Below are positions 1-64,000 of a stretch of DNA of 64,000 nucleotides, piece after piece. The notes under the pieces are model-generated. The model saw only the letters and a list, made by a program, of their open reading frames with translations. It was not told the DNA's origin and made no database searches. Where the stretch lies: contig NZ_CP126093.1 of assembly GCF_030123065.1 (NCBI RefSeq), positions 2,670,001 to 2,734,000 of the forward strand, written 5' to 3'. Source of the stretch: Neobacillus sp. DY30 (GTDB taxonomy: Bacteria > Bacillota > Bacilli > Bacillales > Cytobacillaceae). The first letter of the stretch is position 1. Each line of letters starts with the position of its first letter. The translations under genes and the position numbers were made by a program.

Positions 1-58
1 CTATTTTTGAGGAGGTATAATGTGGAAATTTATTTAGGAAACCTATTAAAATACATCA

Positions 59-96
59 CCCTTGGGTAATGATCTTGCCGGACCCAAACCCAAGGG
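59..96. repeat. Inverted repeat upstream of comK-like gene
   Basis: CCCTTGGGT at 59-67 is mirrored perfectly by ACCCAAGGG at 88-96, with a 20-nt loop. No T-run follows on the plus strand, so it does not look like a terminator for that direction. It could be the end of an upstream unit or an RNA hairpin; the function is unknown. Confidence 0.5.
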
Positions 97-106
97 CGAT
101 GCGAGT

Positions 107-136
107 TGAGTATACAACTTTATCGTTAGTATACTC
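107..136 (+). promoter_or_regulatory. Sigma-A-like promoter with overlapping dyad, comK-like gene
   Basis: A TTGAGT -35 (107-112) and TATACT -10 (130-135) are separated by 17 bp. A perfect dyad, GAGTATAC at 108-115 and GTATACTC at 129-136, lies over both boxes, so a dimeric regulator bound here would cover the promoter. The elements are seen directly; regulation is inferred. Confidence 0.55.
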
Positions 137-187
137 TTATTCTTAAAATAATCAACTAATAAAACAAGAAAAGAGGCTAACGAATTG

Positions 188-742
188 ATGGACATAAGAG
201 AAAAACACCTAATCAATGAAAAGACGGTCTTATTAACAGGTGAGTACAATGATCGAGGAGAATTATGGTCCAGGATAATCGAAGGGGAAGAAACTTTCCT
301 TGTAAGAAAAAGTCCAAATACGGTTATTGAGGAAACATTATTACATGTAGGGTCAAATTTTCTTGGAGCGAGACGCAGTGCAAAATTTCTGCTTTCTCCA
401 ACGAGAATGCATCCGATTAGTGTGAATCCACAAATGGGTATTTTATTATTTCCTACTAAAAGTTTGAAGTGCCATTGTAACATATGGTTTTCACTTATTC
501 ATGTAAAAAATGCAAACCCTGTTGGAATCAATCAAATTGAAGTGTTAACGAGCTTTGGTCATACAATCTTAATCGATATGTCGGAAAGAACCTTTAATAA
601 CAAACGCCAAAAAGCAATTCAGCTTCAAGAAGCCATTATCCATAATTTGAATTGCCCGTTAAATTTCTATGTCGAGCCAAAGAAGGGCTTTTATATTAGT
701 AAAAACCCAAAAGAAAATAATTATTTCATTGAGAAAAAATAA
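188..742 (+). CDS. comK: ComK-family competence transcription factor
   Basis: The 184-residue protein resembles ComK, the minor-groove DNA-binding activator of DNA-uptake genes in Bacillus (B. subtilis ComK is about 192 residues). Recognisable stretches are the GSNFLGARRSAKF block (residues 55-67), the HPISV block (75-79), and ILLFPT (85-90) followed by a C-x-C and Trp and then SLIHVK. The start is ATG 188, with AGAGG 11 nt upstream; TTG 185 at 8 nt spacing is an equal alternative. It is a single-gene unit between its own promoter and a terminator. Bacillaceae often carry two ComK paralogues (ComK1/ComK2); which one this is cannot be told here. It lacks the long C-terminal tail of B. subtilis ComK. 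Confidence 0.85.
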   Translation: MDIREKHLINEKTVLLTGEYNDRGELWSRIIEGEETFLVRKSPNTVIEETLLHVGSNFLGARRSAKFLLSPTRMHPISVNPQMGILLFPTKSLKCHCNIWFSLIHVKNANPVGINQIEVLTSFGHTILIDMSERTFNNKRQKAIQLQEAIIHNLNCPLNFYVEPKKGFYISKNPKENNYFIEKK

Positions 743-747
743 AGAAT

Positions 748-782
748 GAGAGCAGTTTCCTTAATGGAGGCTGCTCTTTTTG
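748..782 (+). terminator. Rho-independent terminator of comK-like gene
   Basis: GAGCAG (750-755) and CTGCTC (771-776) form the outer stem, extended inward by TTTCC/GGAGG pairing, and are followed by five T residues. Confidence 0.85.
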
Positions 783-929
783 TAACCCACTTTTGTACCA
801 AATAGTGGAATAGTTTAGCTATGAATAAACAATCCTAATAACGGAGGATTAGAGTTCAATAAGCATAAATTTGTAACATTATGACATTCCCTTGAAACAA
901 CAAGTGAGTTAGTAGGAGTGTTAGCGAAT

Positions 930-2462
930 ATGAAACGTCCAGTTGTTAATAAAATTAAAACAAATCATATAGAAATCAGCGAAGAGTTGTTTCAACAGGA
1001 TGAAAGTATCAAAAAAAACTACTTTTCTGGAGATCTATTACTTGATATTCCTAAAATAAAAGCACTTTACTCTTATCCGAAAAATATAGACTTTACGGTA
1101 AGGGAATTCACTATTCATAGGATGGGGAGAAAGGCAGTTATATTCTTTATTCCATCTTTGACTGACACGAAATTAATCGAGGAGGAAATAATAACCCCTT
1201 TAATATCAGGTGCCAAAGACATTATCGATATCCCGTCTGCTATAAGTATCAGTACAATCAAAGAAGAGAAGGTCATATCCGGTGCAGTAAGTGAATTAAA
1301 CACAGGAGCTACTTTGTTACTTGTTGAAGGTATAAGTGTGATTTATATCCTAAAAACGGATTCTGCAGCAGGAAGAAGTGTGGAAAAACCACAAAATGAA
1401 ACAACGTTATTAGGTCCAAAAGAATCATTCGTTGAGAAAGCAGACCAAAATATTTCACTTATCCGGAAAAAAATTCGGTCAGAAGATTTTACTGTTGAAA
1501 AAATGATAATCGGCAGCCGCTCCCAAAATGAAGTCTATATCATTTACAACAAGGAATTAGTCGGAGGAAAAATCTTAACTGAAGTAAAATCAAGAATTGA
1601 GTCTGTTCAAAAAGATGCAGTACAAAACCTCGGTCTCCTGAATCAACATATAGAAGATCGATCAACCAGTTTATTTCCAACCATTTTGCAGACGGAAAGG
1701 CCGGACAGAGCTGCATCCTTTATCGAAGATGGTCACGATATTGTGGTGATGAACAACTCCCCGTTTGCGCTCGTAACACCAGCAACATTTTGGTCCTTTT
1801 ATCATTCAGCCGACGATCATTATTTACGATTTATTTATGGGAATTTCACAAGACTTTTAAGAATGACTGCCATGTTTATTACCTTGTTTACCCCTGCTAT
1901 TTATATTGCCATTACAAATTATCACATTGAAATGCTGCCCGCGGATTTACTCTTGGCGATCGCAGGTGCCCGTGAGATGGTCCCATTCCCAGCTATCTTA
2001 GAATTACTTTTAATGGAAATGGCCTTTGAATTAATACGGGAAGCGGGTATTAGGGTGCCAACTCCAATTGGTCCAACGATTGGCATTGTTGGTGCGTTAA
2101 TATTAGGTCAGGCTGCAGTCGAGGCAAATTTAGTTAGTCCAATCGTCGTGATTGTTGTGGCATTAACTGGCCTCTCATCCTTTGCGATAAGTGATGTGAA
2201 TTTGAATTATGCCATAAGGATAGCTCGATTTGGCTTTCTTTTATCCGCTAGTTTATTTGGTATATTCGGCATGGTGGGCATCTTTATGACAGGATTATTT
2301 TATTTATCGGTTGTTAAAACGTTCGGGGTCCCATATTTGGCGCCATTAACACCGAAGTACAAGTCTTCAAAAGATACATTATTTCGGAGAATATTAAAGA
2401 ATGAAAAATTAAGACCAGCGTATGTCAAAACATACGAGGACACAAATTTTACCAGTTTATAA
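930..2462 (+). CDS. GerA-family germinant receptor A subunit (locus 1)
   Basis: A full-length GerAA/GerKA-type A subunit of 510 residues, part of the inner-membrane receptor through which nutrients trigger spore germination. Its N-terminal half is a hydrophilic cytosolic domain; the family signature TERPDRAASFIEDG leads into several membrane helices from roughly residue 300 to 460, with the conserved AGAREMVPFPAILELLLMEM region. The start is ATG 930 with GGAG 11 nt upstream; GTG 918 is in frame but overlaps that ribosome site. No B-subunit gene follows, and only a truncated C remnant lies downstream, so this protein has probably lost its own partners. It may be non-functional, or it may pair with B and C subunits of another receptor. 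Confidence 0.9.
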   Translation: MKRPVVNKIKTNHIEISEELFQQDESIKKNYFSGDLLLDIPKIKALYSYPKNIDFTVREFTIHRMGRKAVIFFIPSLTDTKLIEEEIITPLISGAKDIIDIPSAISISTIKEEKVISGAVSELNTGATLLLVEGISVIYILKTDSAAGRSVEKPQNETTLLGPKESFVEKADQNISLIRKKIRSEDFTVEKMIIGSRSQNEVYIIYNKELVGGKILTEVKSRIESVQKDAVQNLGLLNQHIEDRSTSLFPTILQTERPDRAASFIEDGHDIVVMNNSPFALVTPATFWSFYHSADDHYLRFIYGNFTRLLRMTAMFITLFTPAIYIAITNYHIEMLPADLLLAIAGAREMVPFPAILELLLMEMAFELIREAGIRVPTPIGPTIGIVGALILGQAAVEANLVSPIVVIVVALTGLSSFAISDVNLNYAIRIARFGFLLSASLFGIFGMVGIFMTGLFYLSVVKTFGVPYLAPLTPKYKSSKDTLFRRILKNEKLRPAYVKTYEDTNFTSL

Positions 2463-2464
2463 TT

Positions 2465-3217
2465 GACCGTTCGATTGAAACTGGTTTAGTACCAGAGTCA
2501 ACAATCAATCGACTATTAGCAATTACTGATGGAGACGCAGACCTATTTTTAGCGATCAAAGGCTCAATTGGTAAATAAAACAATGGTGATACATTTAAAG
2601 AAGAAGACCAATATTTAGCTGGGAGTGTTCCGAAAAAAGGTGGAAATCTGGTTCAGTTAATAGGTTCTGCCGTTTTTAAAGAAGGGAAAATGATTGGTAA
2701 TTTAACAGGAGAAGAGACTCGAGTTGCTCTTCTCCTAGATAATACATCGAGGATTGAAGATATGTATGTGAGTTATCAAGATCCATTGAAAGAAAAATAT
2801 GTGGTAGGGTGCAGGGTTAAGAAAAAAACGGCCACCAAGGTAAAAGTAAAATTACGAAAGGGACCTCCATTAATTAATGTCAGGGTACCTATTGAAATTG
2901 AAGTATTATCTACACCAAGTATGGAAAATTATGCTGAAGACTTAGAAAAACAGACGATCTTGAAGAAGCGGATTGAAAGTGAAACAGAAGAAAATTTAAG
3001 TAGACTTGTTAAGAGGACCCAAGATGAATTCAAATCAGAACCTTTTTATTGGTCTTTGCATGTGCGTCCGTTATTTAGTTCAACGAAAGAATACGAAAAG
3101 TGGGACTGGACAAATAAGAGATATCCTTTTGCAACGGTGAATTTACAGGTAGATGTAGAAATTGTCGGATTCGGTAAGCAAATGAAGGAATCTGAAATGG
3201 AAAAGGTGAGGGATTAG
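2465..3217 (+). pseudogene. Truncated, stop-interrupted Ger(x)C germinant receptor C subunit
   Basis: Translation in the frame starting at GAC 2465 gives the C-terminal part of a Ger(x)C lipoprotein, about 250 residues; complete family members have about 400. An in-frame TAA at 2576-2578 interrupts it (frame reads ...LAIKGSIGK-stop-NNGDTFKEEDQYLAG...). The lipoprotein signal and the first domain are missing, and the remnant begins immediately after the A-subunit stop codon, which implies a deletion that removed the B gene and the 5' part of C. An ATG at 2690 could still express 175 residues, but without a signal peptide. I read it as a decayed gene. Confidence 0.85.
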
Positions 3218-3219
3218 TT

Positions 3220-3378
3220 GTGCAGGTCATTTTATGGATTGTCGTGCTTTTTGGTGGAATTTACAGTTTTGCGCATGCTTTTTTCCTTCTTAAGGATAAA
3301 AATAAACTTGGTGCTTTCGGCATTACCTTAATTGGTTTAGCGATCTGCGCGTGTCCCTTTTTCATTAGATTAAAATAG
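3220..3378 (+). CDS. Small two-helix membrane protein, putative germinant receptor D subunit (locus 1)
   Basis: GTG 3220 opens a 52-residue frame directly after the C remnant. Two hydrophobic segments (about residues 2-23 and 31-47) are joined by a short basic loop (KDKNK). Small two-helix D subunits are known to accompany GerA-type receptor operons and to modulate germination in Bacillus. The position at the end of the locus and the matching small gene at the end of locus 2 support that role, but sequence similarity is low and the call rests on size, topology and context. A terminator follows within 10 nt. No good ribosome site is visible, so translation may be coupled. Confidence 0.55.
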   Translation: MQVILWIVVLFGGIYSFAHAFFLLKDKNKLGAFGITLIGLAICACPFFIRLK

Positions 3379-3384
3379 TGCAGG

Positions 3385-3418
3385 AAAACAGAGGTCTATC
3401 TTGATCTCTGTTTTTTTA
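3385..3418 (+). terminator. Rho-independent terminator, germinant receptor locus 1
   Basis: AAAACAGAG (3385-3393) pairs with CTCTGTTTT (3405-3413), followed by a T-run to 3417. Confidence 0.85.
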
Positions 3419-3491
3419 AACACTATTTCTAATGGCAGAGGGGGAATAAAATTGAGGAACTGGTAAAAATTATTAGTTAGGAGGTGGGAGT

Positions 3492-5159
3492 GTGTCCTTA
3501 TTTCGACCGAAAAAACGAAATGTTAAAAAACCGCAATTGTTAACTCCAAGTAAACTGGTTTCACAAAAGGGAAACACACCAACTTCTAGCTTATTATCAG
3601 AGACAGAGCAGCAAATAAAAGATATTCTCGGTAATAATGAAGATTTAAAGTTGAAACATTTTAAAATCTTTGGCCAATTCTCAGCCGCTTGCGTCTATTT
3701 TTCAAGTTTAATTAATAAGGATTCACTTAATAAGGATATACTAAAGCCCCTTATGTATGAACCGGAACATCTTATCGGAAAAGAAAAACCACTTACCCAA
3801 TTAATCGATATAATCCTAACAGAAACTCTATACCATAGTGAGGCGAAGGTTGGATACTGTTTGGACGAGTTAATTGAGCTGCTGCTACGTGGTGAAACTG
3901 TGATTATTATTGATGGAATAAAGGAAGCCATTCATATTGGGACACGAAAAGTGGAAAAAAGAGCGATTGACCAACCGCAAACAGAACAGGTCATTCTGGG
4001 CCCACGGGAAGGTTTTATTGAAAGTATCGCTACTAATATTGCCCTTTTAAGATACAGACTTCCGACACCAGACTTCCAAGTGAAAACGATGAAAATCGGC
4101 CGTCTGACAAAATCAACGGTGGCCATTTGTTACCTTAAAGGAATTGCAAACGAAACGGTCATTAAAGAAGTAGAAAAAAGGCTGTCTGAGATTGATATTG
4201 ATGCCATTCTTGATGTAGGGTATCTAGAACAATTTATTGAAGATAATCCCTTTTCACCGTTTCCTCAGACTCAATCCACAGAAAGACCTGATAAAACGGT
4301 GGCAAATTTAATAGAGGGGCGGGTGGCCATTCTCGTCGATGGATCTCCTTTTTCTTTAATGGTTCCAGTAGTTTTTAATCAATTCTATCAAACGACAGAA
4401 GATTATTCATCAAGGTTTTTGATGGGAAGCTTTGTTAGACTGGCCAGGATTTTGGCATTAGTATTTTCGCTCGTTTTTCCATCACTGTATGTATCCCTGA
4501 TAGCCTTTAATCCGGAACTGCTGCCGACAGAATTTGCAGTAGCAGTTGCGGGCGGTCGGGCAGGGGTTCCTTATCCAGCAGTAATCGAAGTTTTAATTAT
4601 TGAAGTCGCGATGGAAATATTACGAGAAGCCACCGTACGGCTTCCAAAACAAGTAGGGGGAGCTTTATCGATTGTCGGGGTGCTGGTAATTGGACAGGCG
4701 GCAGTTGAGGCAGGTTTATCGAGCCCCATTACTGTAGTGGTCATCGCCTTAACCACGATTGGTTCGTTTGCGACTCCCACGTATACAGCAGCTTTTGCAT
4801 TACGGATGCTCAGATTTCCAATCATGATATTGGCGGGTATTTTCGGACTATATGGGGTAATGGTAGGTGTTATCTTTATATTTAATCATATGCTTTCATT
4901 AAAATCGTTTGGTGTCCCATATATGGCACCTGTTTCTCCATCAGATTATGAGGGAATGAAAGATGTTGTGGTACGAAGTCCATTATGGTGGATGCCAAAA
5001 AGACCCAATTTTCTTCATCCGTCTAACCGTTCTAGAATTTCAGAAAGAGATAATAAGATGTTAGAGCATAACAAACTTGGAAATGATCAGCGGGAGGGTA
5101 TGAGTAATGGGGGATCCGAAGGAGATCACAACACTTCAAGCCACAACGATCTTAATTAG
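3492..5159 (+). CDS. GerA-family germinant receptor A subunit (locus 2)
   Basis: A 555-residue A subunit of a spore nutrient receptor. The long hydrophilic N-terminal domain carries the family block GPREGFIESIATNIALLR, then TERPDKTVANLIEG, then the membrane part with VAGGRAGVPYPAVIEVLIIEVAMEILREA and the C-terminal SFGVPYMAPVSP motif that ends the family domain. A hydrophilic tail of about 60 residues rich in Asn, Ser and Glu follows. The start is GTG 3492 behind GGAGGTGGG. The 3' end overlaps the B-subunit gene by 53 bp, so translation is probably coupled. The locus order A-B-C-D is complete. The germinant cannot be deduced from the sequence. Forespore (sigma-G) expression is expected for the family, but I found no convincing sigma-G promoter. 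Confidence 0.93.
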   Translation: MSLFRPKKRNVKKPQLLTPSKLVSQKGNTPTSSLLSETEQQIKDILGNNEDLKLKHFKIFGQFSAACVYFSSLINKDSLNKDILKPLMYEPEHLIGKEKPLTQLIDIILTETLYHSEAKVGYCLDELIELLLRGETVIIIDGIKEAIHIGTRKVEKRAIDQPQTEQVILGPREGFIESIATNIALLRYRLPTPDFQVKTMKIGRLTKSTVAICYLKGIANETVIKEVEKRLSEIDIDAILDVGYLEQFIEDNPFSPFPQTQSTERPDKTVANLIEGRVAILVDGSPFSLMVPVVFNQFYQTTEDYSSRFLMGSFVRLARILALVFSLVFPSLYVSLIAFNPELLPTEFAVAVAGGRAGVPYPAVIEVLIIEVAMEILREATVRLPKQVGGALSIVGVLVIGQAAVEAGLSSPITVVVIALTTIGSFATPTYTAAFALRMLRFPIMILAGIFGLYGVMVGVIFIFNHMLSLKSFGVPYMAPVSPSDYEGMKDVVVRSPLWWMPKRPNFLHPSNRSRISERDNKMLEHNKLGNDQREGMSNGGSEGDHNTSSHNDLN

Positions 5160-6219
5160 TACGATTATTGGGGTCGGCGTTCTCCCCCTGCCTTTGTTTG
5201 CTGTCAGAGCAGGGGAAACAAGTGCTCCATTTGTCACCCTAAATGGTATTGTATTTGCAGCAATTGGATTAATGATCTTAACCTATCTTGGGATTCGGCA
5301 CCCCAAAAAAACGATTATTACCTATAGTCAAGATATCATTGGGAAATGGCTGGGAAAGAGTTTTAGTCTATTTGTCATCCTCTTTTTTTTAGTATTAACC
5401 AGCTTAACTGCACGGGAATTTGGTGCAGTTGTCGTAACGGCAGTACTTAGGGAAACACCTTTGGAAGTAACTGTTATTGTCATGCTTTTACTAGCGTCCA
5501 TTAGCTGTCGAAACAATATCAATGTTTTTGCGTATATCCACAATCTTTATGTTCCTATGATATTGGCACCCGTTTTAATTGTGGTGGCATTTTCTTTGAA
5601 GAATGCCAATCTCTTATATTTGCGTCCGATATTTTTCGGAAATGATATTCGAAATATGGCTGGAGGTATGCTTACTGTTTCAGCACTATTTCAGGGATCC
5701 TTCATTATTACGATGATAATTCCCTCCATGAAATTTCCAAAAAAAGCAATGAAAGCTAGCCTTTGGGGCATCCTGATTTCAGGGGGGTTATACCTATTAA
5801 TAGTGATTGCTACGGTGGCTATTTTTGGCCCGGAAGAAATTAAACAAATCTTTTGGCCAACGTTAGAACTAGCGCGGACAACAGCAGTGCCAGGGAATAT
5901 CCTGCAAAGGTTGGATATCATCTTTTTGGCGGTTTGGGTATTGGCTGTTTTTACTACTTTATTCTCAAGTTACTACTTTACTATTCATTCCATCAAGGAG
6001 CTGTTCAGTCTTAAGGACCATAAAGTGCTCTCCTATTTTATTTTGCCATTTGTATTTTTTTTGGCGATGGCACCGCAAAACATTTTACATATGTATGAGA
6101 TTATTCAATTTTTTGGAAGAACGGGTTTGCTTATTACGATTATGTATCCAGCATTACTTTTATTAATAGATTTCCTCAAAGGCTGGAGGAGGAAAAAAAA
6201 TGTGGCAAAATTATCGTAA
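5107..6219 (+). CDS. GerA-family germinant receptor B subunit (endospore permease)
   Basis: This 370-residue polytopic protein is the B subunit, a member of the amino acid/polyamine permease superfamily thought to bind the germinant in the spore inner membrane. About ten hydrophobic helices are visible, starting with STIIGVGVLPLPLFAVRAG, the helix 1 region that is conserved in B subunits. The start is ATG 5107, with GGAGGG about 9 nt upstream and inside the end of the A gene. Its end overlaps the C gene by 20 bp. Length is normal for the family and no disruption is seen. It is the only B subunit in the window, so the A subunit of locus 1 could in principle depend on it. Confidence 0.93.
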   Translation: MGDPKEITTLQATTILISTIIGVGVLPLPLFAVRAGETSAPFVTLNGIVFAAIGLMILTYLGIRHPKKTIITYSQDIIGKWLGKSFSLFVILFFLVLTSLTAREFGAVVVTAVLRETPLEVTVIVMLLLASISCRNNINVFAYIHNLYVPMILAPVLIVVAFSLKNANLLYLRPIFFGNDIRNMAGGMLTVSALFQGSFIITMIIPSMKFPKKAMKASLWGILISGGLYLLIVIATVAIFGPEEIKQIFWPTLELARTTAVPGNILQRLDIIFLAVWVLAVFTTLFSSYYFTIHSIKELFSLKDHKVLSYFILPFVFFLAMAPQNILHMYEIIQFFGRTGLLITIMYPALLLLIDFLKGWRRKKNVAKLS

Positions 6220-7417
6220 AATAACAATGCTAATGTTGTTTTCTATCCTCATCTCGTTCCTCTCAGGATGCTGGGACAGCAGGGAAATTGAAAAAAGAGC
6301 AAATGTATTGGCGATTGGTGTGGATCTAGCAAGTGAAAAGGAACGGAAAAACGAGGATGAAATCTCTCACTTTAAAGAAAAGTTTCCGAAGCCTGATGAA
6401 CAAATGATTAAGGTTACAGCCCAAATTGCAGTTCCTGGAGAAATACCACTGGGTCCTCAGCAGCCTGGGGGTTCTGCTAAGCCTGTATTGGTGATAGAGG
6501 TTGTTGGCCATACCTTTCAGGATGCCATGTTAAGTCTGCAGCAGGAAGTTGCAGATGAATTGTTTCTAGGTCATTTACGGATTATTGTCCTAAGCGAGGA
6601 AATAGCAAGAACTGGAACAAGCCGTTTTAATGATTTTCTAAGACGTAATCCCGAAATTCGCAGAACTGCTTCTCTAGTGATTTCAAAAGAATCCGCTTCA
6701 AAATATATGAAATTAACACCAGAGTTGGAACGTATACCATCCCTTTACCTAGCAGACATGGTCGATAATTTGTCCGCAATGGGAAAATATCCGCCCAGCT
6801 TCATCGGTCTTTTTTGGACCATATACTCTAGTAAAGGTCAGGATCCTTATCTTCCATATTTAAAACTAAGAGGAAACTCAACCATACAACTTAACGGTCT
6901 GGCATATTTTCATGGTGATAAGATGGTCGGTAAGATCAATCCGTTGGAGATAGGTGTTTTTATGTCCGTAATAGGAATTGGCAGAGGCGGTTATGGTGCC
7001 TTTGCCGAGGTACCCGGGAAGGATGAATCCGTTTTAATAAGGACAGTCAGCCGCAATACAAGAACGAAAGTCAGTATTAAGAATGGTAAACCGCATGTCT
7101 CCATTAAGGTTCAGTATGAAAGTGAAATTGATGAAAAGGAAAGTGCAGGTATTAAGCTATCGGATTCAGCAACATTGAAAAAAATTGAAAAAGCAACCTC
7201 TAAAGATGCCAAAAATGCAATGGAAAAATTATTAGCAACGACTCAGAAAAGAAAATCTGATATCTTTGGGTTTGGTGAACATTTTCGTGCCAAACTACCG
7301 AACTATTGGAACAAAAACGTAAAAACAAAAGATAACTGGGAGGAAATCTTTCAAAATGTTACGTTTGATGTAAAGGTTGACTCCCATATTCACCGTGTTG
7401 GAATGAAGTCAAAATAA
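6200..7417 (+). CDS. Ger(x)C family germinant receptor C subunit, lipoprotein
   Basis: A 405-residue C subunit of the receptor. The first 25 residues are a lipoprotein signal (hydrophobic MLMLFSILISF, lipobox LSGC with Cys 24), immediately followed by the family hallmark WDSREIEKRA. Domain motifs downstream include LFLGHLRIIVLSEEIA and a long C-terminal domain ending in VTFDVKVDSHIHRVGM. Diacylglycerol attachment by Lgt would anchor it to the outer face of the inner spore membrane, as known for this family. It overlaps the B gene by 20 bp and is followed 22 bp later by the putative D gene. Compared with it, the locus 1 copy lacks everything up to roughly the middle. Confidence 0.93.
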   Translation: MWQNYRKITMLMLFSILISFLSGCWDSREIEKRANVLAIGVDLASEKERKNEDEISHFKEKFPKPDEQMIKVTAQIAVPGEIPLGPQQPGGSAKPVLVIEVVGHTFQDAMLSLQQEVADELFLGHLRIIVLSEEIARTGTSRFNDFLRRNPEIRRTASLVISKESASKYMKLTPELERIPSLYLADMVDNLSAMGKYPPSFIGLFWTIYSSKGQDPYLPYLKLRGNSTIQLNGLAYFHGDKMVGKINPLEIGVFMSVIGIGRGGYGAFAEVPGKDESVLIRTVSRNTRTKVSIKNGKPHVSIKVQYESEIDEKESAGIKLSDSATLKKIEKATSKDAKNAMEKLLATTQKRKSDIFGFGEHFRAKLPNYWNKNVKTKDNWEEIFQNVTFDVKVDSHIHRVGMKSK

Positions 7418-7439
7418 TTCGAAGGCAGGAGGTCCCCCA

Positions 7440-7640
7440 ATGTATATCGGCTATTTATCATATGTGATTTTAATTTGCTGGGTAACAGGAGGATTAATCC
7501 TATTAACCGAGGTAAAAGCATACAAAAATGCTTCGCTAAAAAAAGAACAGAAGGTGTCAAAATTTTTAGGATGGGTCAATATTTCAATTGGCTTTGGTTT
7601 ACTGGCTGCGGAATTCATATACTCTCATTTCATCTGGTGA
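7440..7640 (+). CDS. Small two-helix membrane protein, putative germinant receptor D subunit (locus 2)
   Basis: A 66-residue protein with two hydrophobic helices (about residues 4-24 and 42-63) separated by a basic linker containing KAYKNASLKKEQK. ATG 7440 has AGGAGG at a good distance. It is the last gene of the A-B-C-D locus, 22 bp after the C subunit and just before the terminator. D subunits of this size and topology modulate receptor activity in several Bacillus species; assignment here is by topology and position. It has little residue identity to the 52-residue product at 3220-3378. Confidence 0.65.
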   Translation: MYIGYLSYVILICWVTGGLILLTEVKAYKNASLKKEQKVSKFLGWVNISIGFGLLAAEFIYSHFIW

Positions 7641-7651
7641 TTAATTTTTTT

Positions 7652-7679
7652 GGACTTCAATTCAGAAGTCCATTTTTTA
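7652..7679 (+). terminator. Rho-independent terminator, germinant receptor locus 2
   Basis: GGACTTC (7652-7658) pairs with GAAGTCC (7665-7671) across a 6-nt loop, followed by an A and six T residues. Confidence 0.88.
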
Positions 7680-7767
7680 TGGATATTTTTGCAGGAATGT
7701 ATCCGTTATCACCGTGATGAACTAAGGTTTTTACGGTGATTTAGCAGGGAAAAGCCGTAAAATAGTG

Positions 7768-7819
7768 TGTTAGAAAACCTTCCAAAAACATGTAAATAAA
7801 GTTGCCATGATGTTATAAA
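7768..7819 (+). promoter_or_regulatory. Candidate TnrA/GlnR box and promoter of nitrite reductase operon
   Basis: TGTTAGAAAACCTTCCA (7768-7784) matches the TnrA/GlnR consensus TGTNANAWWWTMTNACA at all but two fixed positions. A -10 like TATAAA lies at 7814-7819 with no good -35, predicting a start near 7826 and placing the box centre near -50, the usual position for TnrA activation. Seen: the motif and spacing. Inferred: nitrogen-limitation control. Confidence 0.45.
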
Positions 7820-7858
7820 TAATTCAGACAATTCAAAACAAAAAGGAAGGTGTTTCTC

Positions 7859-10267
7859 ATGATAAAACAAAAGCTAGTTCTTATAGGGAATGGAATGGCA
7901 GGGGTAAGAGTAATTGAAGAAGTGTTAAAAATCAATCCAAATGGATTTGAAATTACGATTTTTGGAGCTGAACCTTATCCGAATTATAACCGAATTCAAT
8001 TATCAAAGGTCCTTCAGGGCGGGACTTCGGTAAGTGATATTACCTTAAATGACTGGGAATGGTACGAAGATAATAGGATCCGTTTTTATCCCGGAGAGAC
8101 GGTAACAGCCATTGACACAAAAATGCAGACGGTTAGTACCGATAAAGGGCGAAAAGAATCCTATGACCAATTAATCATAGCGACAGGCTCTAACCCATTC
8201 ATGCTGCCACTACCAGGGGCAGATAAGGAAGGGGTTAAGGCGTTTCGTAATATTAAAGACTGCGAAGAGATGATTGAATATTCAAAAAAGTTTAAGAAAG
8301 CGGCCGTGATTGGCGGAGGTTTACTTGGATTGGAAGCAGCAAGAGGACTTCTTAACCTCGGAATGGAGGTGGATGTCATCCATATTTATGATTACTTAAT
8401 GGAGCGCCAGTTAGATCGGACCGCAGGGAAATTGCTGCAAACAGAATTAGAAAAACAAGGTATGAAGTTTCTTTTACAAAAAAACACTGCAGAAATTACA
8501 GGCAGAAAACATGTCACAGGAGTTAAGTTCTCGGATGGCACCAGAATTAAAGCGGATTTAGTCGTGATGGCGGTAGGGATTAAACCGAATGTCGCGTTGG
8601 CACAGGAAGCGGGGATACCGGTTAACCGAGGAATCTTGGTGAATGATTATTTAGAGACAGATATCCCGCATGTGTTTGCGGTAGGGGAATGTGCCGAGCA
8701 CCGAGGTATTGCCTACGGATTAGTGGCACCGCTATATCAGCAAGGACAAGTATTAGCGAAAAGACTCTGTGGAATACAGGATGAAGGCTATCAAGGTTCG
8801 GTACTATCGACCCAATTAAAGGTATCTGGTGTTGATGTTTTCTCAGCAGGAAAAATCAATGAAGATGAGCATACAAAAGTATATAAAATGTACGACGATT
8901 GGAATGGTGTTTATAAAAAAGTACTCATTGAAGACGGTAAGATTACAGGTGCTGTCATGTTTGGTGATACAAAGGATGGAAATAAGATATTTGATTTTAT
9001 AAAGAAAGGGGCACTAATTGAGGAGTATCTTGAAGCTTCTCAAAGTGATCAGGCTGAGACAAATTTAGCTGCCAGCATGTCAGATGAAGAAATTATTTGC
9101 GGCTGTAACGGTGTTACGAAAGGAAGTATTGTAGAGGCAATTAAAGCAAATGGTTTAACGACAGTGGATCAGGTGAAAGGCTGTACGAATGCTTCACGTT
9201 CGTGCGGTGGCTGTAAATCACTTGTGTCCGATTTACTCGCCTGTACACTTGGGGAGCAATATCAGACTGACCAAAAGGAAGCAATCTGCGGCTGCACCAC
9301 ATTAACAAGAGAAGAAGTATTGGCAGAAATTCGTGAAAAGGGTCTCACCCATATTCGGGAAATCATGAACGTGCTGGAGTGGAAGACAGATGGCTGTTCG
9401 AAATGTAAACCAGCTTTAAATTATTACTTAGGAATGATTCATCCACTAAAATATCAGGATGAACGAGAAGCAAGATATGTCAATGAAAGAATGCATGCCA
9501 ATATCCAAAAAGATGGAACCTATTCCGTTGTTCCTAGAATGTATGGCGGTGTAACAACCTCAGATGACTTACGTAAAATTGCCGATGTCGCTGATAAATA
9601 TAAGGTAGGCATGATAAAGGTTACAGGCGGCCAGCGAATTGACTTACTTGGTGTATATAAAGAAGACCTGCCAAAGATTTGGGCAGAACTTGATATGCCA
9701 TCAGGATCAGCCTACTCAAAAGGACTTCGTACAGTCAAAACATGTGTAGGTGAAAATTACTGCCGATTTGGAACACAGGATTCAATTGGAATGGGAATTA
9801 GACTTGAAAGAAAGTTTGAAGGCTTAAACACTCCACATAAAGTGAAAATGGCAGTGTCGGCGTGCCCGCGTAACTGTGCAGAAAGCGGAATTAAAGATGT
9901 TGGAATTGTCGGTGTAGAAGGTGCTTGGGAAATGTATGTCGGCGGTAACGGCGGGACACATCTTCGTGAAGCTGATTTATTGTTTAAGTTCAAAACAGGT
10001 GATGAGTTGGTCGAAATGATTGGAGCCTTCCTCCAATATTATCGTGAAAGTGCAAAATACCTAGAAAGGACTTCAGCATGGGTGGAGCGCTTAGGAGTAG
10101 ACCGGATCAGAGAGGTATTATCGGACGAATTAATGGTAAGGGAATACAATAATCGAATCGATGAGGCGTTGTCTGTTGTTCAAGATCCATGGAAAGAAGC
10201 AATTAATAATAAAAACCTTTTAAGAGACTTATATCAAAATGTAAAGATTCCAGTAGAAACAAAATAA
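7859..10267 (+). CDS. nasD: Assimilatory nitrite reductase large subunit
   Basis: This 802-residue NAD(P)H-dependent siroheme protein reduces nitrite to ammonium in the cytosol. Its order is: N-terminal FAD/NAD(P) pyridine nucleotide-disulfide oxidoreductase domain (GNGMAGVR at the N-terminus, second nucleotide site [12 protein letters not shown]), two Cys-rich BFD-like [2Fe-2S] segments (CGCNGVTKG...CGGCK and CGCTT...CSKCK), then the siroheme/[4Fe-4S] reductase domain with CVGENYC and CPRNC supplying the cluster cysteines. Start ATG 7859 has AGGAAGG 8 nt upstream; GTG 7850 would overlap that site. Length matches NasD/NirB of Bacillus. It is followed by its Rieske subunit and a siroheme-pathway methylase. 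Dissimilatory NirB is the alternative, since sequence does not distinguish them well. Confidence 0.93.
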
Positions 10268-10284
10268 TGGAGGGAGTGGTTCAG

Positions 10285-10608
10285 ATGGAAAAAACAATAC
10301 GACGAATTTTCATCGGGGAAGTAGCAGATTTACCACAAAAGTTAGGAAAAACAGTCATCGCAGGCAATAAGGAAATCGCAGTTTTTAAAACAGAAAATGG
10401 CGATATCAGAGCCATTGAAAACCGTTGTCCTCATAAAGGCGGCGTCCTTGCAGAAGGTATACTAAGCGGGGAATATGTATTTTGCCCTATGCACGATTGG
10501 AAGATCAGTGTAAAGGACGGCATGGTTCAGGCGCCGGACGTAGGGTGCGTTCAGACTTACCCTGTTGAAGTCAAGAGTGATCTAGTCTATGTCTTGATTA
10601 GAGAATAG
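10285..10608 (+). CDS. nasE: Nitrite reductase small subunit, Rieske-type
   Basis: A 107-residue Rieske [2Fe-2S] protein that partners the large subunit in nitrite reduction. The cluster ligands are visible as CPHKGG and, 17 residues after its His, CPMHDW (C-x-H ... C-x-x-H). The start is ATG 10285, with GGAGGG 10 nt upstream; the in-frame ATG at 10267 overlaps the previous stop and precedes that ribosome site, so it was rejected. The gap after NasD is 17 nt, so the two are surely cotranscribed. Confidence 0.93.
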
Positions 10609-10640
10609 ATGTTGGAAGTTTTTCGATAGGTTAATAGCGC

Positions 10641-10669
10641 CCTAACCAAAACTTAAAGAGTCGGTTAGG
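10641..10669. other. Intergenic hairpin between nasE and SUMT gene
   Basis: CCTAACC (10641-10647) and GGTTAGG (10663-10669) are perfect complements with a 15-nt loop. No T-run follows, so it is not a classical terminator. It could be an mRNA processing or stability element separating nasDE from the following pair. The rest of the 137-nt gap holds only the next ribosome site. Confidence 0.5.
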
Positions 10670-10745
10670 TCACTAAGAACAGTCCAAAGTGACTTAATCA
10701 GATATTCGGTTACCAAGTACACAGCGATAAGAAGGAGCGATGGTT

Positions 10746-11519
10746 ATGGGGAAAGCGTATATTGTTGGTGCAGGTCCCGGTGATCCGGAATTAATTACAG
10801 TAAAAGCATTACGATGTATTCAGGAAGCAGATGTAATTCTTTATGACCGGCTGGTGAATCCAGAACTTTTAAAGGAAGCTAAGCAGGATTGCCATCTCAT
10901 TTACTGCGGGAAACAACCAAATTATCATACCTTACAGCAGGAAACGATCAACCATCTGTTAGTCAAATACACCAAACAGGGAAAAAACGTAGTGCGATTA
11001 AAAGGCGGCGATCCGTTCGTTTTTGGACGCGGAGCGGAGGAGGTCGAAGCCCTGGCGGCAAATGGGCTTCAGGTTGAAGTAGTTCCAGGGATAACTGCAG
11101 GGGTAGCAGCCCCTGCATATGCTGGAATCCCGATTACACATCGAGAATTAGGCAGTTCTTTTGCTGTCGTCACCGGGCATAAGCCGAAGGGAAAACCTAG
11201 CGATATTAATTGGAAGAGCCTGGCAGAAGCGGTCGACACGCTGGCAATTTATATGGGAATCACCAACCTCCCATATATTTGCGAGGAATTAATCAAGCAT
11301 GGAAAAAAGCAAGATACCCCAGTTGCCATCATTCAGCAAGGGACTACATTGGCACAGCGTACGGTCACAGGGACACTGAGTTCCATTGTTAGTGTGGTGG
11401 AAAAAGAGGGGATTCAAAATCCTGCAATGATTGTTGTTGGAGAAGTCGTCACCTTCCGTGATAAAATAAGTTTACTAGAAGCAGAGGGGAAGGCAGAAAA
11501 CTATGCAACAATGGCTTAA
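10746..11519 (+). CDS. nasF: Uroporphyrinogen-III C-methyltransferase (SUMT)
   Basis: A 257-residue SAM-dependent methylase that converts uroporphyrinogen III to precorrin-2, the first committed step to siroheme. Tetrapyrrole methylase motifs are all present: VGAGPGDPELITVKAL at the N-terminus, LKGGDPFVFGRG, and VVPGITAGVAAPAYAGIPITHR. Start ATG 10746 is 8 nt after GAAGGAG; ATG 10740 is only 2 nt away and was rejected. In B. subtilis the equivalent nasF closes the nas operon, which supports the name. It supplies siroheme for NasD and CysI. A second SUMT at 16572-17348 belongs to the sulfur operon. The 3' end overlaps the next gene by 17 bp. Confidence 0.9.
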   Translation: MGKAYIVGAGPGDPELITVKALRCIQEADVILYDRLVNPELLKEAKQDCHLIYCGKQPNYHTLQQETINHLLVKYTKQGKNVVRLKGGDPFVFGRGAEEVEALAANGLQVEVVPGITAGVAAPAYAGIPITHRELGSSFAVVTGHKPKGKPSDINWKSLAEAVDTLAIYMGITNLPYICEELIKHGKKQDTPVAIIQQGTTLAQRTVTGTLSSIVSVVEKEGIQNPAMIVVGEVVTFRDKISLLEAEGKAENYATMA

Positions 11520-12549
11520 AGAAGTCGCAAGAGGAAAAAGAGGGTCCAAAGACTTAGACTATCACCAAACAAAAGAAGTCGCACAATCTATTATTAGTGG
11601 CAAAGCAACAGACGCCCAAATTGCAGCCTATCTGATTGCACTCCGCTTAAAAACGGAATCACCGGAGGAACTACTTGCTTTTGTACATGCCTATCAGGAT
11701 GTAAGTCATAAACTAGATGAGTCAAACCAGTCACGGATTGATTTAGCCAGTCCGTATAATGGCAGGAACTCTTTTACTGGAAGTATACCAACTGCAATTT
11801 TGATGGCTGAATACGGGTTGCCAGTATTTTTACATGGAAGTGATTCACTTCCTCCTAAATATGGAACGACAATCATGGAAATCCTTTTACAATTAGGTCT
11901 GGATGTTAACCAATCCAAGCGAGGATTGGCGAAAACAATGAGTGAAGCAGGTATTGCTTTTGGAAATAGCGAGGAATATTGCCCGAGTTTAGGGGAACTG
12001 CGCAGGATTCGTAAGGAGCTTGGGGTAAGAACTCTCTTTAATACAGTAGAGAAGCTATTGAACCTGGCAAAGGCAGATTCATTAATGATGGGGGCTTATC
12101 ATCGGACAGCAATTAACAAAATCGCACCTATTTTTAAAGAACTTTCCTTTAAAAATGTCTATATTGTCCAAGGGATGGAAGGCTCTGAGGATTTACCTGT
12201 TCACCGTAATAGCTTTATTTATAAAATCACTGATAATAAGATTGAATCATCTATTGTTAAACCTGAGGATTATGGCCTGTTGGCAGAAGAATTTGATAAA
12301 GAAATTAAGTTATCTGCACATGAACAGTCTGACATTACCCTGGCGATTCTAAGCGGAGAACAAACGAAATCAGTTCAGCCCTATTACAATCAAGTCTTAT
12401 TTAATACGGGTATTAGGTATTACCTATTCGGCGCCGTCAATAGTATAGAAGATGGTATAGAGATAGCGAAACAACAACTAACGGAACAACGCGGATTAAG
12501 ACAACTCGAAAAATGGAAAACAAGTCAGCGTGAAAATATTATTTCCTAA
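11503..12549 (+). CDS. TrpD2-like glycosyltransferase-fold protein (anthranilate phosphoribosyltransferase paralogue)
   Basis: This 348-residue protein has the all-helical N-domain and alpha/beta phosphoribosyltransferase fold of the family-3 glycosyltransferases. The true TrpD PRPP motif (GTGGD) is replaced by ASPYNGRNSFTGS, and the KHGNR region reads FLHGSDSLPPKYGT, as in TrpD2/YbiB-type proteins rather than tryptophan enzymes. No other trp gene is near. It overlaps the SUMT gene by 17 bp and shares its operon, ending at a terminator, so it is expressed with nitrite assimilation. E. coli YbiB binds nucleic acids; whether this one does, or acts on a tetrapyrrole or nucleotide substrate, is unknown. 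Automated annotation as TrpD would be misleading. Confidence 0.75.
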   Translation: MQQWLKEVARGKRGSKDLDYHQTKEVAQSIISGKATDAQIAAYLIALRLKTESPEELLAFVHAYQDVSHKLDESNQSRIDLASPYNGRNSFTGSIPTAILMAEYGLPVFLHGSDSLPPKYGTTIMEILLQLGLDVNQSKRGLAKTMSEAGIAFGNSEEYCPSLGELRRIRKELGVRTLFNTVEKLLNLAKADSLMMGAYHRTAINKIAPIFKELSFKNVYIVQGMEGSEDLPVHRNSFIYKITDNKIESSIVKPEDYGLLAEEFDKEIKLSAHEQSDITLAILSGEQTKSVQPYYNQVLFNTGIRYYLFGAVNSIEDGIEIAKQQLTEQRGLRQLEKWKTSQRENIIS

Positions 12550-12550
12550 C

Positions 12551-12588
12551 AAAACGTTCTGGACGATATATCGTCTAGGGCGTTTTTG
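12551..12588 (+). terminator. Rho-independent terminator of nas operon
   Basis: Nested stem: GGACGA/TCGTCT around a TATA loop, with outer AAAACG (12551-12556) pairing with CGTTTT (12581-12586), followed by T residues. Confidence 0.8.
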
Positions 12589-12690
12589 TTTAACCGGATA
12601 TTGAGGGAAATTTATTTTTCTAAATTTTTATTTTTCTTATTTACATAAATCCTATTGGTATGGTAGGATTAATCACAACAATTACCATAA

Positions 12691-12836
12691 CTTATCAAGA
12701 GAGGCTGAGGGACTGGTCCTATGAAGCCCGGCAACCTGCTGTGCAAGGTGCTAATTCCAGCAAAATGATCTTCATTTTGGGAGATAAGGCGTTAAACTTT
12801 CGTGAGATGCCTGTCCTTTTAGGAAAGGCTTTTTTG
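12691..12836 (+). promoter_or_regulatory. SAM-I (S-box) riboswitch with terminator
   Basis: The aptamer begins CTTATCAAGAG (12691), continues with the conserved GGCTGAGGGACTGG, CCTATGAAGCCCGGCAACC and GGTGCTAATTCCAGCAAAA blocks, and closes with GAGATAAG (12781-12788). Downstream, GCCTGTCC (12809-12816) pairs with GGAAAGGC (12822-12829), followed by six T residues, forming the off-state terminator. High S-adenosylmethionine should stop transcription before cysH. The B. subtilis cysH operon is likewise an S-box unit. A weak -10 (TATGGT near 12658) lies upstream. Confidence 0.95.
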
Positions 12837-12860
12837 ATGAACAAAGGAGGATTGTAGTAA

Positions 12861-13577
12861 ATGACTACACCAGTTACGTATGAAAATTGGAATCAAATAT
12901 CCCAAAATTTTTCAATTGAGGATAAGACGAAGGGAGCAAAAGCTGTATTAGAGTGGGCTTATAGCTCTTATCCTGATGATCAAATTGTGTATGCATCCAG
13001 TTTTGGTGCAGAAGCAATTGTATTAATCGATCTCATCCAACAGGTTAAGCCTGACGCGCATATCGTATTCTTGGATACAGGCTTACATTTTCCAGAAACA
13101 TATGAGGTTATTAACAAAATAGAAAGGCGTTTTCCAACACTAAACATTGAGCGTAAACTGCCGAAGCTGACATTGGATGAACAGCGTGAACAATATGGAT
13201 CTGCACTATGGAAAAGGGAACCTAACCAATGCTGTAACATCCGTAAAGTTATTCCGTTAAAGGAAACACTGAGTGCTAAACAAGCGTGGATTTCAGGGCT
13301 TCGCAGGGAACAGTCACCAACAAGAGCAAACACTCAATTTCTTAATAAAGATGATAAGTTTCAGAATATTAAAATCTGTCCGCTTATCCACTGGACATGG
13401 GATGAGGTTTGGGCCTATATCAAGGAGAAAGAACTCCCCTACAATACCTTGCATGATCAAAATTACCCTAGTATCGGCTGCTTTCCTTGTACACAGCCAA
13501 CTGCTGCTGATGGTGATTCACGTGCAGGTCGCTGGGCGGGAAGCGGCAAGACGGAGTGTGGCTTACACACATCCTAA
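12861..13577 (+). CDS. cysH: Phosphoadenylyl/adenylyl-sulfate reductase (thioredoxin)
   Basis: A 238-residue reductase that makes sulfite from PAPS or APS with thioredoxin as donor. The PP-loop-type nucleotide region ([11 protein letters not shown]) is near the N-terminus. Cysteines NQCCNIRK and GCFPCTQP form the CC...CxxC set that binds [4Fe-4S] in APS-reducing and dual-specificity enzymes such as B. subtilis CysH. ECGLH near the C-terminus supplies the catalytic Cys. It is the first gene after the S-box riboswitch, with AAAGGAGG ahead of ATG 12861. It leads the sulfate assimilation operon. Confidence 0.95.
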
Positions 13578-13592
13578 AAGGGGGCTTTTAAT

Positions 13593-14651
13593 TTGCTCAC
13601 AATTATTGCAGTTACGATAGGATTATTTTTTGCAATAAATATTGGTGCCAGCGGTGCAGCTGCTTCAATGGGAATTTCTTATGGAGCAGGAGTAGTGAAG
13701 AAAAGACTGGCATTGTTACTATGTGGAATTACCGTTTTCCTCGGCGCCTGGCTTGGCGGAGGGGAAGTAGTCAAAACGATTGGCAGCGGAATTGTTCCAA
13801 ACAGCACGTTTACCATTCCGATTGCTCTGATTGTTTTAGCGTCAGCCGCACTTTCTTTGTTTTTAGCGAATGTTTTCGGAATCCCGCTATCTACGAGTGA
13901 AGTAGCAGTAGGATCGGTAGTAGGCGCCGGAATCGTTTATCAATCCGTGTTTGTTGGTAAACTTGCATGGATTATGCTTTTTTGGCTGCTCACTCCTTTC
14001 GCAGCATTCTTTATTGCCATCCTTGCTGCGAATATATTAAAGATTAAGACGCTGAAACGTTGGATGGAAGCTCCGAAAGCCATTCCTGTTCTTTCCGTAC
14101 TTGTCGTATGCATGGGATTATTTGAAGCTTTCTCAGCAGGGATGAACAATGTAGCCAACGCGGTTGGACCTTTAGTCGGGGCTGACATCATGTCGACGAG
14201 TAGCGGCATTTTCTGGGGCGGACTTTTTGTTGCAGCCGGTGCGATTTTTTTAGGCCATCGTGTTCTTGAAACGAATGGTAAGAAAATTACCACGTTACGA
14301 CTCGAAGAGGGCTGTGTCATTTCTGGAACGGGAGCAGCGATTGTGACTGCTGCCTCCATTTTTGGTATTCCTGTCCCATTGACACAAATCACAACATCAT
14401 CGATTATCGGCATCGGCTTTGCCAAGCACGGCAAGTCTGTTTTAAAAAAGAATATAGTCGTTCAGCTTCTAACTGTTTGGATTGTTTCACCTGTGTTATC
14501 GATGGTGCTTTCCTATACTCTGATTCAAATGTTAATAGAGCATAACTTCTATCCGATTGTCGCAATGGCAGGTGTTTTAATCTCCGTTTTCGGAGTTTCA
14601 TCACTGATGAAAAAATCCAACCAACCAGTTGCTGAAGCAGCCGAAAAGTAG
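13593..14651 (+). CDS. cysP: Sulfate permease of the PiT family
   Basis: A 352-residue polytopic membrane protein of the inorganic phosphate transporter (PiT) superfamily. In B. subtilis the homologue CysP at the same operon position imports sulfate. About ten hydrophobic helices and the repeated PiT signatures can be seen: an N-terminal GASGAAASMGISYGAG and a second-half SAGMNNVANAVGPLVGA. The start is TTG 13593, about 9 nt after AAGGGGG; no ATG fits. It lies 15 bp after cysH. Phosphate transport is the alternative but context argues for sulfate. Confidence 0.9.
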   Translation: MLTIIAVTIGLFFAINIGASGAAASMGISYGAGVVKKRLALLLCGITVFLGAWLGGGEVVKTIGSGIVPNSTFTIPIALIVLASAALSLFLANVFGIPLSTSEVAVGSVVGAGIVYQSVFVGKLAWIMLFWLLTPFAAFFIAILAANILKIKTLKRWMEAPKAIPVLSVLVVCMGLFEAFSAGMNNVANAVGPLVGADIMSTSSGIFWGGLFVAAGAIFLGHRVLETNGKKITTLRLEEGCVISGTGAAIVTAASIFGIPVPLTQITTSSIIGIGFAKHGKSVLKKNIVVQLLTVWIVSPVLSMVLSYTLIQMLIEHNFYPIVAMAGVLISVFGVSSLMKKSNQPVAEAAEK

Positions 14652-14687
14652 GTTATGAGTTTCGCAGATTAACTAGTTTGATTTCAC

Positions 14688-14752
14688 CGATAAATACTAT
14701 TCTTTTATTTATCGCTGATATATATCTCTAATTTAGAGGATTTTTTATAAAA
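14688..14752 (+). other. Intercistronic hairpins between cysP and sat
   Basis: CGATAAAT (14688-14695) pairs with ATTTATCG (14707-14714). A weaker CTCTA/TAGAG hairpin (about 14726-14738) is followed by a T-run. They could partly attenuate or stabilise the long cys mRNA. The weak second stem makes full termination unlikely. Confidence 0.4.
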
Positions 14753-14781
14753 AACATTCAATGAAGAAAGGTATGATTCTG

Positions 14782-15930
14782 TTGTCATTTTTACCAGCAC
14801 CTCATGGAGGTAAACTAATTGAAGCATTTGATCCAAACTATGATGTAACATCCATCGAAAAAGAACTTGAAATCGACACCATTGCCTTAAGTGACCTTGA
14901 GTTAATCGGTGTTGGGTTATTTAGTCCACTAACCGGTTTCCTTGGGAAAGCCGATTATGAAAATGTCGTGGAAAACATGCGTCTTGCAGACAATACGATT
15001 TGGTCTATTCCGGTTACTCTTCCTGTTTCGCATGAAACAGCAGCAACACTTGAAGTTGGGGAAAAAATCAAGCTTGTTTATAATAACGAGGTTTATGGAG
15101 TTATTACCGTTTCAGAATGGTATGAACCGAATCTAGATAAAGAAGCAGTTGAAGTATATAAAACACTTGAAATTGCACATCCGGGAGTTAAGCGTCTATA
15201 TGAAAGAGGACCTGTCTATGTGGCAGGGGATGTCGTTTTGGTAAAAAAACCGGAAAAAGGAATCTTCGGTGATGTATGGTTCGAGCCGAAAGAAACACGT
15301 GCATTGTTTGAAGAAAAAGGCTGGAAGACAGTTGTAGGATTCCAAACTAGAAATCCAATTCACCGTGCTCATGAGTACATTCAAAAAGCAGCACTTGAAA
15401 CAGTTGATGGACTTTTTGTTAATCCGCTTGTAGGGGAAACAAAGTCTGATGATATCCCTGCTGATGTTCGTCTAAAAAGCTATCGTGTCCTACTTGAAAA
15501 TTATTACCCGGCAGAACGTGTACAGCTTGGTGTTTACCCAGCAGCGATGAGATATGCAGGTCCAAGAGAAGCGATCTTCCATGCAATAGCACGTAAGAAT
15601 TTTGGGTGCACTCATTTTATCGTTGGCCGTGATCATGCTGGTGTAGGCAATTATTATGGTACGTACGATGCGCAGTTAATTTTTAGTGAATTCCCTGAAG
15701 GGGAGCTTGGCATAAAACCATTATTCTTTGAACATAGCTTCTATTGCACAAAGTGTGAAGGAATGGCTTCTGATAAAACTTGCCCGCACAGCAATGAAGA
15801 CAGAGTAATCCTTTCTGGAACAAAAGTCAGAGAATTGCTTCGTGCAGGACAGCTTCCTCCATCCACATTCAGCCGTAAAGAGGTTGTTGAAGTGTTGATT
15901 GAAGGAATGAAAGAAGAAACGCACGTTTAG
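14782..15930 (+). CDS. sat: Sulfate adenylyltransferase (ATP sulfurylase)
   Basis: ATP sulfurylase of the homo-oligomeric type; it activates sulfate to APS. Catalytic and ATP-site motifs are visible: [12 protein letters not shown] (the HxxH-like motif), [13 protein letters not shown], and [13 protein letters not shown]...CPHS pair of Cys motifs lies near the C-terminus. Start TTG 14782 is 10 nt after AAAGG and gives 382 residues, which I recall as the size of B. subtilis Sat; ATG 14773 (1 nt from the ribosome site) and ATG 14761 were rejected but cannot be excluded. It is followed 11 bp later by the APS kinase. Confidence 0.94.
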
Positions 15931-15941
15931 GGGGAGAAATC

Positions 15942-16541
15942 ATGACAAAAGCAACGAATATCACTTGGCATGCTAGTACAGTTACAAAATCCGACCGTCA
16001 TGCTCAAAATGGTCATGGAAGCTGTGTACTATGGTTTACAGGTCTTTCAGGTTCTGGTAAATCGACGATTGCCAACGCTGTATCAAGCGCGTTATACCGT
16101 CAGGGAATTAATGAATATGTACTAGATGGTGATAATATCCGCCACGGATTAAACAAGGACCTTGGTTTTTCAGATCATGACCGGACAGAGAATATAAGAC
16201 GAATTGGCGAAGTTGCCAAATTGTTTGTTGACAGCGGTGCAGTTGTAACTACAGCTTTTATCTCGCCATTCCGTTCAGACCGCGACCAGGTTCGAGAAAT
16301 TTTTGAAGAAGGCGAGTTTATTGAAGTTTTTGTTGACTGTCCACTTAATGAGTGTGAAAAGCGTGATCCAAAGCAGCTATATGCAAAAGCTCGCCGCGGG
16401 GAAATAAAGGATTTCACTGGGATTGATTCCCCATATGAAGCACCGGAATTCCCAGAAATTACAGTTCGTTCAGATCTTTTAACAGTGGAAGAGGCTGTGG
16501 AACAAATTTTAAGGTACTTACAAGAAAAAAACATTCTCTAA
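15942..16541 (+). CDS. cysC: Adenylyl-sulfate (APS) kinase
   Basis: A 199-residue kinase that phosphorylates APS to PAPS. The P-loop [12 protein letters not shown] sits near residue 30. The APS-binding [16 protein letters not shown] and [13 protein letters not shown] blocks, and the downstream [14 protein letters not shown] and [23 protein letters not shown] regions, are all intact. GGGGAG precedes ATG 15942. It lies between sat and sumT in the same operon. Confidence 0.96.
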
Positions 16542-16571
16542 CATGAGTCGGTAAGAAAGGATGGTTGATCA

Positions 16572-17348
16572 ATGGTTGGCAAGGTTTATTTAGTAGGTGC
16601 GGGTCCTGGAGATCCAGATTTAATTACAGTAAAGGGATTGCGCTGCCTCAAGCAAGCTGATGTCATCCTCTATGATCGGCTGGTAAATCCTGAGCTTTTG
16701 GAGAATGCAAAAGAGGGAGCGCAACTTGTCTATTGCGGCAAGCTCCCACATTATCATACAATGAAGCAGGAGACAATTAATCATTTCTTGGTGAAATATG
16801 CCAAAAAGGGGTACCAGGTGGTTCGCTTAAAAGGAGGAGACCCTTTTGTTTTCGGACGTGGGGGCGAAGAAGCGGAAGAATGCGCGAAGCATAATGTTCC
16901 GTTTGAAGTTGTTCCAGGCATCACGGCTGGAATCGCTGCTTCAGCATATGCAGGAATTCCTGTTACCCATCGAAACTTAAGTAAAAGTTTCGCATTTATC
17001 ACCGGACACCAAGCTGGTGATGCCTGTGCCGAACATCAATGGGCACATTTGGCAAAGGGTGTAGATACAATTTGTGTGTATATGGGAGTATCTCATCTAT
17101 CAACCATAACCAAACAATTAATGCTTAACGGTAAATCGCCGCAGACTCCGATTGCTCTAATTCATTGGGGGACATTAAGCGGCCAGAGGATCGTGACAGG
17201 AACGCTTGAGACTATTGAGGAAGTGGTGGAAAGAGAGCAGATTACCAACCCAAGCATGATTGTGATTGGCGAGGTTGTTACCCTCCACAAAAAATTGAAT
17301 TGGTTTCAAGAAGAAATTGTACCAAATATTCCAGCAGCCAACCGGTAA
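16572..17348 (+). CDS. sumT: Uroporphyrinogen-III C-methyltransferase (SUMT), sulfur operon copy
   Basis: A second SUMT, 258 residues, closely similar to the product of 10746-11519 (shared VGAGPGDP, LYDRLVNPELL, LKGGDPFVFGRG and VVPGITAG). It makes precorrin-2 for the siroheme of sulfite reductase and matches B. subtilis YlnD in operon position. ATG 16572 follows a GAAAGGATGG site. Two copies in separate operons let nitrite and sulfite reduction each draw their own siroheme supply. The divergence between copies argues against a recent duplication. Confidence 0.92.
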   Translation: MVGKVYLVGAGPGDPDLITVKGLRCLKQADVILYDRLVNPELLENAKEGAQLVYCGKLPHYHTMKQETINHFLVKYAKKGYQVVRLKGGDPFVFGRGGEEAEECAKHNVPFEVVPGITAGIAASAYAGIPVTHRNLSKSFAFITGHQAGDACAEHQWAHLAKGVDTICVYMGVSHLSTITKQLMLNGKSPQTPIALIHWGTLSGQRIVTGTLETIEEVVEREQITNPSMIVIGEVVTLHKKLNWFQEEIVPNIPAANR

Positions 17349-17369
17349 CAACAGAAGGGAGCACGTTGT

Positions 17370-18095
17370 ATGAAAGCAATTCTTTATATCGGCCACGGTA
17401 CCCGTTCAAAAAAAGGAGCGGTAGAGATTAGAGCCTTTATCGACAAGGTTAAGGCACGAATTGATGTACCGATTCAGGAACTCAGTTTCCTTGAGTTAAC
17501 AGAGCCGCTGATTGAAGAAGGCTTTGTTGCATGTGTCGAGCAGGGTGCAACGGAAATAGACGTTGTTCCACTGTTTCTTTTAGCAGCCGGACACATCAAA
17601 CTGGATATCCCTGAAGCCTTGGCACCCTTGATTTCCCTATATCCTACTATTCCGGTAAAAATAAAGAATCCGTTTGGTGTACAGGAAGTTATTTTGGATG
17701 GTGTCGCTGAGTTGATAAAGGATTCTGCAGGTGAAATTGCACCTAATGACAGGTTATTAATCGTCGGGGTAGGCAGCAGTGACCCGGATGTTCACGTAAA
17801 CTTTGGGAAGATTGCACATGGTCTCGGGGATCGGCTCAGACCAGAAAGTGTTTCCGTTTGCTATTTAGCAGCGACTGAACCAAAGTTAAATGAGGGGTTG
17901 GAGTCTATATCGGAAGGAGCCGAAGGCCGGGTAATTGTCGTTCCTTATATGCTGTTTACAGGTCTCCTTTTAGCTGAATTAAACAAAATCGTTCGGACCC
18001 GTCAAAAAGAAGGTCAAAGGATCCTTTGTACCGCAGCTTTAAGCAGCCATACGGTCATTGAGGATATCGTTATTGAACGTGCGGTTGGTGAGTAG
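17370..18095 (+). CDS. sirB: Sirohydrochlorin ferrochelatase, CbiX/SirB type
   Basis: A 241-residue chelatase that inserts iron into sirohydrochlorin, the last step of siroheme synthesis. The N-terminal half begins ILYIGHGTRSKKGAVEI, with the metal/substrate His in GHGTRS; a second chelatase-like half follows (LLIVGVGSSDPDVH). It is the sixth gene of the S-box operon. In B. subtilis sirC, the precorrin-2 dehydrogenase, follows sirB; here the next gene is cysJ, so sirC is missing from the cluster. GAAGGGAG precedes ATG 17370. Confidence 0.92.
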   Translation: MKAILYIGHGTRSKKGAVEIRAFIDKVKARIDVPIQELSFLELTEPLIEEGFVACVEQGATEIDVVPLFLLAAGHIKLDIPEALAPLISLYPTIPVKIKNPFGVQEVILDGVAELIKDSAGEIAPNDRLLIVGVGSSDPDVHVNFGKIAHGLGDRLRPESVSVCYLAATEPKLNEGLESISEGAEGRVIVVPYMLFTGLLLAELNKIVRTRQKEGQRILCTAALSSHTVIEDIVIERAVGE

Positions 18096-18134
18096 AGAGT
18101 AGAAACTTAGTCTTTAAATGAACAAATAATAATC

Positions 18135-18162
18135 TTACAGTTTCTAAAAAGTACTGTATGAT
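18135..18162 (+). promoter_or_regulatory. Candidate promoter of cysJI
   Basis: TTACAG (18135-18140) and TATGAT (18157-18162) with a 16-bp spacer lie in the 100-bp gap after sirB. No terminator precedes, so cysJI may be read both from here and from the S-box operon. Confidence 0.4.
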
Positions 18163-18194
18163 AGAGTTTATATTCCATAGTGAGGTGGATAACG

Positions 18195-20000
18195 TTGCAA
18201 CTTCAGGTAATGAACAGTCCGTTTAATCAGGAGCAGGCGGAACTCCTAAATCGTCTTTTACCTACTTTTACTGAATCACAAAAAGTGTGGTTGAGCGGGT
18301 ATCTTGCGGGTGCAGCTTCTGCGCCATTGGCTTCAGTCCTCGGTGTGCCAAGCCAGCAAGGAATCTCAGAAGGTACAGCTTCAAAAGAAGTGACCATTCT
18401 TTACGGTTCACAGTCAGGTAATGCGCGAGGATTAGCAAAAAAGGCTAGCACGACACTTGAGGGGAAAGGGTTCCAAGTAACGGTTTCCGCCATGAGTGAT
18501 TTTAAGCCTAACAATATTAAGAAAGTAAAAAATCTACTTATAGTAGTAAGTACCCACGGCGAAGGCGATCCACCGGATAATGCGCTAACTTTCCATGAGT
18601 TTCTACACGGAAAACGAGCTCCTAAGCTTGAGGACTTAAACTTTTCAGTCTTATCTCTTGGAGATAGCTCATATGAATTTTTCTGTGAAACAGGAAAACA
18701 ATTTGACGCCCGTTTAGAGGAACTAGGAGGTACTCGACTTTATCCACGTTTCGACTGTGATCTAGATTACGATGAGCCGGCATCAGAGTGGCTCACAGGC
18801 GTGATTAGCAGCCTAGGTGAAGCTAAGGGTGGAGTTCCTGTATTAACTCAGGGTGCAGCTGCTCAAACTGTTGAATCAACTTATTCAAGAACAAATCCGT
18901 TTAGAGCAGAAGTGCTGGATAATCTCAACTTAAACGGCCGGGGATCGAATAAAGAAACAAGACACCTTGAGTTATCGCTTGAAGGCTCTGGTCTTAGTTT
19001 CGAACCAGGAGATAGTCTAGGAATCTATCCGGAAAATGATCCAGAACTAGTTGACTTGCTTTTGGAAGAATTGAAATGGAACCCAGAAGAGAGTGTAACC
19101 ATTAATAAACAAGGTGAGGTTCTTTCGTTAAAAGATGCGTTAAAGACTTATTATGAGATTACAACATTAACAAAGCCGCTACTTGAAAAAATTGCGAAGC
19201 TTACTGTAAACAGCGGATTTCAGGAATTTCTGAATGACAGTGAAAAAGTGAAATCATATCTTGAAGGACATGATTTACTAGATGTTGTTCGCGAATTTGG
19301 ACCGGTTAATAGCTCTCCTCAAGAGTTCGTATCCATTCTTAGAAAAATGCCAGCACGATTATACTCGATTGCAAGCAGTTTAAATGCAAATCCTGATGAA
19401 GTTCATTTAACGATAGGTGCTGTACGGTACAACGCCTTCGGTCGTGATCGCAAAGGTGTTTGCTCCATTTATACAGCAGAACGATTACAGCCAGGAGACA
19501 CGGTACCAATCTATATTCAACACAATGAAAACTTTAAGCTGCCATCCAATCCTGAAGCACCAATTATTATGGTAGGACCAGGAACAGGTGTAGCACCGTT
19601 CCGTTCCTTTATGCAAGAACGCGAGGAAGCAGGTGCGGAAGGTAAATCTTGGATGTTCTTTGGGGACCAGCATTTTGTGACAGATTTCCTTTATCAAACA
19701 GAATGGCAAAAATGGTTAAAAGACGGTGTATTAACGAGAATGGATGTTGCTTTTTCACGTGACACAGCTGAAAAAGTTTATGTGCAGCACCGTATGCTCG
19801 AACAAAGCAAAGAATTATTCCAGTGGCTTCAAGATGGGGCTTATGTATACATTTGCGGTGATGAAAAACACATGGCACATGACGTCCATCAAACACTAAT
19901 TCACATTATCGAAAAAGAAGGAAGCTTGAGCCGAGAAGAGGCGGAAGCCTACTTAACAGATATGCAGCAGCAAAAACGGTACCAGCGCGATGTCTATTGA
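18195..20000 (+). CDS. cysJ: Sulfite reductase [NADPH] flavoprotein alpha subunit
   Basis: A 601-residue diflavin reductase that passes electrons from NADPH via FAD and FMN to CysI. The FMN-binding flavodoxin domain (ILYGSQSGNARGLA, STHGEGDPPDN, SLGDSSYEFF) occupies about residues 65-210; the FAD domain has RLYSIASS and the GVCSIYTA segment; the NADPH domain has VGPGTGVAPFRSF and ends in RYQRDVY, the typical C-terminal Tyr. Start TTG 18195, 7 nt after GAGGTGG, yields the N-terminus MQLQVMNSPFNQEQ, as in B. subtilis; GTG 18180 overlaps the ribosome site. Its pair cysI follows after 28 bp. Confidence 0.96.
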   Translation: MQLQVMNSPFNQEQAELLNRLLPTFTESQKVWLSGYLAGAASAPLASVLGVPSQQGISEGTASKEVTILYGSQSGNARGLAKKASTTLEGKGFQVTVSAMSDFKPNNIKKVKNLLIVVSTHGEGDPPDNALTFHEFLHGKRAPKLEDLNFSVLSLGDSSYEFFCETGKQFDARLEELGGTRLYPRFDCDLDYDEPASEWLTGVISSLGEAKGGVPVLTQGAAAQTVESTYSRTNPFRAEVLDNLNLNGRGSNKETRHLELSLEGSGLSFEPGDSLGIYPENDPELVDLLLEELKWNPEESVTINKQGEVLSLKDALKTYYEITTLTKPLLEKIAKLTVNSGFQEFLNDSEKVKSYLEGHDLLDVVREFGPVNSSPQEFVSILRKMPARLYSIASSLNANPDEVHLTIGAVRYNAFGRDRKGVCSIYTAERLQPGDTVPIYIQHNENFKLPSNPEAPIIMVGPGTGVAPFRSFMQEREEAGAEGKSWMFFGDQHFVTDFLYQTEWQKWLKDGVLTRMDVAFSRDTAEKVYVQHRMLEQSKELFQWLQDGAYVYICGDEKHMAHDVHQTLIHIIEKEGSLSREEAEAYLTDMQQQKRYQRDVY

Positions 20001-20028
20001 TACAGTAGTGGAAGGAGATTTTTCTTAA

Positions 20029-21744
20029 ATGGTGAAGCAAAAATTAAAGGCACCTGAAGGCGCGCCAAGTGATGTAGAGCGTATAAAAAGAGAAAGTAAC
20101 TTTTTACGCGGAACACTGAAAGAAGTCATGCTCGATCGAATCAGTGCAGGAATTCCTGACGATGATAACCGCCTTATGAAGCACCACGGCAGTTATCTGC
20201 AGGACGACCGTGACCTCCGCAATGAGCGGCAAAAACAAAAGTTGGAGCCTGCTTACCAATTTATGCTTCGTGTTCGTATGCCAGGCGGGGTTGCTACTCC
20301 GGAACAGTGGCTGGTCATGGATGACTTAGCTGAAAAATACGGAAATGGTACATTAAAATTAACTACGCGTGAAACTTTTCAAATGCACGGTATTTTGAAA
20401 TGGAATATGAAAAGTACCATTCAGGAAATTCATGCCGCTCTTCTTGATACCATCGCGGCTTGCGGGGATGTAAACCGTAATGTTATGTGTGCCTCAAATC
20501 CTTATCAGTCTGAGGTTCACGCTGAAGTGTACGAATGGTCGAAAAAATTGAGCAATGACCTTTTGCCGCGAACAAGAGCTTACCATGAAATTTGGCTTGA
20601 TGAAGAAAAAGTGGCTGGTACACCGGAAGTAGAAGAAGAACCAATGTACGGACCGCTTTATCTGCCGCGTAAATTTAAAATCGGTATCGCTGTGCCGCCA
20701 TCTAATGACATTGACGTTTTCTCACAGGATCTTGGTTTTATTGCGATTGTTGAAGAAGGAAAGCTAATCGGCTTTAATGTCGCAATTGGGGGCGGAATGG
20801 GTATGTCTCATGGAGACAAAGAGACTTACCCGCAGCTTGCAAAGGTAATAGGCTTTGTTAAACCAACGCAAATCTATGATGTGGCAGAAAAAGTCATTAC
20901 CATTCAACGTGATTACGGAAACCGTTCAGAACGTAAAAACGCACGTTTTAAGTACACTGTCGACAGATTAGGACTAGAGACAGTAAAAGAAGAGCTAGAA
21001 GAGCGCCTCGGCTGGAATCTTGATGAGGCAAGGCCTTATCATTTTGATAACAATGGTGATCGCTACGGCTGGGTGAAAGGTATTGGTGGAAAATGGCATT
21101 TAACACTGTTTATTGAAGGTGGACGTGTCGCTGATTTTGATGATTATAAGCTGAAGACAGGCTTACGGGAAATTGCCAAGGTACATACTGGTGATATCCG
21201 TCTGACGTCTAATCAGAATATAATCATTGCCAATGTATCAGCCCAGAAAAAGAAGAAAATTAATGAATTGGTTGAACAATACGGTTTAACGGATGGTGAG
21301 CATATTTCAGCACTCCGACGCAGTTCAATCGCCTGCGTTGCGCTGCCAACATGCGGTTTAGCAATGGCAGAAGCAGAACGTTATTTGCCGCGTCTAGTGG
21401 ATAAAATTGAGGATATTGTAGATGAAAACGGTCTTCGAGATAAAGAAATTACCATTCGTATGACAGGGTGCCCGAACGGCTGTGCACGTCATGCGCTCGG
21501 AGAAATTGGCTTTATCGGGAAGGCGCCAGGAAAATACAATATGTACTTAGGAGCCGCTCATGACGGCAGCCGCTTAAGTAAAATGTACCGAGAAAACATT
21601 GGGGAAGAAGAAATTTTGAGTGAACTTCGTGTTGTTCTATCACGCTATGCGAAAGAACGCCAGCAAGACGAGCACTTCGGTGATTTCGTCATCCGTGCAG
21701 GTATTGTCCAAGCTACAACAGATGGCACCAATTTTCACGAGTAA
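20029..21744 (+). CDS. cysI: Sulfite reductase [NADPH] hemoprotein beta subunit
   Basis: A 571-residue siroheme/[4Fe-4S] enzyme that reduces sulfite to sulfide by six electrons. The ferredoxin-like repeats include [11 protein letters not shown] and [11 protein letters not shown]. The cluster and siroheme ligands are [19 protein letters not shown] and [17 protein letters not shown] (CxxxxxC...CxxxC). ATG 20029 follows GGAAGGAG. It ends the cys region at a strong terminator. Sulfide would then feed cysteine synthase, which is not in the window. Confidence 0.97.
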
Positions 21745-21750
21745 TATAGA

Positions 21751-21781
21751 AAAAGAGACAGAAATCCTGTCTCTTTTTTTT
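21751..21781 (+). terminator. Rho-independent terminator of cysJI
   Basis: AAAGAGACAG pairs with CTGTCTCTTT around a short loop, followed by a long T-run. Confidence 0.92.
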
Positions 21782-21850
21782 ATAAAAAATATTCAGAAAT
21801 TTTCAATAACGTCTAGTTTTGTCACAATTTAACTTGTTTTAGCGAAACGA

Positions 21851-21878
21851 TTTAATAGATTTAAATCCGTGCTATAAT
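21851..21878 (+). promoter_or_regulatory. Promoter of Spo0E-like gene
   Basis: Perfect TATAAT at 21873-21878, with an extended-TG context (TGCTATAAT) and a weak TTTAAT -35 at 21851-21856. Confidence 0.55.
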
Positions 21879-21946
21879 ACTTTTCATGACTAACATATAA
21901 AAAGCAGCTAGATAATTAATATATTGCTTAGAGGTGTATTTTTGTT

Positions 21947-22222
21947 ATGAGGAAAGTAGATTTAGAAGAGGCAATAAATGAAAAAAGAACTGAAATGATA
22001 GAATTGGGTATGGCAAAAGGTCTGTCTAGTGAGGAAACGGTAGTCTGCAGTCAGGAACTGGACAGACTCCTCAATGAGTATAGGAGGTTAACCGTTAAAC
22101 AGGGTCGGTCCAAAACTACCTTATTTCAAGATGACTTTTTGACCATATATGAGAACTTATTTAGTATAATCATGAGACCTTACGAATTATTTCTTCCTTA
22201 CAAGAGTAATAGATTCTCTTAA
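21947..22222 (+). CDS. Spo0E-family aspartyl-phosphate phosphatase
   Basis: A 91-residue protein with the helical-hairpin Spo0E fold: an N-terminal helix with INEKRTEMIELGMAKGLSSEETVVCSQELDRLLNEY, including the family signature SQELD that places the catalytic residues. Spo0E-type phosphatases dephosphorylate Spo0A-P and so restrain sporulation; B. subtilis has Spo0E, YisI and YnzD. The C-terminal 40 residues after the SQELD helix have no motif I recognise. ATG 21947 has AGAGGTG upstream. The gene is a stand-alone unit with its own promoter and terminator. Confidence 0.85.
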   Translation: MRKVDLEEAINEKRTEMIELGMAKGLSSEETVVCSQELDRLLNEYRRLTVKQGRSKTTLFQDDFLTIYENLFSIIMRPYELFLPYKSNRFS

Positions 22223-22250
22223 GCTTATTGTATTCAAATAAGGTTTTTTT

Positions 22251-22286
22251 AGACCCACCCATTTGAAAAGATGGGTCTTTTTTTTC
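22251..22286 (+). terminator. Rho-independent terminator of Spo0E-like gene
   Basis: AGACCCA (22251-22257) pairs with TGGGTCT (22272-22278), followed by eight or more T residues. The opposite strand has no T-run. Confidence 0.8.
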
Positions 22287-22297
22287 GTAAAAAATCT

Positions 22298-22483
22298 CTA
22301 CGTACGCTGAATCGTAGAAGTGGAGAAGTTTTTTACCATTTTTTGCAGGTTTCTATGTGCTTCTCTTAACTTAATGGTTTCTTCTATGATTCTTTGGAAG
22401 CCTTCAATATCTCTATCAGATGCATTTAATAGTGTTTTTGGTACTCCTTCAGCAATTTGTTGTAGGGTTATATCCTGGCTCAT
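22298..22483 (-). CDS. Small conserved-looking protein of unknown function
   Basis: A 61-residue soluble, helical protein starting MSQDITLQQIAEGVPKTLL, with a predicted helix rich in E/K/R (IEGFQRIIEETIKLREAHRNLQKMVKNF). Start ATG 22483 is 7 nt after AAAGGTGG; an in-frame GTG at 22495 lies inside the ribosome site. I do not recognise a family. It converges on the Spo0E-like gene; the terminator between them works only for the plus strand. The good ribosome site and absence of competing frames support a real gene. Confidence 0.55.
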   Translation of the reverse strand: MSQDITLQQIAEGVPKTLLNASDRDIEGFQRIIEETIKLREAHRNLQKMVKNFSTSTIQRT

Positions 22484-22499
22484 CGCTATGACCACCTTT

Positions 22500-22796
22500 C
22501 AACTTATTCATTAGACTAGCTATTCGTCTACTTAAATAGTTTGAGGCGGAGTGGTATTTCTCCTGCTAGGACTGTAAAAAACTTGTCTACATGAATCAGC
22601 AGATTCTATTAGAAATTGCAACGTTCTAGCAAATAACGACGGGAATTCGTCATCATTACTTAACCATTGTAGAAAAATATTTAAAGAAAATTCAGTCAAT
22701 ATAAAATGAAATAGAATTATAATGAGTACCACCTCAATATAACTCCGTGTTTCAAAAGAAATGAATAGAAAAGTTTTCAGAATCAGAGAATAATTG
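22500..22796. other. Non-coding stretch, no clear content
   Basis: AT-rich sequence between the small minus-strand gene and the ABC transporter promoter. A minus-strand open frame (22532-22732) has a GAGGTGG upstream but no usable start codon and an atypical composition. I see no repeat or RNA motif. Confidence 0.4.
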
Positions 22797-22824
22797 TTGA
22801 CTTAACCTTAGTTTGTAATATAAT
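22797..22824 (+). promoter_or_regulatory. Sigma-A promoter of ABC transporter operon
   Basis: TTGACT (22797-22802), 16-bp spacer, TATAAT (22819-22824). Confidence 0.7.
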
Positions 22825-22867
22825 AAAACCAATAGTTTTACTGGGGATTTAAAAGAGGTGAAAGATA

Positions 22868-23710
22868 GTGTACTTAACAATAGAAAATATCCAGAAAAGT
22901 TTTGTAAATGATAGAAAAGAAAACGTGAAAGTACTTGATGGAATAAATTTAAATGTAAAAAAAGGAAGCTTTGTTTCGATCGTTGGACCATCAGGATGCG
23001 GAAAGTCCACACTGCTTTATCTTATCGCGGGTTTAGACAAAGCAGATAGCGGAGATATAAGGGTTGATGGAGAATTGGTATCAAAACCAGGACCTGAAAG
23101 AGTAGTAGTTTTCCAAGAAGCTGGTTTGTTTCCTTGGCTGACAGTTTTGGAAAATGTAACCTATGGACTAATTCTGAAAAAAATGCCAAAAGAAGAAGCA
23201 AAAGCGAAGGCACTGGATGTCTTAAAAATGGTTCACCTCAGTAAGTATGTGAATTCCTATCCTCACGAATTATCAGGTGGAATGAAGCAAAGGGTTTCAA
23301 TTGCTAGAGCATTAGTGATGGAGCCGGATATTCTGTTAATGGATGAACCTTTTTCAGCATTAGATGAACAAACGAGAATGGTGCTGCATAAAGAGCTGCT
23401 TGAAATTTGGAGGAAAACGAAGGTTACAATCTTCTTTATTACCCACAATATCAGGGAAGCAGTGCTTCTTTCAGAAGAAGTGGTGGTGTTTGCTACACGC
23501 CCTGGAAGGATTAAAGAAATTATTCCTGTTCCTACCATGAAGGATGGGGTTACACCGGACAGTGTTACCTTAAATACGGAGCAAAGAATTTTATCTATAC
23601 TACAAGAAGAAATCGAAAAGGTATTGAAGGAGGAAATCGGTGATGACTACAGCTTTAAGACGAATCATCTTCATCGCGGCGATAGCGGTGATATGGGAAG
23701 TCACATCTAG
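22868..23710 (+). CDS. ABC transporter ATP-binding protein, SsuB/TauB/NrtD type
   Basis: A 280-residue ATPase powering uptake of a small anion, probably an organosulfonate. It shows Walker A GPSGCGKST, Q-loop VVFQEAGLFPW (the Q-E-x-x-L-F-P-W form typical of the nitrate/sulfonate/taurine group), signature LSGGMKQR, Walker B ILLMDEPFSALD and the switch His in FFITHNIREA. GTG 22868 follows GAGGTG by 7 nt. The C-terminus overlaps the permease gene by 68 bp; the last 20 or so residues (from DDYSF) are simply the permease start read in another frame and are unlike a family tail. Substrate is inferred from family and neighbourhood. Confidence 0.9.
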   Translation: MYLTIENIQKSFVNDRKENVKVLDGINLNVKKGSFVSIVGPSGCGKSTLLYLIAGLDKADSGDIRVDGELVSKPGPERVVVFQEAGLFPWLTVLENVTYGLILKKMPKEEAKAKALDVLKMVHLSKYVNSYPHELSGGMKQRVSIARALVMEPDILLMDEPFSALDEQTRMVLHKELLEIWRKTKVTIFFITHNIREAVLLSEEVVVFATRPGRIKEIIPVPTMKDGVTPDSVTLNTEQRILSILQEEIEKVLKEEIGDDYSFKTNHLHRGDSGDMGSHI

Positions 23711-24404
23711 ATTTTCCAGCCTTCCAGATTTTATGTTTCCGAGCCTGACTCAAGTTCTTGACACACTTTTTAACGGCTTAATGAGCGGTCAAATTACAAT
23801 GGCAATCGGTAAAAGTATGGGGCGGATCCTCCTCGGTTTTACGATTGCAATTGTAGTCGGTTTAATATTAGGGTACTTCATCTGGAGATATAAACTGATT
23901 GAAGACACGCTTGGTTTTGTGGTTACGGCACTTCAATCGATACCAAGTATCGTGTGGTTCCCGCTAGCGATTATCTGGTTTGGTCTAAATGATTTCTCGA
24001 TTCTTTTTATCGTTACAATCGGTGCTACATGGACCATGACGGTGAATGCAACAAGCGGATTTAAAAATGTACCTCAGCTTTATCAGCGTGTTGCCAAGGT
24101 ATATGGTTCAAGCGGATTCCATTTCCTTCGGACTGTGATTCTTCCAGCATCTATCCCGCAAATCATTTCGGGTCTGCGGATTGCTTGGGCATTCTCATGG
24201 CGTGCCTTAATGGCCGGAGAACTTCTCGGCGGCGGAGGCGGACTTGGCCAGCTGCTTGAAATGGGTCGTTCACTTGGCCAAATGGATTTAGTTATTTCGG
24301 TCATGATTATTATTGCGATTATCGGGACTATCGTTGATAATGTTGTTTTTTCAAGACTTGAACGCAACGTAGAAGTAAAATGGGGTATTAGAAAGAGAGC
24401 TTAA
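23643..24404 (+). CDS. ABC transporter permease, SsuC/TauC type
   Basis: A 253-residue inner-membrane permease with about six helices and the binding-protein-dependent (BPD) loop near KVYGSSGFHFLRTVILPASIPQIISGLRIAWAFSWRALMAGE. The start ATG 23643 has AAGGAGG 10 nt upstream; GTG 23640 is in frame too. It overlaps the ATPase gene and is followed by the binding protein. Homologues move sulfonates, taurine or nitrate; sequence alone does not separate these. Confidence 0.9.
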   Translation: MTTALRRIIFIAAIAVIWEVTSRFSSLPDFMFPSLTQVLDTLFNGLMSGQITMAIGKSMGRILLGFTIAIVVGLILGYFIWRYKLIEDTLGFVVTALQSIPSIVWFPLAIIWFGLNDFSILFIVTIGATWTMTVNATSGFKNVPQLYQRVAKVYGSSGFHFLRTVILPASIPQIISGLRIAWAFSWRALMAGELLGGGGGLGQLLEMGRSLGQMDLVISVMIIIAIIGTIVDNVVFSRLERNVEVKWGIRKRA

Positions 24405-24431
24405 TAAATTTAAATGCCAGGAGAGAAAAAC

Positions 24432-25439
24432 ATGTTTAAAAAATCTATGCTATATCTATTGATCACAGTTTTATTTGTTGGACTGCTTAGCGCATGTGCC
24501 CAATCTTCGAACGAAGGTAAGAGCGAAGGCGATGGCGGAGAGGTTAAGACCGTTAAGATTGGTTATTTTCCAAACTTAACGCATATTGCCACAATTGTAG
24601 CACTAGAAAAAGGCTATTTTGAAGAAGCTTTTGGTAAGGATGTTACCATTGAAACAAAAACCGTTGCAAATGGCGGGCTATTTATGGAAGCAATGGCAAC
24701 GAAAGCAATTGACGTAGGTACAGTAGGTCCTGGCCCATTACTTAACTTTTATGTGAAAAACAAAGAGTACCACCTCATCTCAGGTGCGGTAAATGGCGGT
24801 GCTGTCCTAGTTGCTGCAGAAGGCAGCGGAGTGGAAAAATTAGAAGATTTAGATGGAAAAAAAGTAGCGATTCCGGTTATTGGAAGTACACAGGATGTAA
24901 TGCTACGTAAAGCATTGAAAGAAGCAGATTTAAAAGCAAAAACAAGCGGTGGTACAGTAGATTTATTTGCTGCAGCACCAGCTGACACAGCTTCTCTATT
25001 TGTCCAAAAACAAGTGGACGCAGCGGCGACTCAAGAGCCTTGGGGCTATGTACTTGAAAACCAAGCAAATGGAAAGTTACTATTAGACTGGGATGAGTTT
25101 GCTTGGGGTAAGGAATCAACGAATACAGTGGTTGCAGCTAGAGCGGACTTCATAAAAAACAAAGACTTATCACAGAAATATTTAGAAGCCCACAAAAAGT
25201 CAGTTCAATTCATTCAAGACAATCCAGAAGAGAGTAAAGAAATTGTCATCAAGCATTTAAAAGATCTTACAGGTAAAGAGTTAAATAAAGACGAAGTAGA
25301 CGCTGCATTCTCACGTTTAGCTGTCACAACAGAGGTTAACGAAAAAGTAATTCAAGAAATGGCGGATATCAGCAAAGAAGCTGGCTATATTCCGAGCAGT
25401 GATATTAAAGGTTTAATTGACTTGTCATTATTGAAGTAA
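24432..25439 (+). CDS. ABC transporter substrate-binding lipoprotein, SsuA/NrtA type
   Basis: A 335-residue lipoprotein with signal MFKKSMLYLLITVLFVGLLSAC; the lipobox LSAC gives the acylated Cys. The mature part is a type II periplasmic-binding fold: VKIGYFPNLTHIATIVALEKGYF, AIDVGTVGPGPLL, GSGVEKLEDLDGKKVAIP, and VDAAATQEPWGYVLE are all typical of sulfonate/nitrate/taurine binders. Start ATG 24432 has AGGAG 8 nt upstream. No SsuD monooxygenase or other catabolic gene lies downstream, so how a sulfonate would be desulfonated is not answered here. Confidence 0.9.
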   Translation: MFKKSMLYLLITVLFVGLLSACAQSSNEGKSEGDGGEVKTVKIGYFPNLTHIATIVALEKGYFEEAFGKDVTIETKTVANGGLFMEAMATKAIDVGTVGPGPLLNFYVKNKEYHLISGAVNGGAVLVAAEGSGVEKLEDLDGKKVAIPVIGSTQDVMLRKALKEADLKAKTSGGTVDLFAAAPADTASLFVQKQVDAAATQEPWGYVLENQANGKLLLDWDEFAWGKESTNTVVAARADFIKNKDLSQKYLEAHKKSVQFIQDNPEESKEIVIKHLKDLTGKELNKDEVDAAFSRLAVTTEVNEKVIQEMADISKEAGYIPSSDIKGLIDLSLLK

Positions 25440-25445
25440 AAATAG

Positions 25446-25484
25446 AAGGTTTTGAGCTCGATTATGAGTTCAAAACCTTTTTTT
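25446..25484 (+). terminator. Rho-independent terminator of ABC transporter operon
   Basis: AAGGTTTTGA pairs with TCAAAACCTT, followed by a run of seven T. Confidence 0.9.
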
Positions 25485-25528
25485 ACGGTAAAATAAGAAT
25501 GGAAATTCATAAGGGAAGGATGACAGAA

Positions 25529-25954
25529 ATGAAATCAACAATCACATGGCAAGGGGATATGGCTTTTACCGGGACTACACCGTCTGGGCATGAATTAAGA
25601 ATGGACGCCGCACCAGAAATTGGCGGACAAAACAGCGGAGCAAGACCCACTGAGCTGCTCCTTTATTCGCTCGCAGGCTGTACAGGAATCGATATTGTAA
25701 TGATCTTGAAGAAGATGCGGTTAGAGTTAACAGGTTTTACGATGGAAATAGAGGGAACTCGTGCCGGTACAGAACCAAAGAAATTTACGGATTTTCATAT
25801 TCATTATTTAGTAGAAGGTGATCTGCCAGAAGACAAGGTAATCCGTGCGATCCAATTATCAAAAGACAAATACTGCTCCGTCTCCCATTCATTGAGTGCA
25901 AACATCGTTGCAAGCTATTCTATTAATGGAGTAAAAGGAAACCAGGTACTATAA
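25529..25954 (+). CDS. OsmC/Ohr-family peroxidase-like protein (YhfA group)
   Basis: A 141-residue OsmC-fold protein. The two family cysteines are in LAGCTGIDIVMILKKM and DKYCSVSHSLS, the thiol pair used by OsmC/Ohr proteins to reduce hydroperoxides. The short form with GCTG and YCSVS is characteristic of the YhfA-like subgroup, for which peroxidase activity is less certain. Start ATG 25529 is 11 nt after AAGGGAAGG; ATG 25520 is too close. It stands between two terminators and may have its own promoter, which I could not define. Confidence 0.85.
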   Translation: MKSTITWQGDMAFTGTTPSGHELRMDAAPEIGGQNSGARPTELLLYSLAGCTGIDIVMILKKMRLELTGFTMEIEGTRAGTEPKKFTDFHIHYLVEGDLPEDKVIRAIQLSKDKYCSVSHSLSANIVASYSINGVKGNQVL

Positions 25955-25958
25955 AAAT

Positions 25959-25985
25959 AGGGATTCAGCTTTTGGCTGAATCCCT
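25959..25985. terminator. Bidirectional terminator between OsmC-like and J-domain genes
   Basis: AGGGATTCAGC (25959-25969) and GCTGAATCCCT (25975-25985) form an 11-bp stem with a TTTTG loop; it overlaps the stop codon of the minus-strand gene. T-runs are weak on both sides. Confidence 0.7.
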
Positions 25986-26495
25986 AACTTTGTCGTAGTG
26001 ATCATAGAATACTTTAAACAGCCGTTCATCTCCGCCTCGGTCAGGATGAAGAGCTTTTAATAATTTCTTGTATTCTTTTCTAATCGTATCACTATCAGCC
26101 CTTGAATCTAACCCTAATAATGAGGTTAGGGTTAGTGGAGCTGTATCGGATAGTGCATACTCTGCTTGAAGCATTCTTTTTAACGATCGATTTTTTGCCT
26201 GTTCAATGCGAATCGTGGTTTTTAACTGTTCAATTTCTTCTTTCATTCTTTGATTGTCATGAAACGTTTTTTCCCAATTAAGATAGTCGACCCCGAACTG
26301 CTTCGTTTTGTTCTCGATCTTTTTTTCTAAGATAAATGAGGCTAAATCAACGGGTAAAATGGAGTACTCGAGATTGAGGTGTTTTGTTCTTCTTGCTTTA
26401 ATTTTCCCATCGAGTATCCAACGAATAACAACCTGTTCACTGTCTGTAATACCTGCAGCTCGAAGCTGTTCGGTAACCTCTTTAACATTTAGCAT
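25965..26495 (-). CDS. J-domain protein with N-terminal DNA-binding-like region
   Basis: The C-terminal 50 residues form a J domain (DSDTIRKEYKKLLKALHPDRGGDERLFKVFYDHYD) with the HPD tripeptide needed to stimulate Hsp70/DnaK. The N-terminal 60 residues (MLNVKEVTEQLRAAGITDSEQVVIRWILDGKIKAR) resemble a MerR/excisionase-type winged helix, and a coiled coil (about residues 70-110, EIEQLKTTIRIEQAKNRSLKRML) joins the two. Total 176 residues, with no G/F or Zn regions, so it is not canonical DnaJ. Similar J proteins are widespread and uncharacterised in Bacillus. The ribosome site is weak. It might recruit DnaK to a DNA or nucleoprotein target. Confidence 0.75.
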   Translation of the reverse strand: MLNVKEVTEQLRAAGITDSEQVVIRWILDGKIKARRTKHLNLEYSILPVDLASFILEKKIENKTKQFGVDYLNWEKTFHDNQRMKEEIEQLKTTIRIEQAKNRSLKRMLQAEYALSDTAPLTLTSLLGLDSRADSDTIRKEYKKLLKALHPDRGGDERLFKVFYDHYDKVRDSAKS

Positions 26496-26600
26496 AAAAT
26501 CAACTCATTCTACATTCGTCTAGTATACTAAACCAATGTATCACATGGAAAATGTTAAAGGTTTACAAGACTATTTAATTTTTGTTAAAAAAAGTTTTCA

Positions 26601-27101
26601 TTAACGATTATCGACTTTTTCCGGGTACAGGTCATGGTTCATCAAGCGGAAAGCTGCGATTTCTTCGAATTTGGTACCTGGCTTCCCATAATTGCACCAT
26701 GGATCAATCGAAATTCCACCGCGCGGCGTGAATTTACCCCAAACTTCAATATAACGAGGATCCAAAAGCTTTATTAAATCATTCATGATGATGTTTACGC
26801 AATCCTCATGGAAATCACCATGATTTCTAAAGCTGAATAGATAGAGTTTTAGAGATTTACTCTCTACTATTTTTTTATCTGGAATATATGAAATATACAT
26901 CGTTGCAAAATCGGGCTGATGAGTAAGCGGGCAAAGACTAGTGAATTCAGGGCAATTAAATTTTACGAAATAATCACGTTCTGGATGAAGATTATCGACT
27001 GCCTCCAAAACCTCCGGAGCATATTCAAAAGAGTATTGTGTATTTTGATTTCCTAATAGTGTTAAATCCTTTAATCCTTCTTCATGGCTGCGGCCAGACA
27101 T
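26601..27101 (-). CDS. queF: NADPH-dependent 7-cyano-7-deazaguanine reductase
   Basis: A 166-residue T-fold enzyme that reduces preQ0 to preQ1 in queuosine synthesis. The catalytic Cys is in [15 protein letters not shown] and the QPDFAT Asp follows; [22 protein letters not shown] is the family signature, with substrate Glu. Length is standard for the unimodular type. It is transcribed away from queCDE and sits behind its own preQ1-I riboswitch and terminator, so the end product controls its final enzyme. A GGAGG-like site precedes ATG 27101. Confidence 0.96.
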
Positions 27102-27170
27102 AAAAAAACCTCCAAGTCAAAATGTATATTTAAAAAGCCCAAGCAATCATTCTATTAAAATCTAACGGAT

Positions 27171-27205
27171 AAAAAAACAAAAGCCATGTCCGGTATGGAC
27201 ATGGC
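27171..27205 (-). terminator. Riboswitch expression-platform terminator, queF
   Basis: On the minus strand GCCATGTCC and GGACATGGC (27183-27205) form a 9-bp stem with a short loop, followed by TTTTG and seven T (27171-27182). Confidence 0.85.
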
Positions 27206-27219
27206 ATAGAGTCATGTAT

Positions 27220-27257
27220 CCATAGTTTTTTATAGAGGGTATCAGCTATGAACCTCT
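27220..27257 (-). promoter_or_regulatory. preQ1-I riboswitch, queF leader
   Basis: Reading the minus strand from 27257: AGAGGTTCATAGC, then ACCCTCTATAAAAAACTATG. This matches the compact preQ1-I aptamer (AGAGGTTC-AGC-ACCCTC-A-rich tail-CTA), an H-type pseudoknot. Binding of preQ1 should favour the downstream terminator. Confidence 0.88.
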
Positions 27258-27286
27258 CCCGTGTATGTACGGGTATATCTTCCCAT

Positions 27287-27315
27287 ATAATAAAGGACAC
27301 TGTGCCAAACGTCAA
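27287..27315 (-). promoter_or_regulatory. Sigma-A promoter of queF
   Basis: TTGACG (27315-27310) and TATTAT (27292-27287) on the minus strand with a 17-bp spacer, about 30 bp upstream of the aptamer. Confidence 0.7.
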
Positions 27316-27402
27316 TTGAAAAATTATGGGCAAAAAATAATCCCAATATTTAAAAGATTAACCTTTCACTTTTTATATGATATCATACAAAAAGAAAATA
27401 AT

Positions 27403-27435
27403 AGAGGTTCTAGCACCCCTCGTTAAAAAAACTAA
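27403..27435 (+). promoter_or_regulatory. preQ1-I riboswitch, queCDE leader
   Basis: AGAGGTTCTAGCACCCCTCG followed by TTAAAAAAACTAAG is a near-consensus preQ1-I aptamer (conserved AGAGGTTCTAGC, ACCC-CTC and A-rich AAAAAACTA tail). Confidence 0.92.
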
Positions 27436-27439
27436 GATG

Positions 27440-27475
27440 AAGCAGTACTTCTATCTTGGGGTACTGCTTTTTCTA
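27440..27475 (+). terminator. Riboswitch expression-platform terminator, queCDE
   Basis: AAGCAGTAC pairs with GTACTGCTT, followed by TTTTCTATTTT, directly between the aptamer and queC. Confidence 0.88.
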
Positions 27476-27498
27476 TTTTGGAAGGAGTTTCCTTAAAC

Positions 27499-28155
27499 AT
27501 GTTAAAACAAGAAAAAGCCATTGTCGTGTTTAGCGGCGGGCAGGATAGCACTACTTGTTTATTTTGGGCGTTACAGCAATTTAAAGAGGTAGAGGCGGTC
27601 ACTTTCGACTACAATCAACGGCATAGTTTAGAAATAGAATGTGCCAAAAATATTGCAAATGAACTCGGTGTAAGACACCATATCTTAGATATGTCCTTAT
27701 TGAATCAACTTGCACCCAATGCGTTAACACGATCTGATATTGAAGTCAAAGATGGTGAAGATGGTGAACTTCCATCAACGTTTGTTCCGGGAAGAAACCT
27801 ATTGTTCCTGACCTTTGCCGGAGTATTAGCTCGTCAGGTTGGTGCCAGGCATTTAGTGACAGGTGTTTGTGAAACAGATTTCAGCGGTTACCCGGATTGC
27901 CGTGATATTTTTATAAAATCGCTAAATGTAACTTTAAATCTTTCAATGGATGATAATTTTGTGATTCACACACCATTAATGTGGATCAATAAAGCGGAAA
28001 CGTGGGCATTAGCGGATGAGTTAGGTGCACTTGACTTTGTGCGCGAAAAGACGTTAACCTGCTACAACGGTGTCATTTCTGACGGCTGCGGCGAATGTCC
28101 GGCATGTGTGTTAAGAAAACGCGGACTCGATGACTTTCTAAATGGGAGGTTTTAA
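27499..28155 (+). CDS. queC: 7-cyano-7-deazaguanine synthase
   Basis: A 218-residue ATP-dependent enzyme that turns carboxydeazaguanine into preQ0. The PP-loop SGGQDSTT is at the N-terminus, [15 protein letters not shown] is the substrate region, and the zinc-binding cysteines [19 protein letters not shown] are near the C-terminus. ATG 27499 follows GGAAGGAG by 11 nt; the TTG at 27478 precedes the ribosome site and overlaps the terminator. First gene of queCDE. Confidence 0.96.
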
Positions 28156-28158
28156 GAC

Positions 28159-28641
28159 ATGTACGGCTTTAGAATCGTGGATAAACTGCAAAAAATGGAT
28201 GAAGATATTCAACTCAACGAGCTTAAATATCATACTAAGCGTGTATTAGTCAGTAAAGAGTTCACTTTTGACGCTGCCCACCATTTACATTGTTATGAAG
28301 GAAAATGCAAAAATCTTCACGGGCACACTTATAAAGTTATCTTTGGCATAAGCGGTTTTGTGGATCATCGAGGGTTACTGATGGATTTTGGTGATATCAA
28401 GGAAATTTGGAAAAATGAAATAGAGATTCATCTTGATCACCGTTATTTAAATGAAACGCTGCCGCCGATGAATACAACGGCTGAAAATATCGTAGTTTGG
28501 ATTTACGAAAAAATGCAAGAAGCATTAACCAAAGAAGAGAATAAGAAGGACCAATACCTTGAAGCAAGAGTAGAATTTGTCCGCCTTTATGAGACACCTA
28601 CGAGCTATGCAGAGGCAAGAAGGGAGTGGATGGAGGCATGA
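28159..28641 (+). CDS. queD: 6-carboxy-5,6,7,8-tetrahydropterin synthase
   Basis: A 160-residue T-fold enzyme of the PTPS/QueD family, converting dihydroneopterin triphosphate to carboxytetrahydropterin. Zn-binding histidines are in FDAAHHL and LHGHTYKV, with catalytic Cys in GKCKNLHGH; LLMDFGDIKE and LDHRYLNE complete the signature. It is 3 nt after queC and overlaps queE by 4 nt (ATGA). The GTP cyclohydrolase (FolE) needed upstream is not in the window. Confidence 0.95.
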   Translation: MYGFRIVDKLQKMDEDIQLNELKYHTKRVLVSKEFTFDAAHHLHCYEGKCKNLHGHTYKVIFGISGFVDHRGLLMDFGDIKEIWKNEIEIHLDHRYLNETLPPMNTTAENIVVWIYEKMQEALTKEENKKDQYLEARVEFVRLYETPTSYAEARREWMEA

Positions 28642-29366
28642 AGACAATTCCCGTGCTAGAGATTTTTGGCCCCACGATTCAAGGAGAAGGCATGGTGATT
28701 GGCCAAGTTACGATGTTTGTTCGAACAGCCGGATGTGATTATTCCTGCAGCTGGTGTGATTCTGCCTTTACGTGGGACGGGAGCGCCAAAGATGATATCA
28801 GGCATATGACTGCAGAAGAAATTTGGACAGAATTAAAAGCCCTTGGCAGGGATAATTTCTCCTTTGTTACCATCTCAGGGGGGAATCCTGCACTTTTAAA
28901 AAATCTAGATTCACTGATTGATTTGTTAAAAGAAAAGAAGATTAATATTGGTATTGAAACGCAGGGAAGCAGATGGCAGGATTGGTTCTTAAAGATTGAT
29001 GAACTCACCATCTCGCCAAAACCTCCAAGTTCGAAAATGGAAACAAATTTTGAAATATTAGATTCAATTTTTATTAATTTAGATGAAAACCAGTTTGAAA
29101 ATAATGTTAGTTTAAAAGTCGTTATTTTTGATGAAGCCGATCTGGAATATGCGAAACTGGTTCATAAACGATACGAAGGCATTCCGTTCTATCTCCAGGT
29201 TGGAAATGATGATATCACAAATGCCAATGATCAAGAACTAATTCAAAAACTTCTCCTCAAATATGAGTGGCTGGTAAATAAGGTAGTTGAAGACAATCAA
29301 TTAAATAATGTTAAAGTACTGCCTCAATTACATGCCCTGCTTTGGGGAAATAAGCGAGGAGTTTAA
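28638..29366 (+). CDS. queE: 7-carboxy-7-deazaguanine synthase (radical SAM)
   Basis: A 242-residue radical-SAM enzyme that contracts carboxytetrahydropterin to carboxydeazaguanine. The [4Fe-4S] motif is CDYSCSWCDSAFTW (CxxxCxxC), after the family N-terminus IFGPTIQGEGMVIGQVTMFVRTAG. TISGGNPALL is the GGE-like SAM-binding motif with Asn in place of Glu, as in the QueE family. Start ATG 28638 overlaps the queD stop. It ends queCDE at a strong terminator. Confidence 0.95.
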   Translation: MKTIPVLEIFGPTIQGEGMVIGQVTMFVRTAGCDYSCSWCDSAFTWDGSAKDDIRHMTAEEIWTELKALGRDNFSFVTISGGNPALLKNLDSLIDLLKEKKINIGIETQGSRWQDWFLKIDELTISPKPPSSKMETNFEILDSIFINLDENQFENNVSLKVVIFDEADLEYAKLVHKRYEGIPFYLQVGNDDITNANDQELIQKLLLKYEWLVNKVVEDNQLNNVKVLPQLHALLWGNKRGV

Positions 29367-29368
29367 AT

Positions 29369-29401
29369 CAAAAGCCCACCTTAATATTCGGTGGGCTTTT
29401 C
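29369..29401 (+). terminator. Rho-independent terminator of queCDE
   Basis: AAAAGCCCACC pairs with GGTGGGCTTTT. Confidence 0.9.
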
Positions 29402-29578
29402 TGTATTGTTTACCGGCAGACCATTAATATAAATACAGTTTATTTTCTTTTATTAAGTTAAGATGAAGTTTGCTTTAAGAGTAGGTAAATATGCTAAATA
29501 TCGACACACACACCACCAGTAACTGGTTAAAATCGAATAGGAGCTTAGGAGCTTTAAAAAATCCGGAGGTGACATGGT

Positions 29579-29776
29579 ATGAAGAACATTCTTCGAACCG
29601 CTGTCCAGCAAAGAAGGCAATTCCTTATCGATAAACTGCTTAAAATTGGTGTGTTTAAAAAAGAAGATAAACATTTATATGAGTGGACATTGACTGATCT
29701 TGAAAAAGAATATCAATTTTTTGAATCCAATGGTTATCAGGGCAATATTGACCAAGATAAACAGTTACAACAATAA
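29579..29776 (+). CDS. FbpA-like Fur-regulated basic protein family
   Basis: A 65-residue protein whose first 45 residues (RTAVQQRRQFLIDKLLKIGVFKK...LYEWTLTDLEKEY) match the small Fur-regulated basic protein A family; in B. subtilis FbpA helps reallocate iron by acting with the sRNA FsrA. ATG 29579 has the strong site CCGGAGGTGAC at 7 nt. I found no clear Fur box upstream, so iron control is not shown. Other members of the family are not iron-linked. Stand-alone gene with terminator. Confidence 0.7.
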   Translation: MKNILRTAVQQRRQFLIDKLLKIGVFKKEDKHLYEWTLTDLEKEYQFFESNGYQGNIDQDKQLQQ

Positions 29777-29801
29777 AAAGCTAAATACTTAGGTGCATTT
29801 A

Positions 29802-29832
29802 GAAAGGCTGGCCAACATAACCGGCCTTTTCT
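29802..29832 (+). terminator. Rho-independent terminator of FbpA-like gene
   Basis: AAAGGCTGG and CCGGCCTTTT pair (one bulge) across a short loop, ending in T residues. Confidence 0.75.
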
Positions 29833-29844
29833 TGGGCTTTTTCG

Positions 29845-29876
29845 TTAAGGTTTGTTTAAGGTTTCCTTTATAAAAT
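29845..29876 (+). promoter_or_regulatory. Direct-repeat operator and promoter of lipoprotein gene
   Basis: TTAAGGTTTGTTTAAGGTT (29845-29863) holds two TTAAGG hexamers whose starts are exactly 11 bp apart, the spacing used by OmpR/PhoP-family dimers. A TAAAAT -10 (29871-29876) lies 9 bp after the second hexamer, so the repeats occupy the -35 region. The same 19 bp occurs inverted at 36270-36288. It is probably the activator site of the response regulator at 37716-38402. Confidence 0.7.
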
Positions 29877-29937
29877 GAATCCATGGTAGTGAGATACTAA
29901 ATCCACGGATTTGTTAGAAATGAAAAAAGGAGACAGT

Positions 29938-31932
29938 ATGATGAAGAAAAAATCAATGTTTTTAAAAGCAGGTTCCATGATTTTATGCTCAATACTCTTG
30001 TTTTCCTGCAGTAAAACTACTGATTCGACGAACGAATCGAGTACGATTGCAGCAGTAAGCACGGAGAAATTAAGTACGATCGGAGATAAAGAGGTTAGTG
30101 AGGTAATCAGTGAAACGGTGTCATATAGCGACGATGATTTTTACACGGACTGGGAAAGTGAAAATCCTACGTATATTGAATTAAATGGGACAAGCGCCAG
30201 CTTTGATGGTACAGGTGCAGTGTTTGTAACGAATAATTTGATAACCATAAGAGCCGCAGGGGTATATGTGATCAATGGAAAATTAGATGATGGGCAAATC
30301 GTGGTTGATGCTGAGGATAAAGGAAACGTCAGATTAGTATTAAATGGTGCAGAAATTAATAGTTTTACTCAATCCCCAATCTAAGTAAAAAACGCAGGGA
30401 AAACGATTATTTCTCTACCTGAAGGAACAGAAAATAATCTGTCGGATGGAACAGAATATGTGCTTGAAGATTCATCGAATGAGCCTAATGCAGCCCTTTT
30501 TAGTAAGGACAACCTAACGATTAACGGCTCTAGAAAACTAACGGTTCATGGAAATTACAATAATGGAATAACGAGCAAAGACGATCTACGAATCACAGGC
30601 GGTATCATTGAGATTGATTCAGTGGATGACGGTTTGATGGGACGAGATGTGGTTGCCGTTAAGGAGGGTAACATTGCAATAGAAGCAGGTGGTGATGGAA
30701 TTAAGTCATCAAATGATAAAGACTCTTCGAAAGGGAATATAGCACTTGAAGGAGGTACGTATGAAATCACAGCAAGTAGTGATGGAATCCAAGCTCAGGC
30801 CTCATTATTTATCGCTGATGGCGACTATACGATTTCTTCTGGTGGTGGAAGTCCTGAAACGATTGCTACTAAAGGCAATGATATGAGACCACCTAGCAAT
30901 GAAACTACAACCCCAACCATTACTGAAACAGAAACTGAAAGTGCAAAAGGATTAAAAGCAACAGTAGATGTTGCGGTCGGCGGGGGTAGCTTTAAGATTG
31001 ATTCCTCTGATGATGCCTTACACAGCAACAACAGTGTTACGATTACAGGCGGTGAATTCACCATTGCCTCTGGAGATGATGGGGTCCATGGAGACAAAGC
31101 GGTTCAAACGAAAGGCGGAAAAATAAACATTACCAAAAGCTATGAAGGAATTGAAAGTAAAGTCATAAGTATAGCCGATGGTGAAATTGATGTTACCGCA
31201 AGTGACGATGGTATTAATGTTGGCTGCGGAAATGATGGTTCAGGAATGGATTTCCAATCCACTGAAACACAAGACAATTTATTATCAATCTCAGGTGGAA
31301 GTGTTACCGTTAATGCAGCAGGTGACGGACTCGATTCAAATGGTTCGATACAAATGACTGCTGGTACGGTTTTAGTTAATGGTCCAACCAACAATGGCAA
31401 TGGTTCACTTGATTACGATCAAAGTTTTGAAATGACAGGTGGATTCCTGATAGCAGCAGGTAGTGCAGGAATGTTACAGGCTACTTCAGAACAATCGACC
31501 CAGAACGCCATCGTAATGACCTATCCTGATACACAAGCAGCAGGTACACTCCTGCATGTTGAAGACAGCGATGGAAACACAGTAGCAACCTTTGCACCGG
31601 AGAAGGATTATCAGGCTGTATTTATCAGTTCACCAATCCTCGAAAAGGATAAGGACTATACGCTTTATTCAGGAGGAACGTCGACAGGTAAAGAGGCAAA
31701 TGGTCTTTACCGTGATGGAGACTACAAAGATGGTACAAAAGTAGTAGAATTTACGATATCAGACTCTGTAACATGGCTCAATGAATCCGGTGTGACAACC
31801 GGCAGCAGCGGCGGTCCTGGAGGCGGAGGTATGCGAGGGGGAGGTCAAAGACCTGATCGCGGCCAAGCACCACCAAACGGAGAAATGCCTGATGGAAGCC
31901 AGACACCACCCACAACAGAACAATCACAATAA
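29938..31932 (+). pseudogene. Carbohydrate-binding (Cthe_2159-type) beta-helix lipoprotein with in-frame stop
   Basis: The frame starts ATG 29938 (or 29941) after AAAGGAG and encodes a lipoprotein signal with lipobox LFSC, then the family N-terminal region, then long beta-helix repeats dominated by GGxxxIxSxDDGxxxxxxVxI units, and a Gly/Pro/Gln-rich tail (GGPGGGGMRGGGQRP...). TAA at 30382-30384 stops the frame between SFTQSPI and VKNAGKTIISL; the same frame is open on both sides (1-148 and 150-664), and a Tyr codon is expected there, so one base change explains it. Cthe_2159 of Clostridium thermocellum binds acidic polysaccharide. Family members often neighbour CotH, VTC and DUF4956 genes, as the latter two do here. 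A fresh mutation, sequencing error, or suppression is possible. Confidence 0.85.
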
Positions 31933-31942
31933 GGAAACGAAT

Positions 31943-31978
31943 AAGAGCATGCCAATTATAATTGGTATGCTCTCTTTT
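31943..31978 (+). terminator. Rho-independent terminator of lipoprotein gene
   Basis: AGAGCATGCCAATT and AATTGGTATGCTCT form a long stem with a 2-4 nt loop, followed by CTTTT. Confidence 0.88.
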
Positions 31979-32106
31979 CATATAATGATAGTTTAGGCCT
32001 ATAGAATGTAAGGCTTATTTCTCATTAACTTTCATAAATTTCGTTTTAAAATAGAGTAATATGTAAAATGATAATGTAAGTTAGTAGAAATAAAGGTGGG
32101 TAAGAC

Positions 32107-34197
32107 GTGGGACGAATGGAACAAAGACAGCAAAGAAGAGCGTCTAAACAATGGGATTGGAGTAAGTTTTTAAAAAAAGATTTAATAAAGAAGATGATAA
32201 TAGCAGGAGTTATTACAGCCTTATGTGGTTTACTTGTAATAAATATCTTTATCTGGAGCAGTGATGTTAGTAAATTAAATAAGCCAGCGCCTCAGCCAAC
32301 TATTATTTACGATCAAAATGGGGAGATTGCGAGTAAGATTTCCAATTCTAGCATAGAAGGAGTCAGCATTAAGCAGATTTCAGAAGATATGGTTCATGCT
32401 GTAGTTGCTACTGAAGATCAACGATTTTACAAGCATAAGGGCATAAATTATTTTGGAATTATGAAGGCTTTCTTTAAAAATATGGTAAGTGGAGATATTG
32501 TTGCAGGTGGGAGTACGGTTACACAGCAGCTGGCCAAAAATGCATTTTTAACACATGAACGGACCTATACAAGAAAGGTAAAAGAACTAATCATAACGAA
32601 AAAAATAGAACGTACCTACTCCAAAGACGAGATTATGGAGAGATACTTAAATCAGATTTATTTCGGTGAAGGTGCCTGGGGGATTCAAAGGGCTGCTAAA
32701 ACTTACTTTGGTAAAGAGGCAAGTGAATTAACCTTAAGTGAGTCCGCGACACTCGCTGGATTAATTAAAGCACCCTCCATACTCTCACCATTTAAGAATA
32801 TGGAAAAATCAATGGAGCGCAGAGATCTTGTTTTATCTTTGATGGAGCAGGAAGGATATATAAGTGCACAAGATGTACAAAAGGCTAAAGAACAGCCTGT
32901 GGTGTTGAATGAGGAGAATGTGGAAGATAAGTATGATGGAAAATATCCATATTATGTCGACCACATTATTGAAGAAGCAATGACGAAATATAAGCTTACA
33001 AAAAACGAAGTTCTTTCAGGTGGACTTCATATTTATACTGAATTAAATCCAACCTTCCAGAAGGCGACAGAAGAAGTTTATCTGAATGAGAATCTTTTTC
33101 CCGCTAGTCAAAACGATCAGCTTCTCCAGAGCGGTGCAATCTTCATTAATCCTGAAAATGGAGGGATTCAAGCTCTTGTAGGGGGAAGAGGGGAACATAC
33201 TCTGCTTGGTTTTAACAGGGCTACACAATTAGTTAGACAGCCTGGATCGACCATGAAACCTCTTGCGGTATATACACCTGCATTAGAAAAAGGCTACGAA
33301 GTCTTTGATCTATTACAAGACAGGCCGCTTAATATTGGAGGTTACCAGCCAAAGAATTTTGATAAGAAATATCGAGGAGAGGTAACAATGTATGACGCTG
33401 TAGTGAATTCGTACAATGTCCCTCCTGTTTGGTTATTAAATGAAATAGGTCTGGAACAGGGGACGAAATCAGTGAAGCGTTTTGGTATCACTTTACAAGA
33501 TGAAGATTTTTCTCTTGGAATAGCGCTTGGCGGCATGCATGAAGGAACTTCCCCATTATTGATGGCACAAGCTTACACGGCATTTGCGAATGATGGAACC
33601 ATGGCAGAGGCGCACTCTATTCAAAAAATAGAAGATGCCGATGGAAAGGTGATTGCGAAGTGGAAAAACAAATCAACGAAAGTGACTGAACCTGAAATAG
33701 CGCAAAAAATCACCTACATGCTAAAAGGTGTCGTGGAAGAGGGTACTGGGAAGAAGGCCTTCATAGAAGGCTTTGATATTGCAGGTAAAACAGGATCTAC
33801 ACAGCTGCCTTTTGCCAACGAAGCGGGGACAAAGGATCACTGGTTTGTTGGTTATACGCCTAACGTTGTCGGGGCGGTATGGCTGGGATATGACCAGACG
33901 GATGAAACTCACTACTTAGGTACATCAAGCAGTGGAACCACACCAGTTATTTTTAAAGAAATATTATCGAAAGCAAAATCAGAGCTTTCTGATGAGAAAT
34001 TTGCATTATCAGGTATTGAGAAAAAATACAAAAATGAAATAAAAAAGATAAAAGAAGAAGAGGAAAAAGCAAGGAAAGAGCAGGAAAAGGAAAAAGAAAA
34101 AGAAAAAGAAAAGAAAAAAGATAAAAATAAAGATAAAGGTAAAAATAAAGATAAAGACGAAGAAGACGATGAAGACGATGACGATGACGATGAATAA
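32107..34197 (+). CDS. Class A penicillin-binding protein (PBP1A-type)
   Basis: A 696-residue bifunctional peptidoglycan synthase. A cytosolic N-terminus and one membrane helix (about residues 27-50) precede the GT51 transglycosylase domain (ATEDQRFYKHKGIN with the catalytic Glu, GGSTVTQQLAKN, KIERTYSKDEIMERYLN). The transpeptidase domain shows SxxK in QPGSTMKPL, SxN in VNSYNVPP, and KTGST. The last 50 residues are extremely charged: Lys/Glu repeats, then a terminal run of Asp and Glu. GTG 32107 has AAAGGTGGG at 6 nt; ATG 32116 is too far. Class A enzymes polymerise and crosslink glycan on the outer membrane face. Its place between the lipoprotein gene and the VTC operon may be coincidental. 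Confidence 0.93.
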   Translation: MGRMEQRQQRRASKQWDWSKFLKKDLIKKMIIAGVITALCGLLVINIFIWSSDVSKLNKPAPQPTIIYDQNGEIASKISNSSIEGVSIKQISEDMVHAVVATEDQRFYKHKGINYFGIMKAFFKNMVSGDIVAGGSTVTQQLAKNAFLTHERTYTRKVKELIITKKIERTYSKDEIMERYLNQIYFGEGAWGIQRAAKTYFGKEASELTLSESATLAGLIKAPSILSPFKNMEKSMERRDLVLSLMEQEGYISAQDVQKAKEQPVVLNEENVEDKYDGKYPYYVDHIIEEAMTKYKLTKNEVLSGGLHIYTELNPTFQKATEEVYLNENLFPASQNDQLLQSGAIFINPENGGIQALVGGRGEHTLLGFNRATQLVRQPGSTMKPLAVYTPALEKGYEVFDLLQDRPLNIGGYQPKNFDKKYRGEVTMYDAVVNSYNVPPVWLLNEIGLEQGTKSVKRFGITLQDEDFSLGIALGGMHEGTSPLLMAQAYTAFANDGTMAEAHSIQKIEDADGKVIAKWKNKSTKVTEPEIAQKITYMLKGVVEEGTGKKAFIEGFDIAGKTGSTQLPFANEAGTKDHWFVGYTPNVVGAVWLGYDQTDETHYLGTSSSGTTPVIFKEILSKAKSELSDEKFALSGIEKKYKNEIKKIKEEEEKARKEQEKEKEKEKEKKKDKNKDKGKNKDKDEEDDEDDDDDDE

Positions 34198-34303
34198 AAG
34201 TTATTTGGTCGTTTAAAAGGTTGTCTTTGACCCAACCTGTGCCAATAGAGATTTTGAACAATGCTGAGGTATACGGTATAACACAATGTGTATTTATTAG
34301 TTG

Positions 34304-34336
34304 AAAGACCAAATCACATCCGATTTGGTCTTTTAT
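34304..34336. terminator. Bidirectional terminator, PBP gene and small minus-strand gene
   Basis: AAAGACCAAATC (34304-34315) and GATTTGGTCTTTT (34322-34334) form a long stem with T-runs usable on both strands. The 106 bp between the PBP stop and this hairpin hold nothing recognisable. Confidence 0.85.
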
Positions 34337-34352
34337 ATTATCGTTCGCAAGG

Positions 34353-34628
34353 TTAGGAATTAAATCTTTGCCCTGGATAAAATACCTCGTTGATTTCCCA
34401 AGATTCAACTATCCTGTGGGCCATTTTAGGATCATATCCCATACCCATAAGGTAGGTAATTGCTGCAACCTCTCGTAATGCATGTGCAAAAGATGTGTGT
34501 TTTGCTTCATGTAATCCATACTGCACAAAAGGCTCGACAGTTCTTAATACCGTGTGTTTATTTAGGTTTGGGTTATATTGCTGAGGTTGATTAAAGTGAT
34601 AAGGATTGTATTGGTAAGGGTTATACAA
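34353..34628 (-). CDS. Hypothetical protein with Asn/Tyr/Pro-rich N-terminus
   Basis: A 91-residue protein starting MYNPYQYNPYHFNQPQQYN, a low-complexity Tyr/Asn/Pro/Gln segment of the kind seen in Bacillus spore coat and crust proteins, followed by a compact helical part (VQYGLHEAKHTSFAHALREVAAITYLMGMGYDPKMAHRIVESWE). I do not recognise the family. TTG 34628 is the only start that keeps the N-terminal region; AGGGAG lies about 10 nt upstream. Coat association is a guess from composition. Confidence 0.6.
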   Translation of the reverse strand: MYNPYQYNPYHFNQPQQYNPNLNKHTVLRTVEPFVQYGLHEAKHTSFAHALREVAAITYLMGMGYDPKMAHRIVESWEINEVFYPGQRFNS

Positions 34629-34746
34629 AATACAGTCATCTCCCTAGATAAATAATTTTAAAAGTCATCTATAGTCTATGTATGGTGTATCGTGTGTGAA
34701 ACTGGTGTTGAAAAATTAAGAATTGTAAATTTAAATAACATAAATC

Positions 34747-34777
34747 AACGCTCAGAGCAATAATTCTCTAAGCGTTT
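34747..34777 (-). terminator. Terminator of VTC-DUF4956 operon
   Basis: On the minus strand AACGCTTAGAG (34777-34767) pairs with CTCTGAGCGTT (34757-34747) with one mismatch, followed by GATTTATG. The weak T-run lowers confidence. Confidence 0.6.
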
Positions 34778-34811
34778 GATATTGCATATTCGATTTTTAA
34801 TTCAATAAACA

Positions 34812-35495
34812 TTAAGCTGTAAAGTTGCCGTCATAGCATAGCATGATGGCTGATTTAACATCCTCCATGCTAGAAATATTATTAATAAAATCTAGGTCAT
34901 GATCTTTGACTCTTATTTCATAGGTCACTTCAAGATCATTACCTGGCATAGCTGACTTTGATTTAAGGGAATGCTTTAAAGCATGTCCAGCAATGACATG
35001 TTCCAGTGATTTTTCAATCGATGTGCTGCTGTATCTTACAACTAATAAATATGGGTTTTCAATCTTTATTTTGTTAATAAATACAATTAAGACTGTTCCT
35101 ATAAAAATGGATCCAATTATTGCAAGAGGAACAAAACCAGCCCCACACAAAATGCCGGCAACAATTGCCCAGAAGATATAGACAATGTCCATTGGGTCTT
35201 TAATAGGAGTTCGGAAACGAACGATCGATAATGCCCCTACCATCCCCAGTGATAACAACGCATTTGATGAGATTCCCATGATAATTAGGGCAGTTGCCAT
35301 CGCCATGATAATTAACGAAATATTAAAGGTATGAGAATAAATAACACCGGTGAAAGTTTTTTTATAGACATAATAAATGAATAAACCTAACGCAAAAGCG
35401 GCTAATAAGCCAATCAATGAATCTACTATCGAAAAACTGCTTGTTTTTTCTAAAAAACTCGATTTGAAAATGTCCTTAAAATTTAAACTTTCCAT
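34812..35495 (-). CDS. DUF4956 membrane protein
   Basis: A 227-residue protein with about four N-terminal helices (residues ~22-45, 55-75, 80-95, 105-140) and a soluble C-terminal domain. The central motif ALSIVRFRTPIKDPMDIVYIFWAI is the hallmark of DUF4956. Function is unknown; the family commonly pairs with VTC-type polyphosphate polymerases, and here it is the second gene of that operon, 23 bp after the VTC gene. ATG 35495 has GGAGG at 8 nt. A channel, or a translocator for the polymer made by its neighbour, would be consistent. Confidence 0.85.
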   Translation of the reverse strand: MESLNFKDIFKSSFLEKTSSFSIVDSLIGLLAAFALGLFIYYVYKKTFTGVIYSHTFNISLIIMAMATALIIMGISSNALLSLGMVGALSIVRFRTPIKDPMDIVYIFWAIVAGILCGAGFVPLAIIGSIFIGTVLIVFINKIKIENPYLLVVRYSSTSIEKSLEHVIAGHALKHSLKSKSAMPGNDLEVTYEIRVKDHDLDFINNISSMEDVKSAIMLCYDGNFTA

Positions 35496-35518
35496 TTATA
35501 ATTCCTCCAATTATTGTA

Positions 35519-36217
35519 CTAACCAAACATCCTGCTATACTGATATTTTGAATAGCCGCCTTTTCGTCGATCGATGACTTGTAGTAATTGTTTGATGATC
35601 TCAGGTAAATACTCATCAAATTTCACCTCAAGAACCACGACACCGGGAGTGGTTTCAACCATTGCTAAATCTGGATTTAAAAGATCATTATTTCGAAAAC
35701 TTGTTTTAATGCAGCTATCAAATGTGACCCGGACGTTACCATATTCATAAATGAACACTTCACGTTCATAGTCGACAACCGTCATTGGTTTTAATTGATA
35801 GAGTTTCATTTGGACATAAAGGTCCCTAATAAGCGGTCTTGTGTCATTTTCCATCCAATCAATGTCACCGAAGCGAATTCGTTCATTTTCCTCTGGGGTT
35901 AAACGGCATTTTTGTTTAAAGGTTAAATTATCACGTTTGCTCTTTTTTTCAAGATTAAGATACTCCATGTTGTAATCATACAATCTGACTCTAAACTTAT
36001 CTCGATCAAGTAAACCTTCTTTCTTCTGCGATAAAACCTTATTATCAAAGTTATCGAAGTAGACATTTCGTATTAAGTACTTTCCATTGTTTTTCGCATG
36101 AGGGTCATGTTTCATAACATGCTTTAATTTATTTCGAAGTAGGTAGCAATCTAACGATGTGATTTCATGCTTTAATTCTCTCCGGCCCTTTACACTATTT
36201 AAGCTCATCGCCTTCAC
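35519..36217 (-). CDS. VTC-domain polyphosphate polymerase-like protein
   Basis: A 232-residue protein with the VTC/CYTH-like tunnel-fold signatures: RRELKHEITSLDCYLLRNKL, YLIRNVYFDNFDNKVLSQKKEG, RDKFRVRLYDYN, LEKKSKRDNLTFKQK, VDYEREVFIY, VRVTFDSCIKT, and VVLEVKFDEYLPEIIKQLL. The clustered Arg/Lys/Glu residues correspond to those that bind phosphate and metal in the yeast vacuolar Vtc4 polymerase. Bacterial members are poorly studied; polyphosphate synthesis is inferred from fold. GTG 36217, after GGAGAGAG, is the chosen start. First gene of the operon with DUF4956 and behind the 36270-36288 operator. Confidence 0.87.
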   Translation of the reverse strand: MKAMSLNSVKGRRELKHEITSLDCYLLRNKLKHVMKHDPHAKNNGKYLIRNVYFDNFDNKVLSQKKEGLLDRDKFRVRLYDYNMEYLNLEKKSKRDNLTFKQKCRLTPEENERIRFGDIDWMENDTRPLIRDLYVQMKLYQLKPMTVVDYEREVFIYEYGNVRVTFDSCIKTSFRNNDLLNPDLAMVETTPGVVVLEVKFDEYLPEIIKQLLQVIDRRKGGYSKYQYSRMFG

Positions 36218-36256
36218 GTTTCTCTCTCCAATCTGTTAAACAACTTCTTGAAACCT

Positions 36257-36288
36257 ATTATGTTTGTTCAACCTTAAACAAACCTTAA
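36257..36288 (-). promoter_or_regulatory. Direct-repeat operator and promoter of VTC-DUF4956 operon
   Basis: On the minus strand, TTAAGGTTTGTTTAAGGTT runs from 36288 to 36270, identical to the operator at 29845-29863. A CATAAT -10 (36262-36257) lies 9 bp after the second TTAAGG, the same distance as at the other copy. Confidence 0.72.
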
Positions 36289-36396
36289 AAGAAGAAGGGG
36301 TGTAAAATTTTATAGAGACAGGGGAAAAATACATACAATGGTTTCAACTGGTAATAATTAGATACACTTAAAGTATGCATACCAGAAATCTAATAA

Positions 36397-36431
36397 AAAT
36401 AGCCGAACTCTTTCTGAGTTCGGCTATTTTT
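36397..36431. terminator. Bidirectional terminator of two-component system operon
   Basis: AAATAGCCGAACTC and GAGTTCGGCTATTTTT form a 14-bp stem around TTTCT. It separates the histidine kinase gene from the VTC promoter. Confidence 0.9.
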
Positions 36432-36442
36432 ATATCGTTGAT

Positions 36443-37735
36443 TTACATGGGTAGTTTTATTTTAAATGTCGTGCCTGCAGTTTCATTGGGGCTGACTTTA
36501 ATACTTCCACCATGGGCGGAAACAATCCATTGGGCAATCGAGAGACCTAACCCAATTCCGCCTGATTCTCTTGTACGTGCCTTGTCTTCACGGTAAAAAC
36601 GGTCAAAGATGTACGGAATATTTTCATCTTTGATCCCAATACCCGTATCACTTATCTCCAGCACAACTTTATGATCCTGTTCATAGGTTTTTACTCCGAT
36701 ACTGTCATGTTCGCCTGTGTACTTTAATGCATTATCGAGCAAAATCACGAGCAGTTGATGAAAACGGGTTTCATCGGCATTCATCATCATGTCGCAATTT
36801 AGTTTTAGCCAGAAATGTTTATCCTGTGATTCAGCTATTTCGATATAAGGTGTACATACGCTTTGTACAAAGCTATCAACATGTAAGTTTTTTTTCTCGA
36901 GCTGTGTTTCCGCTGAATCTGCCCTTGCTAACGTCAACAGGTCTGTCGTAAGCTTCGATAGTCTTCTAGTTTCTGAAAGGCTTAAGGCAATATTTTCAAA
37001 TTTGTTTGCTATTTTTTCATGAGGTGTGGTCAGCATTAACTCTAACTTATTTTGTATAATCGTTAATGGGGTTCTTAACTCATGAGAGGCATTTTCAACA
37101 AACTCAGCTTGCTTGTTCCAGGAATGAATAATCGGTTTCATCATCTTTTTTGATAAAAAATAGGAGGCAGAAATCGATAGTAAGATAAAGATGGATGAAC
37201 AAAGGATGAGGAGTTTACTAAAATTATTTAGGATATTTTGCTCCGCATCTATATTGATCATAAGCTGAATATATGCCACCTCATCGTTATCATTGGCATC
37301 TTCAAATAAAAGATAGCGAAACGGATACAAATTATTCACATCCGTATTGGTTATGTTATTAAGGTTCGTTTTATCAAGTTTATATTCTTCCAAATAGTCA
37401 TCATAAAATAAAGTGCCGATTTCGTCTTGATTAACAATCTTATCATTTTCATTCCACTTAATGACCATAATTCGCGGGTTTTTCGGCCGTTCATTTTGAC
37501 GTGAGCCCTTATCATTTGGGGGAGGGATTCGCGTATCATTTGGCGTATCATTGACCATCCGTTCCTTGATCATTAGCAGTTCCTCATCTGTCTTGGTGAA
37601 TAAGGTATGTTGAACCTGACTAAAAATAATCAAGCCGAAAATGGTAAAAATCACCGTAAAAGATATAAGATTAAGAACCATGTATTTTAATTGTTGTTTT
37701 CTGAAAATCTTATTTTTAAACATTTCCTTCACCAT
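36443..37735 (-). CDS. Sensor histidine kinase
   Basis: A 430-residue membrane kinase. Helices at about residues 18-40 and 172-192 enclose an extracytoplasmic domain of about 130 residues, rich in Asn/Asp and with a Pro/Arg-rich stretch. After this come the HisKA box ASHELRTPLTIIQN (phosphorylated His), an N-box region LLDNALKYTGEH, G1 ISDTGIGIK, F-box YIFDRFYREDKAR, and G2 GGIGLGLSIAQWIVSAHGG. The gene overlaps the response regulator by 20 bp. The signal is unknown. Proximity to the operator-bearing VTC operon suggests envelope or phosphate/polymer sensing. Confidence 0.92.
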   Translation of the reverse strand: MVKEMFKNKIFRKQQLKYMVLNLISFTVIFTIFGLIIFSQVQHTLFTKTDEELLMIKERMVNDTPNDTRIPPPNDKGSRQNERPKNPRIMVIKWNENDKIVNQDEIGTLFYDDYLEEYKLDKTNLNNITNTDVNNLYPFRYLLFEDANDNDEVAYIQLMINIDAEQNILNNFSKLLILCSSIFILLSISASYFLSKKMMKPIIHSWNKQAEFVENASHELRTPLTIIQNKLELMLTTPHEKIANKFENIALSLSETRRLSKLTTDLLTLARADSAETQLEKKNLHVDSFVQSVCTPYIEIAESQDKHFWLKLNCDMMMNADETRFHQLLVILLDNALKYTGEHDSIGVKTYEQDHKVVLEISDTGIGIKDENIPYIFDRFYREDKARTRESGGIGLGLSIAQWIVSAHGGSIKVSPNETAGTTFKIKLPM

Positions 37736-38402
37736 TGTCCGTAAGCATGTAGCCTAATCCCCGGAAGGTTTTTATAAATTGATCATAGTTGAATTTTTTT
37801 AAGTTTTTTCGTAATTTACTTGCGTACACCTCAACAACGGTTGCACTGGTATCAGATTCAAAACCCCAAATTCGGTCGAAGATTTGTTCTTTTGTGAGAA
37901 TCGTATTTTTATTGTTAATTAAGTACTCAAGCAGCTCGAATTGTTTCCCACTCAAATTTACAAGTTCATCGCGAATGGTAGCAGTATTATTTTTCACATT
38001 TAGCTTTAGATCCTTGAAGGTAATCACGTTTTCTTTAAATGTGCGAACGTTCCTTCTCACCATTACCTCTAATCGCAATAAAAGCTCCTCTCGATGAAAA
38101 GGCTTGACAAGATAATCATCTGCTCCGACCTTAAAGCCCAGAATCTTATCATCAATCCCATCTTTTGCGGTAAGCATCATAACTGGTGTTGTTATATTCT
38201 TCTTTCTTAGATTTTCTAAAACTTCATAGCCATTCATATACGGCAGCATAATATCTAAGATGATGACATCAAAGATATTCTGTTCTGCTAAGAATAACCC
38301 TTCCTCTCCGTCATAAGCTTGTTCTGTTTCAAACAGTTCACCAACTGTTTCACGGATTGTTTCAGACAAGTGTTTATCGTCTTCTATAATTAATAATTTC
38401 AT
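37716..38402 (-). CDS. OmpR/PhoB-family response regulator
   Basis: A 228-residue regulator with receiver domain (acidic pair Asp8-Asp9, phospho-acceptor Asp50 in VIILDIMLPYMNGYE, Lys100 in YLVKPF) and a C-terminal winged helix (LNVKNNTATIRDELVNLSGKQFELLEYLINNKN...TVVEVYASKLRKNL). OmpR-family dimers bind direct repeats about 11 bp apart, which matches the operators at 29845 and 36270. It is cotranscribed with the kinase (20-bp overlap) from a good sigma-A promoter. Its own promoter lacks the TTAAGG repeats, so no autoregulation is evident. Confidence 0.93.
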   Translation of the reverse strand: MKLLIIEDDKHLSETIRETVGELFETEQAYDGEEGLFLAEQNIFDVIILDIMLPYMNGYEVLENLRKKNITTPVMMLTAKDGIDDKILGFKVGADDYLVKPFHREELLLRLEVMVRRNVRTFKENVITFKDLKLNVKNNTATIRDELVNLSGKQFELLEYLINNKNTILTKEQIFDRIWGFESDTSATVVEVYASKLRKNLKKFNYDQFIKTFRGLGYMLTDNGEGNV

Positions 38403-38441
38403 TAATAGTTCCTCTTTCCAAGTTCCTCATAAGATAGTTTG

Positions 38442-38469
38442 ATTATAGGGCTATTTAGAATAATTGCAA
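38442..38469 (-). promoter_or_regulatory. Promoter of two-component system operon
   Basis: Minus strand TTGCAA (38469-38464), 16-bp spacer, TATAAT (38447-38442). Confidence 0.65.
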
Positions 38470-38559
38470 ATTGTTTTCCTGTACGGAGTAGAAGGTATTT
38501 ATCAAGAGGTGGGCGAAAATTGTATATATTATAAAACTTTTTTGAAAGGGAGTTTCTTT

Positions 38560-38925
38560 ATGTATCGTTTTAAAGCCATTGATCATATTCAACTAGCTGG
38601 TCCAAAAGGTTGCGAGGATGCAGCAAGGAGTTTTTTTATCGATATTCTAGGATTTGAGGAAATGGAAAAACCTGAAGAATTGAAAAAGCGGGGCGGAGTT
38701 TGGTTTCGCAATGGTAACACGCAGATACATATTGGGGTAGAGGAACCCTTTGCACCAGCAAAAAAGGCCCATCCTGCTTTTGAGGTAGAAAATATTGAAG
38801 CATTGAAAAAACATTTAACGGAAAACGGAATAAAAGTGATTGAAGATCAAAATCTTCCTGGGGCTAATCGTTTTTATACTGCTGATCCCTTTGGCAACCG
38901 TATTGAAATCCTAGAATGGAACTAA
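38560..38925 (+). CDS. VOC-family (glyoxalase/dioxygenase-like) protein
   Basis: A 121-residue single-domain VOC protein with two beta-alpha-beta-beta-beta modules (AIDHIQLAGPKGCEDAARSFF and HPAFEVENIEALKKHL...NRFYTADPFGNRIEILEW). His in IDHIQL, His in AHPAFEV and Glu in RIEILEW form the expected metal set. Substrate unknown. Start ATG 38560 with GAAAGGGAG upstream was preferred over an in-frame ATG-like start 96 bp further up, which is unlike the family. Confidence 0.85.
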   Translation: MYRFKAIDHIQLAGPKGCEDAARSFFIDILGFEEMEKPEELKKRGGVWFRNGNTQIHIGVEEPFAPAKKAHPAFEVENIEALKKHLTENGIKVIEDQNLPGANRFYTADPFGNRIEILEWN

Positions 38926-38964
38926 TCTTTTATATCGATCTGACGAAGAAATTGAATATCGTTA

Positions 38965-38997
38965 AAATACGATGGCAAGCTGTCATCGTATTTATTT
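38965..38997 (+). terminator. Rho-independent terminator of VOC gene
   Basis: AAATACGATG and CATCGTATTT pair, followed by ATTTT. Confidence 0.8.
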
Positions 38998-39107
38998 TAT
39001 AGTTACAAACCCCTTCACATCAAAAATAATGTTGAATATTCGTTTGAGAATTGAATATTAGTTAAGTAGGTATTTTATCTTGAAGACCTCATAATGGAGG
39101 GGATCCT

Positions 39108-39575
39108 TTGAAAATTGAATACCAGCATACGTTTGGTTTGCCAAATAAGGTTGTCTGGAAGTACATTAAGGATGAAAGAGTTCTTGGTAATGCAATTCCA
39201 AACTGCAGGACCTTTGTCCAAACCACAACTGGATTTTATGAAGCTGAATTTGACATTAACATAGGACCACTAAAAGATAATTTTACACTCGACGTTAGTC
39301 TCGAAAAGGAAAAGGCACCGGTTTATTACCATCTACACCTGAAAGGAAAAGGTAATCTAGGGGAGGTCAGTGGTAAGGCGATTTTACTCTTCAATGACAA
39401 TCAAGGAAGCACACAACTTAATATCCAGGCGGAAGTGAACATTACCGGAGCCCTGTCTGGTGCTGCAGAGCGCGTCATAAGTGGAGGAGCAAACAAAGGG
39501 ATAGAGAAATTTTTCCAGAGTATCGAAAAGGAAATAAAGAAAAGTCTTTATTTAATGAGAAAAGGTCGAAAATGA
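39108..39575 (+). CDS. CoxG-like SRPBCC protein
   Basis: A 155-residue SRPBCC-fold protein of the CoxG group (carbon monoxide dehydrogenase subunit G-like), with EYQHTFGLPNKVVWKYIKD, LGNAIPNCRTF, and the C-terminal GGANKGIEKFFQSIEKE. CoxG-like proteins help assemble or localise CO dehydrogenase in some bacteria, but stand-alone copies in Bacillus have no known role and no cox genes are nearby. TTG 39108 has GGAGGGGAT at 6 nt. A terminator follows at once. Confidence 0.8.
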   Translation: MKIEYQHTFGLPNKVVWKYIKDERVLGNAIPNCRTFVQTTTGFYEAEFDINIGPLKDNFTLDVSLEKEKAPVYYHLHLKGKGNLGEVSGKAILLFNDNQGSTQLNIQAEVNITGALSGAAERVISGGANKGIEKFFQSIEKEIKKSLYLMRKGRK

Positions 39576-39578
39576 GAA

Positions 39579-39606
39579 AGAGCAACGTCATTAACGTTGC
39601 TTTTTT
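39579..39606. terminator. Terminator of CoxG-like gene
   Basis: AGCAACGT and ACGTTGCT (one extra A) pair over a CATTA loop, followed by six T residues. The next gene ends on the other strand 10 bp away. Confidence 0.85.
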
Positions 39607-39615
39607 CATTCTTCT

Positions 39616-39999
39616 CTATTCATGTTCCGGATAATTAGCTAGTTCCTTTATTCCTTCTATCCAATCCTTGAAATTCGCATATTTATCTTTATCGAAACCA
39701 AAGTGCTCTTTAATTAATGCGATGGACTCAAGTTCCGTTTCATGAACAATACCGTCTGAGTAGACGAGGCGAAGGATTTCTGTTAGAACAATATGTTTGG
39801 AACGTTCTTCTTTAAAAACTTTAAGAATATCATCTATTGCTAAGCCTTTAATTTTATAATCCTCAAGTTCCATTTCCTTTTGATACTTCGCGATAACTGG
39901 ATTTTCAAATACTGAGAATTTCCCATCAACGGTTGCCATTAAATAGGCTAACTCAAGAAACGCTTCCTTCTCCTCTTGTTGAAGCTTATTCAAAAACAT
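39616..39999 (-). CDS. TerB-like helical protein
   Basis: A 127-residue all-helical protein: FLELAYLMATVDGKFSVFENPVIAKYQKEM and LTEILRLVYSDGIVHETELESIALIKEHFG show the paired acidic D-G-x-x-x-x-x-E metal motifs typical of TerB/DjlA-type tellurite-resistance domains. Stand-alone TerB proteins probably have metal- or stress-linked roles. ATG 39999 is 9 nt after AAAAAGGAG; the open frame extends 7 codons further without a better site. No other ter genes are nearby. Confidence 0.7.
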   Translation of the reverse strand: MFLNKLQQEEKEAFLELAYLMATVDGKFSVFENPVIAKYQKEMELEDYKIKGLAIDDILKVFKEERSKHIVLTEILRLVYSDGIVHETELESIALIKEHFGFDKDKYANFKDWIEGIKELANYPEHE

Positions 40000-40153
40000 T
40001 ATGTGTAGCTCCTTTTTCAATTAATGAATTATGTTATTAGACATCTTACCAAGTTTAAATACCATTTGTCTATTCTTTAAATGGTGAAAAAAGGAAAATT
40101 CCAGTTTTAAAGCGAATTAGAATATAAAATGGGAAAAAAGGGAGGAGATTGTT

Positions 40154-40336
40154 CTGGAATTATTTCTTCCTATGTTTGTAACATCATTGCTTGGAGTATT
40201 GTTGTTTATTAATTTTGTTTTTTTTATTAAAAACACAAAAGAAGACAAAAGCACTCATAATCAAACAATCTTGGGTTGTGTCCTAACCTTCTCTTTTATA
40301 TTTTCTTTTATGTATTTCATCCTAAGTTTGCATTAA
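40154..40336 (+). CDS. Small two-helix membrane protein, unknown
   Basis: GGGAGGAG (40139-40146) is followed at about 7 nt by CTG 40154, which opens a 60-codon frame: ELFLPMFVTSLLGVLLFINFVFFIKN, a short hydrophilic KEDKSTHNQ loop, and a second hydrophobic segment LGCVLTFSFIFSFMYFILS. If CTG is not used, ATG 40172 gives 54 residues. Two-helix topology with the N-terminus outside is plausible. I do not recognise a family. Confidence 0.5.
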   Translation: MELFLPMFVTSLLGVLLFINFVFFIKNTKEDKSTHNQTILGCVLTFSFIFSFMYFILSLH

Positions 40337-40373
40337 AATGAGCTATAACATTAATACGTATTAAAGGAGATCA

Positions 40374-40665
40374 ATGCTTTTGCTTAAAACAGAAAGATGC
40401 GAACTGGTCAAACTAAAACCAAAAGATTTTTACGATATCAAAAAAATTTATCTTAATGAAGCAGTACGTAAATATCTTGGCGGTACTTGGAAGGAAGAAG
40501 ATATTAGATTATGCATTTTTTCAACTTAACCTCGCAAGAATAGTGGCGGAAACACAGAGTGCTAACTTAGCTTCTTGTAAACTTTAAAGAAATTAAACAT
40601 GGAGCTGAGCGAAACAGTCATGCGTTTTGGTGCAGAGCAAGTCATTTTTTCAATTGAAAGGAGAA
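40374..40665 (+). pseudogene. Degraded GNAT acetyltransferase
   Basis: ATG 40374 after AAAGGAG begins MLLLKTERCELVKLKPKDF...IYLNEAVRKYLGGTW, a clear RimJ-type GNAT N-terminus, which stops at 40530. A second frame from about 40511 reads YAFFQLNLARIVAETQSANLASCKL, the classic GNAT C-terminal helix, and a third frame continues with LKKLNMELSETVMRFGAEQVIF. The central acetyl-CoA domain is missing, and at least two frameshifts are present. The gene is dead. Confidence 0.75.
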
Positions 40666-40671
40666 TCTGGA

Positions 40672-41085
40672 ATGGAACAAAAATTACTTAGAGTTGGTAC
40701 TACTTATTTACCAGTGAGTAATGTAGACCTATCATCTGAATGGTATGTAACCAATTTAGGTGCAGTATTAAACTATAAAGATAAGGACAAAGCTATACTG
40801 GATTTTGCCAATCAAAGTATCTTTCTTGTAAGGGCACAGGAAAAACAAAGCGCGAACTTCTATAATTCCTACGGTGAAGAGTGTTTCTCAATGACATTCG
40901 AAGTGAATGGACTAAATATTCTTGAAGAAATTCATCGGGAGTTTATAGAAAAGGAAATTAAAGTAGGAGAAATTGAGAACAGAGGACATAGCGGAAGAAA
41001 TTTTGTTTTCTATGATCCTGATGGAAATAAATTCGACGTATGGAGTGAACTTAGCCCAATCTTTAAAGAGAAATTTCTTTCTTAA
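40672..41085 (+). CDS. VOC-family protein
   Basis: A 137-residue VOC-fold protein: LPVSNVDLSSEWYVTNLGAVLNYKDKDKAILDF, then SMTFEVNGLNILEEIHREF and FVFYDPDGNKFDVWSE with the C-terminal metal-type Asp/Glu. The N-terminal metal His is replaced (TTYLPVSN), so catalytic activity is uncertain. ATG 40672 has AAAGGAG at 8 nt. It runs into the next GNAT gene with a 15-bp gap, probably one unit. The substrate is unknown. Confidence 0.8.
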   Translation: MEQKLLRVGTTYLPVSNVDLSSEWYVTNLGAVLNYKDKDKAILDFANQSIFLVRAQEKQSANFYNSYGEECFSMTFEVNGLNILEEIHREFIEKEIKVGEIENRGHSGRNFVFYDPDGNKFDVWSELSPIFKEKFLS

Positions 41086-41099
41086 TGGGGGAAAACAAA

Positions 41100-41573
41100 A
41101 TGATTAAACTAGGAAATGAAGCGGAAATTGTCATTGCGCACAAACTAATGAAGGAGGCATTTGAAGAGTATCGATGTCTTGAAGTTCCTACAAGTGCAAT
41201 TAATGAACCGATTGATACGTTAAGGGATTCATTTCGTGATGGTTTAGAAAAATTTATAATATGTTACATAGATGGGAATCCACTTGGGTCCTTACGATTT
41301 ATTACGAAAGATCAAACTTTATATTTTTCTAGAGTATCTGTTCCACCCTATGCCAGAGGAAGAGGAATTGCAAAATCAATGCTTTCTTGGCTCGAGGATT
41401 TTGCTAAAAATGAGGGAATGCATAAACTACAATGTAAAGTTAGAAGCAGCCTGACTCATAATGTGCGTTTATATCAGTCTATTGGTTATACCGTTACGAA
41501 AGAGGAAATGGTTAAGAATCCTAATAATTTTCCAGTGAGCATAGTTGTAATGGAAAAACTATTAGAGCAATAA
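41100..41573 (+). CDS. GNAT-family N-acetyltransferase
   Basis: A 157-residue acetyltransferase. The acetyl-CoA pyrophosphate-binding loop is visible as VSVPPYARGRGIAKSMLSWLEDFAKNEG (R-G-x-G-I-A), followed by the usual helix with HNVRLYQSIGYTVTKEE. ATG 41100 follows GGGGG at 8 nt. The upstream VOC gene is immediately adjacent. The acceptor substrate cannot be told from sequence. Confidence 0.87.
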   Translation: MIKLGNEAEIVIAHKLMKEAFEEYRCLEVPTSAINEPIDTLRDSFRDGLEKFIICYIDGNPLGSLRFITKDQTLYFSRVSVPPYARGRGIAKSMLSWLEDFAKNEGMHKLQCKVRSSLTHNVRLYQSIGYTVTKEEMVKNPNNFPVSIVVMEKLLEQ

Positions 41574-41627
41574 CGGATGTTCAAATAGGAGTGCTTAATT
41601 AAGGGATATTGAAAGGACAGGATTGGT

Positions 41628-42287
41628 TTGGTTCAAGAAACAACACTACATATTTTAAATGGGCAAGCGATGTACGATTTTTTTAAAAGGACGAATTTCC
41701 TCCAAGGTGAAATGATGGTTCCTTTTAACGAAGCAATGTGTTTTGGAGACACGTCAGAAGAACTATTCACACCGGAATTCGTCGAAAAACGAGCAAAAGT
41801 TCATCATGTAACCCGAGAGCAATATACCGATTATACTTTAAACCCATTAACGCCGCTCTTTAGCAAGGATTTTTCTCGCATAGAACTGTGGTTTGACGAG
41901 GATATGTTTTGTCAAATCAATATCCTTACGATTCTTGCTTGGCTCGATAAAAATGGTCACAGTATGCCCATTAATCTGCATATTGTTGGTGAAAAATTTG
42001 AACACATTGAAAATTACACATTAATGGCAGCGGGTTATTATGAACACTTTGTAGAAGTATTGATACATAAAACGGTCCCTGAAACGATTGATCTATTACC
42101 CTTAAGGAAAAGCATTGATTTGTATTTAACTTATCTTCATGAGGACAGTAACCTAATGACGTATATAAAAAAGAACCAGCATATGACGGAAGAAGAACTT
42201 GTATACTCCCTCTTAGAAAATTTTAAAGAGTATGGATTAGGTGATGTACAATATCTAGAAATTATTAGGGCGCAGCGTGCTTCATGA
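41628..42287 (+). CDS. DUF1835-like protein
   Basis: A 219-residue soluble protein. The N-terminal part (LHILNGQAMYDFFKRTNFLQGEMMVPFNEAMCFGDTSEELFTPEFVEKRA) resembles DUF1835, whose members begin with xHILNGDS and a G-x-x-x-P-x-x-E-x-L-x-x-G block. RIELWFDEDMFCQINILTILAWL is also typical. The function is unknown; the companion DUF3658 domain found in relatives is not evident. TTG 41628 is 10 nt after GAAAGGAC. It is followed after 32 bp by a Nudix gene and may be cotranscribed. Confidence 0.65.
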   Translation: MVQETTLHILNGQAMYDFFKRTNFLQGEMMVPFNEAMCFGDTSEELFTPEFVEKRAKVHHVTREQYTDYTLNPLTPLFSKDFSRIELWFDEDMFCQINILTILAWLDKNGHSMPINLHIVGEKFEHIENYTLMAAGYYEHFVEVLIHKTVPETIDLLPLRKSIDLYLTYLHEDSNLMTYIKKNQHMTEEELVYSLLENFKEYGLGDVQYLEIIRAQRAS

Positions 42288-42319
42288 AATATTAAAGCGA
42301 TAAGAGGGGAAATAATGAA

Positions 42320-42748
42320 ATGTTTATTGTCAATGTAGAAGGTGCGATTAGGAAGGATAATAGGTGGTTAATTATTGAAAGAAGCAATAAAGAGGAACAT
42401 GCTGAAGGGTTGCTTTCACTTGTTGGTGGGAAAGTGGATCAAGAAGGAAACTCCTCTGATATATTAGAAAGTACATTAAAACGAGAAATAATGGAAGAAG
42501 TTAATATAGTTGTGAAAGACAAGTTGCAATATGTACACAACACATCATTTGTAACAGATAAGGGTGATCATGTCATTAATATTGTTTTTCTTTGTGAATA
42601 TACTGCAGGAGATACATACCCTAAAAGTCAAGATGAGATAGAAAACGTATACTGGATGTTGACAGATGAAATACTAAACCATACCCATACACCTATATAT
42701 TTGAAGGAAAGCATTAGAAAAGCGGAAAAATCACTTTCTGTTTTTTGA
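42320..42748 (+). CDS. Nudix hydrolase
   Basis: A 142-residue Nudix protein with the box GGKVDQEGNSSDILESTLKREIMEEV: the G-x5-E-x7-R-E-x-x-E-E pattern is present with an insertion of a few residues after the first Gly. It would hydrolyse a nucleoside diphosphate derivative; substrate unknown. ATG 42320 follows GAGGGG. Terminator at 42796. Confidence 0.85.
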   Translation: MFIVNVEGAIRKDNRWLIIERSNKEEHAEGLLSLVGGKVDQEGNSSDILESTLKREIMEEVNIVVKDKLQYVHNTSFVTDKGDHVINIVFLCEYTAGDTYPKSQDEIENVYWMLTDEILNHTHTPIYLKESIRKAEKSLSVF

Positions 42749-42795
42749 AATATTTGTGGAAATATAACCGTTTATGAAGTTTTATAGTTTGTTAC

Positions 42796-42830
42796 AAGCG
42801 ATTCTGTCATATGCAGAAGCGCTTTTTATT
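42796..42830 (+). terminator. Rho-independent terminator of Nudix gene
   Basis: AAGCGATTCTG (42796-42806) pairs with CAGAAGCGCTT (42814-42824) with one mismatch, followed by TTTATTTT. The 170 bp from here to the next gene is AT-rich with no recognised element. Confidence 0.75.
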
Positions 42831-43004
42831 TTACATATTTTACACTAATGAATATTTATATAATTGCAGAATATCCAATATATTTCCAGTTAACAATATG
42901 TTATATTAAAATAATTTGGTTACTGCAACATCGAGTCTCTTAATTTTTTCAATCTCAGAACAAATAATTAGCATAGGGGTATTTAGAAAAACGGAGCTGA
43001 TTAG

Positions 43005-43520
43005 GTGCATATATTGTTGAATGGCTTGTTTCTTATTGCCGGATTGAAGTGGGGTGATTGGAGGAACTGGAGTAAATACCATTCCACCATTTTATTCTTT
43101 TGGTTTGGTGATTTGCTTTATAATTTCCTTTGTAAAGATTATCTAATGTGGGAGTACAAGGAAACGATGTTTGGACAAAATATCTTGCCTAATCATCTTA
43201 CAATTTCATTATTAATTATGTTTGTCGCATATCCAGCAACGGTGTTAATTTTTTTAGGGAATTTACCAGATAAGACTATGAAAAAAGTTTTGTGGTTACT
43301 TTTCTGGGTGGCATTATTCTCACTAGTAGAATACATAAATTTGCGATATCTTGACTTGATAGAGCATCATCACCAATGGACAATGGCATGGTCCGTTTTT
43401 TTCAACTTAATCGTTTTTTTTATACTGCTTTTACATAATAAGCACCCAATAGCAGCATTAATAATCTCCATTCCAATCATATTATTCTTTGTCATGTTTT
43501 TTGATGTACCGATTTATTGA
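43005..43520 (+). CDS. CBO0543-family-like integral membrane protein
   Basis: A 171-residue protein with about five hydrophobic helices and few charged residues. The first part, WGDWRNWSKYHSTILFFWFGDLLYNFL, and the later helices resemble the small Bacillus/Clostridium membrane family annotated CBO0543, of unknown function. GTG 43005 is 8 nt after GGAG. A second, diverged protein of this type lies at 59672-60229. No operon partner with a clear role is adjacent. Confidence 0.6.
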   Translation: MHILLNGLFLIAGLKWGDWRNWSKYHSTILFFWFGDLLYNFLCKDYLMWEYKETMFGQNILPNHLTISLLIMFVAYPATVLIFLGNLPDKTMKKVLWLLFWVALFSLVEYINLRYLDLIEHHHQWTMAWSVFFNLIVFFILLLHNKHPIAALIISIPIILFFVMFFDVPIY

Positions 43521-43587
43521 CATAAATGAGAATATATAACGAAATTTGGAAAAAACTAAAGGGAAATTAAGGTTGAGGGGATTAAAC

Positions 43588-44625
43588 ATGGATTTAATGA
43601 AACCAATTAATATTAGCTCCGAAAAATTAACTCCAGAAAACCCATTTACTGCTGTTGAAATGGGAAAGCTTTGGGCTACCTATGTAGGGAATAGCATGTC
43701 TCATAAGATTTTGCAGTATTTTCTAAAGAATGTAGAAGATGAGGATGTCAAAACACTTGTGGAGAATGGTCTTGCCCTAACTGTTGATTTTATGCAAACA
43801 ATTGAGAAGTTTTTAAAAAAAGAGGACTTTCCAATTCCTGTAGGATTTACTCAAGAGGACGTTAATCTCGGTGCCCCTCGTTTATTTGAAGACCAATTTT
43901 ATGTGCATTATTTGAAATATGCTGCAAAAGCGGGAATGAGTTTATATGGAATTGCAATTCCGTTGGTAATGAGGGAAGACATACGGGAATTTTTTATCCA
44001 TTGTAATGAAACGACCACAATTCTGCTAGGACAACTCAACAATGTATTAATTGAAAAAGGGTATATCATGAGGCCTCCAACCATCCCCGTTCCTAAAAAA
44101 GTGGACTTTATTAAAAAGGAAAACTATTTGAATGGTTTTTTTAGAGATGTTCGACAATTACATGCACTGGAAATCACACATCTATATGATAATATTGAGA
44201 ACAATATTACGAGTAAAGCTCTATTAATTGGTTTTAGCCAAGTAGCCAAGAAAGAAAAAGTGAGACAATTCTTAATAAGAGGAAAAGCCATTACCGATAG
44301 GGAAGTTCAACATTTTCAAGATAAACTCCATAAGGAAAATTTACCGTTCCCATCCCAAATTGACCATTTGGTGACTCCGTCCACTTTTTCACCATTTTCG
44401 GATCGACTCATGGTGTTTCACAAAGTGGATATGTTCTCAATTAAAATTCGGTCATTTGCAAACTCCATGGCTGTAAACGGTCGGAGAGATATTGGTTTAA
44501 TGTATTTGAAAGCACTGTCCGAGGTTTCTTTATTTGTAGAGGACGGGGCAAATATTTTAATTGATTATGGGTGGATGGAACAGCCTCCAAAAGCCATTGA
44601 TCGTGATGAATTGGCAGCTAAATAG
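43588..44625 (+). CDS. DUF3231 protein, internal duplication (copy 1)
   Basis: A 345-residue soluble helical protein built of two similar halves. Each half has a helix starting AxEMxxLW/AxEITHLY, a central segment (FPIPVGFTQEDVN...PRLFEDQFYVHYLKYAA versus LPFPSQIDHLV...SPFSDRLMVFHKVDM), a SLYGIA / IRSFAN helix, and a C-terminal MEQPPKA/MRPPTIP end. DUF3231 proteins occur in Bacillaceae, often several per genome, with a ferritin/CotF-like four-helix layout; function unknown. ATG 43588 is behind GAGGGG. A paralogue follows directly. Confidence 0.8.
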   Translation: MDLMKPINISSEKLTPENPFTAVEMGKLWATYVGNSMSHKILQYFLKNVEDEDVKTLVENGLALTVDFMQTIEKFLKKEDFPIPVGFTQEDVNLGAPRLFEDQFYVHYLKYAAKAGMSLYGIAIPLVMREDIREFFIHCNETTTILLGQLNNVLIEKGYIMRPPTIPVPKKVDFIKKENYLNGFFRDVRQLHALEITHLYDNIENNITSKALLIGFSQVAKKEKVRQFLIRGKAITDREVQHFQDKLHKENLPFPSQIDHLVTPSTFSPFSDRLMVFHKVDMFSIKIRSFANSMAVNGRRDIGLMYLKALSEVSLFVEDGANILIDYGWMEQPPKAIDRDELAAK

Positions 44626-44672
44626 TCTGATTAATATCTTGGAAGACCTATTAAAGCAAAAGGAAGATTGTT

Positions 44673-45710
44673 ATGGAACCAACTCGAATATCTTTAACAG
44701 CTCCAGAGATATCCAGTTTATGGACTCAATTTATGTTTGAAACCATGTCAATTGGTTTTATTCGTTACGCGCTTGAACACTTGGAAGACCAAGATATTAT
44801 CGAGATTTATAAAAACTCACTCGAGCTGTCAGAAAGACATGTTCAGAAGGTGAAGCAGTTTTTGGAGGGAGAAAATTATCCAATTCCAAAGGGCTTTACA
44901 GAGGAAGATGTAAACATTCATGCACCACGTCTCTTCCAAGATCCTTTCTATTTATACTATATGTACATAATGACTCTTCAGGGGCTAACAGGTTATTCTC
45001 TTTCAGTGAGTACTGCTATTCGCGCTGATCTACGGCAATATTATATTAACTGTAATACTGAAACGATGGTGCTATTTGAAAAAAACATCGAAGCACTTCT
45101 CACTAAAGGGCTTTTCTCGCGGCCGCCAGTCCTTCCCGCACCTGAAAATATTGACTTTGTAAAGCATCATAGTTTTTTGACTGGCTGGTTTGGGGAGCGG
45201 CGACCATTAACTGGTATTGAAATAGGGGATATTACCTTTAATATGAACAAGATGCATATGCATGTTGCATTAAAAGTTGGTTTTAGCCAAGTGGCTGCAT
45301 CCAAAAAAGTCCGACGATACATTAATAGGGGCATGGAAATTTCCACTAAACATATCGCGGCTTTTGAAAAAATTTTTCGTGAGGAAATGCTCAATTCTCC
45401 TGTATCCTGGCAATCTCATGTTACAAGCTCTACCACATCTCCTTTTTCAGATAAGTGGATGATGTATCAAGTCCAACTGTCGTCACAGATTGCAATTGCC
45501 TTTTATGGCACGGCTTTGAGTGTTACATCCAGGGCAGACATTGCAGAAAAATATATGGCAATGACGTTAGAACTCGTTAGATTTGCTGAAGACGGAGCCA
45601 ATTTAATGATTGAAAATGGGTGGATGGAAGAACCGCCTAAGGCAAGTGATCGCAGAACATTAACAAAAGGTAAAAAAGAAGGTATTGAAAATCATAATCA
45701 GGAAAAGTAA
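44673..45710 (+). CDS. DUF3231 protein, internal duplication (copy 2)
   Basis: A 345-residue paralogue of the preceding gene, with the same two-half layout and blocks (FPIPxGFTxEDVN-xxAPRLFxDxFY becomes YPIPKGFTEEDVNIHAPRLFQDPFY; shared GFSQVA-K-KVR; shared PFSDxWMxxxxV and EDGANLMIENGWMEEPPKASDR). ATG 44673 follows AAAGGAAG. The 47-bp gap and shared terminator imply cotranscription. The two copies have diverged widely, so the tandem duplication is old or they were brought together. Confidence 0.8.
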   Translation: MEPTRISLTAPEISSLWTQFMFETMSIGFIRYALEHLEDQDIIEIYKNSLELSERHVQKVKQFLEGENYPIPKGFTEEDVNIHAPRLFQDPFYLYYMYIMTLQGLTGYSLSVSTAIRADLRQYYINCNTETMVLFEKNIEALLTKGLFSRPPVLPAPENIDFVKHHSFLTGWFGERRPLTGIEIGDITFNMNKMHMHVALKVGFSQVAASKKVRRYINRGMEISTKHIAAFEKIFREEMLNSPVSWQSHVTSSTTSPFSDKWMMYQVQLSSQIAIAFYGTALSVTSRADIAEKYMAMTLELVRFAEDGANLMIENGWMEEPPKASDRRTLTKGKKEGIENHNQEK

Positions 45711-45722
45711 ATTAGTAAAGGA

Positions 45723-45750
45723 GGGTAGATTCCAAATCTATCCTTTTTTT
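45723..45750 (+). terminator. Rho-independent terminator just upstream of fosB
   Basis: GGGTAGATT (45723-45731) pairs with AAATCTATCC (45734-45743) across a tiny CCA loop; seven T residues follow. The fosB ribosome site starts about 4 nt after the last T. Confidence 0.88.
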
Positions 45751-45767
45751 AGTAAGGAGGTAATCAG

Positions 45768-46187
45768 ATGATTAAAGGATTAAATCATTTTTTATTTTCT
45801 GTATCCGATTTAGAAAAATCGATTGAGTTTTATCAAAATGTGTTTGAAGCAAAGTTGTTAGTCAAGGGGAGGAGCACGGCTTATTTTAATTTAAATGGAA
45901 TGTGGCTGGCGTTAAATGTTGAAAAAGATATACCTCGTAATGAAATACATCAATCCTATACTCATATTGCATTTTCAATTGAAGAAGAAGACTTTGAAAC
46001 CATGTATGAAAAATTAGAGACATTGGGTGTCAACATTTTACCTGGCCGCTCAAGGGATAGGAAAGATAAAAAATCTATTTACTTCACAGATCCAGACGGT
46101 CATAAATTTGAATTTCATACTGGGACATTACAGGACAGATTAGATTACTATAAACAAGAGAAAAAACATATGGAGTTTTATCAATAA
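45768..46187 (+). CDS. fosB: Metallothiol transferase FosB (fosfomycin resistance)
   Basis: A 139-residue VOC-fold enzyme that opens the fosfomycin epoxide by adding bacillithiol (or cysteine) with a divalent metal. The metal ligands His7 (GLNHFLF), His66 (YTHIAF) and Glu115 (HKFEFHTG) are all in place. The C-terminal [21 protein letters not shown] matches B. subtilis FosB almost residue for residue. ATG 45768 has AAGGAGGT. FosB is intrinsic to many Bacillus. Its expression must cross the terminator 17 nt upstream, or start from a promoter not seen. Confidence 0.96.
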
Positions 46188-46303
46188 GAGATTGTTTGGA
46201 GACTTACTTTTTTGTTTCATTATTTAGAATAAACCAATTATAATGAAAAAGAATAGCTTATGTACCTTGTGGGGCTAGATTAATTAAATTGGAGAGTAAT
46301 AGT

Positions 46304-47047
46304 ATGACGCGTTTTGCGATACTAACAGATGTTCATGGAAACGCACCAGCATTGAAAGCGGTACTAAAAGAAATTGATGAGAGAAGAGACGTTGACCATA
46401 TTTATTGTTTAGGGGATATGCTTGGCATTGGTCCTGATTCCAATGAAGTATTAGAAATGCTTTTTTCTAGAAGTGATGTATCGATGATAACAGGGAATCA
46501 TGATGAGGCCATTTTAGCCTTGGCTAAGGGCGAGGAATATCCTCGAAGTCATATACATGTAAAAGAACATCATCAATGGATAGTTGATAGACTAGACCCG
46601 TCTTTTATACCGAAATTAGAGCAGCTGCCTAGGCTGCAGAATGTCACCATAGATGGTTATTCCATCCTATTTATTCATTATCAAATAGAAAATAGCAAGC
46701 TCAATGAACACATAAGCAGGGATCATTTTTCTTCAATTGTCGAACCTAGTACGGAAAACATGGAGACATTATTCTTTGATAAAAAGGCTGATTTGATTTG
46801 TTTCGGCCATCATCATCCGCTTCATTATTTTGCCGGGAAGCATACAGTATACCTTAATCCTGGATCGTTAGGCTGTAACCATAAACCACTTGCTCCTTAT
46901 GCAATTTTTACCGTTATTAATAATGTTGTAGATGTGAGTTTGAAAGAAGTGGCATACGATAACACTGCCTTTTTAAAATCCTATGACACCCTGCAAGTCC
47001 CTGAACGTGAATTTATTTTAAAAGTGTTCCATGGAAACCAACTATAG
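46304..47047 (+). CDS. Metallophosphoesterase, YfcE-like
   Basis: A 247-residue calcineurin-fold phosphoesterase with the two-metal motifs FAILTDVHGNAPAL (DxH), YCLGDMLGIGPDS (GDxxxxGP), MITGNHDEA (GNHD), ILFIHYQ (xxxH) and CFGHHHPLHY (GHHH), plus the NPGSLG end. Substrate unknown; relatives hydrolyse cyclic phosphodiesters. ATG 46304 with GGAGAG was preferred to TTG 46289. Its 3' end lies just before the start of the nucleotidyltransferase. Confidence 0.87.
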   Translation: MTRFAILTDVHGNAPALKAVLKEIDERRDVDHIYCLGDMLGIGPDSNEVLEMLFSRSDVSMITGNHDEAILALAKGEEYPRSHIHVKEHHQWIVDRLDPSFIPKLEQLPRLQNVTIDGYSILFIHYQIENSKLNEHISRDHFSSIVEPSTENMETLFFDKKADLICFGHHHPLHYFAGKHTVYLNPGSLGCNHKPLAPYAIFTVINNVVDVSLKEVAYDNTAFLKSYDTLQVPEREFILKVFHGNQL

Positions 47048-47060
47048 AGGTGATCATTTT

Positions 47061-47708
47061 TTGCGAACAGATTATGACAATTGGGAGCCATTAACAGTTT
47101 CTAACATAGTTGACCTTTTTACTGATCTTCCAATTACTTGGTGTTTGGCGGGGGGCTGGGCATTAGATTTACATTTAGGTAAACAAAGCAGGCAACATAG
47201 TGATATAGATGTAATCATTCTTCGAGACGAACAAGAATCTTCGTACGATTTTTTAAGCAGGGAATGGAAATTATATAAAGCTCAAGACGGCGTTCTTATG
47301 CCTTGGGTACAGGGTGAGTTCTTAACTGACACAACCGATGTTTGGGTTAGTAAAAATTCAGATTCACCTTGGGCTTTTCAGGTAATGTTAGTAGATACTT
47401 TCGAAAACAATTGGATTTATCGAAGAGAAAAATCTGTCAAGAAGCCAGTGAATGAAATAATCGTAAGAACAAATGATGGGATTCCTTATTTAAGATCGGA
47501 AATCCAGCTTTTGTATAAGGGAGGTTCATCCAAGGTTCGTGAGAAAGATTTTCATGATCTTCAAACCATGCTACCTATTCTGACATCACAAGAAAAAGCA
47601 TGGCTATCACAATCTCTACAACAGCAATTTCCAGAAGGACATCTTTGGATTTCTTATTTACAAAAAGACAATAAAGAAAAAGAAATTAGAGGAGCAAAAA
47701 AATGTTGA
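47061..47708 (+). CDS. Nucleotidyltransferase-fold protein, aminoglycoside adenylyltransferase-like
   Basis: A 215-residue protein with the polymerase-beta-like nucleotidyltransferase signature CLAGGWALDLHLG...HSDIDVIIL, in which GGW and DxD bind ATP and Mg. This GGWAxD form resembles family 2'' aminoglycoside adenylyltransferases and lincosamide nucleotidyltransferases, but related proteins of unknown substrate are common in Bacillus, so resistance is not shown. TTG 47061, 7 nt after GAGGTGATC, was chosen; ATG 47031 lacks a ribosome site and overlaps the previous gene. It overlaps the next gene by 7 nt. Confidence 0.7.
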   Translation: MRTDYDNWEPLTVSNIVDLFTDLPITWCLAGGWALDLHLGKQSRQHSDIDVIILRDEQESSYDFLSREWKLYKAQDGVLMPWVQGEFLTDTTDVWVSKNSDSPWAFQVMLVDTFENNWIYRREKSVKKPVNEIIVRTNDGIPYLRSEIQLLYKGGSSKVREKDFHDLQTMLPILTSQEKAWLSQSLQQQFPEGHLWISYLQKDNKEKEIRGAKKC

Positions 47709-48529
47709 CGAAAGAAGACTTAGAAAATATAAAAACACTTCAAGAAATTTGTGAGCAAGAAGGAAATCTCCTGCTAAAGCTTAATTATGATATGCTACAA
47801 AGTAGATCCGAAAAACGCAAGGAAGACTTTTTCCATTATGAAGCTGAGAAGCTAGTTGGATTCCTGGGAAGCTATTATTTTGGCAATAAGGTAGAAATTT
47901 GCGGTATGGTACACCCAGATTACAGAAGAAAAGGAGTTTTTTCCAAGCTCCTTGAAGAAGCACTTGAGGAAGCAAAAAATCGAGAGGCTAGGACTATTTT
48001 ATTAAATGCTCCAACAGAATCTCAATCAGCAAAGGGGTTTTTAAAGAACATACCTTGCACCTTATCGATGATAGAATATCAAATGAAATGGGAGGAGAAT
48101 TCAGAATTATCTGATGATCAAACAATAAAAGTACGACCTTCTATTTCAGGAGATGACTCAGAAGCCGAGATACAACTCGACGTCCAATGTTTCGGGTTAA
48201 ATGAAAAAGAAGCACGTCAGTATAAGCAGGAAACGAAAGAACTTGAAACCGATATCAGATTAATTATTGAAGTAGATGGTAAAATTGCTGGGAAAATGCG
48301 ACTCTCCGAAATGAACGGTGAAGCCTGGATATATGGATTTGCTGTTTTTCCAGGACTTCAGGGTAAAGGGATAGGAAGAAAAGCGCTCTCGAAAGTGGTA
48401 AAAATGGAAGACGAAAAAGGATTTTCAATTTTTCTTGAGGTTGAGGCTAAAAATGCTAATGCCTTAAGGCTCTATGAATCATGTGGATTTAGAAGTTATC
48501 ATTCCCAAGAGTACTATAAAGTAAATTAG
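47702..48529 (+). CDS. Double-domain GNAT acetyltransferase
   Basis: A 275-residue protein with two GNAT domains. The first has VHPDYRRKGVFSKLLEEALEEAKN (acetyl-CoA loop R-R-K-G-V) and the second has VFPGLQGKGIGRKALSKVVKMEDEKGFSIFLEVEAKNANALRLYESCGFRSYHSQEYY. The arrangement resembles mycothiol synthase-type tandem GNATs, common in Bacillus (bacillithiol is made differently), so function is unknown. ATG 47702 overlaps the nucleotidyltransferase stop, suggesting translational coupling. Confidence 0.85.
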   Translation: MLTKEDLENIKTLQEICEQEGNLLLKLNYDMLQSRSEKRKEDFFHYEAEKLVGFLGSYYFGNKVEICGMVHPDYRRKGVFSKLLEEALEEAKNREARTILLNAPTESQSAKGFLKNIPCTLSMIEYQMKWEENSELSDDQTIKVRPSISGDDSEAEIQLDVQCFGLNEKEARQYKQETKELETDIRLIIEVDGKIAGKMRLSEMNGEAWIYGFAVFPGLQGKGIGRKALSKVVKMEDEKGFSIFLEVEAKNANALRLYESCGFRSYHSQEYYKVN

Positions 48530-48594
48530 TGAGGGATTTTTAAAGACCATCACTACTAAATTTTTTATTTTTCCAGTAAATAATAGGAGACAAA

Positions 48595-48615
48595 TGTAAC
48601 CGTTTACATTATAAT
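48595..48615 (+). promoter_or_regulatory. cre site and -10 box before small Cys-rich gene
   Basis: TGTAACCGTTTACA (48595-48608) fits the CcpA cre consensus TGWAANCGNTNWCA at every fixed position; flanked by AA and TT it is an 18-bp inverted repeat. A perfect TATAAT (48610-48615) follows by one base, so the cre overlaps the spacer and -35 region, expected to repress transcription when CcpA is active. Confidence 0.6.
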
Positions 48616-48647
48616 AATAGTAAGAACTAGGGGAGGGGAAACTTACC

Positions 48648-48779
48648 ATGGAATTATTATTAGAACAATGCGAACATAACAAGACAGAAAAACCTTGCGA
48701 AGAGTGTGCCCCAACAAAAGATAATGATGAAAACATCGATTTATATGAGTATGATTACTATAAAAGAATATGGTTTTAA
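48648..48779 (+). CDS. Small Cys-rich acidic protein, unknown
   Basis: ATG 48648 has GGGGAGGGG about 9 nt upstream and opens a 43-residue frame, MELLLEQCEHNKTEKPCEEC followed by an acidic stretch and YEYDYYKRIWF. The cysteines are C8, C17 and C20; with His10 they could bind zinc. It has its own promoter-like region and a terminator, so it is probably a real single-gene unit under carbon catabolite control. No family recognised. Confidence 0.55.
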   Translation: MELLLEQCEHNKTEKPCEECAPTKDNDENIDLYEYDYYKRIWF

Positions 48780-48807
48780 GAATAACAATAGCTACTATTA
48801 AAACTGG

Positions 48808-48846
48808 AAAAATTGACGTGTGAAATGCCACACGTCAATTTTTTTA
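48808..48846. terminator. Bidirectional terminator
   Basis: AAATTGACGTGTG and CACACGTCAATTT form a 13-bp stem with T-runs on both strands. It serves the small Cys-rich gene and the DUF2383 gene. Confidence 0.9.
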
Positions 48847-48853
48847 TTAGATA

Positions 48854-49282
48854 TTAGTGGTATAAATGTTGCAGTTGTTCGACATGTCTACGGCTCGTAT
48901 CAATTACATCTTCTGCAAGCTTTCTGCTTTCTGGGTCAAGGTCACCCCTTACCAGTTCCTCAGAATATTGAACTCCATATTGATCTAAACCTTTCACAGC
49001 ATCTTCTATCATTTCCTTTGTATCATCCGGAAGCATGACTTTATGCATAAAACTATGCATGGAACCAGAGAAGCCTTCATCGTCAGATGGGACACCGCCA
49101 AGATTTTGAATCCGCTCAGCTAATTTTTGAGCATTCAGTTTAACTTCCTGCTGCATAGATTGGAAGACCTTCTTTAATTCAACATCTTCAGCCTTTTGAA
49201 TGTAGTGTTCAAAAGAGCGAATTCCCATATATGTACCTCTTAATAAGGTATTTAATTCCTCAATAACTGTCTCATTTGTCAT
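48854..49282 (-). CDS. DUF2383 ferritin-like protein
   Basis: A 142-residue four-helix-type protein (ETVIEELNTLLRGTYMGIRSFEHYIQKAED and VFQSMQQEVKLNAQKLAERIQNLGG...ESRKLAEDVIDTSRRHVEQLQHLY) matching DUF2383, the PA2169-type ferritin-like family. Acidic and His residues (E, H in FEHYI and RRHVEQL) could hold a diiron site. Function is unknown. ATG 49282 has GAAGGAG at about 9 nt. The open frame extends 17 codons upstream, without a good ribosome site. Related proteins are often spore- or stress-associated in Bacillus. Confidence 0.8.
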   Translation of the reverse strand: MTNETVIEELNTLLRGTYMGIRSFEHYIQKAEDVELKKVFQSMQQEVKLNAQKLAERIQNLGGVPSDDEGFSGSMHSFMHKVMLPDDTKEMIEDAVKGLDQYGVQYSEELVRGDLDPESRKLAEDVIDTSRRHVEQLQHLYH

Positions 49283-49338
49283 ATTATCAGCTCCTTCAAA
49301 CTTATTATGCGGTTTGGAAGCTGTGGTATACAATGTGA

Positions 49339-49950
49339 TTACATTTTAAATACATGTTGTCCAATTACATGTGTGGTGGTTCTTGAATCAAGCCAACGGC
49401 TGGTAGCAATAGCAGGATTGTAGAAAAATAATGCTCCCTGAACCAATTGCCTTTGATTAGAAAGGGCTGCTTTCACAGCTTGAAATGACTCCTCATCCGC
49501 AGGCTCATTGATTTCACCATTTTGAACAGGTTGGAATTGACCAGGAGCATAGATGACTTCTTTGATGGTGTTTGGAAATTGATGATTTTCGACTCTGTTA
49601 AGAACGACACAAGCGACGGCAATCTTCCCCTCTAAAGGTTCTGTTTGTGCCTCAGCTCTAACTAATCGTGCAAGCAAATCTATTTCTTGGTTTGATAGAG
49701 TTTGTTTCACAGTTTCTTTTATTTTTGGTTCGACTGTCCTGCTAGATTTATTTGTATGAACTTCTTGACCAGGGTAAATGAGATTTAAATTGGAAATTTC
49801 AGGATTCCCATCAGCTAATTCCTGAAGGGTTAAATGATGATCTCTTGCAATTTTTGACATTGTGTCTCCAGGTTTAACCGTATAAGCAAAAGCGGGGGAA
49901 GAAAATAGTAGTAATGTGGCAAGTGTTAATAAAGTAATTAGTTTTTTCAT
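49339..49950 (-). CDS. LysM plus SleB/CwlJ-type cell-wall hydrolase
   Basis: A 203-residue secreted hydrolase: signal peptide (MKKLITLLTLATLLLFSSPAFA), one LysM (YTVKPGDTMSKIARDHHLTLQELADGNPEI...IYPGQEV), a linker, and a Hydrolase_2 domain (LARLVRAEAQTEPLEGKIAVACVVLNRVENHQFP...GQFQPV) with the conserved Glu of AEAQ. SleB/CwlJ-type domains cleave cortex peptidoglycan; the LysM layout is like B. subtilis YkvT. It could act in vegetative wall turnover or in germination. Fits the germination theme of the window. Confidence 0.88.
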   Translation of the reverse strand: MKKLITLLTLATLLLFSSPAFAYTVKPGDTMSKIARDHHLTLQELADGNPEISNLNLIYPGQEVHTNKSSRTVEPKIKETVKQTLSNQEIDLLARLVRAEAQTEPLEGKIAVACVVLNRVENHQFPNTIKEVIYAPGQFQPVQNGEINEPADEESFQAVKAALSNQRQLVQGALFFYNPAIATSRWLDSRTTTHVIGQHVFKM

Positions 49951-50250
49951 TATTCTAGTCCTCCAAGTTGGTTTAATGTATTTAAATCTATTACTATGAG
50001 TTGAAAAAATAGAATAGTATTACAGTTCATTTACATAGAGACGACAATTTGGAGTCTATGAAGGTTAAGGAATTATCTTCCAAATTAGTAGATATGATGA
50101 GTTGGAAATTGAAATTATGTGTTGAATCAAATAAATGAAAGTAACAAAGGATAATTTTAGAATTATTTAGCAAAGCATATAAGTTTGTTTCTTGTTTTTC
50201 TATTGTTACTATAGAAACATACCTTTATAAAGAAAGGACTAATAAATATA
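49951..50250. other. Divergent intergenic region, 300 bp
   Basis: AT-rich spacer between the divergent hydrolase and LLM oxidoreductase genes. Both promoters must lie here, but no clear -35/-10 pair stands out. No RNA motif or repeat was recognised. Confidence 0.4.
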
Positions 50251-51252
50251 ATGGGAACTTTTAATATACCTGTATCAGTCTTAAATCTAGCTCCAATCCG
50301 TGAAGGACGGACATCGCAACAAGCAATAGAAGAAATGGTCGATTTAGCGAAAGCAACCGAGGCAATGGGCTATGAGCGTTACTGGATTGCTGAACACCAT
50401 AACTCACCAACTCTAGTTAGTTCAGCTACAGCCATACTCATTAAACATACATTGGAACATACCAAAACAATCAAGGTCGGTTCTGGTGGAATTATGCTGC
50501 CAAACCATTCCCCGCTTGTCGTAGCAGAACAATTCGGCACATTGGCAACCATTTATCCAAATCGAGTGGAACTTGGGCTTGGACGGGCTCCAGGAACAGA
50601 TATGATGACGGCTAACGCGTTGCGTCGTTCAAAAAATGATTCGGTCTATACCTTTCCAGAGGATGTTCAGGCATTGCTAACTTATTTTGGACCAGAAGAG
50701 CACCAAGGTTATGTAAAAGCGTATCCGGGTGTGGATACCAATGTTCCAATTTATATTTTGGGGTCATCCACAGACTCCGCCTATTTAGCAGCTAGCTTAG
50801 GTCTGCCATATGTATTTGCTTCACATTTTGCGCCAAAATTCATGGGTGAAGCGATTAAAATTTATCGCGAGCGGTTCCAGCCTTCTGAGTATCTAGATAA
50901 ACCATATATGATGGTGTGTTTAAATGTGATAGGAGCGGAAACGGATGAAGAGGCTAAATCCCTGCAAACCACCATGCATCAGTTTTTCCTAAACGTGGTT
51001 CGCGGTACACGTAATCCATTGCAGCCGCCTGTTGATAGTATGGATGGAATTTGGAATCCAATGGAAGAAGAAATGGCAAAATCTATGTCAAGCGTAACCT
51101 TATTGGGAAGCAAGGAAACCATCCAGCAACAGCTGACAAGCTTCCAAGACTATTATGGTGTCGATGAAATTATGGCAGTGTCGTATATTTATGATCCTGT
51201 GAAACAAAGACGTTCTTATGAAATATTTAAAGAAGTGGTGGAGGGGAAGTAA
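50251..51252 (+). CDS. LLM class flavin-dependent oxidoreductase (luciferase-like)
   Basis: A 333-residue (beta/alpha)8-barrel monooxygenase of the bacterial luciferase superfamily. [66 protein letters not shown], and [27 protein letters not shown] are typical of the YhbW/YwcH/LuxA-like group that uses FMNH2. The substrate is unknown. ATG 50251 has AAAGGAC about 12 nt upstream, a wide spacing. Single-gene unit with terminator. Confidence 0.9.
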
Positions 51253-51316
51253 TTTTCTCTTCAGGGATTGTTCCGGAATTGTTTTTCTGAATAATAGTAT
51301 ACCTGCTATAAAAAAA

Positions 51317-51342
51317 GACGTATTACATACGTCCTTTTTTTT
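51317..51342 (+). terminator. Rho-independent terminator of LLM gene
   Basis: GACGTAT (51317-51323) and ATACGTC (51327-51333) pair over a TAC loop, followed by a run of eight T. Confidence 0.88.
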
Positions 51343-51444
51343 GTGCTCTTAGTGAATAACAATTAATAGGCTTATATAAGCAAAAGTAATCACGCCCTCA
51401 GCACTTACCACATAGGATGGTGTATTAAAAGCGGGGTGATTTAG

Positions 51445-51942
51445 GTGAATAATTGGTTAAAAGCCGGTATTTTACTATATCTTTCGCTGCTGTTTTTTGG
51501 GAGTTTTATAGCAATAGGCATCGTATGGACTGGAGCACTTGATGAATCACTGCCATTTATTGATGACATAAAAATATTTTTATACTATTTCTTCGCAGGC
51601 TCCATTGGAGGCTCATTGCGGCACTTATACATGTTCTGTTCTCATTACATGAAAGATGAATTAAACGACTATAGGGAATGGATTATGTACATTTTCTACC
51701 CGATATTCGCAACAGGTACAGCAATTGTGGCAGTCACCTTAATCCAAAGCGGGATCTTATTAATTGAATTCGTTGACTTCGAAGATACCCCTTACGCACA
51801 AATAAGCTTCGCCTTCTTCGTCGGATTTGGATTCAACCGCTTCGTAAACAAACTAAACGCCGTATCAAAAGACATCTTCAAAACCAATCCACAGCAAACA
51901 AACAACGGAGAAACAAAACCAAAACAGCCAGAGTCCGAATAG
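51445..51942 (+). CDS. Hypothetical membrane protein with four helices
   Basis: A 165-residue membrane protein with hydrophobic segments near residues 5-28, 43-58, 80-108 and 117-135, and a polar C-terminal tail rich in Asn/Gln/Pro/Lys. GTG 51445 is behind GGGGTGA. The pattern LYYFFAGSIGGSLRHLYMFCSHYM recalls no family I know. The C-terminal stop overlaps the terminator stem. Confidence 0.6.
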   Translation: MNNWLKAGILLYLSLLFFGSFIAIGIVWTGALDESLPFIDDIKIFLYYFFAGSIGGSLRHLYMFCSHYMKDELNDYREWIMYIFYPIFATGTAIVAVTLIQSGILLIEFVDFEDTPYAQISFAFFVGFGFNRFVNKLNAVSKDIFKTNPQQTNNGETKPKQPESE

Positions 51943-51954
51943 GACTCTGGCTGT
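51924..51954 (+). terminator. Terminator-like hairpin
   Basis: ACAGCCAGAGTCC and GGACTCTGGCTGT form a 13-bp stem over GAATA. It overlaps the stop codon; the trailing T-run is poor (TCTAGG). Confidence 0.55.
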
Positions 51955-51958
51955 TCTA

Positions 51959-51999
51959 GGTGACAGTTGTGGTGATACTCTGTTTCGGTGACAGGCACC
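51959..51999. repeat. GGTGACAG repeat pair
   Basis: GGTGACAG occurs at 51959 and again at 51987 (as GGTGACAGGCACC). GGTG/CACC makes the second copy partly palindromic. Motifs of this form recur in intergenic regions of several Bacillus genomes as far as I recall; here only the two copies are visible. Confidence 0.35.
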
Positions 52000-52199
52000 A
52001 TTTATACATAAATATCCCTTTTATGCAGTTGTTTTGTATTTTTAGTGTGTGTTCTTTAAATCCGTTTTGGTTTTGTAATATTTCTATGAAATATGCTATT
52101 TTATCAGATAGTTTGTCCCATACAATTTAGTACTCTCCCCATAGACTAAACAGAGTGAGAAATTTTTTACTCAAACATTTACTAGAAAGGAGGGGTTTT

Positions 52200-53189
52200 A
52201 TGGGATTAAGAAAAGAGTTTCTTTATATTGGTGATGGATTGGATAACACCGTTAAGAGATTTAATGCGTTGACTGGTGAATTCTTAGGCGAATTTGTTTC
52301 GTCTGGCAGTGGCGGTCTAAACGGTCCACGCGGACTTTTATTCAATCCTGAAGGAAATCTTCTTGTTTCCAATCAAAACGTTGAAAGTGACGTCAATGAA
52401 CCCGGTAATATCTTAAAATACAATGGTCAAACGGGAGCTTTAATAGGTGAACTCGTCAGTTCTGTCGGATTTACTGCTTCTTTTGCACCCCGTGGGATTA
52501 TCCTCTCGAACAACAACTCCTTGTTTGTGGCCGACTTTCTCGACATAAACAATCAGCCGGGCGAGTTAAGGGAATACAAAGGGAGCACCGGAGAATTTCA
52601 AGGCAACCTATTACACCCTGCCTTCTTTGCGCCGTTCTTTCCGCGCGGTGTTGTCATCGGTCCACATGACGGTTTACTGTATGTATCTATTGTAAATATA
52701 TTTAATGGGTTAGATGGCTGGGTTCTACGCTTCAATCCGATCACAGGGGAATATCTTGGAGAATTCATCACGTCCAGCGAAGAAAACAATCTTCACCGTC
52801 CTGAAGGTTTAGTATGGGGGCCTGATGGTAATCTTTACGTTACAAGTTTTCGTGCAGACGTGAACGATACCGATAAGATATTAATCTTCAACCGAATGGG
52901 ACAATTAATTGACAAAATTGATCTTTATAGTGTAGGAGATTCACGCGCTTTTGCAGCTGCTATCTTGTTCGGACCATATGGAAACCTGTATGTACCGATT
53001 AATGGACCAATTGATAATGAAACCGGTGAACCTGCCGGAGAATTTACTGGGTCTGTACGAGTTTACGACGTTAAAACAAAACTGTATTTTGAACTCGTCC
53101 CATCTTTTTTAAATGGAGGACCATTAGGGGTACCTTGGTATTTAACATTTAGAAAAACCGATCATGCAACTTTAGCTTATAAGGATTAA
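52200..53189 (+). CDS. NHL/SMP-30-like beta-propeller protein
   Basis: A 329-residue repeat protein. At least five repeats begin with a phrase like GLNGPRGLLFNPEGNLLVSN, SFAPRGIILSNNNSLFVAD, FFPRGVVIGPHDGLLYVS, HRPEGLVWGPDGNLYVTS, FAAAILFGPYGNLYVPI, the blade pattern of NHL or virginiamycin-B-lyase-type propellers. No signal peptide or catalytic set was recognised. ATG 52200 is behind AAAGGAGGGG. The upstream in-frame ATG at 52155 precedes the ribosome site. Binding or structural role possible. Confidence 0.8.
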   Translation: MGLRKEFLYIGDGLDNTVKRFNALTGEFLGEFVSSGSGGLNGPRGLLFNPEGNLLVSNQNVESDVNEPGNILKYNGQTGALIGELVSSVGFTASFAPRGIILSNNNSLFVADFLDINNQPGELREYKGSTGEFQGNLLHPAFFAPFFPRGVVIGPHDGLLYVSIVNIFNGLDGWVLRFNPITGEYLGEFITSSEENNLHRPEGLVWGPDGNLYVTSFRADVNDTDKILIFNRMGQLIDKIDLYSVGDSRAFAAAILFGPYGNLYVPINGPIDNETGEPAGEFTGSVRVYDVKTKLYFELVPSFLNGGPLGVPWYLTFRKTDHATLAYKD

Positions 53190-53226
53190 TAGGAATAAGC
53201 GGGGCAAGTCATTTCGCTTAACTAGG

Positions 53227-53250
53227 GACGGCAACAGTGTTGCCGTCTTC
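53227..53250 (+). terminator. Terminator of propeller gene
   Basis: GACGGCAAC (53227-53235) and GTTGCCGTC (53239-53247) pair around AGT; the following TTCTT is a short T-run. Confidence 0.75.
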
Positions 53251-53338
53251 TTGGTGATAAAAAAGAAATAAATTGAACACATATGTCACCATAACCAACA
53301 TACATATTAACGATTTCAAAAAGAAAGGGGAGATAAGT

Positions 53339-54004
53339 TTGTGGTATCAACAAGGGTATCAAACTGGACCGCTCAATCTTTATAGTTATTATGTTGGATA
53401 TAACCCGCCAACTTCGGTCAATCCTTATCCTCGGTTTCCAAGTATTCATAATCAAGCGTTTTTAAGTCCTTTTACATATGTTGTTGGTGATGTAACTATT
53501 CAAAAGAATACCTACGTAGGCCCATTCGTCAGTATCAGGGCGGATGAAGGTACTCCTTTTTATATTGGAAGCAATAGTAATCTTCAAGACGGTGTAATCC
53601 TTCATGGCTTAAAAAATAAGTATTTCGAAAAGGACAATAAAAGGTATTCCATATACATTGGGAACCGCGTTTCTGTTGCGCACGGTGCATTGGTCCATGG
53701 TCCGTGTCGAGTAGATGATGACGTATTCATTGGCTTTAAGGCAATCGTATATAATGCCATCATTGGGCAAGGAAGCTTTATTTCCTCTGGAGCGGTGGTT
53801 ACCAATGGAGTCAATCTGAAACCAAACAGCTTTGTACCTCCTGGAGCTAACATAGATACCCAGGAAAAGGCGAATTCACTAGCTTCTGTACCGAAAACTG
53901 AGGAGGAGTTTGCAAAAGAGGTACAACGAGTAAATCAGGAATTTCCTTCGGCTTATTCGCTGTTTTTTGGAAAAAATAAATGTACTTGTGGCTTAGCCTG
54001 TTAA
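53339..54004 (+). CDS. Gamma-carbonic-anhydrase-like left-handed beta-helix protein
   Basis: A 221-residue hexapeptide-repeat protein: SPFTYVVGDVTIQKNTYVGPFVSIRADEG, IGSNSNLQDGVILHGLKN, IGNRVSVAHGALVHGPCRVDDDVFIGFKAIVYNAIIGQGSFISSGAVVTNG. Three His residues (ILHGL and AHGALVHGP) match the zinc site of Cam-type enzymes. The N-terminus (MWYQQGYQTGPLNLYSYY) is Tyr/Gln-rich, and the C-terminus ends KCTCGLAC with four Cys, both unusual. TTG 53339 is 6 nt after AAAGGGGAG. A carbonic anhydrase function is possible; a spore-coat role is another, given the termini. Confidence 0.8.
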   Translation: MWYQQGYQTGPLNLYSYYVGYNPPTSVNPYPRFPSIHNQAFLSPFTYVVGDVTIQKNTYVGPFVSIRADEGTPFYIGSNSNLQDGVILHGLKNKYFEKDNKRYSIYIGNRVSVAHGALVHGPCRVDDDVFIGFKAIVYNAIIGQGSFISSGAVVTNGVNLKPNSFVPPGANIDTQEKANSLASVPKTEEEFAKEVQRVNQEFPSAYSLFFGKNKCTCGLAC

Positions 54005-54092
54005 CTATTAAAATACCCCTGCAAAACTGTGCAGGAATAGTCGGATGTGTTCATTTGCTTTCTGCTATTCTTTTAATGAGAGGAGGTCATTC

Positions 54093-54971
54093 ATGGATTC
54101 GCTAACAAGATTAAACGATGCTATAGGGTTTATAGAAGAAAATTTACTAGCAGATATTGATTTTAAAGAAGTGGCTAGGCTCGCTCTTTGTTCGGAATAT
54201 CATTTTCAACGGATGTTTTCTTATCTTGCTGGTGTATCGCTGTCTGAGTATATACGTCGCAGACGTCTTTCACTAGCAGCTTTTGATTTGAAGAATAGTA
54301 AAGTGAGGATAATAGATGTTGCCATTAAATATGGATATAGCTCTCCGGACTCCTTTACCAGAGCTTTTCAAAGCTTACATGGAATAACACCTTCAGAAGC
54401 AAGAAGTGGCGGTCAATCGCTGAAAGCTTTCCCTAGGATGACCTTCCAACTATCCATTAAAGGAGCAAGTGAAATGAACTACCGAATAATAGAAAAAGAA
54501 AACTTTAATTTAGTGGGAATCAAAAAAAGAGTTCCAATTATTTTTAATGGTGTAAATCCGGAAATTGCAGCGATGTGGCAGAGTTTAGATATGGAGAAAA
54601 TTAACATGCTTAAGCAGCTATCGAATGTCGAGCCGATTGGATTGCTTAGTGCATCGACGAACTTTTCAGAAGGACGAATGGAGGAAAAAGGGGAGCTAGA
54701 TCATTACATTGGAGTGGCGACCACTATGGAATGCCCTTTGGGTTTATCGAAAATTAAAGTACCTGCCTTAACTTGGGCAGTATTTGAAGCCGTCGGTCCA
54801 TTTCCTGATACGCTGCAAAATGTATGGGGGCGTATCTACTCAGAATGGTTTCCGTCCTCGAACTATCAACTTGCAGTAGGTCCAGAAATGTTATGGAACG
54901 AACATAAAGACGTAACTTCTCCAACTTTTCGGAGTGAAATTTGGGTGCCAGTTACCTCGAAAAATGAATAG
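54093..54971 (+). CDS. AraC-family regulator with GyrI-like effector domain
   Basis: A 292-residue regulator. The N-terminal 110 residues hold the AraC double helix-turn-helix ([43 protein letters not shown] and [29 protein letters not shown]). The remainder ([18 protein letters not shown]...[37 protein letters not shown]...[17 protein letters not shown]) is a GyrI-like ligand-binding domain, as in Rob/SoxS-type multidrug sensors. ATG 54093 has GAGGAGGTC. Target genes are not adjacent. Confidence 0.9.
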
Positions 54972-55038
54972 GATACAATTTTTCTTCAGCAAGAATGGAC
55001 AAATTTTTCCTTTTTTATAACAAGTTATAGTGAACTAG

Positions 55039-55069
55039 AAGCCCTCAGTTAAAAAACTGAAGGGCTATT
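55039..55069 (+). terminator. Rho-independent terminator of AraC gene
   Basis: AGCCCTCAGTT and AACTGAAGGGCT pair around AAAA; a short ATTTG T-run follows. Confidence 0.75.
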
Positions 55070-55369
55070 TGCTTCCATTTAAAGTTCACAATATTGACAC
55101 ATATTTTCATAATATTCGAAATACATTTCGACATGAATGGAATGTTTTCTAGTAATATCCTATTTTACAGTGTATTTATCATGAAATTAACAGTGAATTT
55201 TGTAAAATTACGTTAGAATTGGTCGACCTTTTTAATTTTTCAAGCAACAATATGTTTGATAAAATAAAAACATATCACAATAAAATTAAAATTCGAGTTA
55301 AGTAGATAAAAAAGTAGAAATGTGTAGAAGTATTTGGAGGAGCTCCAATCATAGTTAGGAGGGCTTTTT
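55070..55369. other. Non-coding AT-rich stretch
   Basis: About 300 bp. It contains the palindromic words TCGAAATACATTTCGA (near 55114) and GGTCGACC (near 55223), and the start region of the next small gene. Nothing else was recognised. Confidence 0.4.
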
Positions 55370-55477
55370 ATGTATTTCAAAGTAAGAATCTGGAGAAGGT
55401 TAACCAAAAATCAGAAGATTAGACTACTTAGACAAAAAGCTCACATTAATTTAATTGATAAAGGATTTATTGCATAG
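55370..55477 (+). CDS. Small basic protein, unknown
   Basis: ATG 55370 is 6 nt after AGGAGGG and opens a 35-residue frame (MYFKVRIWRRLTKNQKIRLL...LIDKGFIA). It is basic and helical, with no membrane segment. A terminator follows 50 bp later. The strong ribosome site is the main support; the short size makes this tentative. Confidence 0.4.
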   Translation: MYFKVRIWRRLTKNQKIRLLRQKAHINLIDKGFIA

Positions 55478-55530
55478 ATTTAAACCTAGTTAAGTTAACT
55501 TGGTTAAAAGAATTAATTAAATGAACAAAC

Positions 55531-55556
55531 CCCGTCTTGTATAGACGGGCTTTTTT
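55531..55556 (+). terminator. Rho-independent terminator
   Basis: CCCGTCT (55531-55537) and AGACGGG (55543-55549) pair over TGTAT, then C and six T. Confidence 0.85.
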
Positions 55557-55604
55557 GTTTTTATCGTGATTTTTCACAAAAAGAAAAGGATAAGATTTTT
55601 TGAC

Positions 55605-55659
55605 TTGACGTAATGAAGAAAAACATGTTACTATTCGGTCACTTGATTTAAATGTGACC
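55605..55659 (+). promoter_or_regulatory. Promoter and candidate ArsR operator
   Basis: TTGACG (55605-55610), 18-bp spacer, TACTAT (55629-55634). Just downstream, GGTCAC (55637-55642) and GTGACC (55654-55659) make a perfect 6-bp inverted repeat with an 11-bp AT-rich centre, placed at the predicted transcription start. A bound ArsR dimer would block transcription, so autorepression is likely. Confidence 0.5.
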
Positions 55660-55702
55660 ATTTGGGCACATGTTTTGTAAATGATACTGAAAGGACGATG
55701 TA

Positions 55703-56476
55703 ATGAGTGAGGGGCTCTCTAACGTATTCAAAGCACTAGGGCATCCGATCCGCAGGGAAATTCTCGACATCCTTAAGCAATCTCCTAAAACAACCGGAGA
55801 ATTAGATGAGTATTTTCCTGAAGTAACTAGGTATGCCATAATGAAACATTTAAAGATTTTAGAAGAAGGAAATTTGGTATTGGTTCGTCGTGAAGGCAAA
55901 TATAAACGGAACTTTCTTAATGCAGTGCCACTTCAAGAGATGCATAACCGCTGGGTAGGTAAATATATGCAGCCAACGGCCAATTCTCTATTAAAGTTAC
56001 GTTCGGCAGTAGAACAAATAGGAGGAAAAGAAAAAGTGGGTGAATTTCGTATTGAGCAGGAGTTATTTATAAACGCGTCGCGTGAAGATGTTTTTAAAGC
56101 ATTAACAGAAAAGGTGGAAGATTGGTGGGAATTTCGAATAGCACCCAAAGGAGACACGTCTCACTTTACATTTGATCCCGTACCAGGAGGGCAATTTATT
56201 GAAAAATGGGGTGAAAATGATGGGGCCATATGGGGGAATGTTTACTTTGTAAACGCTCCTGAAGAAATTCGTCTATTCGGACACCTCGGTATGCAAGGTG
56301 CTGTGAATAGTGCCTATACCTATCGTCTACAAGAAAAAGAAGGAGGAACTGTCCTTCAACTTTCCCATACGGCTTCAGGAGTAATCCAGAATCAATGGGA
56401 ACAAGAACACACAAAAGGATGGGAATACCTCCTTGGAACTTTACTTAAAAATTATGTAGAAAATAAAATGGAGTAG
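55703..56476 (+). CDS. ArsR-type regulator fused to SRPBCC (AHSA1-like) domain
   Basis: A 257-residue fusion. Residues 1-90 form an ArsR winged helix (LSNVFKALGHPIRREILDILKQSPKTTGEL...VTRYAIMKHLKILEEGNLVLVRREGKYKRNFL). Residues 115-257 form an AHSA1/START-like cup (FRIEQELFINASREDVFKALTEKVEDWWEFR...GGQFIEKWGENDGAIWGNV...). ArsR-SRPBCC fusions probably sense a hydrophobic ligand. No Cys metal site is seen. ATG 55703 follows AAGGACG. The next gene starts 7 bp after its stop and is another SRPBCC protein, so a small ligand-binding operon is likely. Confidence 0.88.
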   Translation: MSEGLSNVFKALGHPIRREILDILKQSPKTTGELDEYFPEVTRYAIMKHLKILEEGNLVLVRREGKYKRNFLNAVPLQEMHNRWVGKYMQPTANSLLKLRSAVEQIGGKEKVGEFRIEQELFINASREDVFKALTEKVEDWWEFRIAPKGDTSHFTFDPVPGGQFIEKWGENDGAIWGNVYFVNAPEEIRLFGHLGMQGAVNSAYTYRLQEKEGGTVLQLSHTASGVIQNQWEQEHTKGWEYLLGTLLKNYVENKME

Positions 56477-56483
56477 CTTGACT

Positions 56484-56918
56484 ATGGTAGATGTAGTTAC
56501 AGAAATCCTAATTAATCGTCCAATTTCACAAGTATCAACGTATGCTTCGAACCCTGATCATGCACCAGAATGGTATGTAAATATTCATTCAGCCGAGTGG
56601 AGATCTCCTAAATCACTTGCGATTGGTTCTCAAATTGCTTTTAAGGCTAAGTTTCTAGGGAGGGAACTTGCCTATGTTTATAAGATTGTAGAGTTTGTTC
56701 CGGGAAAGAAGTTAGTAATGAAGACCGCTCAAGGTCCTTTCCCGATGAAAACGATCTATACATGGCACGCCGTTAATGATAACCAAACACGAATGATTTT
56801 AAGAAATAAAGGAATACCGACGGGGTTTTCAAAAATAATATCGCCGTTTATGTCTTTCATGATGAAAAAAGCCAACATGAAAGATTTGAAAAAAATTAAA
56901 GAAATCCTTGAAAAATAA
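56484..56918 (+). CDS. SRPBCC-family protein
   Basis: A 144-residue SRPBCC (polyketide cyclase/dehydrase-type) protein: DVVTEILINRPISQVSTYASNPDHAPEWYVNI, FKAKFLGRELAYVYKIVEFVPGKKLVM, YTWHAVNDNQTRMILRNKGIP. It would bind a hydrophobic ligand; function unknown. ATG 56484 was preferred to TTG 56478. It is almost contiguous with the ArsR-SRPBCC gene, suggesting a shared ligand. Confidence 0.82.
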   Translation: MVDVVTEILINRPISQVSTYASNPDHAPEWYVNIHSAEWRSPKSLAIGSQIAFKAKFLGRELAYVYKIVEFVPGKKLVMKTAQGPFPMKTIYTWHAVNDNQTRMILRNKGIPTGFSKIISPFMSFMMKKANMKDLKKIKEILEK

Positions 56919-56932
56919 TTTATAAACTTGAA

Positions 56933-56968
56933 AAAACACACCGTTTAAAATCATAAACGGTGTGTTTT
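56933..56968. terminator. Bidirectional terminator
   Basis: AAAACACACCGTTTA and TAAACGGTGTGTTTT form a 15-bp stem around AAATCA, with T-runs on both strands, between the SRPBCC gene and the Ktr gene. Confidence 0.92.
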
Positions 56969-56970
56969 CA

Positions 56971-58317
56971 TTATCCAATTAATATTTTCTCTTCGGCGTA
57001 TTTTACCTTGGCGTCTTTTCTTGGATTTAATAAAGCAAATGCCATGGTTAATGGCCCAAGTCGTCCTATAAACATCAAGATGGTGATCAATATCCTTCCA
57101 AATGGAGAGAGCTCTGGTGTGAAATTTGCTGACAATCCTACGGTTCCAAAGGCAGAAATCGTTTCAAATAAGAGTTTGCTCATATCAGCTTTTTCTGTAA
57201 AAGTTAGTAAAAAGAAAATAAGAAAGATAAAAAATATAGCTGCAACGACGATGGACAAAGATTTATTTACCAATTCCCATGAAATTCTTCTTTTAAAAAG
57301 GTTCACGTTGTCCCGATTTGTCACGACTGCCCAAAAAGCTAGAATAATAATGGCGAAAGTTGTTACTTTAATTCCACCGCCTGTCGATCCTGAAGAAGCA
57401 CCAATAAACATCAGTGCCATCATAAAAACAAGAGAAGAAAGATTCATTGCACCAATATCAATCGTATTAAAACCAGCAGTCCTGGTTACGACCCCTTGAA
57501 AATAAGAAGCCCAAAGTTTATCTTCAAAAGCTAGGTTTCCAATAGTTGACGAATTGCTATATTCGGAAATCAAGATAATTAGAAACCCAATAATATTTAA
57601 AAATAGTGACATTAGTAAGGCAATTTTGGAATGCAGGGATAGTTTCCGTAAAGATTTCTTAGCCCATAGATCAAGGATAACGGTAAACCCGATACCTCCA
57701 GTAATGAAAAGAGAAGTGATGGCGATATTTACTGTAGGATCACCAACCCATTTACTTAAACTATCAGGTTCAAGCCCAAAACCCGCATTATTAAATGCGG
57801 AAATTGAATGAAAGATTCCATAATAAATGGCTGTCTTAAGCGGCATTTCAAAAGACCATCGAAATGCTAAAACAATAGCCCCCAGCAACTCAACAATAAA
57901 TGTAATGAAAATGATTCGCTTCACTAAGCTGACAACACCAGCAAGAGAAAACACATTTAAGGAATCTTGAAGCAGTAAGCGCTCCTTTAAGCCAATTTTT
58001 TTTCCTAAGATAATGAACATAAATATTCCTGTGGTCATAAACCCCCAGCCGCCAACCTGAATCAAGCTAAGGAGAACAATCTCTCCAAACAAAGTAAAGG
58101 TTGTTCCTGTATCGACAACAGCCAAACCGGTTACACAAACGGCCGAGGTTGCTTCAAATAAAGCATCAATAAAGCTTAATCCACGACCCTCTTCATAAGT
58201 AGAAAACGGCAGCATAAAAAGGAAAGTTCCCAATAATATTAGTCCACCGAAGCCGAGAACAAGGATTTGAGCAGGGTGCATTTTAATTAAATTTCCTTTT
58301 CTTTTATAAATCTCCAC
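56971..58317 (-). CDS. Ktr/Trk potassium uptake membrane subunit (KtrB/KtrD)
   Basis: A 448-residue K+ transporter with the four-fold TrkH/KtrB layout; each repeat carries a short pore loop with selectivity Gly (ATSAVCVTGLAVVD, ISAFNNAGFGLEP, TRTAGFNTIDIG, SAFGTVGLSANF). Length matches B. subtilis KtrB (about 445) and KtrD (about 449); I cannot separate them. The regulatory partner KtrA/KtrC is not adjacent. GTG 58317 is 9 nt after AGGGAG. No ydaO-type c-di-AMP riboswitch was seen in the short upstream region. Confidence 0.93.
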   Translation of the reverse strand: MEIYKRKGNLIKMHPAQILVLGFGGLILLGTFLFMLPFSTYEEGRGLSFIDALFEATSAVCVTGLAVVDTGTTFTLFGEIVLLSLIQVGGWGFMTTGIFMFIILGKKIGLKERLLLQDSLNVFSLAGVVSLVKRIIFITFIVELLGAIVLAFRWSFEMPLKTAIYYGIFHSISAFNNAGFGLEPDSLSKWVGDPTVNIAITSLFITGGIGFTVILDLWAKKSLRKLSLHSKIALLMSLFLNIIGFLIILISEYSNSSTIGNLAFEDKLWASYFQGVVTRTAGFNTIDIGAMNLSSLVFMMALMFIGASSGSTGGGIKVTTFAIIILAFWAVVTNRDNVNLFKRRISWELVNKSLSIVVAAIFFIFLIFFLLTFTEKADMSKLLFETISAFGTVGLSANFTPELSPFGRILITILMFIGRLGPLTMAFALLNPRKDAKVKYAEEKILIG

Positions 58318-58422
58318 TTTGTTAGTCTCCCTTTAATAACCATAATGTAATACTGATATGCGAATAATACCAAAAAGAGTAGCCGATGTGGTAGTACATC
58401 CTTTTATTTTTTTACCTTTATT

Positions 58423-58452
58423 TTGGTAGGCTAAACGAAATCTTGGTATGAT
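58423..58452 (+). promoter_or_regulatory. Promoter of threonine aldolase gene
   Basis: TTGGTA (58423-58428), 18-bp spacer, TATGAT (58447-58452). Confidence 0.5.
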
Positions 58453-58491
58453 ATACGGTGGATAGAAAAAGTAAAAAATGGGGGCAATAGA

Positions 58492-59517
58492 ATGTACAGC
58501 TTTAAGAACGATTACAGCGAAGGAGCACATCCTAGAATTTTGAATGCTTTACTAGAAACTAACCTAGAACAGAATGACGGATATGGTGAAGACCGGTTTT
58601 CAAGAAAAGCAATAGAATTAATAAAGGGAAAACTCGAAACCAATGACGTGGATGTTCACTTTATATCAGGCGGAACACAAACTAATTTAATTGCCATTTC
58701 AGCCTTCCTTAGACCACATGAAGCTGCAATTGCGGTTAGCAGCGGACATATTCTCGGGCATGAAACGGGTGCCATCGAGGCAACCGGTCATAAAATACTT
58801 TCTGTTGAGGGGAAAGATGGAAAACTTTCACCATCGGATTTGCAGGGAGTCCTTAACGGGCATCCTGATGAACACATGGTGAAGCCGAAATTGGTTTACA
58901 TATCAAACTCAACAGAGATTGGCTCCATTTATTCTAAGAGCGAGCTTCAGGAATTACGTGATTTTTGCCAGCGCAATCAACTTATCCTGTATATGGATGG
59001 GGCAAGGCTTGGTTCGGCTTTGTGTTCAGAGGAGAATGACCTGCGGTTAAGTGATCTTCCTAAGCTGGTGGATGCGTTCTATATTGGCGGGACAAAGAAT
59101 GGAGCTCTTATTGGTGAGGCATTGGTAATTTGTCGTGATTCCTTGAAGGAAGATTTTCGTTATCATATTAAGCAAAAAGGAGCGCTCCTTGCAAAAGGGA
59201 GAGTGCTGGGAATACAGTTTCTAGAACTGTTTCGGGATAATTTGTTCTTTGACTTAGCCGCCCATGCGAATCAGATGGCAGGTAAAATTAGAGACGAGCT
59301 CGTAAAAGCTGATATCAAGTTTTTGACCCATTCGCCCTCCAATCAAATCTTTCCGATTCTGCCTAATGCAGCTATCAACGAGCTTCAAAACAGCTATGCT
59401 TTTCATGTCTGGGAGAAAGTAAATGCTGATTCCTCTGCAATACGTCTCGTAACATCGTGGGCAACAAAAGAAGAAGAGGTATTTGGCTTTATTGAGGAAT
59501 TGAAGAGGGTATTATAA
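58492..59517 (+). CDS. Low-specificity L-threonine aldolase family (PLP)
   Basis: A 341-residue PLP enzyme of fold type I. Motifs include the N-terminal NDYSEGAHPRIL...YGEDRFSRKA, PLP-stacking FISGGTQTNLIAISAF, SSGHILGHETGAIEATG, Asp in LYMDGARLGSAL, and the PLP-Lys in YIGGTKNG. Cleaves beta-hydroxy amino acids (threonine/allo-threonine) to glycine and aldehyde; it might act on another substrate in this family. ATG 58492 follows a weak GGGG. Single gene with its own promoter and terminator. Confidence 0.87.
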   Translation: MYSFKNDYSEGAHPRILNALLETNLEQNDGYGEDRFSRKAIELIKGKLETNDVDVHFISGGTQTNLIAISAFLRPHEAAIAVSSGHILGHETGAIEATGHKILSVEGKDGKLSPSDLQGVLNGHPDEHMVKPKLVYISNSTEIGSIYSKSELQELRDFCQRNQLILYMDGARLGSALCSEENDLRLSDLPKLVDAFYIGGTKNGALIGEALVICRDSLKEDFRYHIKQKGALLAKGRVLGIQFLELFRDNLFFDLAAHANQMAGKIRDELVKADIKFLTHSPSNQIFPILPNAAINELQNSYAFHVWEKVNADSSAIRLVTSWATKEEEVFGFIEELKRVL

Positions 59518-59520
59518 TAA

Positions 59521-59556
59521 AAAAAGGGCTGCTTTCTAAGGAAACGCCCTTTTTTA
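59521..59556 (+). terminator. Rho-independent terminator of aldolase gene
   Basis: AAAAAGGGC (59521-59529) pairs with GCCCTTTTT (59546-59555). Confidence 0.85.
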
Positions 59557-59671
59557 GTATGCAAATTTCATCAAGATAAATTCTTAGGTAATCTACCTAA
59601 GAAAAGGGAATAGCCAAAGAAGCTGCCGTGTAAACTAACAAGACATGAAATTGTGATGAGGTGGGTAGTCG

Positions 59672-60229
59672 ATGACTTACCAAGAAGGATTGAAACAAGT
59701 AGATAAAGCCACAAAACTTATCAATGAAGCAAACCAGTTAATTGTGGAATCTGTTATGAGTGCCTTTTTATTTACCTGGCCGTGGTGGACTGCATTAGCT
59801 ATGATTGTTGTTCCTTGGATGATTTGGGGTATAATCAGAAATCGTGAAAGCACCGCGCGTTTATTTTCTGCTGGTTTATTGGTGATGGTATTATCAGAAA
59901 TCCTTGATACAGTTGGAGTTAGTTTTGGTAAGTGGGCTTATCCTGTCAAAGTAGTTCCTGTGGCGACAATAAATTTTTCATACAGACTTTCTGTTTTACC
60001 AGTGTTTGTAATGCTATTGTTGCAATTTAAGCCTAACATTAATCCATATCTAAAAGCAGTTTCTTTTGGAGTTTTAGGTGCATACGTGGGGATACCTGTA
60101 TTGGCCCAATTTGATTTATACAAGAAAATTGATTGGTCTTATCACTATTCTTTCTTAATTCTAACCTCATTTTATTTACTGGCTCACTGGTTTAGTCACT
60201 TAAAAACCTTTGAAAAAATAGAAAAATAA
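59672..60229 (+). CDS. CBO0543-family-like integral membrane protein
   Basis: A 185-residue membrane protein. An amphipathic N-terminal helix (residues 1-25) is followed by about five hydrophobic helices, the first beginning FLFTWPWWTALAMIVVPWMIWGIIRNRESTARLFSAGLL. This pattern and the conserved LDTVG...WAYPVK motif match the Bacillus CBO0543-type family of unknown function. ATG 59672 follows GAGGTGG. Diverged relative at 43005-43520. Confidence 0.7.
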   Translation: MTYQEGLKQVDKATKLINEANQLIVESVMSAFLFTWPWWTALAMIVVPWMIWGIIRNRESTARLFSAGLLVMVLSEILDTVGVSFGKWAYPVKVVPVATINFSYRLSVLPVFVMLLLQFKPNINPYLKAVSFGVLGAYVGIPVLAQFDLYKKIDWSYHYSFLILTSFYLLAHWFSHLKTFEKIEK

Positions 60230-60307
60230 TAAGTGTGAAGAGAATTTGCTGCCATTAAGGCAGCTTTATTTACGTTTACGAAAAGATTATATATGGAGGA
60301 ATTACTC

Positions 60308-60838
60308 ATGCATATTAATAATTTAGAGAATCTAGTTTCGAAGCTTGGTCTTAAACCACATCCTGAGGGTGGTTATTACAGAGAAACCTTTCAGTCTGAA
60401 GAACAAATAAGTGAACAAGAATTATCGGTAACGTTCAAGGGAAAACGTAAACTTTATACGAGTATTTATTTTCTGTTAACTTCAGATGATGTTTCCCATT
60501 TTCACAGACTTAAATCCGATGAGCTTTGGTATTATCACGGCGGTAGTTCTTTGAGTATTCATATTATTGATGAAAGTGGAGATTATAAAGAAATAAAGTT
60601 AGGGATGAATCTTGATGTGGGTGAAGTCCCACAAGTCTTAGTAAAGAAAAATTCAATATTTGGGTCTTCCGTTTCTGAGCAGGATACTTGTTCACTAGTG
60701 GGCTGTATGGTTTCCCCGGGATTTGAATTTCAAGACTTTGAACTGTTTACGCAGGAAGAACTGATGAAGATATATCCGCAACATAACGAAATTATTTTGA
60801 GGCTAGCTTATGAACAGCTGCCAAATTCGCTGGAATAA
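60308..60838 (+). CDS. Cupin_5 (DUF985) protein
   Basis: A 176-residue cupin: KLGLKPHPEGGYYRETFQS, TSIYFLLTSDDVSHFHRLKSDELWYYHGGSSLSIHII, GSSVSEQDTCSLVGCMVSPGFEFQDFELF. This is the DUF985 signature; HFHRLKSDELWYYHGG holds the conserved His/Glu. Family members may bind sugars or metal; no enzyme role is established. ATG 60308 is 8 nt after GGAGGAAT. It is not linked to the neighbouring genes by any clear operon signal. Confidence 0.85.
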   Translation: MHINNLENLVSKLGLKPHPEGGYYRETFQSEEQISEQELSVTFKGKRKLYTSIYFLLTSDDVSHFHRLKSDELWYYHGGSSLSIHIIDESGDYKEIKLGMNLDVGEVPQVLVKKNSIFGSSVSEQDTCSLVGCMVSPGFEFQDFELFTQEELMKIYPQHNEIILRLAYEQLPNSLE

Positions 60839-61177
60839 TGTAAGAGGAGTATTTGTGCTGGTTTTAGAAGTATTTTGATAAATTTATAATCGAGGATTTC
60901 TACATAAAAGTACAAATTGGAATCAAAATGACAATTCTAAACATGAATTCACGCATGCAACATCTTCCTTCCCTTATTCATCTGGTTACACTCAGTATAG
61001 GTGAGAATTGTTAAGGCACAGTTGTTGAATTGTAAATTTTATGTCAAATATAAGTTTGCTCGTAAATCAATTCTTTTAAAAACAAACCGCCCGGCTAGCA
61101 AGATATCCCATAGAATCCTTTTCTAAATGAAGTGAATAATAACGTTAGATTATTTAGAAAATGGGTGAACATGTAAA
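60839..61177. other. Intergenic region before APC permease
   Basis: 339 bp with no open frame of note. TTCTAAAT (about 61120) and ATTTAGAA (about 61152) form an inverted repeat just before the permease ribosome site. No T-box or other riboswitch signature was found. Confidence 0.4.
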
Positions 61178-62635
61178 ATGGCTGAAAAAGCAACAAAAAC
61201 CAAAGGAAAAGGGTTATCAGCATGGCAGCTAACGATGATGGCGTTAGGAAGCGTTATTGGGGGTTCTTTTTTCCTGGGTTCATCAGTGGCAATTAATGCA
61301 GCAGGTCCATCAATTTTATTATCGTATGTTTTGGCAGGCGTGCTTGTCTACCTTATCCTTTATGCCTTGTCAGAGATGACGGTAGGTGCTCCAACAGTAG
61401 GTTCCTTTAGTACCTTTGCAACAAGGGAGCTTGGTCAAGGGACGGGATTTGTGGTGGGCTGGCTGTATTGGACAGGCACGGTTCTATCAATGTCGAGTGA
61501 AGCTACAGCGATTTCCCTATTAGTGCGAAAATGGGTTCCGAATGTATCGATCGCTTGGTTAGGCGGATCAATTATTGTAGCTGTCACGCTGCTCAATTTA
61601 CTAGGTGCGGATAAAATAGGTAAACTCGCAAGCGGGTTATCTGCGGTTAAGATTTTTGCGATTATCTTTTTTATCCTAACTGCACTAGTTTTGATAGCAG
61701 GTTTAATGCCCGGAACTCCAGCCATTGGTGCTGGTGAATTGGCAAGGGAACCAATCATGCCTGGCGGAGTGCAAGGAATTGCCGGAAGTATGCTTTTGGT
61801 TGTCTTTGCCTATGCAGGCTTTGAAATCATTGGATTAGCTGCAACGGAGGCTGATAATCCAACGGAAACGATTCCGAAAGCAATTCGCTATACCGTCTTT
61901 TCATTGGTTGGTTTATATATCCTGTATGCAGCAGTCCTACTGCCGCTCATTCCTACAGCGGAACTTAGTGAGAATGTCAGTCCAATGGTAGCTTCACTAA
62001 ATAGATGGGGAATAGGATGGGCAGGTACTGCGCTAAATTTGGTATTGATATCAGCCATTCTCTCTGCCATGCTGGCATGTATTTTTGGATTAGGAAGAAT
62101 GATCCGCTCTCTTTCAGATGAAGGTCATGCACCAAATTGGCTAAAGGACAAAAGAGATGTTCCCTATAAAGGAATCCTATTTTCTGGTCTTTCCATGCTG
62201 ATTGGATTGTTTTTCGGTCTGTTATTTCCGAGAGCCTATCTAGTTTTAATAACATCAGGCGGATTCGCACTAATCTTTACATATGCCGTCATTATGGCGA
62301 GTCATATCCGCTTTCGTAAAAGGGAAGGATGTCCGCCTGGTGGAATCTGCCAAATGCCAGGTTTCCCGCTAACATCTTGGATCGCATTAATAAGCTTAAT
62401 TATCATTTTGTTATGTATGCCTTTTATTCCAGGACAGACAGCTGGTCTTGTTACGGGCATCAGTATGGTAGTCATTTTCTCCCTCATTTATTTTGTTATG
62501 AACTACGGGAAACGTACAACTGCAAATAAAACAGCCCAGAAAGATGTATCACCTAGTCAACTCCGGCCTCACTACGCAACAGAGTTTTCCAGGGAATTAG
62601 CCGAAAGAGTTGACGAACGAAACAAGGATAAATAA
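61178..62635 (+). CDS. APC-superfamily amino acid permease
   Basis: A 485-residue transporter with about twelve helices. The helix-1 motif ALGSVIGGSFFLGSSVAINAAGPSILLSY and the helix-6 region VFAYAGFEIIGLAATEADNPTETIPKAI (F-x-G-x-E) are diagnostic for amino acid/polyamine permeases, of the AAT type. The C-terminal 40 residues are hydrophilic. The substrate is unknown. ATG 61178 follows GGGTGAAC. It precedes the PabB-like gene by 60 bp with no terminator seen, so some co-transcription is possible. Confidence 0.87.
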   Translation: MAEKATKTKGKGLSAWQLTMMALGSVIGGSFFLGSSVAINAAGPSILLSYVLAGVLVYLILYALSEMTVGAPTVGSFSTFATRELGQGTGFVVGWLYWTGTVLSMSSEATAISLLVRKWVPNVSIAWLGGSIIVAVTLLNLLGADKIGKLASGLSAVKIFAIIFFILTALVLIAGLMPGTPAIGAGELAREPIMPGGVQGIAGSMLLVVFAYAGFEIIGLAATEADNPTETIPKAIRYTVFSLVGLYILYAAVLLPLIPTAELSENVSPMVASLNRWGIGWAGTALNLVLISAILSAMLACIFGLGRMIRSLSDEGHAPNWLKDKRDVPYKGILFSGLSMLIGLFFGLLFPRAYLVLITSGGFALIFTYAVIMASHIRFRKREGCPPGGICQMPGFPLTSWIALISLIIILLCMPFIPGQTAGLVTGISMVVIFSLIYFVMNYGKRTTANKTAQKDVSPSQLRPHYATEFSRELAERVDERNKDK

Positions 62636-62695
62636 ACTAAAAGAGGTTTCTTTTCTTAAAAAAAATCAGAAAACTTAAGGGTGAAAGCAAAGATT

Positions 62696-64000
62696 ATGGT
62701 ACAAAAAGAACCTCTTTTAGCATTTGAATTTGCCGATTCAAACGGAAAAATAAACCCGCTAACGTTTCAACATCCTGTCAGCGTGATTGCGGCATACAAG
62801 GTAGAAGATGTGATACCGTGCTTTGAGCTTGTTCAAGAAGCTGTCGAAAAAGGGTATTACGCTGCAGGATATTTATCATACGAAAGTGCTCCTGCATTTG
62901 ATTCAGCCTTTAAGGTCCAGAGCGGGGGTTCTTTACCTTTGCTCTGGTTTGGTATTTTCTCAAAACCCGATTATAAACAAATTAGCAGTGATGGAGAATT
63001 TTCAGTAACTGAATGGAAACCAACGATACCGATAGAGGAGTATAATCAAGCGATATCCTCTATAAAAAAATCGATCCAGTTGGGAGATACATACCAAACG
63101 AATTATACGATCCGCCTCCACTCACAATTTAGAGGTGATGGTCTAGCTTTTTATACTAGGTTAAAAAAGGCACAAAGCTCCAATTATTGTGCATACTTAC
63201 ATACAGGTGAACATAGTATTTTGTCTGCTTCACCGGAGTTGTTTTTTCACTTGGATAATGGAAAAATTACCACTCGGCCCATGAAAGGGACGGTTAAAAG
63301 AGGTTTGTCATTTGAAGAGGATGCTGCAAACGCAAACTGGCTGCTTCAATCAGAGAAAAATCGTGCGGAGAACCTTATGATTGTCGATTTGCTGCGAAAT
63401 GACCTCGGAATGGTTGCCGAACCAGGGACAGTTGCAGTGGAGAGATTATTTGAAATTGAACAATACCCAACGGTTCATCAAATGACCTCTACGATTTCTG
63501 CAAAGGTATCAAAAACCACCACCTTAGTTGATATCTTCAAAGCTATTTTTCCATGCGGTTCGATTACAGGGGCACCAAAGGTTAGCACGATGAACATTAT
63601 TGCTGACCTAGAAAATGAACCACGTGAGGTCTACTGCGGAGCGATAGGCTATATTACACCTGATAAGGAAGCGATTTTTAATGTACCAATCAGAACAGTG
63701 CTGCTTGACCATTCAACTGGCCATGCCGTTTATGGTGTAGGCGGAGGAATTACATGGGATTCCACATCGCAAGGGGAATACCATGAGGTTCTAGCAAAAG
63801 CAAAACTGTTGGAGGAAAAACCTGCGGAATTTCAATTGCTAGAGAGTTTGTTATTAGAAGATGGGACTTATTTTTTGCTCGAGGAACACCTTACACGCCT
63901 AGAGAATTCAGCTCTGTATTTTGGGTTTCCGTGTGAAATTGATAGAATAAAAAGATCTTTAGACGAGTTTGGAGATAAAAATCGTAACGGACTGAAGAAG
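62696..64000 (+). CDS. pabB: Aminodeoxychorismate synthase component I fused to aminodeoxychorismate lyase (partial)
   Basis: An open frame of 435 codons runs off the window end with no stop. The chorismate-binding domain is clear: DTYQTNYTIRL, SASPELFF, RPMKGTVKRG, NLMIVDLLRNDLG, HQMTSTISAK, FPCGSITGAPKVSTM, AIFNVPIRTV. From about residue 385, FQLLESLLLEDGTYFLLEEHLTRLENSALYFGFP begins the PabC (class IV aminotransferase-type) domain, so the gene is a pabB-pabC fusion, cut off. Such fusions are known in Bacillus and others and make 4-aminobenzoate for folate. ATG 62696 is 11 nt after AAGGGTG. No pabA (glutamine amidotransferase) is in view. Confidence 0.9.
   Translation, partial: MVQKEPLLAFEFADSNGKINPLTFQHPVSVIAAYKVEDVIPCFELVQEAVEKGYYAAGYLSYESAPAFDSAFKVQSGGSLPLLWFGIFSKPDYKQISSDGEFSVTEWKPTIPIEEYNQAISSIKKSIQLGDTYQTNYTIRLHSQFRGDGLAFYTRLKKAQSSNYCAYLHTGEHSILSASPELFFHLDNGKITTRPMKGTVKRGLSFEEDAANANWLLQSEKNRAENLMIVDLLRNDLGMVAEPGTVAVERLFEIEQYPTVHQMTSTISAKVSKTTTLVDIFKAIFPCGSITGAPKVSTMNIIADLENEPREVYCGAIGYITPDKEAIFNVPIRTVLLDHSTGHAVYGVGGGITWDSTSQGEYHEVLAKAKLLEEKPAEFQLLESLLLEDGTYFLLEEHLTRLENSALYFGFPCEIDRIKRSLDEFGDKNRNGLKK

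Follow-up and report, generated by a model that had tools for sequence, protein, structure and literature searches.

A shared direct-repeat box and a candidate OmpR-type regulator link a VTC-DUF4956 unit to a Cthe_2159-type lipoprotein gene in Neobacillus and its relatives

Why should two transcription units that lie apart, on opposite strands, be preceded by the same 19 nucleotides, and does a single regulator read both copies? The question is raised by a 64-kb window (the whole stretch of DNA that was analysed) from the genome of Neobacillus sp. DY30, in which a VTC-domain gene, a DUF4956 gene, a lipoprotein gene and a two-component system are found with the following features:

29845..29863, plus strand: box 1, TTAAGGTTTGTTTAAGGTT, the exact 19-mer, upstream of the lipoprotein gene
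29871..29876, plus strand: TAAAAT, the -10 hexamer of the lipoprotein promoter, 9 bp past box 1
29938..31932, plus strand: Cthe_2159-type beta-helix lipoprotein gene (PF14262), with an in-frame stop (TAA, 30382-30384) that interrupts it
34812..35495, minus strand: DUF4956 membrane protein, possibly MgtC-like (PF16316)
35519..36217, minus strand: VTC-domain protein, a predicted polyphosphate polymerase (PF09359, E 1.9e-35)
36257..36262, minus strand: CATAAT, the -10 hexamer of the VTC promoter, 9 bp past the second TTAAGG word of box 2
36270..36288, minus strand: box 2, an exact copy of the 19-mer of box 1, upstream of VTC-DUF4956
36443..37735, minus strand: HK-A, a sensor histidine kinase (HisKA and HATPase_c)
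37716..38402, minus strand: RR-A, an OmpR/PhoB-type response regulator (Response_reg and Trans_reg_C), the proposed reader of both boxes by co-variation with the box

The first-pass annotation had reported an identical 19-mer at 29845 on the plus strand and at 36288 on the minus strand, each copy followed by a -10 element, and this is confirmed, far beyond what chance would yield: with up to three mismatches allowed the 19-mer occurs at only two sites in the window, and only 1 of 100 shuffles of the window contained two or more matches. In each box the two TTAAGG words stand in an 11-bp phase and the -10 starts 9 bp after the second word, and no TTGACA-like -35 is visible by eye at either promoter, as the annotation had also noted. 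The OmpR/PhoB-type arrangement of a direct-repeat operator with an 11-bp phase and an adjoining -10 is present both in the window and in the logo of its relatives, where ATAAT is conserved at the VTC -10 position (34 loci), and RR-A itself combines a receiver with a Trans_reg_C DNA-binding domain by Pfam. No NCBIfam name was obtained for RR-A or for HK-A, the best 25 matches listed for each all falling under their cut-offs.

Across the 6.14 Mb of this genome, with the reversed motif as control, TTAAGG-N5-TTAAGG has three exact matches (a search proposed in advance as a check), of which two are the window sites and the third, inside an ORF of 133 aa, was rejected as a regulon member. Allowing one mismatch gave 47 matches vs 109 for the control, and loose searches of this kind were rejected as proof of a wide regulon because the word pair is found less often than its reversed control. 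The longer pattern TTAAGGTTN3TTAAGGTT occurs in this genome only at the two window boxes (control, 0), contrary to the prospect that the 19-mer might recur at many random sites; across 193 family genomes, this one included, it has 65 matches in 33 genomes (control, 3 matches). When the box and its -10 spacing were searched together with up to three mismatches, five places were found in the genome and none for the control, the window sites ranking best with 0 and 1 mismatch, followed by one place at 2 mismatches and two at 3. A plasmid search gave no match. TTAAGG boxes are found beside other two-component systems as well, and because boxes also adjoin other regulators, exclusive use of TTAAGG by RR-A was rejected. 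Among nine extra boxes inspected in relatives, two precede Cthe_2159-type lipoprotein genes (L114, L169), while others precede genes that by eye encode a small secreted protein, an HD-type membrane protein, acyltransferases (two cases) and phospholipase-D-like proteins (two cases), with nothing clear adjoining the one near L168; these nine share no common target, and the extra boxes were not accepted as further regulon members.

The relationship between regulator and box was followed in a sample of 80 loci retrieved through their VTC protein. Where an RR-A orthologue is linked and at least 150 bp of upstream DNA is available, a box with at most one mismatch stands no more than 250 bp upstream of VTC in 34/34 loci (perfect in 30). 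The Cthe_2159 lipoprotein gene is likewise preceded by the box in 28 of the 29 loci with linked RR-A (perfect in 27), and the exception, L070, carries a perfect box at 7735 on the minus strand, beyond the stretch scanned. Genomes possessing RR-A or RR-B, a paralogue 45-48% identical to RR-A, have the box in 47/50 loci, those with neither in 2/26; L108, a truncated second copy that lacks the box in a genome with RR-A, was left out of both counts, and L118 has a box with one mismatch although neither regulator is present. A tree-based comparison of regulator and box offered too few independent changes: five independent contrasts gave on average 1.6 pairs in the expected direction, 0.0 in the opposite direction and 3.4 without difference, which is not significant.

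In 12 loci a different regulator, RR-C, is linked to VTC, and there the TTAAGG box is absent upstream of VTC in every case (0/12). Instead, all 12 carry TGACA-N6-TGACA, which lies directly upstream of VTC in ten and, in L110 and L111, about 1.1 kb upstream. One locus, L089, groups with the RR-A loci in the VTC tree yet possesses RR-C and the TGACA box, so that both have been swapped. As far as comparison of loci can establish it, box type tracks the linked regulator, with TTAAGG-N5-TTAAGG accompanying RR-A and TGACA-N6-TGACA accompanying RR-C. The suggestion that the single OmpR-type regulator at 37716-38402 serves both units is borne out to this extent, and one such regulator acting at both promoters is strongly supported by the box counts and by the change of box with the change of regulator.

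The layout of these promoters has a counterpart in streptococci, where, according to PMC3091779 and PMC8317062, CiaR-activated promoters carry the direct repeat TTTAAG-N5-TTTAAG with a -10 at distance ten. The consensus of the 34 VTC promoters fits this arrangement as given in PMC3091779; in box 1 of the window the first TTTAAG word starts with G instead of T, and the repeat in these loci extends to TTAAGGTT. The likeness rests on promoter layout; the present loci come from Bacillus-like genera, Planococcus, Lysinibacillus and Paenibacillus rather than from streptococci, and the targets of the RR-A boxes are VTC-DUF4956 and the Cthe_2159 lipoprotein.

Several other explanations of the boxes can be envisioned. 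They could reflect chance or recent common descent of promoter DNA with no regulator involved, given that the relatives share ancestry and that the 12 fixed box positions are alike partly by construction, because sites were picked by consensus similarity. The spacer and the -10 played no part in the picking, however, and their mean pairwise identity between loci is 85% and 87%, vs 32-38% for the flanks and 29% for VTC fourfold sites, a contrast that makes chance or recent descent very unlikely; the alignments instead demonstrate strong constraint on the box, its spacing and the -10 at both the VTC-DUF4956 and the lipoprotein promoters. It is also conceivable, if unlikely, that the boxes are read by another OmpR-type regulator (an RR-B-like protein or a more distant paralogue) and that RR-A serves other promoters. 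The box is retained in 11/14 loci whose genomes have RR-B but lack RR-A, and RR-A is therefore not the sole possible reader; L060 keeps both boxes (one with one mismatch) although no RR-A was found there and its HK-A is truncated, 7 of the 9 RR-B loci inspected (L178-L186) each contain a TTAAGG-N5-TTAAG site, and two related sites in the present genome adjoin another response regulator gene. Against this, RR-B is absent from the present genome, since every other regulator is at most 38% identical to RR-A, and linked RR-A and box agree without exception whereas linked RR-C comes with a different box. Repression of both units by RR-A is improbable too: a box that lies where the -35 would be could keep polymerase out, but inspection by eye shows no consensus -35, and the spacing to the -10, which is conserved, equals that used in the CiaR work to predict activated promoters, a spacing that a repressor need not keep. 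The promoter layout thus favours activation by RR-A, which we infer by analogy.

What the regulon would produce depends on the VTC-domain protein, predicted from profile and model to be a polyphosphate polymerase. The predicted model has VTC structures as its best 13 PDB matches, Vtc4 first, the VTC profile matches the Vtc4 structure 3g3q (E 4e-5), and nine charged residues typical of the Vtc4 tunnel (K16, R50, R76, R78, K92, R152, R163, E197 and K224) are invariant in 36 VTC proteins. Fold and conserved charged tunnel residues are shared with the yeast VTC complex, but the window protein is a stand-alone domain of 232 residues that adjoins a DUF4956 membrane protein, and Pfam finds PF09359 only, with no SPX domain. 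Neither PPK1 nor PPK2 has a match in this genome, and in the open literature, searched mostly without full texts, we found no report of experiments on a VTC protein from bacteria.

A possible, though doubtful, alternative is that the regulon is real and the enzyme is no polyphosphate polymerase, its VTC domain using some other triphosphate or phosphate polymer as substrate, in the way of other tunnel enzymes. TTM enzymes (triphosphatases and CYTH proteins) also match the VTC model, though less well, no solved bacterial VTC structure was found by sequence, and PMC7112168 describes pel polysaccharide clusters of streptococci and clostridia that have DUF4956 and a polyphosphate polymerase gene beside them; the structural ranking and the invariant residues argue against such a substrate. 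The Gram-positive pel clusters are adjoined, in the same source, by CotH, polyphosphate polymerase and DUF4956 genes, and the pairing of the last two is what the window shares with them. The window differs in that CotH is absent among the eight proteins scanned, the one CotH gene of the genome lying far away, and in that a Cthe_2159 lipoprotein and a dedicated two-component system are found instead.

The DUF4956 protein may resemble MgtC, as models and weak profile matches suggest. All 36 DUF4956 homologues match PF02308 (MgtC), albeit weakly (E up to 1, best 2.7e-4) and below the cut-off, the window protein reaching 12.9 bits vs a cut-off of 31.4. Its C-terminal domain resembles 2lqj, the MgtC C-terminus, at rank 2 behind ribosomal S6, and unrelated ferredoxin-like folds match this medium-confidence model (pLDDT 71) equally. 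An MgtC-like layout, in which an ACT-like C-terminal domain comes after membrane helices, is a possible reading of the model. Foldseek gave no match at E <= 0.001 for the model, and a sequence comparison with solved structures returned nothing meaningful.

PF14262 is detected on both pieces of the broken lipoprotein ORF, which carries a lipobox (LLFSC, by eye) and a single internal TAA, and no second Cthe_2159-family gene was found in the genome. Because of the internal stop, the lipoprotein arm is probably dead in this organism. The regulon proposed in the first-pass annotation is supported, with reservations about the direction of control, the sole reader of the box and the broken lipoprotein ORF; its polymer is a prediction.

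The explanation as a whole, headed by the 19-mer as the putative binding box of RR-A, is in our judgement likely to be right. The regulon is well supported, and very probably one sensor-regulator pair switches on the VTC enzyme and the surface lipoprotein together; activation, polymer and export are what we infer. HK-A would sense an envelope signal, and dimers of phosphorylated RR-A would attach to the direct repeat with its 11-bp phase, covering the -35 region, and bring in RNA polymerase in the manner of CiaR at CiaR boxes. At the membrane, VTC would use ATP to build a phosphate polymer; the DUF4956 protein may help to move the polymer or regulate the flow of phosphate; and the beta-helix lipoprotein, which is calcium-dependent, would retain this acidic polymer on the cell surface. 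A tentative extension is that in PPK-less Gram-positives VTC and an MgtC-like partner deliver polyphosphate to the surface, where a calcium-binding lipoprotein holds it, and that this two-component output has been re-plugged into at least two regulators, the box being swapped along.

The joint exchange of regulator and box (RR-A with TTAAGG, RR-C with TGACA, and the swap at L089) is also a clear example from nature of regulation being rewired while the output stays conserved. A dedicated regulator, a regulon of two promoters and a lipoprotein partner would together provide a direct entry to the role of bacterial VTC enzymes, a role that the shared switch should make easy to test.

Both copies of the 19-bp box that carries two TTAAGG words 11 bp apart were recovered as exact matches by a search of the window, and at both sites a -10 hexamer lies 9 bp beyond the second TTAAGG word, so the shared element and hexamer described in the first-pass annotation are borne out. 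The features concerned are as follows, the VTC-domain protein being a predicted polyphosphate polymerase.

29845-29863, plus strand: exact copy of the 19-mer at the lipoprotein gene
29938-31932, plus strand: Cthe_2159 beta-helix lipoprotein gene (start 29938), opposite in strand to VTC-DUF4956
34812-35495, minus strand: DUF4956, membrane protein gene following VTC on the same strand
35519-36217, minus strand: VTC, following the two-component genes on the same strand
36270-36288, minus strand: exact copy of the 19-mer at VTC
36443-37735, minus strand: HK-A, sensor histidine kinase of the OmpR-type pair
37716-38402, minus strand: RR-A, response regulator of the OmpR-type pair

Between the lipoprotein gene and DUF4956 lies a class A PBP (transglycosylase-transpeptidase; 32107-34197) whose long tail is rich in lysine and aspartate, and the ORFs at 26601-29366 resemble, by eye, queuosine genes (QueF, QueC, QueD, QueE).

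No third copy of the 19-mer occurs in the window at up to three mismatches, and two copies were reached in 1 of 100 shuffles of the window. A genome-wide search for TTAAGG-N5-TTAAGG, proposed along with the original observation, was run on the organism's own genome (one contig of 6,139,711 bases containing the window) and returned three exact sites, the third lying within an ORF. It is the long box that is special and not the short word, since TTAAGGTTN3TTAAGGTT is confined to the two window sites, while the word pair shows no enrichment at one mismatch or fewer (47 matches versus 109 in the reversed control).

Public genomes were scanned with the VTC protein, and the best 80 of 131 relatives were taken as the locus set. 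Requiring a linked RR-A of at least 50% identity (the actual values are at least 66%) and at least 150 bp of DNA upstream of VTC left 34 loci, and in every one the box lies no farther than 250 bp upstream of VTC, with one mismatch at most (perfect in 30). Where the DNA fetched for a locus with linked RR-A also includes a Cthe_2159 gene, the box precedes that gene in 28 of 29 (27 perfect), the scan running from -300 to +150 bp relative to the start of the longest ORF; in the exception, L070, it is present farther upstream. Among Cthe_2159 genes without linked RR-A the box was found in 3 of 22 (L076, L079 and L114, all in genomes with RR-B, a paralogue of 45–48% identity), the copy in L060 having been overlooked because its lipoprotein gene is frameshifted. 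The usual order in relatives is lipoprotein gene (pointing away), box, RR-A, HK-A, box, VTC, DUF4956; unlike this, the lipoprotein gene of the window lies beyond the far side of VTC-DUF4956, and the box is nevertheless kept. Pairwise identity across the 34 VTC promoters is 85% in the spacer and 87% in the -10, against 32–38% in the flanks and 29% at fourfold-degenerate sites of VTC; the 12 fixed box positions, at 98%, weigh less because the sites were chosen by them.

Passages of two papers (PMC8317062, PMC3091779) describe streptococcal CiaR as binding TTTAAG-N5-TTTAAG, with the -10 of predicted CiaR-activated promoters at distance ten. The logo of the 34 VTC promoters, TTTAAGGTTTGTTTAAGGTT followed by AATAAT, likewise has the box where a -35 would stand and the -10 at the same distance, and since repeat and distance agree, the layout is that of a CiaR-type activated promoter, a likeness that concerns the promoter DNA. 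The one open-licence paper matched for a TTAAGG direct repeat with a response regulator in Bacillus was, judged by its title, not relevant. Similar boxes occur elsewhere in genomes of the family, some adjoining response regulator and ABC transporter genes, and a related pair of sites adjoins another regulator gene near 2209267 of the own genome; the same class of word thus appears to serve other two-component systems. Near 1500 in L142, L144 and L167, TTAAGGTTTTCTTAAGGTT stands where another response regulator gene ends, before ABC transporter genes (named by eye). L172 (1516, minus; 1635, plus) and the own genome near 2209267 show a divergent pair of TTAAGA/TTAAGG boxes, with -10 hexamers, between genes for two proteins with signal-like N-termini, another response regulator gene adjoining.

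For each of the 46 loci lacking a linked RR-A (28 + 18 loci), the genome was searched for one, and it turned up elsewhere in the assembly for L062, L065, L103 and L108. RR-B without RR-A was found in the genomes of 14 loci, 11 of which have the box, and RR-B may read a similar box. In L181-L186, TTAAGGAAAAATTAAGG with a -10 stands beside or downstream of RR-B and its kinase; a MacB-like permease, named by eye, precedes RR-B in L180 and L182. Across 76 related loci, leaving out L103, L119 and L123 (upstream DNA too short to judge) and L108 (a truncated second copy lacking the box, with RR-A in the genome), 47 of 50 with either regulator in the genome carry the box, versus 2 of 26 with neither. 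The loci are related and the tree yields only five independent pairs (on average 1.6 in the expected direction, 0 opposite and 3.4 equal), so that significance is unattainable and the association is not significant on the tree. The two exceptions that carry a box with neither regulator are L118 and L060. With RR-A not found, HK-A truncated and the lipoprotein gene frameshifted, L060 looks like a decaying system, and since the lipoprotein gene of the window carries one in-frame TAA (30382-30384), the regulon seems to be decaying in this branch. No second Cthe_2159-family gene was found in the own genome.

Another arrangement, in which the lipoprotein gene comes after DUF4956 and shares its strand, is present in 17 loci. 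Upstream sequence is sufficient in 15 of them, and in 13 of these a different 11-bp direct repeat, TGACA-N6-TGACA (up to one mismatch), lies upstream of VTC, as against 0 of 34 RR-A loci and 2 of the 28 remaining (L089, L131). Twelve of 13 alternative regulators compared, L134 being the odd one, are of a single type, RR-C, with 63–97% identity to each other and about 30–34% to RR-A. The TGACA box is directly upstream of VTC in 10 of the 12 RR-C loci (e.g., L089 at 9842 and L115 at 9871, both plus); in L110 (8930, plus; from ORFs) and, by inference, L111 (about 8930) it precedes a gene that lies ahead of VTC. In the 250 bp upstream of VTC, a TTAAGG box is absent from all 12. Further copies of the short TGACA pattern are scattered through several RR-C loci (e.g., L089 7514, minus; L113 1702, minus). 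By these counts, TGACA-N6-TGACA replaces the TTAAGG box where RR-C is linked. L089 is especially informative: its VTC falls within the RR-A clade of a quick tree, yet RR-C is the regulator linked to it and the box is TGACA; regulator and box have been exchanged as a pair.

As for the output, the VTC model (pLDDT 89) has VTC structures as its best 13 PDB matches, Vtc4 first, and a profile of 36 homologues matches Vtc4 by sequence (E 4e-5). Charged residues that would belong to the tunnel, as in Vtc4, are invariant across the 36. VTC is the sole predicted polyphosphate polymerase seen in the own genome, as the gene was found once and PP_kinase and PPK2 had no match there (among 14 control genomes they matched 7 and 8, respectively). 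Confidence in the DUF4956 model is medium (pLDDT 71); the C-terminal domain resembles the MgtC C-terminus (2lqj, rank 2, E 0.005), but no better than it resembles ferredoxin-like folds such as ribosomal protein S6, and the Pfam MgtC model matches 36 of 36 homologues weakly, the window protein falling below the cut-off. DUF4956 may thus be a distant MgtC relative, with membrane helices and an ACT-like C-terminal domain; one paper (PMC6658541) deals, by its title, with MgtC and phosphate. Cthe_2159 proteins are described, in passages of the respective papers, as binding cellulose and polygalacturonic acid (PMC6712302) and as requiring calcium for ligand recognition (PMC8746771). Open-licence papers matched for DUF4956 and bacterial VTC offered gene tables and pel-linked clusters (the latter in passages of PMC7112168), and among the matches listed no title pointed to experimental work on a bacterial VTC.

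The stretches fetched for 51 of the 80 loci include a Cthe_2159 gene, which takes two different arrangements; this favours a joint function of VTC, DUF4956 and Cthe_2159. It is reasonable to envision VTC making a polymer that DUF4956 would move or control and the lipoprotein would hold. With the box at 34 of 34 VTC genes and 28 of 29 lipoprotein genes, and changing with the regulator, the proposal that RR-A controls both units is very probably right: a CiaR-type promoter pair would govern the VTC-DUF4956-Cthe_2159 module, which in a sister wiring would answer to a different regulator.
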